DNA of 32,584 nt from an uncultured Pseudorhodobacter sp. (GTDB lineage: Bacteria; Pseudomonadota; Alphaproteobacteria; Rhodobacterales; Rhodobacteraceae): positions 1 through 32,584 of the forward strand of contig CAJXWJ010000042.1 of NCBI GenBank assembly GCA_913062925.1, given 5' to 3'. A program made the translations under genes and the position numbers. Positions within the stretch are counted from its first letter, which is position 1; the number at the start of each line of letters is the position of its first letter. Under the pieces are notes generated by a model, which did no database searches, was not told the DNA's origin, and saw nothing but the letters and a program-made list of their open reading frames with translations. Shown piece by piece: positions 1 through 32,584 of the stretch.

Positions 1-775
1 CCAGTTCCTGCCCCAAATTCTCAAGCGTGCGCGGCACTTCGCGCAAACGCCGCTCGGTGACGATATGGCGTTCACGCGCATTCAGCCCCGCCATCGCCTG
101 CACCAACCAATCGCGCACCTTGGCGCGATCATGGGCAAGCGTGACCTGCTCATCAGCCTGCGGGCTTTCGTCTTCCAGAATGTCGATCCATTCGCGCCCC
201 TCATCCTCGCCCGATTGCTGCGCGTTCAGAGAGGCGTCAGAGCCCGCCAAGCGCCCCTCCATCATCGCGACTTCGGCCAAGGTCACGCCGATTTCCTGCG
301 CCACTTTTTCGCGCAACTGGTGCTGATCCAAGCTCTCACCGCGCGCCTGCGCCTCGCGCTCCAGCTTGGCCTGCACGCGTTTCAGATTGAAAAACAACGA
401 TTTTTGCGCCGAGGTGCTGCCCGTGCGCACCATCGACCAATTGCGCATCACATAGTCTTGGATGCTGGCCTTGATCCACCAGACCGCATAGGTCGAAAAC
501 CGCACGCCGCGGTCTGGGTCAAACTTTTCCGCCGCCTTCATCAGGCCCAAGGAGGCCTCTTGGATCAGATCATTCATCGGCGCGCCATAGCGGCGAAACT
601 TTGACGCCATCGAAATCGCCAGCCGCATATAGGCGGTGATCAAGCGATGCAGCGCCGCCTCGTCCCGATGATCGCGCCAAGCATAGGCAAGGCGCAGCTC
701 GGTTTCGGCGTCCAGCAATTCTGCGGCTCGCGCCTGCCGCGAAAGGGTTTGATCCGTCGTCCCGTCAAAGGCCAT
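1..775 (-). CDS. rpoH: RNA polymerase sigma factor, RpoH family (RpoHII-like), 3' end outside window
   Basis: Alternative sigma factor of the sigma-32 class, directing core RNA polymerase to heat and oxidative-stress promoters. About 258 codons are visible from the ATG at 775; the C-terminal residues of region 4 lie beyond position 1. Visible are a sigma-70 region 2 segment (RLAISMASKFRRYG, NDLIQEASLGLMKAAEKFD, RFSTYAVWWIKASIQDY) and the RpoH-box-like stretch AQKSLFFNLKRVQAKL, which is diagnostic for RpoH. The start MAFDGTTDQTLSRQAR resembles Rhodobacter RpoHII more than RpoHI as I remember them, so the RpoHII label is an inference. A GGGGGAAG Shine-Dalgarno lies a few bases before the ATG. 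The gene diverges from a glutathione S-transferase gene, and a candidate sigma-E promoter lies 50-75 nt upstream. Confidence 0.9.
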   Translation of the reverse strand, partial: MAFDGTTDQTLSRQARAAELLDAETELRLAYAWRDHRDEAALHRLITAYMRLAISMASKFRRYGAPMNDLIQEASLGLMKAAEKFDPDRGVRFSTYAVWWIKASIQDYVMRNWSMVRTGSTSAQKSLFFNLKRVQAKLEREAQARGESLDQHQLREKVAQEIGVTLAEVAMMEGRLAGSDASLNAQQSGEDEGREWIDILEDESPQADEQVTLAHDRAKVRDWLVQAMAGLNARERHIVTERRLREVPRTLENLGQEL

Positions 776-824
776 CGCTTCCCCCAGATCCGCCCGTGCG
801 GTTGTTTAACGGGCTTTCAAGGGA

Positions 825-850
825 TACGCGGCAGAGCGGCGGTTGGATCA
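825..850 (-). promoter_or_regulatory. Putative sigma-E (ECF11/RpoE-ChrR type) promoter of rpoH
   Basis: On the minus strand TGATCC (850-845) is followed after 16 nt by CGTA (828-825). This matches the TGATCC ... CGTA pattern I recall for RpoE of Rhodobacter sphaeroides, whose regulon includes rpoHII. The -10 end lies 50 nt before the rpoH start codon, giving a leader of roughly 40 nt. The match was made by eye and has not been tested. Confidence 0.5.
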
Positions 851-986
851 CTGTATCAGACCAAGAATTTTCAAGGGCGACTCTGCTGCCTGCCATCAAG
901 GCCCGTGATACAAGGCCACACAAATCAGCGTTTTATCTTTACCAACCCGCGCCCTAAGCTGGCTTAAACAGCCAAGGAGTCCCCAC

Positions 987-1862
987 ATGCACGACCTCTA
1001 TACCCTTGTCATTGGCGACCGAGCCTATTCCAGCTGGTCGCTGCGCGGCTGGCTGATGTTCGATGCTTTTGGCATTCCGGTCACAACCCTGCGCGCCCAG
1101 CTTTACACCGACGAGCTGCCAAAGCTGCTGCGCGACTTTGCCCCCGCCAAAACCGCCCCAACCATGCGCACGCCCGATGGTGTGGTGGTGCCTGAAACCA
1201 TCGCCATCGCCGAAGAGCTTGCCTCGCGTCACCCAGAGGCCGGGCTTTGGCCCAAAGATCCGCGCGCCCGCGCCGTGGCCCGCGTGCTTGCCGCCGAAAT
1301 GCATGCAGGCTTTACCGCGCTGCGCAGCCACTGCCCGATGAACCTGCGGGTTTCCTATACGGACTGCGCGCCGCCACCCGAGGTTTTGGCCGATTTGCAG
1401 CGGCTTGAAACCATCTGGTCTTGGGCGCAGCAGCAGACCGGCTCCACGCAATGGCTGTGCGGCGATTACAGCGCGGCGGATGCGATGTTCGCTCCGGTTG
1501 CCGGCCGAATCGCGGGCTATAACCTGCCGGTTGGGCCAGTGTCGCAGGCCTATGTTGCGGCCCATCTGGCGCATCGCCCGTTTCGGCAGTGGCGCGCCAT
1601 GGGCATGGTTGACGGCCCCGACCAAGCGTTTTACCGCCGCCCCTACCCCACCCGCGCTTGGCCCGGCCCCGTCCCGCTGGCCGCCAAAGCTGTCGAAGGC
1701 ACCACAGCCGAGAACACCGCCTGCCCCTATTCCGGCGCGCCCATCACCGATGTGCTAGAGCTAAACGGCCGCCGCTTTGGCTTTTGCAACACCTTTTGCC
1801 GCGACAAAACCGTCGCAGACCCAGAAGCTTGGCCGAAATTCATGAAAATTTACCAATCGTAA
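987..1862 (+). CDS. Glutathione S-transferase family protein with C-terminal Cys-containing extension
   Basis: Cytosolic GST-fold protein, 291 aa. Residues 1-80 are the thioredoxin-like GST N-domain with the family motif YSSWSLRGWLM, where an early serine is the likely thiol-activating residue; PETIAIAEEL is the conserved turn that binds glutathione. Residues 85-205 form the helical C-domain. The protein is longer than an ordinary GST of about 200-230 aa: after a Pro-rich linker, residues 246-282 read CPYSGAPI, then GRRFGFCNTFC, then DPEAW, which resembles a YHS/TRASH-type metal-binding module (C246, C267, C271). The substrate is unknown. The start ATG follows AAGGAG at good spacing. Being divergent from an rpoHII-like sigma gene makes a role in the oxidative-stress response plausible, though this is inference only. 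Confidence 0.85.
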   Translation: MHDLYTLVIGDRAYSSWSLRGWLMFDAFGIPVTTLRAQLYTDELPKLLRDFAPAKTAPTMRTPDGVVVPETIAIAEELASRHPEAGLWPKDPRARAVARVLAAEMHAGFTALRSHCPMNLRVSYTDCAPPPEVLADLQRLETIWSWAQQQTGSTQWLCGDYSAADAMFAPVAGRIAGYNLPVGPVSQAYVAAHLAHRPFRQWRAMGMVDGPDQAFYRRPYPTRAWPGPVPLAAKAVEGTTAENTACPYSGAPITDVLELNGRRFGFCNTFCRDKTVADPEAWPKFMKIYQS

Positions 1863-1870
1863 ACCATTCC

Positions 1871-1906
1871 CCCGCTACCCGTTAACCATCGCAAAACGGG
1901 AGCGGG
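1871..1906 (+). promoter_or_regulatory. Hairpin covering the comM Shine-Dalgarno
   Basis: CCCGCTACCCGTT (1871-1883) pairs with AACGGGAGCGGG (1895-1906), 12 bp with a single bulged A and an 11-nt loop. The 3' arm contains the GGGAG Shine-Dalgarno of the following gene (ATG at 1909). It could act as a terminator for the GST gene, as a translational gate for comM, or both. There is no T-run after it. Confidence 0.5.
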
Positions 1907-1908
1907 TC

Positions 1909-3420
1909 ATGGTTGCCCAAGCCTATACAGTGGCCTTTGAAGGCGTCGAGGCCCGCATCGTCGAAGTGCAATGCGCCATTTCGCCGGGAATGCCGTCATT
2001 TAGCCTTGTTGGTCTGCCCGATAAGGCCGTTTCCGAGGCAAAAGAGCGCGTGCGCGCAGCGATGACGGCGCTGTCGATTGCTCTGCCGTCAAAACGCATC
2101 ACTGTTAACCTTTCGCCCGCCGATTTGCCGAAAGAGGGGTCGCATTTTGATCTGCCGATCGCGCTTGCGCTGCTGGCCGCTCTCGAGATTATCCCCAAAG
2201 ATGCCGCCTCTGGCACGGTGGCCTTGGGCGAGCTTTCGCTGGATGGTCGCCTCATTGCGGTTCTGGGCGCCCTGCCCGCAGCCATGGCCGCGGCCGAGGA
2301 AGGCCGCAGCCTGTTGTGCCCAAAGGCCTGCGGCCCCGAAGCCGCTTGGGTCGGCGCCACCCAAGTCATCGCCGCGGCGTCCTTGAACGAGGTGGTGCGC
2401 CATTTCACCGGACAAGCCGTGCTGACCGCCGCCGAGGCAGGCGAGGTGACACGCGACCCAAGTGCGCGCGACATGCGCGACGTCAAAGGTCAAGAACGCG
2501 CCAAACGTGCGCTGGAAATCGCGGCGGCGGGTCGGCATCACCTGCTGATGGTGGGCACGCCAGGCTCGGGGAAGTCGATGCTCGCCGCCCGCCTACCCAG
2601 CATTCTGCCGATGCTCACCGCCACCGAAGCGCTTGAAACTTCGATGATTCATTCCCTGGCGGGGCTGCTTTCCGAGGGCGGCATCTCGCGCAGCCGCCCA
2701 TTTCGCGAACCGCATCACACCGCCTCGATGGCGGCGATCGTCGGCGGCGGCAAAGGCGCAAAACCCGGCGAGATCAGCCTGGCCCATAACGGCGTGCTGT
2801 TTATGGACGAGTTCCCCGAATTTCCCCGCATGGTGCTGGAAACTCTGCGCCAACCCATTGAAACCGGCGAGATCATGGTCGCCCGCGCCAATGCTCATAT
2901 CCGCTATCCCTGCCGCTTTCTGCTGATCGCCGCAGCAAATCCGTGCAAATGCGGCTACTTACCCGATCCCGCCCGCGCATGCGCCAAGGTTCCGCAGTGC
3001 GGCGAAGACTACCTTGGACGCATCTCGGGACCGCTGATGGACCGCTTTGATCTGCGCGTCGAAGTGCCGCCGGTGGCCTATACCGACCTTGATCTGCCCG
3101 CCTCTGGCGACAGTTCCGCGGCGATCGCGGCCCGCGTGCAAGAGGCGCGCACCCGCCAAACCACGCGTTTCGCGGGCATCGCGAACACCCGTGTGAACGC
3201 CGATATGGAAGGCTCTACGCTCGAGCATTTTGCCGCCCCTGATGCCGAAAGCCGCGCGATGTTGGCCCGCGTGGCCGAACGCTTTGGCCTCTCGGCGCGG
3301 GGGTATCACCGCGTCCTGCGCGTGGCGCGCACCATCGCTGATCTGGATCACTCCACCGATGTGCGCCTACCGCATATCGCCGAGGCCGTAAGCTACCGTC
3401 TGGCAATAAAAACCAAGTAA
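1909..3420 (+). CDS. comM: YifB/ComM family Mg-chelatase-like AAA+ ATPase
   Basis: AAA+ ATPase of the ComM/YifB family, 503 aa, the normal length. In Vibrio and Haemophilus, ComM is a hexameric branch-migration helicase that helps integrate single-stranded DNA during natural transformation; it is widespread in bacteria not known to be competent. Residues 1-165 form the ChlI-like N-domain, which resembles the Lon substrate-binding fold (LPSKRITVNLSPADLPKEG, FDLPIAL). The ATPase core has Walker A GTPGSGKS at 216-223 and Walker B FMDEFPEF with D300 and E301. A CGYLPDPARAC cysteine segment and the sensor/arginine-finger region GRISGPLMDRFDLRVEVP follow, then the C-terminal Mg-chelatase domain. 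The start is the first ATG after GGGAG, which lies inside a hairpin. The gene is convergent with gshB, with the stops directly adjacent. Confidence 0.93.
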   Translation: MVAQAYTVAFEGVEARIVEVQCAISPGMPSFSLVGLPDKAVSEAKERVRAAMTALSIALPSKRITVNLSPADLPKEGSHFDLPIALALLAALEIIPKDAASGTVALGELSLDGRLIAVLGALPAAMAAAEEGRSLLCPKACGPEAAWVGATQVIAAASLNEVVRHFTGQAVLTAAEAGEVTRDPSARDMRDVKGQERAKRALEIAAAGRHHLLMVGTPGSGKSMLAARLPSILPMLTATEALETSMIHSLAGLLSEGGISRSRPFREPHHTASMAAIVGGGKGAKPGEISLAHNGVLFMDEFPEFPRMVLETLRQPIETGEIMVARANAHIRYPCRFLLIAAANPCKCGYLPDPARACAKVPQCGEDYLGRISGPLMDRFDLRVEVPPVAYTDLDLPASGDSSAAIAARVQEARTRQTTRFAGIANTRVNADMEGSTLEHFAAPDAESRAMLARVAERFGLSARGYHRVLRVARTIADLDHSTDVRLPHIAEAVSYRLAIKTK

Positions 3421-4362
3421 TCAGGCGCGCTTGGCCTCGATCGCCTGCCAAATCTTTTCGGCAGCATTGGTGCCGTCAAACCGCTCGAGCTCTTGCAAGC
3501 CAGTGGGCGAAGTGACGTTGATCTCGGTCAGATAATCGCCAATGACGTCGATGCCGACGAAGATCTGACCATGCTCGCGCAGCACGGGACCAATGGCTGC
3601 ACAAATCTCCAGATCGCGCGCGGTCAAACCCACCTTCTCGGGTCGCCCACCCGCATGCATGTTAGAGCGCGTCTCACCCGCCTGAGGCACCCGATTGATC
3701 GCACCCACAGCTTCGCCATCCACCAGCAGAACTCGTTTGTCTCCCTTGGAAACATCGGGCAAAAACTTCTGCATAATCAAAGGCTCACGGTTGATGCCAC
3801 AAAACAACTCGTGCAAGGACGCAAGGTTCTTATCCTGGGCATCCAACCGGAACACCCCCGCGCCACCATTGCCATAAAGCGGCTTCAGAATCACATCTCC
3901 ATGCTTGGCCTTGAACGCCCGCAAGGTCGCAAGGTCGCGCGCGATTGCGGTCGGAGGCGTCAAATCAGGAAAACGCAAAACCAACAGTTTTTCGGGATAA
4001 TTCCGCACCCAGAACGGATCATTGACCACCAAAGTCTTGGGGTGGATCATATCCAGCAAATGCGTGGTGGTGATGTAGCCCATGTCAAAAGGCGGATCTT
4101 GCCGCAGCCAAACCACATCAAAATCAGCCAAGTCGACTTCGACCTCGTCGCCATAGCTGACATGATTGCCCAGTTCTCGCCGCAGCGTGATCGGAAAGCC
4201 GCGCGCAATCACACGCCCCTCAACAAAGGCCAATTTGTCGGGCGTATAGAAGAACAGCGAATGCCCCCGCGCCTGTGCCTCTAGTGCTATTCGATAGGTG
4301 CTATCCCCATCAATATTGACCAAGCCAATCGGGTCCATCTGCAAGGCGACTTTAAGGGACAT
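3421..4362 (-). CDS. gshB: Glutathione synthase
   Basis: ATP-dependent ligase joining gamma-glutamylcysteine and glycine, the second step of glutathione synthesis in the cytosol. It has 313 aa, typical for the bacterial GshB family. The N-terminus [20 protein letters not shown] is the prokaryotic GSH synthase N-domain. The ATP-grasp part carries [18 protein letters not shown] (phosphate-binding loop), [23 protein letters not shown] and the C-terminal [21 protein letters not shown], the metal-ligand region. I chose the ATG at 4362 because GGAG lies upstream and the family starts there; an upstream in-frame ATG at 4416 would add 18 unrelated residues. yraN and rsmI lie upstream on the same strand, so the three probably form one transcript. 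Glutathione made here would serve the GST encoded nearby. Confidence 0.95.
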
Positions 4363-4416
4363 ATCACGCTCCGAGTTATGTGAGCCCTTGATGCCGCAAG
4401 CGGCGCTGTGATGCAA

Positions 4417-4779
4417 TCAGGCCGCGCAGGCGTTTTCCAAAATCTCGATCCGTCCAGCACCATCCACCAAAGCAACGTCAAAGCGCACATCCGTCAGCTG
4501 GCCCGCAGGTTCGCCCGCCAAAAACTCACTTGCTGCACCATAAATCCGCGCAATCTGCCGTGGCGTCAGATGTTCTGCGGCCTGTGCATGAGTGCGGCTT
4601 TGCTTCACCTCGATAAAAATCACCTCTGCACCATCACGGGCAATCAGATCAATTTCACCAGACTGCCCACGCCAACGCCGCGCACAGATCAGGCGCCCCG
4701 AGCGATTGTAAAGCTGGGCAACCTGCTCTTCGGCGGCAAAACCCGCCTGATAGGATATGGCCCCGCGCGCCGCCCTCAT
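4417..4779 (-). CDS. yraN: YraN family (UPF0102) endonuclease-like protein
   Basis: Small cytosolic protein of 120 aa with the UPF0102/YraN restriction-endonuclease-like fold. The key signature is GEIDLIARDGAEVIFIEVKQSRTH, which carries the E-x-D ... E-V-K nuclease-type triad, preceded by YNRSGRLICARRWRG. Its cellular function is not settled; it is predicted to resemble Holliday-junction resolvases. The start codon overlaps the rsmI stop as ATGA (4779-4776), so translation is probably coupled. rsmI-yraN is a very common bacterial gene pair, which supports the assignment. The gap to gshB downstream is 54 nt. Confidence 0.9.
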   Translation of the reverse strand: MRAARGAISYQAGFAAEEQVAQLYNRSGRLICARRWRGQSGEIDLIARDGAEVIFIEVKQSRTHAQAAEHLTPRQIARIYGAASEFLAGEPAGQLTDVRFDVALVDGAGRIEILENACAA

Positions 4780-5648
4780 GCGCCAGCCCGCCGCAGTGCC
4801 AGTTGATAAACATCGCGGCGCGGCAGACCATAGGCCTGTGCAACCGCCGTTGCCGCATCCTTCATCGTCATATGTGTCAAAGCCTGATCCAAAGCCTGCT
4901 CCACCGTTGCCGCATCCGCCTGCTGTTCTGGGGCGCGATCCACCAGAACAACAATTTCGCCTTTCACCGTGCGATCCGCAAAATCTGCCGCCAATTGATC
5001 AAGGCTGCCCCGAGACACCTCTTCGAATCGCTTGGTCAGTTCACGACAAACCGCTGCTTGCCGCCCGCCTCCCAAAGTATTCACCAAATCACCTAATAAT
5101 CCGCTAACGCGTTTTGGTGATTCGTAAAATATAAGGGTCGCTTGCACCTGCGCCAGGTCGCGCAAAAAGGTCTCGCGCGCCGATTTGGTCACGGGTGGAA
5201 ACCCCGCAAAAAGAAACCGATCCGAGGGCAGCCCCGAGACCGTCAGCGCACAAAGCACCGCCGAGGCACCCGGTGCCGAAAGCACTTGCAGGCCTTCGGC
5301 AATCGCCCCGCGCCCCAACTGAAACCCGGGGTCCGAGATCAGCGGCGTGCCGGCTTCAGAGGCATAGACCACCGATTTGCCTTCCGCGATGGCGCGCAAA
5401 AGCCGAGGCATGGCGCTGTCATTGTTGTGTTCGTGATAGGCGACCATCGGGCGGTCTGCCAAGGCGATGCCGTGAATCTCCATCAGATGTCGCAGCGTGC
5501 GGGTGTCTTCGGCGGCCAGCACATCGGCCGAGGCTAAAATATCCAAGGCGCGCAGGGTGATATCACGCGCAGCCCCGATTGGGGTTGCGATAAAATATAG
5601 CCCTGCGCTGAGGCGATGTTTCTCGGCCGCATATTTGCCCTCTGCCAC
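4776..5648 (-). CDS. rsmI: 16S rRNA (cytidine1402-2'-O)-methyltransferase
   Basis: SAM-dependent tetrapyrrole-methylase-fold enzyme that 2'-O-methylates C1402 in the decoding centre of 16S rRNA. The protein has 290 aa, close to the usual length. It begins with GLYFIATPIGAARDITLRAL, followed by DVLAAEDTRTLRHLM, VYASEAGTPLISDPGF and LSAPGASAVLCALTVSGLPSDRFLFAGF, all typical of RsmI/YraL. The reading frame stays open far upstream to 5966, but the family N-terminus and an AGGGAG Shine-Dalgarno point to the GTG at 5648 as the start. That leaves a 79-nt divergent gap to the lipoprotein gene. It overlaps yraN by four bases. Confidence 0.93.
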   Translation of the reverse strand: MAEGKYAAEKHRLSAGLYFIATPIGAARDITLRALDILASADVLAAEDTRTLRHLMEIHGIALADRPMVAYHEHNNDSAMPRLLRAIAEGKSVVYASEAGTPLISDPGFQLGRGAIAEGLQVLSAPGASAVLCALTVSGLPSDRFLFAGFPPVTKSARETFLRDLAQVQATLIFYESPKRVSGLLGDLVNTLGGGRQAAVCRELTKRFEEVSRGSLDQLAADFADRTVKGEIVVLVDRAPEQQADAATVEQALDQALTHMTMKDAATAVAQAYGLPRRDVYQLALRRAGA

Positions 5649-5727
5649 GCCTTTTTCTCCCTGACAATTTACTTCCAGCCGCAAAGCGCTTAGTCTTTCA
5701 ACCTGTGCCAAGGGGGTAAGGATCCTT

Positions 5728-6900
5728 ATGTTGTCTGTTTTAACGCGTGCCCGCAAGTCGTTGGGGTTTTTCTGCGCTGCGGTGGCAGCTTTTGCGATTT
5801 CGGCCTGTGTGCCGGCCTCTGGGCCCAGCCTTGGCGCGGGCGCAGGTTCAGGCCGTGTACAGATTGCCCTGCTAACGCCTTCGGGCTCGGGCCAAGCCAG
5901 TGACGAGCTTTTGGCGCGGTCGTTGGAAAATGCTGCGCGCATGGCGATCTCTGATCTTGGCGGCACACAGATTGATTTGCGGGTTTATGGCACCGCGGGC
6001 CAACCGGCTCAGGCGGCAGCAATGGCCTCGAAAGCCGTGGCCGAGGGGGCGCAGATCATTCTGGGGCCGGTCTTTGCACAAGAGGCCAATGCCGCGGGTC
6101 TTGCCGTCGCCGCAAGTGGCGTGAATGTTCTGGCGTTTTCGAACAACACCGATATCGCGGGCAACAATGTGTTTGTGCTGGGGCCAACCTTTGACAACAC
6201 CGCCGCGCGGCTGGCAGCCTTTTCCGTACGGCAGGGCAAGGCCAACATCATGATTGTGCATGATAAAAACACCGCAGGCGAGCTTGGCCGCGCCGCCATT
6301 CAGCGCGGGGTCTCTATCGCTGGCGGCACGGTTGTGGCGACAGGCAGCTATGAGTTTTCGCAAAATGGCGTGGTCAGTGCAGCACCTGTGATTGCCGCAA
6401 ATGCGCGCTCTGCCGGAGCGCAGGCGATCTTTATGACCGCCGATACAGCAGGCGCTTTGCCTTTGATCAGCCAGCTTTTGGCCGACAACGGCATGGGGCC
6501 GAGTGTCACGCAGTTTATCGGGCTGACCCGTTGGGATATTCCAGCCGCGACTTTGGCGCTTCCGGGGGTGCAGGGCGGCTGGTTTGCCATGCCGGACCCA
6601 GCGCTTTACGCGCAATATCAGGCACGGTATCAGGCGAGTTTCAGCGAGCCACCGCATCCGATTTCCGGTCTGGCCTATGATGGTGTCGCCGCCATTGGCG
6701 CGCTGCTGCGCAATGCAGGCCCCGGCCCGATCCCTGCCGCCAGCCTGACCCAAGGCGCAGGCTTTGTTGGCGTGAATGGCATCTTCCGGCTGCGCGCGGA
6801 TGGCACAAATGAGCGTGGTCTGGCGATTGCCCAGATCCAAAACGGTCAAGCCGTGGTGATCGAGGCTGCGCCCCGCAGCTTTGGCGGCGCTGGTTTTTAA
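5728..6900 (+). CDS. Penicillin-binding protein activator, LppC/LpoA-type lipoprotein
   Basis: Predicted outer-membrane lipoprotein of 390 aa with a periplasmic-binding-protein (branched-chain amino-acid receptor-like) fold. The signal peptide is MLSVLTRARKSLGFFCAAVA followed by the lipobox ISAC with acylated C27. The mature part starts VQIALLTPSGSG and continues ENAARMAISDLGG, GAQIILGPVFAQEANA and LAFSNNTDIAGNNVFVLGPT, typical of the LppC family (PF04348). In E. coli LpoA of this family stimulates PBP1a; whether this alphaproteobacterial member does so is inference, since it lacks the LpoA TPR N-domain. AAGGA precedes the ATG. It is divergent from rsmI, a conserved neighbourhood (rsmI / lppC / yraN / gshB). 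glnD follows after 24 nt, probably co-transcribed. Confidence 0.85.
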   Translation: MLSVLTRARKSLGFFCAAVAAFAISACVPASGPSLGAGAGSGRVQIALLTPSGSGQASDELLARSLENAARMAISDLGGTQIDLRVYGTAGQPAQAAAMASKAVAEGAQIILGPVFAQEANAAGLAVAASGVNVLAFSNNTDIAGNNVFVLGPTFDNTAARLAAFSVRQGKANIMIVHDKNTAGELGRAAIQRGVSIAGGTVVATGSYEFSQNGVVSAAPVIAANARSAGAQAIFMTADTAGALPLISQLLADNGMGPSVTQFIGLTRWDIPAATLALPGVQGGWFAMPDPALYAQYQARYQASFSEPPHPISGLAYDGVAAIGALLRNAGPGPIPAASLTQGAGFVGVNGIFRLRADGTNERGLAIAQIQNGQAVVIEAAPRSFGGAGF

Positions 6901-6924
6901 CAGATAAAGGCACGGTCCTGCGGC

Positions 6925-9699
6925 ATGAACCTCTCTGATATCCCGCAGGACCGCAGCGCCTTGCTTTTGCCGCGCGCGCAGATCCTTGATGCCGATGCGC
7001 TTTTGGCGCGCATCCGCGCCGAGCTTTCGCCTCAGATCGACCCGCGCGAGGCCCGCGGCATCGCGGTGCGCCATATGCTGGCGGCAAAAACCGCAGCGAC
7101 CGCGGCACTGGAGGCCGCCTTTGCCGCCCATCCGCGCCACGCCCGCCCGCTGGTGCTGGCGCAAAGCTATCTCACCGATGTGCTGGTCACCACCGCGCTT
7201 GCCGTTGCGCGCGACACGCTGCACCCCGCCCCCAACCCAACCGCAGCCGAGCGGCTGACTGTGCTGGCCGTGGGCGGTTTTGGCCGCGCCGAAATGGCGC
7301 CGCAATCCGACGTTGATCTGCTGTTCTTAACGCCTTGGAAGATGACGCCTTGGGCCGAAAGCATCATCGAATCGATGCTTTACATGCTGTGGGATTTAAA
7401 GCTCAAGGTCGGCCATTCCAGCCGCACCATCGCAGATTGCATCCGGCTTGGCCGCGAAGACATCACCATTCGCACCGCCCTTTTGGAACACCGCTTTATT
7501 GCGGGCGACGCAGATATGGCGGACGAGCTGGGCGACAAGCTTTGGTCTGATCTGTTCCGCACCACCGGTGCCGAGTTTATCGAGGCCAAGCTGGCCGAGC
7601 GTGAAACCCGCCACAAACGCCAAGGCGGCCAGCGCTATGTCCTGGAACCCAATGTCAAAGAGGCAAAGGGCGGGCTTCGCGATCTGCAAACGCTGTATTG
7701 GATCGGCAAATATCTGCACCGCGTGCCTTCGGCTTCGGGGCTGGTGGCCGCTGGGCTGTTCACCCAAAGCGAATACGAGACCTTTCGCGATGCCGAAGAT
7801 TTCCTTTGGGTGGTGCGCTGTCATCTGCATTACATCACTGGCCGGCCCTCAGATCAGCTGACCTTCGATCTGCAAGTCGAAGTTGCGGCCCGCATGGGCT
7901 ACCGCGACAGCAAGGCGCGGCGCGGTGTTGAATACTTTATGCAAGATTACTTTCGCCAAGCCACGCTGGTTGGCGACCTGACGCGAGTGTTCCTGACCGA
8001 ACTTGAAGCGCGCCATGTGAAACCCGCCGCGCGTCTGCTGGGGTTTTTCAGCCGCAAACGGGTGAAGTCGGGCTATAAGCTGGTGCAGGGCCGCATCGAC
8101 ATCGTTGATCCAGATGATTTTTTGAACGACCCCGTCAATATGCTGCGGATTTTCGAGGAATCGCTGCGCTCGGGCTATCTGTTGCACCCCAACGTCATGC
8201 GGCTGATCGCGGCCAATCTGCACCGGATCGACGATTCGGTGCGCGAGGCCCCCGAGGCTCGGCGGATCTTGCTGGATCTGATGTTGAAACACGGCAACCC
8301 CGAACGCGCGCTGCGCCGGATGAACGAGCTGAACGTGCTGGGCGCGCTGATCCCCGAGTTTGAAAACATCGTCGCGATGATGCAGTTCAACGTCTACCAC
8401 AGCTATACGGTGGACGAGCATATCATCCAGACCATCTCGGTGCTGGCGCAGATTGAACGTGGTGAATTGATCGAAGATCTGCCGCTGTCTTCCTCTATCT
8501 TGAACACTGGCATCAATCGCCGTGTGATCTATGTGGCGCTGCTGCTGCATGACATTGGCAAGGGTCGGCCCGAAGATCACTCGATCATCGGGGCGCAACT
8601 GGCGCGCCGCATCGCGCCGCGTCTGGGGCTCGACGCCGAGGAATGCGAAACTGTCGAATGGCTGGTGCGCTATCATCTTTTGATGTCTGACATGGCGCAA
8701 AAGCGCGATATTGGCGACCCGCGCACGGTGCGCGACTTTGCCAAGGCGGTGAAAACCAAAAAGCGGCTGGATCTGCTGACGGTGCTGACCGTCTGCGACA
8801 TTCGCGGCGTTGGCCCCAACACTTGGAACAATTGGAAGGCAATGCTGCTGCGCCGTCTTTACGGCATGACCGCCGATGCGCTGGAAGACGGGCTGGAAAG
8901 CATCAATCGGCCCAACCGCGAAGACGAGGCCAAGGCCGAGCTGCAAAGCCGCCTGCGCGATTTTTCGGCCACCGCGCTGAAACACGAGACCACGCGCCAC
9001 TACCCCCCCTATTGGCAGGGCCTGACCCCCGATGCGCAAGAGGTCTTTGCCCGCCTGCTGCAAGGCCTAAGCGATGCCGAGATCCGCATAGATTTGCACC
9101 CCGAACCCGCCCGCGATGCCACCCGCGCCTGTTTCGCGCTGGCCGATCATCCGGGCATCTTCTCGCGGCTGGCGGGGGCTTTGGCGCTGGTTGGGGCCAA
9201 TGTGGTTGACGCGCGCACCTATACCTCGAAAGACGGCTTTGCCACCGCGATCTTCTGGATCCAAGACAGCGATGGCCACCCCTATGAGGCCTCGCGCCTG
9301 CCGCGGCTGCGCGCGATGATCGAGAAAACCTTGCGCGGTGAAGTCATCGCCCGCGAGGCGCTGACGGTTCGCGATAAGGTGAAAAAGCGCGACCGCGAAT
9401 TCCGCTTTCCGACCCATATCACCTTCGACAACGAAGGATCAGACATCTACACCATCATCGAGGTCGACACCCGTGACCGCCCCGGCCTGCTGTTTGATCT
9501 GACCCGCACTTTGGCAGTGAACAACATCTATATCGCCTCGGCAGTGATCGCGACTTATGGCGCGCAGGTGGTCGACAGCTTTTACATCAAAGATGCCTTT
9601 GGCCTGAAACTGCATGCCAAGGGCAAGCAAGAGGCCCTAGATCGCAAGCTGCGCCACGCCATGGCAGAGGGTGAAAAACGCGCGCAAGAACAGGGCTAG
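6925..9699 (+). CDS. glnD: [Protein-PII] uridylyltransferase / uridylyl-removing enzyme
   Basis: Bifunctional nitrogen sensor that uridylylates PII proteins (GlnB/GlnK) under nitrogen limitation and removes UMP when glutamine is high. It has 924 aa, full length. The nucleotidyltransferase domain carries GGFGRAEMAPQSDVDLLFL (residues 117-135) with the G-x(n)-DxD catalytic signature. The GlnD linker domain follows (QRYVLEPNVKEAKGGLRDLQ). The HD domain provides UR activity, with ALLLHDIGKGRPEDHS and the HD dyad at 542-543. Two C-terminal ACT domains bind glutamine: about 736-780 (DHPGIFSRLAGALALVGANV) and about 845-895 (DRPGLLFDLTRTLAVNNIYI). No frameshift or missing motif is seen. AAAGG lies upstream of the ATG. 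In this bacterial group GlnD feeds the Ntr and nitrogen-fixation cascades. Confidence 0.96.
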   Translation: MNLSDIPQDRSALLLPRAQILDADALLARIRAELSPQIDPREARGIAVRHMLAAKTAATAALEAAFAAHPRHARPLVLAQSYLTDVLVTTALAVARDTLHPAPNPTAAERLTVLAVGGFGRAEMAPQSDVDLLFLTPWKMTPWAESIIESMLYMLWDLKLKVGHSSRTIADCIRLGREDITIRTALLEHRFIAGDADMADELGDKLWSDLFRTTGAEFIEAKLAERETRHKRQGGQRYVLEPNVKEAKGGLRDLQTLYWIGKYLHRVPSASGLVAAGLFTQSEYETFRDAEDFLWVVRCHLHYITGRPSDQLTFDLQVEVAARMGYRDSKARRGVEYFMQDYFRQATLVGDLTRVFLTELEARHVKPAARLLGFFSRKRVKSGYKLVQGRIDIVDPDDFLNDPVNMLRIFEESLRSGYLLHPNVMRLIAANLHRIDDSVREAPEARRILLDLMLKHGNPERALRRMNELNVLGALIPEFENIVAMMQFNVYHSYTVDEHIIQTISVLAQIERGELIEDLPLSSSILNTGINRRVIYVALLLHDIGKGRPEDHSIIGAQLARRIAPRLGLDAEECETVEWLVRYHLLMSDMAQKRDIGDPRTVRDFAKAVKTKKRLDLLTVLTVCDIRGVGPNTWNNWKAMLLRRLYGMTADALEDGLESINRPNREDEAKAELQSRLRDFSATALKHETTRHYPPYWQGLTPDAQEVFARLLQGLSDAEIRIDLHPEPARDATRACFALADHPGIFSRLAGALALVGANVVDARTYTSKDGFATAIFWIQDSDGHPYEASRLPRLRAMIEKTLRGEVIAREALTVRDKVKKRDREFRFPTHITFDNEGSDIYTIIEVDTRDRPGLLFDLTRTLAVNNIYIASAVIATYGAQVVDSFYIKDAFGLKLHAKGKQEALDRKLRHAMAEGEKRAQEQG

Positions 9700-9733
9700 G
9701 CGCGGGGCATCTGCTTTCTGAATTCCCCCCGCC
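9699..9733 (+). terminator. Possible hairpin terminator after glnD
   Basis: GGCGCGGGG (9699-9707) pairs with CCCCCCGCC (9725-9733) with one mismatch and a 17-nt loop, beginning on the last base of the glnD stop codon. There is no T-run, so intrinsic termination is doubtful; it could be Rho-assisted or fortuitous. Confidence 0.3.
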
Positions 9734-9810
9734 TGCAATCCGCGATAGATCATTGGCCTGGATGCGCCGATCTTGCCAACCACAAACCTGACGCCAGCAA
9801 ACGGGGCCCT

Positions 9811-11349
9811 ATGAGATCCATCAGCCTGATCCGCTCTATTCTGACTGTCGGTGGCTGGACCCTGCTGTCACGCGGCGCAGGCTTTGCCCGCGATATGATG
9901 CTGGCCGCCTATCTGGGCGCGGGGCCGGTGGCAGATGCCTTTAACGTGGCGTTTTCTTTGCCCAATATGTTCCGCCGCTTTTTCGCCGAGGGTGCCTTCA
10001 ACATGGCCTTCGTGCCGATGTATGCCAAAAAGCTTGAGGCAGGCGAGGATGCCAACGGCTTTGCCCGCGACGCCTTTAACGGCATGGCGGCGATTCTGAT
10101 GGTGTTTTCGGTGCTTGGCACGCTGGCGATGCCTTGGCTGGTCTATGCCATGGCCTCGGGTTTTGCTGGCGATGCGCGCTATGAGCTTGCGGTGCTTTAT
10201 GGCCAAATCGGGTTTTGCTATATCATGTTCATCAGCCTTGTGGCGCTGCTGTCAGGTGTGCTGAACGCGCATGGCCATTTCACCGAAGCCGGTTTCGTGC
10301 CGGTGCTGATGAACCTGATCTTTATCGCCGCCATGCTGCTGGCCAGCCAAACCGGCTGGGATATGGGCATGACGCTGGCCTGGACCGTGCCGGTGACAGG
10401 CATCGCACAGCTTGGCTTTACCTGGATTGCGGCGCGCAGGCTGGGCTTTAGCTTTACCCCGCGCTGGCCAAAGATCACGCCTGAACTCAAGCGTTTGGCC
10501 TATATCGCCGCCCCTGCGGTCTTGGCGGGGGGGGTGGTGCAGATCAACCTGCTGGTCGGCCGACAAGTGGCCTCTTACACCGAAGGCGCGGTGTCTTGGC
10601 TGGTCTATGCCGACCGGCTTTATCAGCTGCCGCTGGGGGTTGTGGGCATCGCCATCGGCACGGTTTTGCTGCCCGATCTGTCGCGCCGTCTGCGCGCAGG
10701 CGACGAGGCCGGCAGCCGCGAAAGCTTTAACCGCGGCACAGAATTCGCGCTGGCGCTGACCCTGCCTGCCGCCGCCGCGCTGATCACCATCGCGGTGCCG
10801 CTGACCTCTGTGCTTTATCAGCGCGGGGCCTTTGGCGCGGTGGATGCCACCAACACCGCGCTTGCGCTGGCGATCTATGGCGCGGGGCTGCCGGCCTTTG
10901 TGCTGCATAAGGTCTTTCAGCCGCTGTATTATGCACGCGAAGACAGCCGCTCGCCGTTTCACTTTGCGATTGTGTCGATGGTGGTGAATGCCGCGATTGC
11001 GGTCGGGCTGATGCCGCTGATCGGCTTTGCCGCAGCCGCACTTGCCACCACCGTTGCGGCTTGGGCGATGGCGTTTCAGCTGTGGTTTGGCACCCGCAAA
11101 ATGGGCGATGCGGCCCGCTTTGACACCCGCTTTCGCAGCCGCGTGCCACGCGCTGTTGCCGCCTCGATCGCGATGGCGCTGGCGCTGTATCTGGGCCAGT
11201 TGGGGCTGGCCGAGACGCTGGTGAATCCGACATGGCGCTATGCCAGCCTTGCCCTGCTGATCACGCTGGGCAGTCTGGTCTATTTCAGCTTTGGCGCGGC
11301 CATCGGTGCCTTTCGGCTCAGCGATTTTCGCCGCAACCTGCGGCGTTAA
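9811..11349 (+). CDS. murJ: Lipid II flippase MurJ (MviN)
   Basis: Integral inner-membrane MOP-superfamily protein, 512 aa, that moves lipid-linked peptidoglycan precursor (lipid II) across the cytoplasmic membrane. The N-terminal family signature is clear: LLSRGAGFARDMMLAAYLGA, then ADAFNVAFSLPNMFRRFFAEGAFNMAFVPMYAK. The first part carries the arginines (including R in RGAGFARD) needed for lipid II transport in studied MurJ proteins. The rest is a run of about 14 hydrophobic segments, and QLPLGVVGIAIGTVLLPDLSRR is another conserved block. The ATG at 9811 is the family start, about 110 nt after glnD. The 3' end overlaps the convergent rhomboid-like gene by 4 nt. Confidence 0.95.
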   Translation: MRSISLIRSILTVGGWTLLSRGAGFARDMMLAAYLGAGPVADAFNVAFSLPNMFRRFFAEGAFNMAFVPMYAKKLEAGEDANGFARDAFNGMAAILMVFSVLGTLAMPWLVYAMASGFAGDARYELAVLYGQIGFCYIMFISLVALLSGVLNAHGHFTEAGFVPVLMNLIFIAAMLLASQTGWDMGMTLAWTVPVTGIAQLGFTWIAARRLGFSFTPRWPKITPELKRLAYIAAPAVLAGGVVQINLLVGRQVASYTEGAVSWLVYADRLYQLPLGVVGIAIGTVLLPDLSRRLRAGDEAGSRESFNRGTEFALALTLPAAAALITIAVPLTSVLYQRGAFGAVDATNTALALAIYGAGLPAFVLHKVFQPLYYAREDSRSPFHFAIVSMVVNAAIAVGLMPLIGFAAAALATTVAAWAMAFQLWFGTRKMGDAARFDTRFRSRVPRAVAASIAMALALYLGQLGLAETLVNPTWRYASLALLITLGSLVYFSFGAAIGAFRLSDFRRNLRR

Positions 11350-12065
11350 CGCTGCCGCAGTCGCGCCTGCAATCTGGCAAAACCGTTGGGGCTGACGAGG
11401 AAAGACAACCCAAAGCCGCAGATAAAGCCGCTGAGTTCCGCAATCCAATCCCAGCCCAAGGGCATCGGACCCATGCTGGGAAACAGCATCGGCAAGAGCG
11501 TGAACACCAGCCCAAACACCACCTGAATAGCCATCAACCCGCCAATCAGCGAAAACGCCCGCTGCGGCTGCGGCCCCATCCGCGACAGGCCCTTCCACAG
11601 CACAAAGCTAAAGGCCCCAATCAGCCCCGCCACCCCGGGATAGGCGCCAAACAGCGGCTGGCTTTGCACCAAACTGCCGTAAACCAAAGCCCCAACCGCT
11701 GCCGAGGCAACAAAGACCAGCGCCACCGCCCAACCGGCAAAAACCTCGGCCACGAACTTGCCCAGCGCAAGCGTCAACACCACGCCAAACAAAGCGCTCA
11801 TCGTGGTCTGATGCACAAAGGCAAAGCTGACAAAGCGGCGCAACAGCTCAAAGTCAAAGGCCCCCGCCTGCGCCTGTTGCCGCCAATAGTCGGGAAAAAA
11901 CCCAAAACCTTCCAGCGCAGCCACCCGCCAACCAATCGCCGCGCGCCCGCCGATCATTCCCGCCTCAGCGAGGCTCAGCACAAGCTCAACGCCGATCATC
12001 GGCAAGACCAAAAGCCAAACCACCGGCGGCAGCGGATTGATCGGCGCAATATCGTGGTCTTGCAT
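11346..12065 (-). CDS. Rhomboid-fold membrane protein, predicted catalytically inactive
   Basis: Six-to-seven-helix membrane protein of 239 aa with rhomboid family layout, but the protease residues are missing. Aligned by eye to E. coli GlpG, SFAFVHQTTMSALFGVVLTL (residues 80-99) matches the FxHxxxxHxxxN helix: H85 is kept, but the second His is S90 and the oxyanion Asn is G94. The G-x-S-G serine motif reads GAYPGVAGLIG, with Y142 in place of the nucleophile. The helix-6 His motif AHxxG reads AELSG, with E210 in place of His. It is therefore probably a pseudoprotease that binds or chaperones membrane proteins rather than cutting them; that role is inference. A strong AAGGAGG Shine-Dalgarno precedes the ATG. 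It is divergent from trpS and convergent with murJ. Confidence 0.8.
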   Translation of the reverse strand: MQDHDIAPINPLPPVVWLLVLPMIGVELVLSLAEAGMIGGRAAIGWRVAALEGFGFFPDYWRQQAQAGAFDFELLRRFVSFAFVHQTTMSALFGVVLTLALGKFVAEVFAGWAVALVFVASAAVGALVYGSLVQSQPLFGAYPGVAGLIGAFSFVLWKGLSRMGPQPQRAFSLIGGLMAIQVVFGLVFTLLPMLFPSMGPMPLGWDWIAELSGFICGFGLSFLVSPNGFARLQARLRQR

Positions 12066-12088
12066 GGCAGCCTCCTTGAATGCGTCGA

Positions 12089-12117
12089 TTGACGCCCCTT
12101 GCCCCCAGCGTTAAGCC
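12089..12117 (+). promoter_or_regulatory. Putative sigma-70-type promoter of trpS
   Basis: TTGACG (12089-12094), 17-nt spacer, TAAGCC (12112-12117); start codon 33 nt further on. It lies in the 84-nt gap between the divergent rhomboid-like gene and trpS. Confidence 0.45.
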
Positions 12118-12149
12118 AGATCAGCATATATTTCCAGATGGAGTTCCCC

Positions 12150-13193
12150 ATGTCCGAGCCGGTCCAAACGCCTCAGACCTTCCCCACCCGCATCTTCTCG
12201 GGCATTCAGCCTTCGGGCGGCCTGACGCTTGGCAATTACCTTGGCGCGCTAAAGCGCTTTGTGCAAAAGCAGGATGAGGGCATCGAGACGATCTATTGCA
12301 TCGTCGATATGCATGCGATCACCGTCTGGCAAGACCCGGCGAAACTGCGCCAACAAACCCGCGAACTGGCAGCAGGCTTTATCGCCGCGGGCATTGATCC
12401 TGCACGCTCGATCCTGTTCAACCAAAGCCAAGTCTCGGCGCATGTCGAATTGGGCTGGATTTTCAACACGGTGGCCCGCATGGGCTGGATGAGCCGGATG
12501 ACCCAGTTCAAGGATAAGGCGGGCAAAAACTCCGAGAACGTCTCGCTCGGCCTCTTTGCCTATCCCGCGCTGATGGCTGCCGATATTCTGGCCTATAAGG
12601 CCACGCATGTGCCGGTAGGCGAGGATCAAAAGCAGCACCTTGAACTGACCCGCGATATCGCGGCCAAGTTCAACAATGACTATGGCGTGAATTTCTTTCC
12701 GATCACCGAACCGGTGATCGAAGGCGCCGGCACCCGCGTGATGAGCCTGCGCGATGGCACCAAAAAGATGTCGAAATCCGATCCCTCAGATCAGTCCCGC
12801 ATCAATCTGACCGATGATACCGACACCATCGCCAAGAAATTCCGCAAGGCCAAAACCGACGCAGAACCGCTGCCCGAAGATCTTGAAGGCCTAAAAGACC
12901 GCCCAGACGCCCGCAATCTGGTCAATATTTATGCGGCCTTGGCAGATATAACGCCCGAAGCCGTCATCAGCCAATATGCAGGTGCGCAATTTGGCACCTT
13001 CAAACCAGCACTGGCCGATCTTGCCGTGGCAAAACTTTCGCCCATCACCCGCAAAATGAGCGAGCTGATGCAAGATACCACCGAGATCGACCGCATCCTT
13101 GGCGCAGGCGCCGCCCGCGCCAATGCTATAGCCCGCCCGATCGTGGATGAGGTCTATGACATCATTGGCATGATCCGCTCGCGGCAGATCTAG
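12150..13193 (+). CDS. trpS: Tryptophanyl-tRNA synthetase
   Basis: Class I aminoacyl-tRNA synthetase charging tRNA-Trp in the cytosol, 347 aa. The HIGH-type motif is in [20 protein letters not shown] (TLGN variant, as usual for TrpRS). Also visible are [13 protein letters not shown]-type [39 protein letters not shown], and the KMSKS loop KKMSKSDPS, with KMSKS at residues 206-210. I placed the start at 12150 because GGAG is correctly spaced and the family begins just before PTRIFSG; upstream in-frame ATGs at 12099 and 12138 lack good sites. A long inverted repeat follows the stop. Confidence 0.96.
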
Positions 13194-13233
13194 GTCTAGG
13201 TCTGAACGGTTCAGCCAAGCTGCTTTTGCAGAA

Positions 13234-13309
13234 GCCTCCGGCGGGGATATTTAGGCCAAGATGAAATAAATCGCGCTTTCATCTTGGTCTAAATATCCCC
13301 GCCGGAGGC
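13234..13309. repeat. Near-perfect 33-bp inverted repeat between convergent trpS and tlpA-like gene
   Basis: The left arm (13234-13266) begins GCCTCCGGCGGGGATATTTA and the right arm (13277-13309) begins TTTCATCTTGGTCTAAATAT. The arms are complementary over 33 bp except for one G-T position, with a 10-nt loop. It can form a very stable hairpin from either strand and probably ends both convergent transcripts, although no T-run follows. A related half-copy occurs at 23102-23124. I recall similar sequences in intergenic regions of other Rhodobacteraceae, but could not check. Confidence 0.85.
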
Positions 13310-13336
13310 AAAAATGCTTTCAGCGCGCAGACCGCG

Positions 13337-13888
13337 TCAAGGTTGGCTCAGGGCTGACATCACAGCGATTGCATCCGGCGAATCCCATTCGGCATCACCG
13401 ATAAGCCGCGCCACTTCTTGACCCTCGGGGTTCAGGATCAGAGTCATAGGAAGTCCAACGACGCCCAAAGGCCGCGCGAGGGCCATTTTGGGATCTCGCA
13501 GCACGGTCAGGTTTTTGATCTCTGCCTCTGCAAAGAACTTTGTAATCTGATCGGGTGCGTTGCGGCCTGCGGCGAGGGGGACGACGACAATACCGGGCAG
13601 AGCGGCTTGCAGGCGATCCAGCGAGGGCATCTCGTGGCGGCAGGGCGCACACCATGTGGCCCAGAAATTCAGCACCACCCATTTGCCTTTGAAGGCCTCG
13701 AGGCTTTGCGGGCCGTCTTGCATATCCAGCAGTTCGACCTGCGGCAGATCAACAGGGGCCGCTTGCAGCACCAGCTTTTTCATCTCGCCGTTGAGCAAGC
13801 CCTCCAAAGGCCCTGCCTGTGCTGCATCAAAATTTGCACCCAGAGCAAAGCCCGTATACACAGCCGCCAACAGCAGTTTTCGCATCAT
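13337..13888 (-). CDS. TlpA family thiol:disulfide oxidoreductase
   Basis: Periplasmic or membrane-anchored thioredoxin-fold protein, 183 aa from the chosen start. The N-terminus [20 protein letters not shown] ending DAAQA looks like a Sec signal peptide. The active site is [14 protein letters not shown] with C80 and C83. The TlpA/ResA-type features [31 protein letters not shown] (cis-Pro loop GLP) and [10 protein letters not shown] are also visible. It probably reduces disulfides in the periplasm, for example during cytochrome c or oxidase maturation; its partner is unknown. The frame is open upstream to 14056, but those codons overlap argH, and the signal peptide sets the start at 13888 (or 13885). 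The gap to divergent argH is only 15 nt. Confidence 0.88.
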
Positions 13889-13903
13889 GTGAGAGGCCCT
13901 TCC

Positions 13904-15310
13904 ATGACCAATTCGCCCAAAGCCCCCGTTTCTGCCAATCAAATGTGGGGCGGGCGCTTTGCCTCTGGTCCTGATGCGATCATGACCGCGATCAATGCCT
14001 CGATCGGCTTTGACAAACGGCTTTACGCACAGGACATCGCGGGCTCTCGCGCCCATGCCGCCATGTTGGCTGCCACGGGTATCCTTACCTCTAGTGATGC
14101 CGAGGCGATCGGGGAAGGCCTGCTCACGGTATTGTCAGAGATTGAGGCCGGGAATTTCGTGTTCTCGGAGGCTTTGGAAGACATCCATATGAATGTCGAA
14201 AGCCGGCTGAAAGAGATCATTGGCGAACCTGCCGGGCGTTTGCACACGGCGCGGTCGCGCAATGATCAAGTGGCGGTGGATTTTCGGCTGTGGACGCGTG
14301 ATCAATGTGATGCGGCGATTTCGGGGCTGACGGCGCTGATGCAGGCGTTTTTGGCGCAGGCCGAGGCGGGCTGTGATTGGGTGATGCCGGGCTTTACGCA
14401 TTTGCAGACCGCGCAGCCGGTGACTTGGGGCCATCATATGCTGGCCTATGTCGAGATGCTGGCGCGTGACAAATCGCGGTTTGAAGATGCGCGTCGGCGG
14501 ATGAACGAATGCCCCTTGGGGGCGGCGGCCTTGGCGGGCACCTCTTTCCCGATTGATCGGCATATGACGGCAAGTGCTTTGGGCTTTGATCGCCCCACGG
14601 CCAACAGCCTTGATTCGGTGTCAGACCGCGATTTCGCGCTGGAATTCCTTGCTGCCTCGTCGATTTGCGCGATGCATCTGTCGCGCTTTGCCGAGGAATT
14701 GGTGATCTGGTCTTCGGCGCAGTTCCGCTTTGTGCGGCTGTCGGACAAATGGACCACGGGGTCCAGCATCATGCCGCAAAAGAAAAACCCCGATGCCGCA
14801 GAGTTGTTGCGCGCAAAGCTGGGGCGGATCTTGGGGGCGACGGTGGCGCTGTTTACCATCATGAAGGGGCTGGCGCTGACCTATTCAAAGGACATGCAAG
14901 AAGACAAAGAGCAGGTCTTTGACGCCGCCGATACGCTGATGCTGGCGCTTGCGGCGATGACCGGAATGGTGGGCGATATGACTGCCAACCGCGATGTGCT
15001 GGCAGCCTCGGCCGCCAGCGGGTTTTCGACCGCGACCGATCTGGCCGATTGGCTGGTGCGGGCGCTGAACCTCCCGTTCCGCGATGCGCATCATGTCACC
15101 GGCACCTTGGTCGCCATGGCCGAGAAAAACGGCTGCGATCTGCCGGATCTAAGCCTAAGCGACATGCAATCGGTGCATGCAGGCATCACCACCGAGGTCT
15201 ATTCGGTGCTGGGCGTGCAAAATTCGGTGCGCAGCCGGATGTCTTATGGCGGAACCTCGCCCACCCGTGTGGCCGAACAAGTCGCGCGCTGGAAACAGCT
15301 TCTGGCCTGA
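13904..15310 (+). CDS. argH: Argininosuccinate lyase
   Basis: Fumarase/aspartase-superfamily enzyme, homotetrameric, that splits argininosuccinate into arginine and fumarate, the last step of arginine synthesis. It has 468 aa, the usual length. Visible are [20 protein letters not shown], the [17 protein letters not shown] region, [18 protein letters not shown], and the superfamily signature [11 protein letters not shown] at residues 286-296, which carries the catalytic serine. The frame is open far upstream on the plus strand, but the family N-terminus and the GAGAGG site fix the start at 13904. A small lipoprotein gene and lysA follow on the same strand. The promoter must lie inside the opposite tlpA-like gene, because only 15 nt separate the two starts. 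Confidence 0.96.
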
Positions 15311-15340
15311 CGCAATCTTTCACGAAACCCCGAGGTGGCT

Positions 15341-15469
15341 ATGACCCTGACCAAGATCTCTGCTTTGCTTTGCGTGTTGGCGCTTATGGGCTGTGGCGCT
15401 GCCGGCGATCCTGTGGCGCCAGATGTCACGATCAAGGCCGAAGCGAGGGTCGGGATTGCCACGAATTAA
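15341..15469 (+). CDS. Small lipoprotein, LptM/YifL-like
   Basis: A 42-aa lipoprotein. MTLTKISALLCVLALMGC is a lipoprotein signal peptide with lipobox LMGC, so the mature protein is only about 25 residues, starting CGAAGDPVAPD. The CG-x-x-G-x-P-x-x-P start and the position directly upstream of lysA match the LPAM_2 (PF13627) small lipoproteins. E. coli LptM (YifL), encoded next to dapF, belongs to these and helps the LPS translocon LptD-LptE mature. Homology to LptM is inferred from this short motif and from position. A GAGGTGG ribosome site precedes the ATG, 30 nt after argH, suggesting one transcript. Confidence 0.7.
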   Translation: MTLTKISALLCVLALMGCGAAGDPVAPDVTIKAEARVGIATN

Positions 15470-15478
15470 GCCCAAAGG

Positions 15479-15512
15479 GCACAGGCTGAATTGCGCCGCG
15501 CGCGGCCTGTGC
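15479..15512 (+). repeat. Inverted repeat overlapping the lysA promoter
   Basis: GCACAGGC (15479-15486) and GCCTGTGC (15505-15512) are perfect 8-bp inverted arms separated by 18 nt. They flank the predicted -35 element of lysA and end exactly before its -10. This could be an operator for lysA control or a weak terminator of argH-lipoprotein transcription. Confidence 0.5.
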
Positions 15513-15518
15513 TATACC
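15491..15518 (+). promoter_or_regulatory. Putative lysA promoter
   Basis: TTGCGC (15491-15496), 16-nt spacer, TATACC (15513-15518), 31 nt before the lysA ATG. The pattern resembles the TTGC ... TATA-type promoters seen elsewhere in this window. Confidence 0.45.
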
Positions 15519-15549
15519 GCATCCGTCTGATTTTCAAAGGGGCTGCCGC

Positions 15550-16815
15550 ATGGACCATTTTCTCTATCGCAACGGCAGCTTACATGCCGAAGACGTCGCG
15601 CTCTCGGAAATCGCCGCTGCGGTTGGCACGCCGTTTTATTGCTATTCTGCGGCCACGTTGACGCGGCATTACCAATTGTTCACCGAAGCCCTAAGCCCGA
15701 TGCCGCATTTGGTCTGCTTTGCGATCAAATCCCTGTCGAATATCGCAGTGCTAAAGCTGCTGGGCGATCTGGGTGCCGGCATGGATGTGGTCTCGGGCGG
15801 GGAATACCGCCGCGCGCTGGCGGCAGGGGTTTCGCCCGACAAGATCGTGTTTTCAGGCGTCGGCAAGACGGCCGAGGAAATGCAGCTGGCGCTGACCCAT
15901 GGCATTCGCCAGTTCAACGTCGAATCTGAACCCGAGCTGCGGGCGCTGTCGGCGGTCGCGGTGGCCTTGGGCAAAATTGCGCCGATCACCATTCGGGTGA
16001 ACCCCGATGTCGATGCAAAAACCCACGAGAAAATCGCCACGGGCAAAAAAGAGAACAAATTTGGCATCCCGATCAACCGCGCCGTCGAGGTTTATGCCGA
16101 AGCCGCCGCCCTGCCGAATTTGCAGATTGTCGGCATCGACGTGCATATCGGCTCGCAACTGACCGAGCTGGAACCCTTTGAACAAGCCTATAAAAAGGTG
16201 GCCGAGCTGACCGAGACGCTGCGCGCGCAGGGCCATAGCATCACACGGCTTGATCTGGGCGGCGGTTTGGGCATCCCCTACGAGCGGTCAAATTCCGCGC
16301 CGCCCCTGCCGCGCGAATATGGCGCGCTGATCCAGCGCACCTTGGGTCATTTGGGCTGCGAGATTGAAATCGAACCCGGTCGGCTGATTTCGGGCAATTC
16401 TGGCGTGCTGATCTCGAAAGTCATCTATGTCAAAAACGGCGAGGACCGCGATTTTCTGATTTTGGATGCGGCGATGAACGATCTGGTGCGGCCTTCGATG
16501 TATGGCGCGCATCACGACATTTTGCCGGTGATCGAAGCCGAGGCCGCAACCGAGGCGCAAAGCTATGACGTCGTCGGCCCGGTCTGTGAAACCGGCGATA
16601 CCTTTGCCAAAGCGCGGCCGCTGCCGCCCTTGCAGGCCGATGATCTGGTCGCCTTTCGCTCGGCTGGGGCCTATGGCGCGGTGATGGCGTCGGAATATAA
16701 CACCCGCCCACTGATCCCCGAGGTTTTGGTGCGCGGCGATCAATTTGCCGTAATCCGGGCACGGCCAAGCTATGAAGAGATTCTCAACCGCGATAGCATT
16801 CCCACGTGGCTGTAA
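15550..16815 (+). CDS. lysA: Diaminopimelate decarboxylase
   Basis: PLP enzyme of the alanine-racemase/ornithine decarboxylase fold III class that decarboxylates meso-diaminopimelate to L-lysine, the last step of the DAP pathway. It has 421 aa, normal length. The PLP lysine is K60 in LVCFAIKSLSN. Phosphate- and substrate-binding motifs include GVGKTAEEM, VDVHIGSQLTELEPF (written here as IDVHIGSQ in the protein), LDLGGGLGIPY, EIEPGRLISGNSG, and CETGDTFAK, the dimer-partner cysteine motif (CESGD in many homologues). Downstream, a DUF4175 gene starts 13 nt after the stop, suggesting co-transcription. The small lipoprotein upstream is a conserved lysA neighbour. Confidence 0.96.
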   Translation: MDHFLYRNGSLHAEDVALSEIAAAVGTPFYCYSAATLTRHYQLFTEALSPMPHLVCFAIKSLSNIAVLKLLGDLGAGMDVVSGGEYRRALAAGVSPDKIVFSGVGKTAEEMQLALTHGIRQFNVESEPELRALSAVAVALGKIAPITIRVNPDVDAKTHEKIATGKKENKFGIPINRAVEVYAEAAALPNLQIVGIDVHIGSQLTELEPFEQAYKKVAELTETLRAQGHSITRLDLGGGLGIPYERSNSAPPLPREYGALIQRTLGHLGCEIEIEPGRLISGNSGVLISKVIYVKNGEDRDFLILDAAMNDLVRPSMYGAHHDILPVIEAEAATEAQSYDVVGPVCETGDTFAKARPLPPLQADDLVAFRSAGAYGAVMASEYNTRPLIPEVLVRGDQFAVIRARPSYEEILNRDSIPTWL

Positions 16816-16828
16816 CCGAAAGCACCGG

Positions 16829-19264
16829 ATGGACCAAAGCGACAAGGCCCAACTGCTAAGCCAGATCAAAACCCCGCTGCGCTTGACGTACGCGGGGCTT
16901 TGGGCTGAACGCTTGGCGCGCGCCTTTTGGCCACTTTGGAGCGTTGCGATTGCCGCGGTCTCGACGCTGGCCTTTGGGGTGCAAGACCTACTGGCCTTAG
17001 AGCTGGCTTGGTTTGGCCTTGTGATCACCGGACTTGGGCTGATCTGGGCGCTGGTCCACGGGGTGCGGCAATTTCGCAGGCCGCTGCACGCAGAAGCCTT
17101 GGTGCGGCTGGACAGCCGAATGCCGGGGCAGCCGATTGCGGCGCTGCTTGATGCCCAAGCCATTGGCGCCAATGATGCGGCCTCGCGTGCGGTCTGGCAG
17201 GCGCATCGGGCGCGGATGATGGCGCGTCTGCCTGCGGCGCGTGCGGTGCAGCCCGATCTGCGCCTGGCCAGCCGCGACCCCTTTGCCCTGCGCTATGTCG
17301 CGCTGACGGCGCTGCTGATGGCGCTGCTGTTTGGCTCGATCTGGCGGGTGACCACGCTTTCGGGCATCGCCCCCAGCCCCGCCAATGCCGCTGCTGGTCC
17401 CGCTTGGGAAGGCTGGGCCAAGCCGCCGGCCTATACCGGCAAGCCCGCGCTTTATCTGATCGATCAGGCAGGCGATACGCTGACGCTTCCGGCGGGCACC
17501 ACGCTGCAAGTGCGGCTTTATGGCCCACCCGGCGCGCTGATTCTGTCTGAAACCGTCTCGGGCCGCACCGAGGCAACCGCCGCCTCTGATCCTGTGCAAG
17601 ACTTCAGCCTAAGCCAATCGGGCGAAATCGCCATCAGCGGGGCTGGCGGGCGCAAATGGCAGGTGATCGTCACCCCAGATCTTGCCCCCTCTATCAGCCC
17701 CGAGGCGACGATCGGGCGCGAAGCAGATGGGCGCTTTAAGCAAAAATTCAGTGCCGCCGATGATTATGGGGTCACAAAGGGCCAAGCCACCATCACGCTG
17801 GATCTGGCCGCCGTGCCACGCCGCTTTGGTCTTGCCACCGAACCAGAGGCGATTGCGCCGGTGACGCTGGATCTGCCGCTGCCGATCAAGGGCAGCCGGA
17901 CCGAAGTGAAAACCACGCTGATCGACGACCTGTCCAAATCGGTTCTGGCCAATCTGCCGGTGACGATTGCCTATGCCGCCAGCGATGCCGCAGGCCAAAC
18001 CGGCACGGCGGCGCCAGTGCATGTGATTCTGCCGGGGCGCCGGTTTTTTGATCCTTTGGCCGATGCCATCATCGAGATGCGCCGTGATCTGCTGTGGTCG
18101 CGCGCCAATGCGCCACGGGCGGCGCAAATTCTGAAAGCCATCAGCCACCGCGCCGAAGCGGATACGCCTGATGTCGCGGCCCTAACGCGGTTGCGCGCGG
18201 CGATTAAGCGGTTTGAGACTGCCGATCTGACGCCAGCGCTGCGCGATGATCTGGCCGAAGAGCTGTGGCAAGTGTCCTTGATGATCGAAGACGGCCAGCT
18301 GAACAGCGCCAAAGAGCGGTTTCAGCGCGCGCAAGATCGTGTTGCCGAGGCCATTCGCAAAGGCGCCAGCCCCGAAGAGATGCAGGCGCTGATGGACGAG
18401 ATGCGCAAGGCTTTGGATGACTATATGGCCGAAGAGGCCAAGAAAAATCCGCGCGATCCGAAGGATGAAACCGCACCGCAGCAAAGCGGGCCCAGCATCA
18501 CCCAAGACCAAATTCAGCAGATGATGGATAAGATCCAACAGCTGATGAAAGACGGCAAAACCGCCGAAGCCGCCGAAGCGATGCGCCAGCTGCAAGACCT
18601 GCTGAACAACATGAAGGTGCAGCAAGGCGATGGGCAGGGCCAAGGTCAGGGCCCCGCTGGCCGCGCGATGAAAGGCTTGGGCGACACGCTGCGCGATCAG
18701 CAAGGCCTGTCCGATGACGCTTTCCGCGACATGCAAAACGGTCAGGATGGCACACAAGACGGCGGCAAAAGCCTGTCCGAGCGGCAGCAAGATCTGCGCA
18801 AACGGCTTGAAGCAATGAAAGACGGCACTGACCTGCCCGGACAGAACAGCGAAAAGGGCCAAGCAGGGCGGCAAAAACTGGATGATGCCGGCCGCGCCAT
18901 GCAAGACGCCGAACAGGCGCTGCGCGACGGCGATCTGTCAGGCGCTTTGGATCAGCAGGCCGAAGCTATGGACAAAATGCGCCAAGGCCTGCGCGATTTT
19001 GGCGAGGCTTTGGCGCAAGAGCAGGGCCAGCAAAGCAACTCTGCCGAGGGTCAAAGAACAGCCGAAGCTGATCCAAATGGTGCGATCGACCCGCTTGGCC
19101 GCGAAAACTCTGCCCGCATCGGCTCGGATAAGAACCTGCTTCAGGGCCAAGACGTCTACCGCCGCGCCCAAGAGTTGCTGGATGAAATCCGCAAACGCTC
19201 GGGCGAGCAATCGCGTTCGGAAGGCGAACGCGGCTATCTTAAGCGGCTGTTGGATCTGTTTTGA
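16829..19264 (+). CDS. DUF4175 / TIGR02302 family membrane protein
   Basis: Protein of 811 aa matching by eye the alphaproteobacterial TIGR02302/DUF4175 family; its function is not known. Three hydrophobic segments lie near residues 33-52, 57-75 and 154-172. They are followed by a large extracytoplasmic region containing WEGWAKPPAYTGKPALYL and beta-sandwich-like repeats (about 190-410). From about residue 500 the sequence becomes low in complexity and rich in Gln, Asp, Lys and Met (DQIQQMMDKIQQLMKDGKTA, GQGQGQGPAGRAMKGLGD), probably long helices or coiled coil. It ends in GYLKRLLDLF, which is conserved in my memory of the family. The start ATG at 16829 lies just after the lysA stop; earlier in-frame ATGs are inside lysA. 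The lysA link suggests an envelope role, but that is inference. Confidence 0.85.
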   Translation: MDQSDKAQLLSQIKTPLRLTYAGLWAERLARAFWPLWSVAIAAVSTLAFGVQDLLALELAWFGLVITGLGLIWALVHGVRQFRRPLHAEALVRLDSRMPGQPIAALLDAQAIGANDAASRAVWQAHRARMMARLPAARAVQPDLRLASRDPFALRYVALTALLMALLFGSIWRVTTLSGIAPSPANAAAGPAWEGWAKPPAYTGKPALYLIDQAGDTLTLPAGTTLQVRLYGPPGALILSETVSGRTEATAASDPVQDFSLSQSGEIAISGAGGRKWQVIVTPDLAPSISPEATIGREADGRFKQKFSAADDYGVTKGQATITLDLAAVPRRFGLATEPEAIAPVTLDLPLPIKGSRTEVKTTLIDDLSKSVLANLPVTIAYAASDAAGQTGTAAPVHVILPGRRFFDPLADAIIEMRRDLLWSRANAPRAAQILKAISHRAEADTPDVAALTRLRAAIKRFETADLTPALRDDLAEELWQVSLMIEDGQLNSAKERFQRAQDRVAEAIRKGASPEEMQALMDEMRKALDDYMAEEAKKNPRDPKDETAPQQSGPSITQDQIQQMMDKIQQLMKDGKTAEAAEAMRQLQDLLNNMKVQQGDGQGQGQGPAGRAMKGLGDTLRDQQGLSDDAFRDMQNGQDGTQDGGKSLSERQQDLRKRLEAMKDGTDLPGQNSEKGQAGRQKLDDAGRAMQDAEQALRDGDLSGALDQQAEAMDKMRQGLRDFGEALAQEQGQQSNSAEGQRTAEADPNGAIDPLGRENSARIGSDKNLLQGQDVYRRAQELLDEIRKRSGEQSRSEGERGYLKRLLDLF

Positions 19265-19276
19265 CCCGCCAAGCGC

Positions 19277-20035
19277 TTAGACAGCGGTCTTAAGGCCGTT
19301 CAAAAACGCAATCGCGCTTTGCAGCAGCTGGTCCAGTTGCAGCCGCGCCAGATCAACAGCTTGGACAAATCCCGTCAGGGCAGCCGAGGCCGCTGGGATC
19401 TGCTGCGCGATTTTTGGCGCCATCACATAAACCGTCACCAAAAGCACCGCCAGCACCAGCATCAGCACAAAGCCCGAGCCAAAACCCGAAGCTTGGGTCT
19501 GCGGGGAGGCGGTTGCAGCCGTGGCATCCGCCGCTCCGCTGCGCTTTTCACTGCTGGCGCGCAGCGTCGAATTTATCTCTTCAATTTCAGGAAAGACGTC
19601 GGCACGGGTCTGTGGCTTGACCATCCGCGCCGTCTCGGCCCCCTTCATCCGCGCCAACCGCTGCGCGACGGCCCCCAGACCGCTTGCGTCCTTGGCTGGA
19701 GCCTCAAGCGCCATATCCGTCTGCATCTCCATGCGCGGTGCTTCGGCGCGACGGGCCTCGACCTCGCGCTCGGCCTCTTCTTTCAAGACCGCCAACACAG
19801 ACTCGTCGAGCTGGCGCTGCGGCATCGCGGCAGATGCAGGTGCAGGTACGGGCCGTTCTACCGGCGGCGGCGGTTCGTAAAGCGCCTCTTCGGCGGCAAT
19901 TGCAGCCTCAAGCTCGGGCGAGATTTGAAACCACGCATGGCCGCAGTTCGAACATTGTACATCGCGACCGCCATCGGGAATAACCGAAGCATCGACCTCG
20001 TATTCAGCGTCGCAGTTTGGGCATACAAGACGCAT
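19277..20035 (-). CDS. Zinc-ribbon (MJ0042-type) single-pass membrane protein
   Basis: Protein of 252 aa with no assigned function. The N-terminal MJ0042-type zinc ribbon MRLVCPNCDAEYEV ... VQCSNCGHAWFQ has four cysteines (C5, C8, C28, C31). A Pro-rich and then Glu/Ala-rich linker leads to one membrane helix (about 187-207, FVLMLVLAVLLVTVYVM) and a short C-terminal part, so the zinc ribbon is most likely cytoplasmic. It diverges from ftsE. Such proteins commonly sit beside ftsEX in Rhodobacteraceae in my memory, so a link to division or envelope sensing is possible but unproven. The ribosome-binding site is weak. Confidence 0.8.
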   Translation of the reverse strand: MRLVCPNCDAEYEVDASVIPDGGRDVQCSNCGHAWFQISPELEAAIAAEEALYEPPPPVERPVPAPASAAMPQRQLDESVLAVLKEEAEREVEARRAEAPRMEMQTDMALEAPAKDASGLGAVAQRLARMKGAETARMVKPQTRADVFPEIEEINSTLRASSEKRSGAADATAATASPQTQASGFGSGFVLMLVLAVLLVTVYVMAPKIAQQIPAASAALTGFVQAVDLARLQLDQLLQSAIAFLNGLKTAV

Positions 20036-20064
20036 GTGCTATCTGTCCGGATCATATTTTGGTT

Positions 20065-20089
20065 TTCGTTGCCAACTTGTAGCAACGAA
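20065..20089. repeat. Inverted repeat in the zinc-ribbon/ftsE divergent gap
   Basis: TTCGTTGC (20065-20072) and GCAACGAA (20082-20089) are perfect inverted arms with a 9-nt centre, 30 nt upstream of the zinc-ribbon gene start. The size and place fit an operator for a dimeric regulator, or a leader hairpin. No regulator is identified. Confidence 0.4.
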
Positions 20090-20200
20090 GCCAACATTCT
20101 GGAAGCCTTTCTGGCAAATACCCTGACCAACGATTGAATCCGCTGGCCGCTTGGGCAATGGTGCAACGCAAGCTTTTCTCAGCCCAAAAGGACCGATGCG

Positions 20201-20872
20201 GTGATTGCACTCGAGAATGTCGCCTACAGCTATGGGGGCGGCGAACTGCTGTCGGACATGTCGCTGCGGCTGGCCCCCGGGTCGTTCCATTTTTTGACCG
20301 GCCCTTCTGGCGCGGGAAAATCCACTTTTCTAAAGCTCTGCTATGGCGAGCTGCTGCCAACTGCCGGCCATATCACGCTGTTTGACCGCGATGTGCGCAG
20401 CCTGACGCGCGATGACATCGCCTATACCCGCCGCCGCATTGGCGTGGTGCATCAAGACTGCCAATTTCTGGACCATCTGCCGCTTGCCGCCAATGTCACG
20501 CTCCCGCTGACGGTTGCGGGGCGGGCGGAAAACGCAGGCGATCTGGCCGATCTTTTGGGCTGGGTCGGTCTGGGGGCCTTGGCGCAAGCGCTGCCGCCCT
20601 CGCTTTCAGGTGGCGAGCGGCAACGCGCAGCCCTTGCCCGCGCCATCATCATGGGCCCCGATGTGATCTTGGCCGACGAGCCCACCGGCAATCTGGATTG
20701 GGAGATGTCGCTGCGCCTGCTGACCTTACTGACCGAGTTGAACCGCATGGGCAAAACTGTGGTGGTGGCGACGCATGATCTAAACCTGATCCGGCAGGCG
20801 AAATCCTTGGTGCCGGCACGGGTGCTGCGAATCTCCAAACGGCGGATTCATTTGGCGGGGGCAGACTTATGA
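20201..20872 (+). CDS. ftsE: Cell-division ABC transporter ATP-binding protein FtsE
   Basis: Cytosolic ATPase of the FtsEX complex, which couples ATP hydrolysis at the divisome to activation of periplasmic peptidoglycan hydrolases. It has 223 aa, typical length. Walker A is GPSGAGKST at 34-42, the Q-loop is in GVVHQDCQFL, the ABC signature LSGGERQR, Walker B VILADEPTGNLD, and the H-loop VVVATHD. The start is GTG at 20201, preceded by AAGGA; a nearby ATG is out of frame. The ftsX start overlaps the stop as ATGA. It is the first gene of a tightly packed four-gene operon. Confidence 0.95.
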   Translation: MIALENVAYSYGGGELLSDMSLRLAPGSFHFLTGPSGAGKSTFLKLCYGELLPTAGHITLFDRDVRSLTRDDIAYTRRRIGVVHQDCQFLDHLPLAANVTLPLTVAGRAENAGDLADLLGWVGLGALAQALPPSLSGGERQRAALARAIIMGPDVILADEPTGNLDWEMSLRLLTLLTELNRMGKTVVVATHDLNLIRQAKSLVPARVLRISKRRIHLAGADL

Positions 20873-21762
20873 TGCGCCGACCGGCTTTTCTGCGCGATGA
20901 AGGCAAGGGGGACAGCGTGGTGCCACCCTCGGGCCATACCGCTTGGCTGACCAGCTTTACCGCAGCGGCAATGGCCTTTCTGGCGGTCTTTGCGCTGGCG
21001 CTATCGCTGGCGGCGGGCAGCCTTGCGGCGCGCTGGCAAGCCTCGCTGGACCGCACCGCAACCGTGCGGCTGTCTGCGCCGGAAGATCAGATTGATCTGC
21101 AAACCAAGGCCGTGCTGGCGACGCTGGCAACCACTCCTGGCATCGCCTCGGCGCGGGCGATGACCGACGACGAGCAACGCGCGCTGCTGGCGCCTTGGTT
21201 TGGGCCCGATCTGCCGGTTGATACGCTGCCACTGCCACGGCTGATCGAGATCACCGAAGACAGCACCGGCTATGATGGCGAGGGTCTGCGCCAACGCCTG
21301 GCCGCCGAAGCCCCCGGCGCGGTGCTAGATGATCACACCCGCTGGCGCCGCCCCTTGGCGGTGGCCGCCACGCGGCTGCGGCTGCTGGGCTTTATGTCGA
21401 TCGTGCTTATCGGCACAGCCACCGCCGCGATGATCACCCTTGCCGCAAGCGCGGCCCTTGCCGCCAATGCCCAAGTCATCAGGGTTTTGCGCCTGGTCGG
21501 CGCCCGCGATGTTTATATCGCAAGGGCCTTCGTGCGCAGGTTCACCCTGCGCGCTCTGATGGGGGCGGCTGCTGGCACGGGCCTTGGCATGGTGGGCGTC
21601 TGGATGCTGCCCTCTGCCGACAGCGCCGGAGGCTTTCTGACAGGCTTAGGCTTTCAAGGCGCAGGCTGGCTTTTGCCCTTGCTTCTGCCCCCCCTCACTG
21701 CGGCCGTCGCCTATGCGGCAACCCGCGCCAGCGCCCTGCGTAAACTTCGGGAACTTACATGA
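20869..21762 (+). CDS. ftsX: Cell-division protein FtsX (permease-like subunit)
   Basis: Integral membrane partner of FtsE, 297 aa. One membrane helix lies near residues 26-52 (WLTSFTAAAMAFLAVFALAL). An extracytoplasmic loop of about 110 residues follows (TVRLSAPEDQIDLQTKAVLA ... AMTDDEQRALLAPWFG), which in other species contacts hydrolases or their activators (EnvC, PcsB). Three C-terminal helices complete the FtsX/MacB-like permease topology, with RVLRLVGARDVYIARAFVRRF as the conserved cytoplasmic coupling segment. It overlaps ftsE and plsC by 4 nt on either side, so translation is probably coupled. FtsX sequences vary widely, but the pairing with FtsE makes the call firm. Confidence 0.93.
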   Translation: MMRRPAFLRDEGKGDSVVPPSGHTAWLTSFTAAAMAFLAVFALALSLAAGSLAARWQASLDRTATVRLSAPEDQIDLQTKAVLATLATTPGIASARAMTDDEQRALLAPWFGPDLPVDTLPLPRLIEITEDSTGYDGEGLRQRLAAEAPGAVLDDHTRWRRPLAVAATRLRLLGFMSIVLIGTATAAMITLAASAALAANAQVIRVLRLVGARDVYIARAFVRRFTLRALMGAAAGTGLGMVGVWMLPSADSAGGFLTGLGFQGAGWLLPLLLPPLTAAVAYAATRASALRKLRELT

Positions 21763-22484
21763 AGACCTTTGTCCAAACCCTGCTGTCGACCGTCTTTATC
21801 CTCCAGATGTATCTGGCGATGGCGGTGGTGGCGATTGTCTACTTTCCCTATGCGCTCTTGCACCGCGACGGCGCGGTGGCCGCCTGCCATGCCTATTGCC
21901 GCTGGGTCTGCTTTTCGCTGCGGCTGATTTGCGGGCTGAAAACCGAAGTCCGTGGCACCGTGCCCACTGGCGAGGTGCTGATCGCACCCAAGCATCAAAG
22001 CTTTCTGGATATCATCATGATCTACGGCGCCCTGCCGCGCGGTAAATTCGTGATGAAGGCAATCCTCGGCTGGGCGCCCTTTCTGGGCTGGTATGCAAAA
22101 CGCATCGGCTGCATTTTCGTCAACCGTGGCAAGCGCGGGGCGGCAATCACCAAGATGCTGGCAGATGTAAAGTCTGGCGCCAGCCTGCCCGGTCAGCTGA
22201 TCATCTACCCCCAAGGCACGCGTGTGGCACCCGGCGACCAACGCCCCTATAAGATCGGCACCGCCGTGCTTTACAGCCAATTGCAGCAGCCCTGCATCCC
22301 GGTTGGTGCCAATGTCGGCCTGTTCTGGCCCAAACGTGGCATCCTGCGCCACCGCGGCACAGCCGTTGTTGAATTCCTGCCAGCGATCCCACCCGGCCTG
22401 ACCAATGATGCCTTCATGGCCGAGCTTGAAGCCCGAGTCGAAACCTCCTCCAACGCCCTGATGGCCGAGGCTGGCTTCAAATGA
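21759..22484 (+). CDS. plsC: 1-acyl-sn-glycerol-3-phosphate acyltransferase
   Basis: Membrane-associated acyltransferase, 241 aa, that converts lysophosphatidate to phosphatidate in phospholipid synthesis. An N-terminal hydrophobic segment (TLLSTVFILQMYLAMAVVAI) anchors it. Motif I is KHQSFLD, with the H79-x4-D84 catalytic pair. Motif II is FVNRGKRGA, and motif III is YPQGTR at 150-155, with Gln where many homologues have Glu. An OlsA-like (lyso-ornithine lipid) acyltransferase is possible because the families are close, but no olsB is next to it. It overlaps ftsX and the following flavoprotein gene by ATGA, so division and phospholipid genes share one operon here. Confidence 0.9.
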   Translation: MKTFVQTLLSTVFILQMYLAMAVVAIVYFPYALLHRDGAVAACHAYCRWVCFSLRLICGLKTEVRGTVPTGEVLIAPKHQSFLDIIMIYGALPRGKFVMKAILGWAPFLGWYAKRIGCIFVNRGKRGAAITKMLADVKSGASLPGQLIIYPQGTRVAPGDQRPYKIGTAVLYSQLQQPCIPVGANVGLFWPKRGILRHRGTAVVEFLPAIPPGLTNDAFMAELEARVETSSNALMAEAGFK

Positions 22485-23089
22485 CCGAGTGGATCAGCGA
22501 CCTTGACAGCCTGCACGCAGCCTATGGCACACCAAAACCGCCGGCCCTTGCCAAGGTCACAAACCATCTGACCCCCGCCTATGCCGGCTTCATCGCGGCT
22601 TCGCGCTTCTGTGTGCTCTCCAGTGTCGGCCCCGAAGGCACCGATGGCAGCCCACGCGGCGACCAAGGCCCGGTGGTCACAGCGCTCGATGCCCAAACCC
22701 TCGCCCTGCCCGACTGGAAGGGCAACGAGCGGATTGATACCCTGCGCAACATCCTGCGCGATGGCCGCGTCAGCCTGCTGTTCTTGATCGCAGGCTCCAC
22801 CACCACCGTGCGCGTCAATGGCACCGCCCGCATCACCGCCGACACAGCCCTGCGCCAGCGCTTTGCACGCGGCGATACCCTGCCACGCACCGTAATCGTG
22901 ATCAAAATCGCCGAGGTCTATTCGCAATGCGCCCGCGCCCTGCAACGCGCGGCGCTCTGGACCAGCAGCGAGGCCGCGGCAGACCTGCCCAGCGCCGGCC
23001 AAATGCTGCATGACGCCACCCAAGGCCAGATCAACGGCGCCGATTACGACGCCGAGCGCGCCACCCGCGCCGATCTGGGCTGGTGGTAA
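22481..23089 (+). CDS. Pyridoxamine 5'-phosphate oxidase-family FMN-binding protein
   Basis: A 202-aa split-barrel flavoprotein resembling the MSMEG_1061/DR2398-type PPOX-FMN subfamily. FCVLSSVGPEGTDGSPRGDQ and LALPDWKGNERIDTLRNILR are the characteristic blocks, followed by RVSLLFLIAGSTTTVRVNGT. Arg and Lys residues in these blocks probably bind the FMN phosphate. The substrate is unknown, and it need not make pyridoxal phosphate. Its start overlaps plsC by four bases (ATGA), placing it last in the ftsE operon. A hairpin-rich repeat region follows the stop. Confidence 0.85.
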   Translation: MTEWISDLDSLHAAYGTPKPPALAKVTNHLTPAYAGFIAASRFCVLSSVGPEGTDGSPRGDQGPVVTALDAQTLALPDWKGNERIDTLRNILRDGRVSLLFLIAGSTTTVRVNGTARITADTALRQRFARGDTLPRTVIVIKIAEVYSQCARALQRAALWTSSEAAADLPSAGQMLHDATQGQINGADYDAERATRADLGWW

Positions 23090-23101
23090 CCCCACAAACC
23101 C

Positions 23102-23174
23102 TTTCATCTTGGTGAAAATATCCCACGGGGGGCCTGCTTGGGCCTGCCCAAGCAGGTGGGGGTGTGAAACCCCC
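23102..23174. repeat. Dispersed intergenic repeat half-copy followed by two hairpins
   Basis: TTTCATCTTGGTGAAAATAT at 23102 matches the right arm of the 13234-13309 palindrome at 21 of 23 positions. It is followed by a 10-bp hairpin, CCTGCTTGGG (23133-23142) with CCCAAGCAGG (23147-23156), and a 6-bp one, GGGGGT (23158-23163) with ACCCCC (23169-23174). It lies between the convergent PPOX gene and accA and probably acts as a two-way terminator. Confidence 0.65.
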
Positions 23175-23193
23175 TGCGCCCGCAGCCCCTAGA

Positions 23194-24153
23194 TCAGGCC
23201 GCCAGCCCCTTTGATCCCATGCTTAGAAACTTCTGCCGACGATCCTTGATCAGCGCATCGGGTTTCTTGCCCGAAAGCTCTTTCAGCATCGCCTCAATGG
23301 CTTTGCCAACCGCCTCAATACTGGCCGATTGCCCGCGCTGCGCGCCACCCAAAGGCTCGGTGATGATCCGGTCAATCACCCCCAGCTTTTGCAGATCCTG
23401 CGCCGTCAGCCGCAAAGCCTCTGCCGCTTCGCGCATCTTCTCGGCGTCTTTCCACAGGATGCTGGCGCAGCCCTCGGGCGAGATCACCGAATAAACCGAA
23501 TGCTCCAGCATCGCGATGCGATTGGCGGTGGCAAAGGCCACAGCCCCACCCGAGCCGCCCTCGCCAATGATCACCGAAATCAGCGGCACGCCAATTTCCA
23601 GGCATTTCGCTGTCGAGCGCGCAATCGCCTCGGACTGGCCGCGCTCTTCTGCGCCCTTGCCGGGATAGGCGCCGGGGGTGTCAACCAACGCGATTACCGG
23701 CAGACGAAAGCGGTCGGCAATATCCATCAAGCGCACGGCTTTGCGGTAGCCCTCGGGCCGCGCCATGCCGAAATTCCGCTCGATCCGGCTTTTGGTGTCA
23801 TTGCCCTTCTCGTGGCCAATCACCATCACCGGCATATCGTTAAAGCGCGCAAGCCCGCCCATCACGGCCTGATCCTCGGCAAAGCCACGATCGCCGGACA
23901 AAGAGGTAAACTCGGTGAACAGCGCCTCGATATAATCCTTGGCATGCGGACGGTCCGGATGCCGCGCCACCTGACATTTCTGCCAAGGCGTCAGCGTGCG
24001 ATACAGATCCTTCAGCATTTGCTCGGCCTTGCGGTCCAAAGCCTCTGCTTCCTTGGCAATATCCATCCCCGGATTGCCCCGCGCCATCGCGCGCAGCTCT
24101 TCTGCCTTGCCTTCAATTTCGGACAAAGGCTTTTCAAATTCGAGGTAATTCAT
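23194..24153 (-). CDS. accA: Acetyl-CoA carboxylase carboxyltransferase subunit alpha
   Basis: Alpha half of the carboxyltransferase that makes malonyl-CoA, the committed step of fatty-acid synthesis. It has 319 aa, the same length as the E. coli protein. It starts [20 protein letters not shown] and carries [20 protein letters not shown], the crotonase-fold blocks [20 protein letters not shown] and [16 protein letters not shown], and [13 protein letters not shown]. The open frame reaches 24288, but GGAG upstream of 24153 and the family N-terminus set the start there. The 269-nt leader holds candidate promoter elements (TATAGG close to the gene, TTGACT further out). Confidence 0.96.
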
Positions 24154-24422
24154 GCGGCACTCCAACAGGGCAACCGTGCCTATATGGCGGGCGCGCCGGA
24201 AAAAAGCAACTGCCTGCGGCCGCGCCCAATCCTTGACAGCCAGCCCCCAGAAACAGCACAGCCCTGCGGTTTCCCACAGGGCGTGCATCCTCCCCTTTAT
24301 GCGACAGAGGGCCTCCTCTCCCTATGCCGCGCGGGTGTCTCTGGTAAGGGCTTGCCCTTAGGTAACATCACTGTGTCGTCAGAGTAAAAGTGAGTCAACA
24401 GTTTTGTTATGCAGCCCGAAAA
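24154..24422 (-). promoter_or_regulatory. accA upstream region with weak candidate promoters and short palindromes
   Basis: No gene seen. On the minus strand TTGACT (24398-24393) with a poor -10 17 nt on, and a TATAGG near 24186, are possible accA promoter parts. Short inverted repeats occur at 24261-24282 (GCCCTG/CAGGGC, perhaps the end of mcl1 transcription) and 24345-24360 (TAAGGGC-TT-GCCCTTA). None is strong. Confidence 0.25.
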
Positions 24423-25382
24423 TCAGGCAGCTGCAATCATCTCTGCCTGTTTAACAATCACCTCTGCCTGCTTGATCGAGGCAATATCGACCAACCGGCC
24501 CTTGAACACCGTCGCCCCTTCGCCGCGCGCCTTGGCATCTGCCATTGCCGCCAAAATCTCGCGCGCTTCGGCGACGGCCTGCGCCGAGGGGGTAAAGACC
24601 TCGTTGGCCAATGCGATCTGTTTGGGGTGGATCGCCCATTTGCCAACCATGCCCAGCGTCGCCGAGCGTAAGGCCTGCGCGCGAAAGCCTTCGTCATCGG
24701 AAAAATCGCCAAAGGGGCCATCGACCGGCAAAATGCCATGGGTGCGGCAAGCAGCCACAATCGCCACTTGCGCCCAGTGCCAGGGGTCAGACCAATGCTT
24801 CACCCCCTCGCGCAGCATATAGTAATTCTCTTGGGTGCCGCCGATGCCGGTGGTCTGCATCCCCATGCTGGCGGCAAAATCCGCCGCACCTAGGCTCATC
24901 GCCTGCAAACGCGGGCTAGAGGCTGCAATCTCTTCGACATGGGCAATGCCTGCGGCGGATTCGATGATCACCTCAAAGGCAATCGGCTTGCTGCGGCCCT
25001 TGGCGCGTTCAATCGCGGTGACCAAAGCATCCACCGCATAGACATCGGCAGCGCAGCCCACCTTTGGGATCATGATCTGATCCAGCCGATCGCCCGCCTG
25101 TTCCAGCAGATCAACCACGTCGCGATACCAATAGGGCGTATCAAGTCCGTTGATCCGCACGGAAAGCCATTTCTTGCCCCAGTCCACATCCGAAATCGCT
25201 GCGATCACATTGGCGCGGGCAGCATCTTTATCCAAAGGTGCCACCGAATCCTCGAGATCCAGATTGATCACATCCGCCGCACTTGCCGCCATCTTTTCAA
25301 ACAGCGCAGGCCGCGAGCCGGGCCCGAACAACTGGCAACGGTTGGGGCGCGCGGGGGGGGCGGGTTGCAGACGAAAGGACAT
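24423..25382 (-). CDS. mcl1: L-malyl-CoA/beta-methylmalyl-CoA lyase
   Basis: HpcH/HpaI-fold Mg-dependent lyase, 319 aa. It splits malyl-CoA to acetyl-CoA and glyoxylate and beta-methylmalyl-CoA to propionyl-CoA and glyoxylate, two uses within the ethylmalonyl-CoA pathway for acetate assimilation. The sequence MSFRLQPAPPARPNRCQLFG and the blocks NLDLEDSVAP, IMIPKVGCAADVYAVDALV, AFEVIIESAAGIAHVEEIAA and GAADFAASMGMQTTGIGGTQ agree closely with Rhodobacter sphaeroides Mcl1 as I remember it. Metal-binding acidic residues sit in the conserved Glu and Asp of these blocks. The family normally occurs where isocitrate lyase is absent. The upstream region has TTGCG repeats, possibly a control site. Confidence 0.93.
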   Translation of the reverse strand: MSFRLQPAPPARPNRCQLFGPGSRPALFEKMAASAADVINLDLEDSVAPLDKDAARANVIAAISDVDWGKKWLSVRINGLDTPYWYRDVVDLLEQAGDRLDQIMIPKVGCAADVYAVDALVTAIERAKGRSKPIAFEVIIESAAGIAHVEEIAASSPRLQAMSLGAADFAASMGMQTTGIGGTQENYYMLREGVKHWSDPWHWAQVAIVAACRTHGILPVDGPFGDFSDDEGFRAQALRSATLGMVGKWAIHPKQIALANEVFTPSAQAVAEAREILAAMADAKARGEGATVFKGRLVDIASIKQAEVIVKQAEMIAAA

Positions 25383-25420
25383 TTAGCCTCGCAAGTATGT
25401 TTCTAATTTGATATCTATCG

Positions 25421-25470
25421 GGTTATATTGTTGCGCAACCACTCGCAAGCAATTTTCGCATCCGCAGCAA
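25421..25470 (-). promoter_or_regulatory. mcl1 upstream region with TTGCG-type repeats
   Basis: On the minus strand, TGCGAAAA, CTTGCGAG and the palindrome TTGCGCAA follow one another about 40-85 nt before mcl1, the last two in 10-nt phase, and adjoin an AT-rich TATAAC candidate -10. They loosely resemble the TTTGCAAA-like sites of RamB/PccR (ScfR) regulators of carbon assimilation. Match by eye only. Confidence 0.35.
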
Positions 25471-25677
25471 AATTACCGCGCCGCAGCAAGATCTTTGGCA
25501 ACGACCAAGCAAAGATACGGCTTGGCTTGGCATGATGCAGCTTGGCAAGAAACAGATCATGGGCGGGCCTATTGCCACCTTGACGGGCCGCTTTTGCTCC
25601 GCCAAGACCATGAACAGCCGCTGATCCATGACGCCGTCGGCGTCTACCCAGCACAACCGCAGCTTTGGGGATAAACC

Positions 25678-26538
25678 ATGACCCGTACCGTCTATCTGAA
25701 CGGCGACTATCTGCCGGAAACCGAGGCGAAAGTCTCGATCTTTGACCGTGGCTTTCTGATGTCGGATGGCGTCTATGAGGTGACTTCGGTTTTGGGCGGC
25801 AAGCTGATCGACTTTGCCGGCCATTGCGCCCGCCTTGGCCGCAGCCTTTCGGAACTTGGCATGGCAGCGCCTTGCAGCGATGCCGAGCTGCTGGCGATCC
25901 ACCGCGAGCTGGTCACGCTGAACGACATCACCGACGGCATGATCTATTTGCAGGTCACCCGTGGCAATCCGGGCGACCGCGATTTCGCCTATCCGCCGGC
26001 CGATACCAAACCGACGCTGGTGCTGTTTACGCAAAACAAACCCGGCCTTGCCGATGCCCCTGCCGCCAAAACCGGCTGGAAGGTGATCTCGGTTGCTGAT
26101 GAACGTTGGGGCCGCCGCGACATCAAGACCACGCAGCTTTTGTATCCGTCGATGGCCAAGATGATGGCCAAGGCCGCGCATGTCGATGACGCCTGGTTTG
26201 TCGAAGACGGCATGGTGACCGAGGGCACCTCGAACAACGCCTATATCGTCAAGGGCAACCGCATCATCACCCGCGCGCTGTCGCATGACATCTTGCACGG
26301 CATCACCCGCGCCGCCGTGCTGCGCTTTGCCGCCGAAGCGCAGATGGAGGTGGAAGAGCGCAACTTTACCATCGCCGAAGCCCAGCAGGCCGACGAGGCT
26401 TTTGTGACCTCTGCTTCGGCCTTTGTGATGCCAGTGGTGGAAATCGACGGCGCTGCGGTGGGCACCGGGGCCGTCGGCCAATTGGTGCCACGCCTGCGCG
26501 AGATTTATCTGGAAGAAATGGCGAAAGCCGCGATCTAA
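25678..26538 (+). CDS. dat: D-amino-acid aminotransferase (class IV PLP transaminase)
   Basis: Fold-type IV PLP aminotransferase, 286 aa, most like D-alanine transaminase, which interconverts D-alanine and D-glutamate with their keto acids. Visible are YLNGDYLPETEAKVSIFDRG (the class IV N-terminus), YLQVTRGNPGDRDFAYP, RRDIKTTQLLYPSMAKMMAK with probable PLP lysine K150, FVEDGMVTEGTSNNAYIVKG and LHGITRAAVL. The class also contains branched-chain aminotransferase and aminodeoxychorismate lyase; the YLQVTRG block and the DIKTTQLL lysine region favour the D-amino-acid type. D-amino acids would supply peptidoglycan. It is divergent from mcl1 across a 295-nt gap. Confidence 0.85.
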   Translation: MTRTVYLNGDYLPETEAKVSIFDRGFLMSDGVYEVTSVLGGKLIDFAGHCARLGRSLSELGMAAPCSDAELLAIHRELVTLNDITDGMIYLQVTRGNPGDRDFAYPPADTKPTLVLFTQNKPGLADAPAAKTGWKVISVADERWGRRDIKTTQLLYPSMAKMMAKAAHVDDAWFVEDGMVTEGTSNNAYIVKGNRIITRALSHDILHGITRAAVLRFAAEAQMEVEERNFTIAEAQQADEAFVTSASAFVMPVVEIDGAAVGTGAVGQLVPRLREIYLEEMAKAAI

Positions 26539-26547
26539 GCTTGGGCC

Positions 26548-26570
26548 ACGGGCGGGAGTTACCCGCCCGT
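26548..26570. terminator. Hairpin between convergent dat and RTX genes
   Basis: ACGGGCGGG (26548-26556) pairs perfectly with CCCGCCCGT (26562-26570) around a 5-nt loop, 9 nt after the dat stop and 6 nt before the end of the convergent gene. No T-run follows on either strand. A two-way terminator is likely. Confidence 0.65.
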
Positions 26571-26576
26571 GTCGCC

Positions 26577-27527
26577 TTAGTAGTCCTGCATGACTTTGCT
26601 TAGATCAACATCGGCGGCCTTTACGCCCGCCAAAAGTGCTACGGGTTCACCGTTCAAATGCAGCATGGCCCCACCCGAGACATCGACAACAGAGGTTGGA
26701 AGGTCACTAGTCCCATCATGAAAAATAGTCAGCTTGTCGTCGGCAAGATGATAATCGGTGATCGTCACAGGATCATCACCCGTGACATGGTACAAGCCAA
26801 AATCATCCTTTCCTGCGCCACCTGTCAAAATGTCGCCCTTGTCACCAAACAAAACGTCATTGCCATCACCGCCGTAAAGGTCTGACGGATCAGTTGCCGC
26901 ATCATGATTGTTGATCGCGCGACCAAGCCTATCGACCTGAGTTGGGCTCAAATCAGCGCCAAACTGATCCAAAAGGCGCACGCCGACATCATCAGTTTGC
27001 CAATCCGTATCCGTGGGGAGGCTAACAGAATTGACACCCGAGAGACTATCATTTCCCGCCCCGCCAACCAAAGTATCACCACCCGACAGAGAGGCCAGCA
27101 CATCATTGCCGCTGCCGCCGTCTAGGTAATCATTTCCCGCGCCGCCCAAGAGAAAATCATCGCCCCTGCCACCATAAAGCTTATCATCACCAACGCCGCC
27201 CAAGATGGTATCGGCACCAGCGCCGCCACCGAGCGTATCAGCCCCAGCCTCGCCCGAGATCACATCATCGCCCGCGCCGCCGGAAACATAGTCACTGCCG
27301 CCACCGGCAAAGACCACCTCATCGCCCGGGGTGCCAACCACCTGATCAGCTTGGTCCATCGCTTTGAAGATCGTGCTATCCACGGGCGTGATCTCTGCAC
27401 TGCCTGAATAATCCGAGAGCGTATCGGTGGAATCAGGGCCGTCGTCAGCGCTGCTGCCAGATCCGCCATGATCGCCAATCAGGCCCCAAGCCAAAAATGG
27501 CAATCCAAAAAGCAAAATCAGTTCCAT
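26577..27527 (-). CDS. RTX (hemolysin-type) calcium-binding repeat protein
   Basis: Protein of 316 aa dominated by GGxGxDxux nonapeptide repeats that form a Ca-binding beta-roll. The first block is residues 73-164, about ten repeats such as GGAGDDVIS, GGVGDDKLY and GGAGNDYLD. After a 52-residue non-repeat insert comes a second short block at 217-243 (GGDGNDVLF, GGAGKDDFG). The C-terminus resembles the serralysin-type secretion end (ITDYHLADDKLTIFHDGT). The N-terminus MELILLFGLPFLAWGLIGDH is strongly hydrophobic, which is unusual for type I-secreted RTX proteins and suggests membrane anchoring or a signal-like start. No enzyme domain is seen. The start is the ATG with an AGGGGGG site. The DNA is visibly less GC-rich than its neighbours. 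Target and role are unknown. Confidence 0.85.
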   Translation of the reverse strand: MELILLFGLPFLAWGLIGDHGGSGSSADDGPDSTDTLSDYSGSAEITPVDSTIFKAMDQADQVVGTPGDEVVFAGGGSDYVSGGAGDDVISGEAGADTLGGGAGADTILGGVGDDKLYGGRGDDFLLGGAGNDYLDGGSGNDVLASLSGGDTLVGGAGNDSLSGVNSVSLPTDTDWQTDDVGVRLLDQFGADLSPTQVDRLGRAINNHDAATDPSDLYGGDGNDVLFGDKGDILTGGAGKDDFGLYHVTGDDPVTITDYHLADDKLTIFHDGTSDLPTSVVDVSGGAMLHLNGEPVALLAGVKAADVDLSKVMQDY

Positions 27528-27613
27528 GCAGCCCCCCTGACAAAAGCAACGGCCTGCTGCCAAAATGCGCGGCAGGCGCTTGGGTCAGATGTCGACGAGC
27601 CTATCCTTTTTAG

Positions 27614-27628
27614 TCAAGAAAAAGTTAA
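27614..27628 (-). promoter_or_regulatory. Possible CtrA-type site upstream of the RTX gene
   Basis: On the minus strand TTAA, 7 nt, TTGA, one mismatch from the CtrA box TTAA-N7-TTAA, in an AT-rich tract about 90 nt before the RTX gene start. Such a short motif occurs by chance; weak evidence. Confidence 0.2.
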
Positions 27629-27691
27629 TATTGGACACAACTTGCAAACAAAGGGCTGGTTTTGCGCGCTTTGGATGCAAAATGGCCAAGC

Positions 27692-28420
27692 TTAAAGCTG
27701 CGCCAGCACCTCTTGCAGAATCGGCGCCAAACGCGCGGCCCAGGCCTGCTGCTGGGTGTCTGTTGCAATCAGGTCATTTCGCAGCTCGATCAGGGTGTTG
27801 TGCCGACCCGAGGCAATCGCATGGCGGTCCACCGAATCACCCGGAAGCTGGCCCGCATAGGGCTCGTTGTCGCCGATACAAAGGTCCGTTTCCTGCGCCA
27901 GACGCGCAATCAGCGGTTGCGACAGCCGCGCATCCTCGTGGCCATAAAGCACACCCACATGCCAAGGCCGCAGCGCCCGCCCCTTCAGGCAGGGGGTGAA
28001 AGAGTGAATGGCCAGAACAACCGTATCTTCGCGCCGCGCCGCAAGTTTGGCATAGGCATCATGATAGGGGCGATACAGGGTCTGCAAGCGCCGCTCGACC
28101 TCTGCGGCATCGACATGACGGTTGGCCGGAATGATCGTGCCGTCATAAAGCTTCATCACCAGGGTCGGATCATGCTCGCCGCGATTGGGATCAATCACCA
28201 AACGGCTGAAATCAGAGGCAATCACAGGGCTATCCAGCAAATGCCCAAGCGCGCGGGCAAGCCCCAAGGCGCCAACATCATAGGCGATGTGGCGCGCCAT
28301 ATCCTGATCGCTGATGCCCAATGATCCGCCGCCAATATCGGCGGGCACGCGGTTGGTCGCATGATCAACCGTCACCAGCCACCGACCCGCCCGCTCTGTT
28401 CCTTCCACCGTGAATGCCAT
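27692..28420 (-). CDS. N-formylglutamate amidohydrolase family protein
   Basis: Zn-dependent hydrolase of the FGase/HutG family (PF05013), 242 aa. Visible are VTVDHATNRVPADIGGGSLG, RHIAYDVGALGLARALGHLL, ASDFSRLVIDPNRG, and VVLAIHSFTPCLKGR with the probable metal and catalytic His; LIELRNDLI is the conserved end block. Family members remove formyl from N-formylglutamate in histidine breakdown, but no hut genes lie nearby, so the substrate here is uncertain; a peptide or other N-acyl amino acid is possible. It is divergent from pyk across 148 nt. Confidence 0.85.
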   Translation of the reverse strand: MAFTVEGTERAGRWLVTVDHATNRVPADIGGGSLGISDQDMARHIAYDVGALGLARALGHLLDSPVIASDFSRLVIDPNRGEHDPTLVMKLYDGTIIPANRHVDAAEVERRLQTLYRPYHDAYAKLAARREDTVVLAIHSFTPCLKGRALRPWHVGVLYGHEDARLSQPLIARLAQETDLCIGDNEPYAGQLPGDSVDRHAIASGRHNTLIELRNDLIATDTQQQAWAARLAPILQEVLAQL

Positions 28421-28448
28421 GTTTCCCCGCCTCAGCCGCCGTCACACT

Positions 28449-28476
28449 ATCTTATGATTTCATCTTTATGCTGCAA
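28449..28476 (-). promoter_or_regulatory. Putative promoter of the N-formylglutamate amidohydrolase gene
   Basis: On the minus strand TTGCAG (28476-28471), 16-nt spacer, TAAGAT (28454-28449), 29 nt before the start codon. Confidence 0.35.
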
Positions 28477-28492
28477 TGCAACACAGCGCCAG

Positions 28493-28521
28493 TTGCCCCG
28501 CAATCGGTATTGGGCCATAAG
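28493..28521 (+). promoter_or_regulatory. Putative promoter of pyk
   Basis: TTGCCC (28493-28498), 17-nt spacer, CATAAG (28516-28521), 48 nt before the pyk ATG. Confidence 0.4.
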
Positions 28522-28568
28522 ACCCTCGGCCCACCAAAGAAATTGAACGCGACGAAAAGGAACAAGGC

Positions 28569-30017
28569 ATGAGACGCCTTCGGAATGTTAAGATCGTGGC
28601 CACTTTGGGCCCAGCTTCCAGCGACTATAAGATGATCCGCGCTTTGTTCGAGGCGGGGGCCGATGTGTTCCGCTTGAACATGAGCCATGGCACCCATGCC
28701 GAACAGGCAGCCCGCCACGCCATTATTCGGCAGGTCGAGGCGGATGTGGGTCGCCCCATCGCCATTTTGGCCGATCTTCAGGGCCCTAAACTGCGCGTTG
28801 GCACCTTTGCCAAGCCAGAGGGCGAAGATCTGGTGATCGGCGCAGAGTTCCGCATGGATCTTGCAGCCGCCCCCGGCGACGCAACCCGCGTGCAACTGCC
28901 GCACCCCGAGATTTTTGCCGCTCTTGAGGCTGGCTCTAGCCTTTTGGTCAACGACGGCAAGATCCGTCTGCGGGTCAAAGACTGCGGCAAAGACTTTGCC
29001 AACTGCGTGGTCGAAGTCGGCGGCGTAATTTCCAACCGCAAGGGCGTGAACGTGCCGGATGTGGTTCTGCCCTTGGCAGCGCTTTCGGCAAAAGACCGCG
29101 ATGACCTTGAATTCGCTTGCGAATTGGGTGTCGATTGGCTGGCTTTGTCCTTCGTGCAGCGCCCCGAAGATGTGATCGAAGCGCGTCAGTTGGCCAAAGG
29201 CCGCGCCGCGATTCTGTCGAAAATCGAAAAGCCTGCGGCTGTCAAAGCCTATGACGCGATTTTGCAGGTCTCTGACGGCATCATGGTGGCACGCGGCGAT
29301 CTGGGCGTTGAATTGCCCGTCACCTCGGTGCCGCCGATCCAGAAACGCTTGGTGCGCGGCGCGCGCGCTGCGGCAAAGCCTGTGATCGTTGCGACCCAAA
29401 TGCTCGAATCGATGATCGAAGCGCCGGTGCCAACCCGCGCCGAAGTCTCGGATGTGGCAACCGCCATTTATGAAGGCGCGGATGCGATCATGCTTTCGGC
29501 CGAATCGGCTGCGGGCAAATTCCCGATCGAAGCCGTCACCACGATGAACAACGTGGCGATGTCGGTCGAAAAAGACCCGACCTATCGTCAGGTGATCGAA
29601 GCCAGCCGCGTTGTGCGTCGCGAAACCATTGCCGACGGCATCGTTGCCGCCGCGCGTGAAATCGCCGAAGCTACCAACATCAAGGCCATCGCTTGCTTTA
29701 CCCAAAGCGGCGAAACTGCCAGCCTTGTGGCGCGCGAACGGCCACAGGTGCCGATCATTGCGCTGACGCCGCTGATGTCGACCGCCCGCAGGCTTGCGCT
29801 GACATGGGGCGCGCATTGCGCCATTACCGAACCGCAAGACCGCTTTAAGGGCGCCGTTTTGGCTGCCATTGGTGCTGCGCGCCGCGATGGCTTTGCCGAA
29901 GTCGAAGATCAGATCGTTGTGACCGCAGGTGTGCCTTTTAACGTCAAAGGCACAACCAATATCCTGCGTGTGGCGCCTTGTGATGAACGGTTGATTTCGC
30001 GGGTAGACCCAGAATAA
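28569..30017 (+). CDS. pyk: Pyruvate kinase
   Basis: Glycolytic enzyme making pyruvate and ATP from phosphoenolpyruvate, 482 aa, full length. Motifs in order: KIVATLGPASS, ADVFRLNMSHG, ILADLQGPKLRVG, the active-site block AILSKIEKPAAVKAYDAIL with the catalytic Lys and metal-binding Glu, VSDGIMVARGDLGVELP, ATQMLESMIEAPVPTRAEVS, and the C-terminal domain (GIVAAAREIAEATNIKAIAC). AAGGA precedes the ATG. A small membrane-protein gene follows 30 nt after the stop, probably on the same transcript. The nearby ethylmalonyl-CoA enzyme (mcl1) and pyk both act around central carbon metabolism, but no regulatory link is seen. Confidence 0.96.
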   Translation: MRRLRNVKIVATLGPASSDYKMIRALFEAGADVFRLNMSHGTHAEQAARHAIIRQVEADVGRPIAILADLQGPKLRVGTFAKPEGEDLVIGAEFRMDLAAAPGDATRVQLPHPEIFAALEAGSSLLVNDGKIRLRVKDCGKDFANCVVEVGGVISNRKGVNVPDVVLPLAALSAKDRDDLEFACELGVDWLALSFVQRPEDVIEARQLAKGRAAILSKIEKPAAVKAYDAILQVSDGIMVARGDLGVELPVTSVPPIQKRLVRGARAAAKPVIVATQMLESMIEAPVPTRAEVSDVATAIYEGADAIMLSAESAAGKFPIEAVTTMNNVAMSVEKDPTYRQVIEASRVVRRETIADGIVAAAREIAEATNIKAIACFTQSGETASLVARERPQVPIIALTPLMSTARRLALTWGAHCAITEPQDRFKGAVLAAIGAARRDGFAEVEDQIVVTAGVPFNVKGTTNILRVAPCDERLISRVDPE

Positions 30018-30047
30018 GCTTTAACTCTTTGAGTAAAGGGTATTGCC

Positions 30048-30272
30048 ATGGTGTACGATCAGATTCTGGTTCTTAGTCTTGCGATCTGTGTCTTGGCGAT
30101 ACCCCCGATGTTCTCTGCCTATGTTGATAGCCGCCCGCCTCGGTCGGCGGCTATCATGATGATGATCGGTGGCGTCCTGCTGGTCGTGGCGCTAACGCAA
30201 AAACCAGGCGGCTATCGCTTTGCGGATATACCGCATGCTGTGACGCGGGTGATTGCGGGCATCATCCGGTAA
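30048..30272 (+). CDS. Small two-helix membrane protein of unknown function
   Basis: A 74-aa protein, not recognised beyond being of a type I recall between pyk and rpmI in related genomes. Two hydrophobic segments are clear: QILVLSLAICVLAIPPMF and AAIMMMIGGVLLVVALTQ, joined by a short polar turn (SAYVDSRPPR). The C-terminus GYRFADIPHAVTRVIAGIIR is amphipathic. An AGGG site precedes the ATG. An 11-bp hairpin lies inside the gene (30125-30156), over the codons for the turn and the start of the second helix. Confidence 0.7.
   Translation: MVYDQILVLSLAICVLAIPPMFSAYVDSRPPRSAAIMMMIGGVLLVVALTQKPGGYRFADIPHAVTRVIAGIIR
30125..30156 (+). repeat. Strong hairpin inside the small membrane-protein gene
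   Basis: TGATAGCCGCC (30125-30135) is fully complementary to GGCGGCTATCA (30146-30156), with a 10-nt loop. It falls within codons for the loop and second helix of the small protein. It may attenuate or stabilise the pyk transcript, or be chance. Confidence 0.45.
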
Positions 30273-30290
30273 ACTGCGGCCAGAATCCGC

Positions 30291-30319
30291 TTGCACCCCT
30301 GGGCTGGCGCGCCTATAGG
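30291..30319 (+). promoter_or_regulatory. Putative promoter of rpmI-rplT
   Basis: TTGCAC (30291-30296), 17-nt spacer, TATAGG (30314-30319). The expected transcript would have a leader of about 65 nt containing imperfect complementarity (ATGCTGGC with GCCAAGCAT) before rpmI. Confidence 0.55.
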
Positions 30320-30390
30320 GACCACTCGAATACCCCGCGATGCTGGCCAACGTGGCATGCCAAGCATTGCCTGCAACCATGGAGATGGAA

Positions 30391-30591
30391 ATGCCCAAGA
30401 TGAAGACCAAGTCGGCGGCGAAGAAGCGTTTCAGCTTCACTGCTTCCGGTCGTGTAAAAGCTGGCGTTGCCGGCAAACGCCACGGCATGATCAAACGCAC
30501 GACGAAGTTCATTCGTGACGCGACGGGGACCATGATCCTTTGCGCATCCGATGCGAAAATCGTCAAAAAATACATGCCATACGACCGGTAA
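30391..30591 (+). CDS. rpmI: 50S ribosomal protein L35
   Basis: Small basic protein of the large ribosomal subunit, 66 aa. [20 protein letters not shown] and [20 protein letters not shown] are the L35 signature. The ATG at 30391 follows GGAGATGGAA; upstream in-frame ATGs add residues not found in L35. rplT starts 11 nt after the stop, the universal rpmI-rplT pair. infC, which often precedes this pair, is not here, so the genes have their own promoter. Confidence 0.97.
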
Positions 30592-30602
30592 GGAGAGCTT
30601 AG

Positions 30603-30968
30603 ATGTCCCGCGTTAAATCTGGCGTCGTTACCCACGCCCGTCACCGCAAGGTGATCAAGAAGGCGGCTGGCTATTACGCCGCCCGCTCCACGAACTTCCG
30701 CACAGCTACTCAGGCCGTTGATAAGGCCCAGCAGTATGCAACGCGCGACCGTAAGAACCGCAAGCGCAACTTCCGCGCTTTGTGGATCCAGCGGATCAAC
30801 GCTGCCGTGCGTCTGTTCGACATCGAGTTCACATACTCGCGTTTCATCAACGGTCTGGCGAAAGCTGGCATCGAGGTGGACCGTAAGGTTCTGGCCGATC
30901 TGGCCGTGCACGAGCCCGAGGCGTTTAACGCCATCGCAGCTCAGGCCAAAGCCGCTCTGGCTGCTTGA
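30603..30968 (+). CDS. rplT: 50S ribosomal protein L20
   Basis: rRNA-binding protein needed early in 50S assembly, 121 aa, standard length. The highly basic N-terminal arm [20 protein letters not shown] is followed by [40 protein letters not shown] and the globular end block [20 protein letters not shown]. In E. coli and Bacillus L20 represses its own operon by binding the leader RNA; the short leader upstream of rpmI could do this here, but that is not shown. AAGGAGAG lies before the ATG, and a strong intrinsic terminator follows. Confidence 0.97.
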
Positions 30969-30986
30969 TTTCAAGCTGATCTAAAG

Positions 30987-31016
30987 AAAAGGCCCTGCTT
31001 TTGCGGGGCCTTTTTT
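30987..31016 (+). terminator. Intrinsic terminator of rpmI-rplT
   Basis: AAAAGGCCCTGC (30987-30998) pairs with the complementary arm at 31003-31014 (one G-T pair), loop TTTT, ending in six Ts (31011-31016). This is the only textbook Rho-independent terminator in the window. Confidence 0.92.
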
Positions 31017-31070
31017 ATTGCGCGGCGCAGGGTCTTTCGCGCTTATTCGTTCTGCGATTTTGCCGACCAC

Positions 31071-31099
31071 TTGCATCCGCGCGCCCTTGCCGTTAGCAC
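31071..31099 (+). promoter_or_regulatory. Putative promoter of pheS
   Basis: TTGCAT (31071-31076), 17-nt spacer, TAGCAC (31094-31099), 27 nt before the ATG. No leader-peptide attenuator or T-box is seen in the 109-nt gap after the rplT terminator. Confidence 0.4.
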
Positions 31100-31125
31100 C
31101 AAACGGCACGAATTCGGAGACTGTC

Positions 31126-32208
31126 ATGGACGGGTTAGACGATCTTAAGGCCAAATATCTGGTCGCCATTGCCAATATCGGCGATGAAGCCGGTCTGGAA
31201 GAGCTGCGCCTTGCCGCCCTTGGCAAAAAGGGCGAGATTTCGGCGCTGATGTCGGCTCTGGGCAAAATGGACCCCGACGCGCGCAAAGCCGCAGGCGCGA
31301 TGCTGAACGTGCTGAAAGACGAGATCGACGCCGCTCTGCGCGCCAAAAAGGCAGCGCTTGGCGATGCCGCCCTTGACGCGCGCCTGCGCTCGGAGTGGTT
31401 GGACGTCACCCTGCCTGCGCGCCCACGCCGTCAGGGCACCATCCACCCCGTCAGCCAAGTGATGGAAGAGCTGACCGCGATCTTTGCCGATATGGGCTTT
31501 GCCGTCGCCGAAGGTCCGCAGATCGAATCAGACTGGTATAACTTTGACGCGCTGAACATCCCGCCCGAGCACCCCGCGCGGCAGGAACACGACACCTTCT
31601 TTATGCACCGTGCCGAGGGCGATCTGCGCCCGCCGCATGTCTTGCGCACCCATACCAGCCCGGTGCAGATTCGCGCCATGACCGAACAGGGCGCGCCGAT
31701 CCGGGTGATTGCTCCCGGTCGCGTCTACCGCATGGATATGGACCAAACCCATACCCCGATGTTCCATCAGGTCGAAGGTCTTGCGATTGGCCGCGACATC
31801 AGCATGGCCAATCTGAAATGGACGCTGGAGGAATTCTGCCGCGCCTTTTTCGAGGTTGATAAGGTCGAGCTGCGCTTTCGTGCCAGCCACTTCCCCTTTA
31901 CCGAACCCTCTGCCGAAGTTGATATCCGTTATTCCAATGTTGGCGGTCAGCTGCGCATTGGCGAGGGCGACAAATGGATGGAAATTCTTGGCTCGGGCAT
32001 GGTTCACCCCAAAGTGCTGGCCGCAGCCGGTGTGAACCCCGATGAATGGCAAGGCTTTGCCTTTGGCATGGGCATCGACCGCATTGCTATGCTGAAATAC
32101 GGCATCCCCGATCTGCGCGCGTTTTTTGAAAGCGATCTACGCTGGCTGCGCCATTACGGCTTTGCAGCGCTGGATATGCCGGATCTTGCTGGCGGTTTGT
32201 CGGCCTAA
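31126..32208 (+). CDS. pheS: Phenylalanyl-tRNA synthetase alpha subunit
   Basis: Catalytic alpha subunit of the class II (alpha-beta)2 PheRS, 360 aa. An N-terminal helical coiled-coil arm (residues 1-90) binds tRNA. The catalytic core carries [20 protein letters not shown] (motif 1), [29 protein letters not shown] (motif 2), [20 protein letters not shown] and the glycine-rich end [20 protein letters not shown] (motif 3). CGGAG precedes the ATG at 31126; the open frame upstream (from 31018) overlaps the rplT terminator region and is not expected to be translated. pheT is separated from pheS by 294 nt rather than directly following. Confidence 0.97.
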
Positions 32209-32217
32209 GCCCCTGCT

Positions 32218-32334
32218 CTAGACAAATACGCCAAGCTTTAGAAACAGCAAGACGGTCAGACCAAGCAAAATGCAAAGTCTTACCGCCTCGCTGCGGCGCA
32301 TGTCTTTGGGGATCTCGAGCGTTATCAGAGCCAT
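32218..32334 (-). CDS. Possible small single-pass membrane protein between pheS and pheT
   Basis: A 38-codon minus-strand ORF: MALITLEIPKDMRRSEAVRL followed by one hydrophobic helix (CILLGLTVLLFLKLGVFV) ending at the stop. A basic segment before the helix is typical of membrane miniproteins. The frame remains open upstream to 32535, but those residues look like random coding and would overlap pheT. The ribosome site is weak. It sits antisense in the gap that separates pheS and pheT. It may be real or a chance ORF. Confidence 0.4.
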   Translation of the reverse strand: MALITLEIPKDMRRSEAVRLCILLGLTVLLFLKLGVFV

Positions 32335-32502
32335 TTTGTCGCTATAGCTCAAATCACATGGCAGATTATGGCATTTGATGCGGTTTTTGCGCGACAAGCT
32401 GTTTCTAGCTCGGAAACCCCACAGCATTTCGACCGCAGGCCGCTTCCCCTTTGCGCCCCAATGCGCTAATCCCAAGCCCAAGTAATTCCGAAGGGCTGCG
32501 CT

Positions 32503-32584
32503 ATGAAATTCACCCTGTCTTGGCTGAAAGATCACCTTGAAACGACGTCTTCGCTGGAAGACATCCTCTATGCTCTGACCGATC
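32503..32584 (+). CDS. pheT: Phenylalanyl-tRNA synthetase beta subunit, 5' end only
   Basis: Only the first 27 codons lie in the window: [20 protein letters not shown] then ILYALTD. This is the typical PheT N-terminus, which begins MKF(T/S)xSWLK. The beta subunit carries the tRNA-binding and editing domains of PheRS. GAAGG lies 7-11 nt before the ATG. The gap to pheS is 294 nt, so pheT may have its own promoter. Confidence 0.9.

Follow-up and report, generated by a model that had tools for sequence, protein, structure and literature searches.

The locus and its genes

The window (the whole stretch of DNA analysed here, 32,584 nucleotides) carries a gene for a 239 amino acid membrane protein between murJ and trpS, on the strand opposite to both neighbours. 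The genes and signals of the locus are as follows.

9811 to 11349, plus strand: murJ, convergent with the rhomboid gene; TTAA is common to both stops
11346 to 12065, minus strand: putative rhomboid pseudoprotease gene, 239 amino acids, six predicted membrane helices and a long first loop
12071 to 12076, minus strand: AGGAGG, a Shine-Dalgarno-like sequence read from the DNA, 5 bases 5' of the ATG
12150 to 13193, plus strand: trpS, divergent from the rhomboid gene; start set at the ATG at 12150

The coordinates previously assigned to the rhomboid gene are correct; its strand is minus and its ATG lies at 12065-12063. There are 84 bases between its start and that of trpS, and a promoter scan found no sigma-70-type site. 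A 286 amino acid open frame on the plus strand (11232-12092) runs antisense to the rhomboid gene. A Pfam scan of this frame returned no match and it is probably a by-product of codon make-up. The source genome (3.15 Mb in 111 contigs) has one further rhomboid match, which is canonical (120.8 bits; L001, G000:C2:93502-93936) with GASG and the histidine intact. The named close relatives of the gene's carrier are Pseudorhodobacter, Litoreibacter, Loktanella and Rubellimicrobium, all of them Rhodobacterales in the NCBI taxonomy.

The window protein is a member of the Pfam Rhomboid family PF01694 (42.9 bits, E 7.2e-11; curated cut-off 22.6). No NCBIfam model scored above its cut-off, and the rhombosortase model TIGR03902 (cut-off 84 bits) gave no match up to an E-value of 1. 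Helices are predicted at residues 14-34, 88-108, 111-132, 142-162, 167-194 and 206-224. The structure model has six main helices with a mean pLDDT of 64.8 and low confidence in loop 1, and is too weak for the placement of side chains; the model of an orthologue (L034) was worse (mean pLDDT 56.1). The best Foldseek matches of the window-protein model were iRhom1 (9xy4, E 1.1e-4) and GlpG (E 9.3e-4), with a TM-score by target of about 0.66 for GlpG 2xow. The modelled protein appears to have the six-helix rhomboid fold, for which we regard the evidence as of moderate strength. In a viral fold search the best matches were rhomboid-named viral proteins (E 9.6e-3) and none fell below 0.001.

Replacement of the catalytic residues

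Residues of the window protein were matched to those of GlpG using profile alignments and nearer relatives with an intact site. The positions discussed below are listed with their state among 161 distinct family proteins.

11985 to 11987, minus strand: E27, helix 1; invariant (161/161)
11925 to 11927, minus strand: R47, loop 1; 161/161
11835 to 11837, minus strand: R77, start of helix 2, in the place of GlpG Arg137; 160/161
11811 to 11813, minus strand: H85, the kept equivalent of His145; kept in 134/161
11796 to 11798, minus strand: S90 for His150; His there in 99/161
11784 to 11786, minus strand: G94 for the oxyanion Asn154; no Asn in the 155 proteins listed fully or in six later ones
11640 to 11642, minus strand: Y142 for the catalytic Ser201; Tyr, Phe or Trp in 154/161
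11637 to 11639, minus strand: P143 for Gly202; Pro in 153/161
11436 to 11438, minus strand: E210 for the catalytic His254; Asp or Glu in 156/161
11415 to 11429, minus strand: G213-x-x-x-G217, the helix-6 GxxxG; Gly or Ala at 213 and G217 in 161/161

A family profile was built from 31 orthologues and searched against the PDB. The best match was GlpG (H. influenzae 2nr9, E 5.5e-4), and iRhom1 was found at E 0.019. The preliminary description of this DNA relied on an ungapped alignment to GlpG. This holds for H. influenzae GlpG, with which the profile aligns through the motif without gaps, but not for E. coli GlpG, where HMMER introduces a one-residue gap and pairs P143 instead of Y142 with Ser201. 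Nearer relatives with an intact site, which align to the family without gaps (GASGAVFG and similar sequences against GAYPGVAG), decide the question: Y142 is the equivalent of Ser201.

Active rhomboids have a GxSG serine with a helix-6 histidine, and His150 with Asn154 around helix 2. The window protein fails on the first pair (Y142, E210) and on the second (S90, G94). These four replacements were originally proposed from the window alone, and both the profile alignments and the gap-free comparison with intact relatives uphold them. The broader statement that all catalytic residues are replaced is true of the equivalents of the serine, the histidine, His150 and Asn154, but not of His145, which is kept as H85.

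The residue counts cover 155 distinct proteins, taken from 164 rows scoring above 120 bits, and six proteins added later; they do not cover all 288 genomes in which the family was recognised. In none of these 161 proteins is position 142 Ser, position 210 His or position 94 Asn. Position 142 is Tyr in 82, Phe in 71, Trp in one and another residue in seven, the rarer residues Gly, Asp, Met and His being found in few lineages. Position 210 is Asp in 136, Glu in 20 and another residue in five (Arg in two, Ser, Ala and Gln). Most orthologues are less degenerate than the window protein, which has S90 and also A146 at the position of Tyr205 (Tyr in 152/161). We considered chance or a misreading of the replaced residues, and excluded both on the Pfam score and the residue tables of the family. 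Loss of proteolysis in this family is, by inference from its residues and in the absence of cleavage data, near certain.

Distribution in the Rhodobacterales

A search with the single window protein matched 23 of 41 genomes: all 15 of its own genus (its own genome counted), 8 of 10 other members of its family, and none of 16 from other families of the class. The profile search was more sensitive, and all 292 order-level genomes matched at an E-value of 1e-5 or better. Four of these matches are not pseudoproteases: those in G149, G180 and G265 are intact rhomboids, and that in G270 is a 132 amino acid fragment. In the remaining 288 the best match has an E-value of 1e-37 or better, a range in which all proteins that were read lack the dyad. 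Of 240 genomes drawn at class level, 49 matched the profile. Three of these are genomes of the window's own family, scoring 286-330 bits, in the range of the pseudoprotease family, and the non-family matches that were read (L072-L098) are canonical, with HxxxxHxxxN, GAS(G/A) and the histidine, except that L082 is misaligned at the serine motif and L097 ends before helix 6.

The pseudoprotease gene is mostly single copy across the order. In a draw of 120 family genomes, 118 had a rhomboid match and most list at least two. Twelve genomes with at most one rhomboid match were then queried using the family profile, a step that left out the remaining 108. In six genomes (G568, G578, G579, G612, G095 and G598, of which G579 and G612 are single-contig assemblies) the pseudoprotease is the only rhomboid. 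Among the other low-rhomboid genomes, G604 has an intact gene at the locus and G555 an intact one elsewhere. There was no profile match in G567, G625, G570 and G610, which are among these 12, nor in G018 and G022. The gene is therefore dispensable in some lineages, as the fragment in G270 also indicates. This fragment (L117) is a gene remnant adjoining trpS in a 2.6-Mb genome, where the gene is decaying or lost.

The orthologue of Paracoccus ferrooxidans (WGR63770.1) is 40% identical to the window protein and lies between trpS and murJ. It reads GGYPA, has Glu for the catalytic His, and is labelled 'rhomboid family intramembrane serine protease', a label of the kind that had been anticipated. 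In two Paracoccus sequences, L239 (CP038202.1, pFER4) and L240 (NZ_CP141053.1), the gene is carried by a replicon of 1.46 Mb or 1.73 Mb that is catalogued as a plasmid, and pFER4 has trpS, murJ and a PII uridylyltransferase gene together with the rhomboid gene. A further copy (L035) is in CP059262.1, titled Exiguobacterium profundum (Bacillota), beside a trpS of Rhodobacterales type with 80% identity to that of the window; this title is apparently an error. A literature search, which left most subscription journals uncovered, found no paper on a rhomboid pseudoprotease of Rhodobacterales, and an earlier mention in the classic surveys of rhomboid genomics is not excluded.

Selection and new constraint

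We estimated dN/dS in 17 close orthologue pairs, which were hand-picked, share sequences and are not a random sample. NG86 values were 0.039-0.297, and YN00 values were 0.043-0.117 in 15 of the 17 pairs. Ranked by entropy among 220 alignment columns, P143 is 29th, E210 57th and Y142 85th, so there is constraint on the replaced sites, but not of the strongest degree found in the alignment. Residues that are near-invariant in the family and absent from its intact relatives include R77, K103 and P143; position 77 in the active relatives is Ser in all four genes at the locus and Met in all 13 paralogues. Fixation of these residues only in the family points to a new constraint, beyond mere loss. 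Selection for a non-proteolytic role was inferred from the window alone in the preliminary description, and as far as sequences can tell it is now well supported, because the replacements are common order-wide and dN/dS is 0.04-0.30.

Intact relatives and the history of the locus

All 155 distinct family proteins have trpS 5' of the gene on the opposite strand. A murJ gene lies 3' of the gene, also on the opposite strand, in 136 of the 155, in 20 of these more than 300 bases away; in the remaining 19 it was not within the DNA stretch examined. Most genomes fetched for comparison from outside the order have murJ together with trpS and no rhomboid within the stretch examined, an exception being L158 (G158), with glnD and without murJ. 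The two genes also adjoin with no rhomboid between them in G022. We rejected a function tied to MurJ or TrpS by location on these grounds: the murJ-trpS adjacency predates the rhomboid, and the location is therefore inherited.

Rhomboids with an intact dyad lie beside trpS in the same orientation in four genomes: L114 (G149), L115 (G180), L116 (G265) and L232 (G604). They span three genus groups (L114 and L116 in g82, L115 in g93, L232 in g375), their motifs are complete (HxxxxHxxxN, GASG and His), and murJ is on the far side of the rhomboid in L114, L116 and L232. A second set of intact rhomboids (L118-L128, L026 and L233) is found elsewhere in some Rhodobacterales genomes. The nearest NCBIfam model of the same-order intact relatives is rhombosortase, at 24.6-38.4 bits, below its 84-bit cut-off.

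Phylogenies were reconstructed from hand-picked subsets of rhomboids (81 and 49 sequences), TrpS (67) and MurJ+TrpS (61 and 31). Rooted on other families, the MurJ+TrpS tree branches in the order G022 (no rhomboid), G604 (intact), G149 with G265 (intact), and then all pseudoproteases. Ultrafast bootstrap and SH-aLRT supports were 100/98, 100/99 and 100/98 with 31 rows, and 61 rows gave the same order. G180 was excluded from these trees, as no murJ lay within the 10 kb fetched, and it was poorly placed in the TrpS tree. In the rhomboid tree the pseudoproteases form one clade (100/100) within a clade of same-order rhomboids (100/97). The best topology places the intact locus genes nearer to the intact paralogues (94/85). 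The alternative, in which they are nearer to the pseudoproteases, is not rejected (AU p 0.477), and in a quick tree test it had p 0.78 and a likelihood above that of the free quick tree.

Rows of the rhomboid trees were cut back to the profile match with a margin of 8 residues, at the cost of helix 1 in many outgroup rows, so longer stretches were re-aligned for the comparison of E27 and R47. E27 is present in 161/161 family proteins, 4/4 intact locus relatives and 13/13 intact paralogues, and in 0/10 rhomboids of other orders. For R47 the corresponding counts are 161/161, 4/4, 12/13 and 2/10.

Intact-dyad orthologues had been named beforehand as something that would refute the pseudoprotease. 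Such genes do exist, in four genomes, but they do not refute it, because three of them diverge in the MurJ+TrpS tree before any of the pseudoproteases sampled; judged from the sequences, the intact locus rhomboids look like the ancestral state. The simplest history is probably that an active gene was inserted, that catalysis was later lost once and that new residues were then fixed, since the tree runs from no rhomboid through intact to pseudoprotease with 100% bootstrap support. A less simple history, which is not excluded, is that an active copy displaced a pseudoprotease in the early lineages.

Possible functions

We propose, with confidence only slightly better than even, that the protein is a rhomboid fold without cutting activity that binds inner-membrane clients laterally; the binding is untested. 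The gap between murJ and trpS would have received an intact rhomboid gene early in the evolution of the Rhodobacterales, and catalysis would then have been lost, probably once. A fixed aromatic-Pro pair (helix 4) and an acidic residue (helix 6) would have taken up the space of the catalytic pocket. The fold, the arginines of loop 1 and helix 2 and the helix-6 GxxxG were kept. The protein may now recognise one or several inner-membrane clients laterally, through their transmembrane segments, and may hold these clients or pass them to a machine such as FtsH, as derlins and dead YqgP do; recognition and partner are both untested. No client, partner, phenotype or expression data stand behind this proposal, and it is weakened by the missing Trp of the derlin WR motif, by the lack of the gene in some lineages, by the poor quality of the structure models and by the probable filling of the active site, which YqgP must keep free for its adaptor role.

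A more specific form of it is an order-wide bacterial counterpart of derlins: the protein would recognise inner-membrane proteins and deliver them to FtsH or comparable machinery, and active ancestors would survive at the locus in early-branching relatives. We hold this only tentatively and think it rather doubtful. If it were true, the birth of a rhomboid pseudoprotease could be traced step by step.

The protein could instead be a dedicated non-catalytic subunit, a constitutive partner in one membrane complex, with E27, R47, R77, K103 and D/E210 as contacts to the partner or a ligand and not as a means of handling clients in general. The new invariant polar residues fit this idea, as do the mostly single copy, order-wide occurrence and the precedent of TimRhom I/II in the trypanosome import complex, as described in the part of that study available to us (PMC5187411). 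With the aromatic-Pro pair probably occupying it, the former active site is unlike the open one that YqgP needs, and a subunit or scaffold role thus stays possible. The locus suggests no partner gene, however: murJ and trpS predate the insertion, and neither is co-directional with the gene. We consider a subunit role unlikely without setting it aside.

Regulation of, or competition with, active rhomboids of the same cell is improbable. There is material for it in the canonical rhomboid of the source genome and in the two or more matches of most of the 120 genomes, but the six genomes that list the pseudoprotease as their only rhomboid, two of them single-contig (G579 and G612), mean that this cannot be its sole role. 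We give still less credence to residual catalysis by a rebuilt site, made of Tyr with Asp or Glu or of the helix-2 histidines. The aromatic and acidic residues are indeed conserved as a set, but Tyr (79/155) and Phe (69/155) alternate and 66 proteins combine Phe-Pro with Asp, so a hydroxyl is not needed, and among the same 155 proteins H90 is lost in 58, the window protein included, and H85 in 26. A decaying relic under little constraint is hardly credible, since against the greater variability of 142 and 210 in a few lineages, the fragment in G270 and the lack of a match in some genomes stand the low dN/dS of all 17 pairs, the invariant residues and a frame that is open among the matches listed in the 292-genome search, and for the order as a whole this reading is refuted by order-wide spread and dN/dS.

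By all the evidence available from sequences, the family is real, conserved and non-catalytic, and its evolutionary trail is unusually clear; the function is proposed and not shown. What the analysis establishes is the fold family, the residue replacements, their spread, purifying selection and the succession of states in the tree, whereas the absence of proteolysis is an inference. A dead rhomboid has been retained order-wide in bacteria among which are easily cultivated genera, and the label 'rhomboid serine protease' can mislead for the whole order.

Comparison with known systems

Most of what is known about rhomboid pseudoproteases comes from eukaryotes, and their origin from proteases is an open question. 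The iRhoms (RHBDF1/2) have, like the Rhodobacterales family, a catalytically dead rhomboid core, and it is iRhom1 that the structure model matched best. They also have an iRhom homology domain and a long cytosolic N-terminus, neither of which fits a protein of 239 residues with 13 before helix 1. In iRhoms a proline precedes the serine site, whereas in the Rhodobacterales family it follows it.

The derlins (Der1, Dfm1 and Derlin-1) share with the family a rhomboid fold without Ser and His, a GxxxG in helix 6 and an Arg at the start of helix 2; in Dfm1, client binding needs the WR motif and dislocation needs GxxxG, according to the accessible part of the source (PMC8641752). The window protein has the GxxxG (G213 and G217). 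It lacks the WR motif before helix 2: Arg77 is present, but residue 76 is R, and is variable among orthologues. The family also differs from derlins in being bacterial, in having no SHP tail or Cdc48 and in having arisen inside a bacterial order. By analogy, FtsH is a candidate for the bacterial equivalent of the derlin-type AAA partner, with no partner data to support it.

Bacillus subtilis YqgP (GluP) is a bacterial rhomboid with a demonstrated non-proteolytic adaptor role. From what could be consulted of the report, a dead mutant presents MgtE to FtsH, a function for which the active site must be unobstructed (PMC7231995). Unlike the Rhodobacterales family, whose wild-type proteins have already lost the dyad, YqgP is itself proteolytically active, and it has a cytosolic domain. 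TimRhom I/II are likewise rhomboids without the dyad, in the trypanosome import machine, and in the available excerpt their authors propose an origin from the alphaproteobacterial endosymbiont (PMC5187411). Our family is a parallel case and not their ancestor, because it arose within Rhodobacterales; no direct comparison was made. A 2025 review, in the sections consulted, discusses what pseudoproteases do in terms of the iRhoms and derlins of eukaryotes (PMC12615303).

The closest comparison is with the intact rhomboids of the same order, both at the locus and elsewhere, which have E27 and R47 in common with the family and differ in their intact GASG, His and Asn and in having no Arg at 77. 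The intact forms in early branches make the change testable with natural before-and-after proteins. Rhomboid pseudoproteases are already known as a kind, and the Rhodobacterales family appears to be a variant of them that had not been described.
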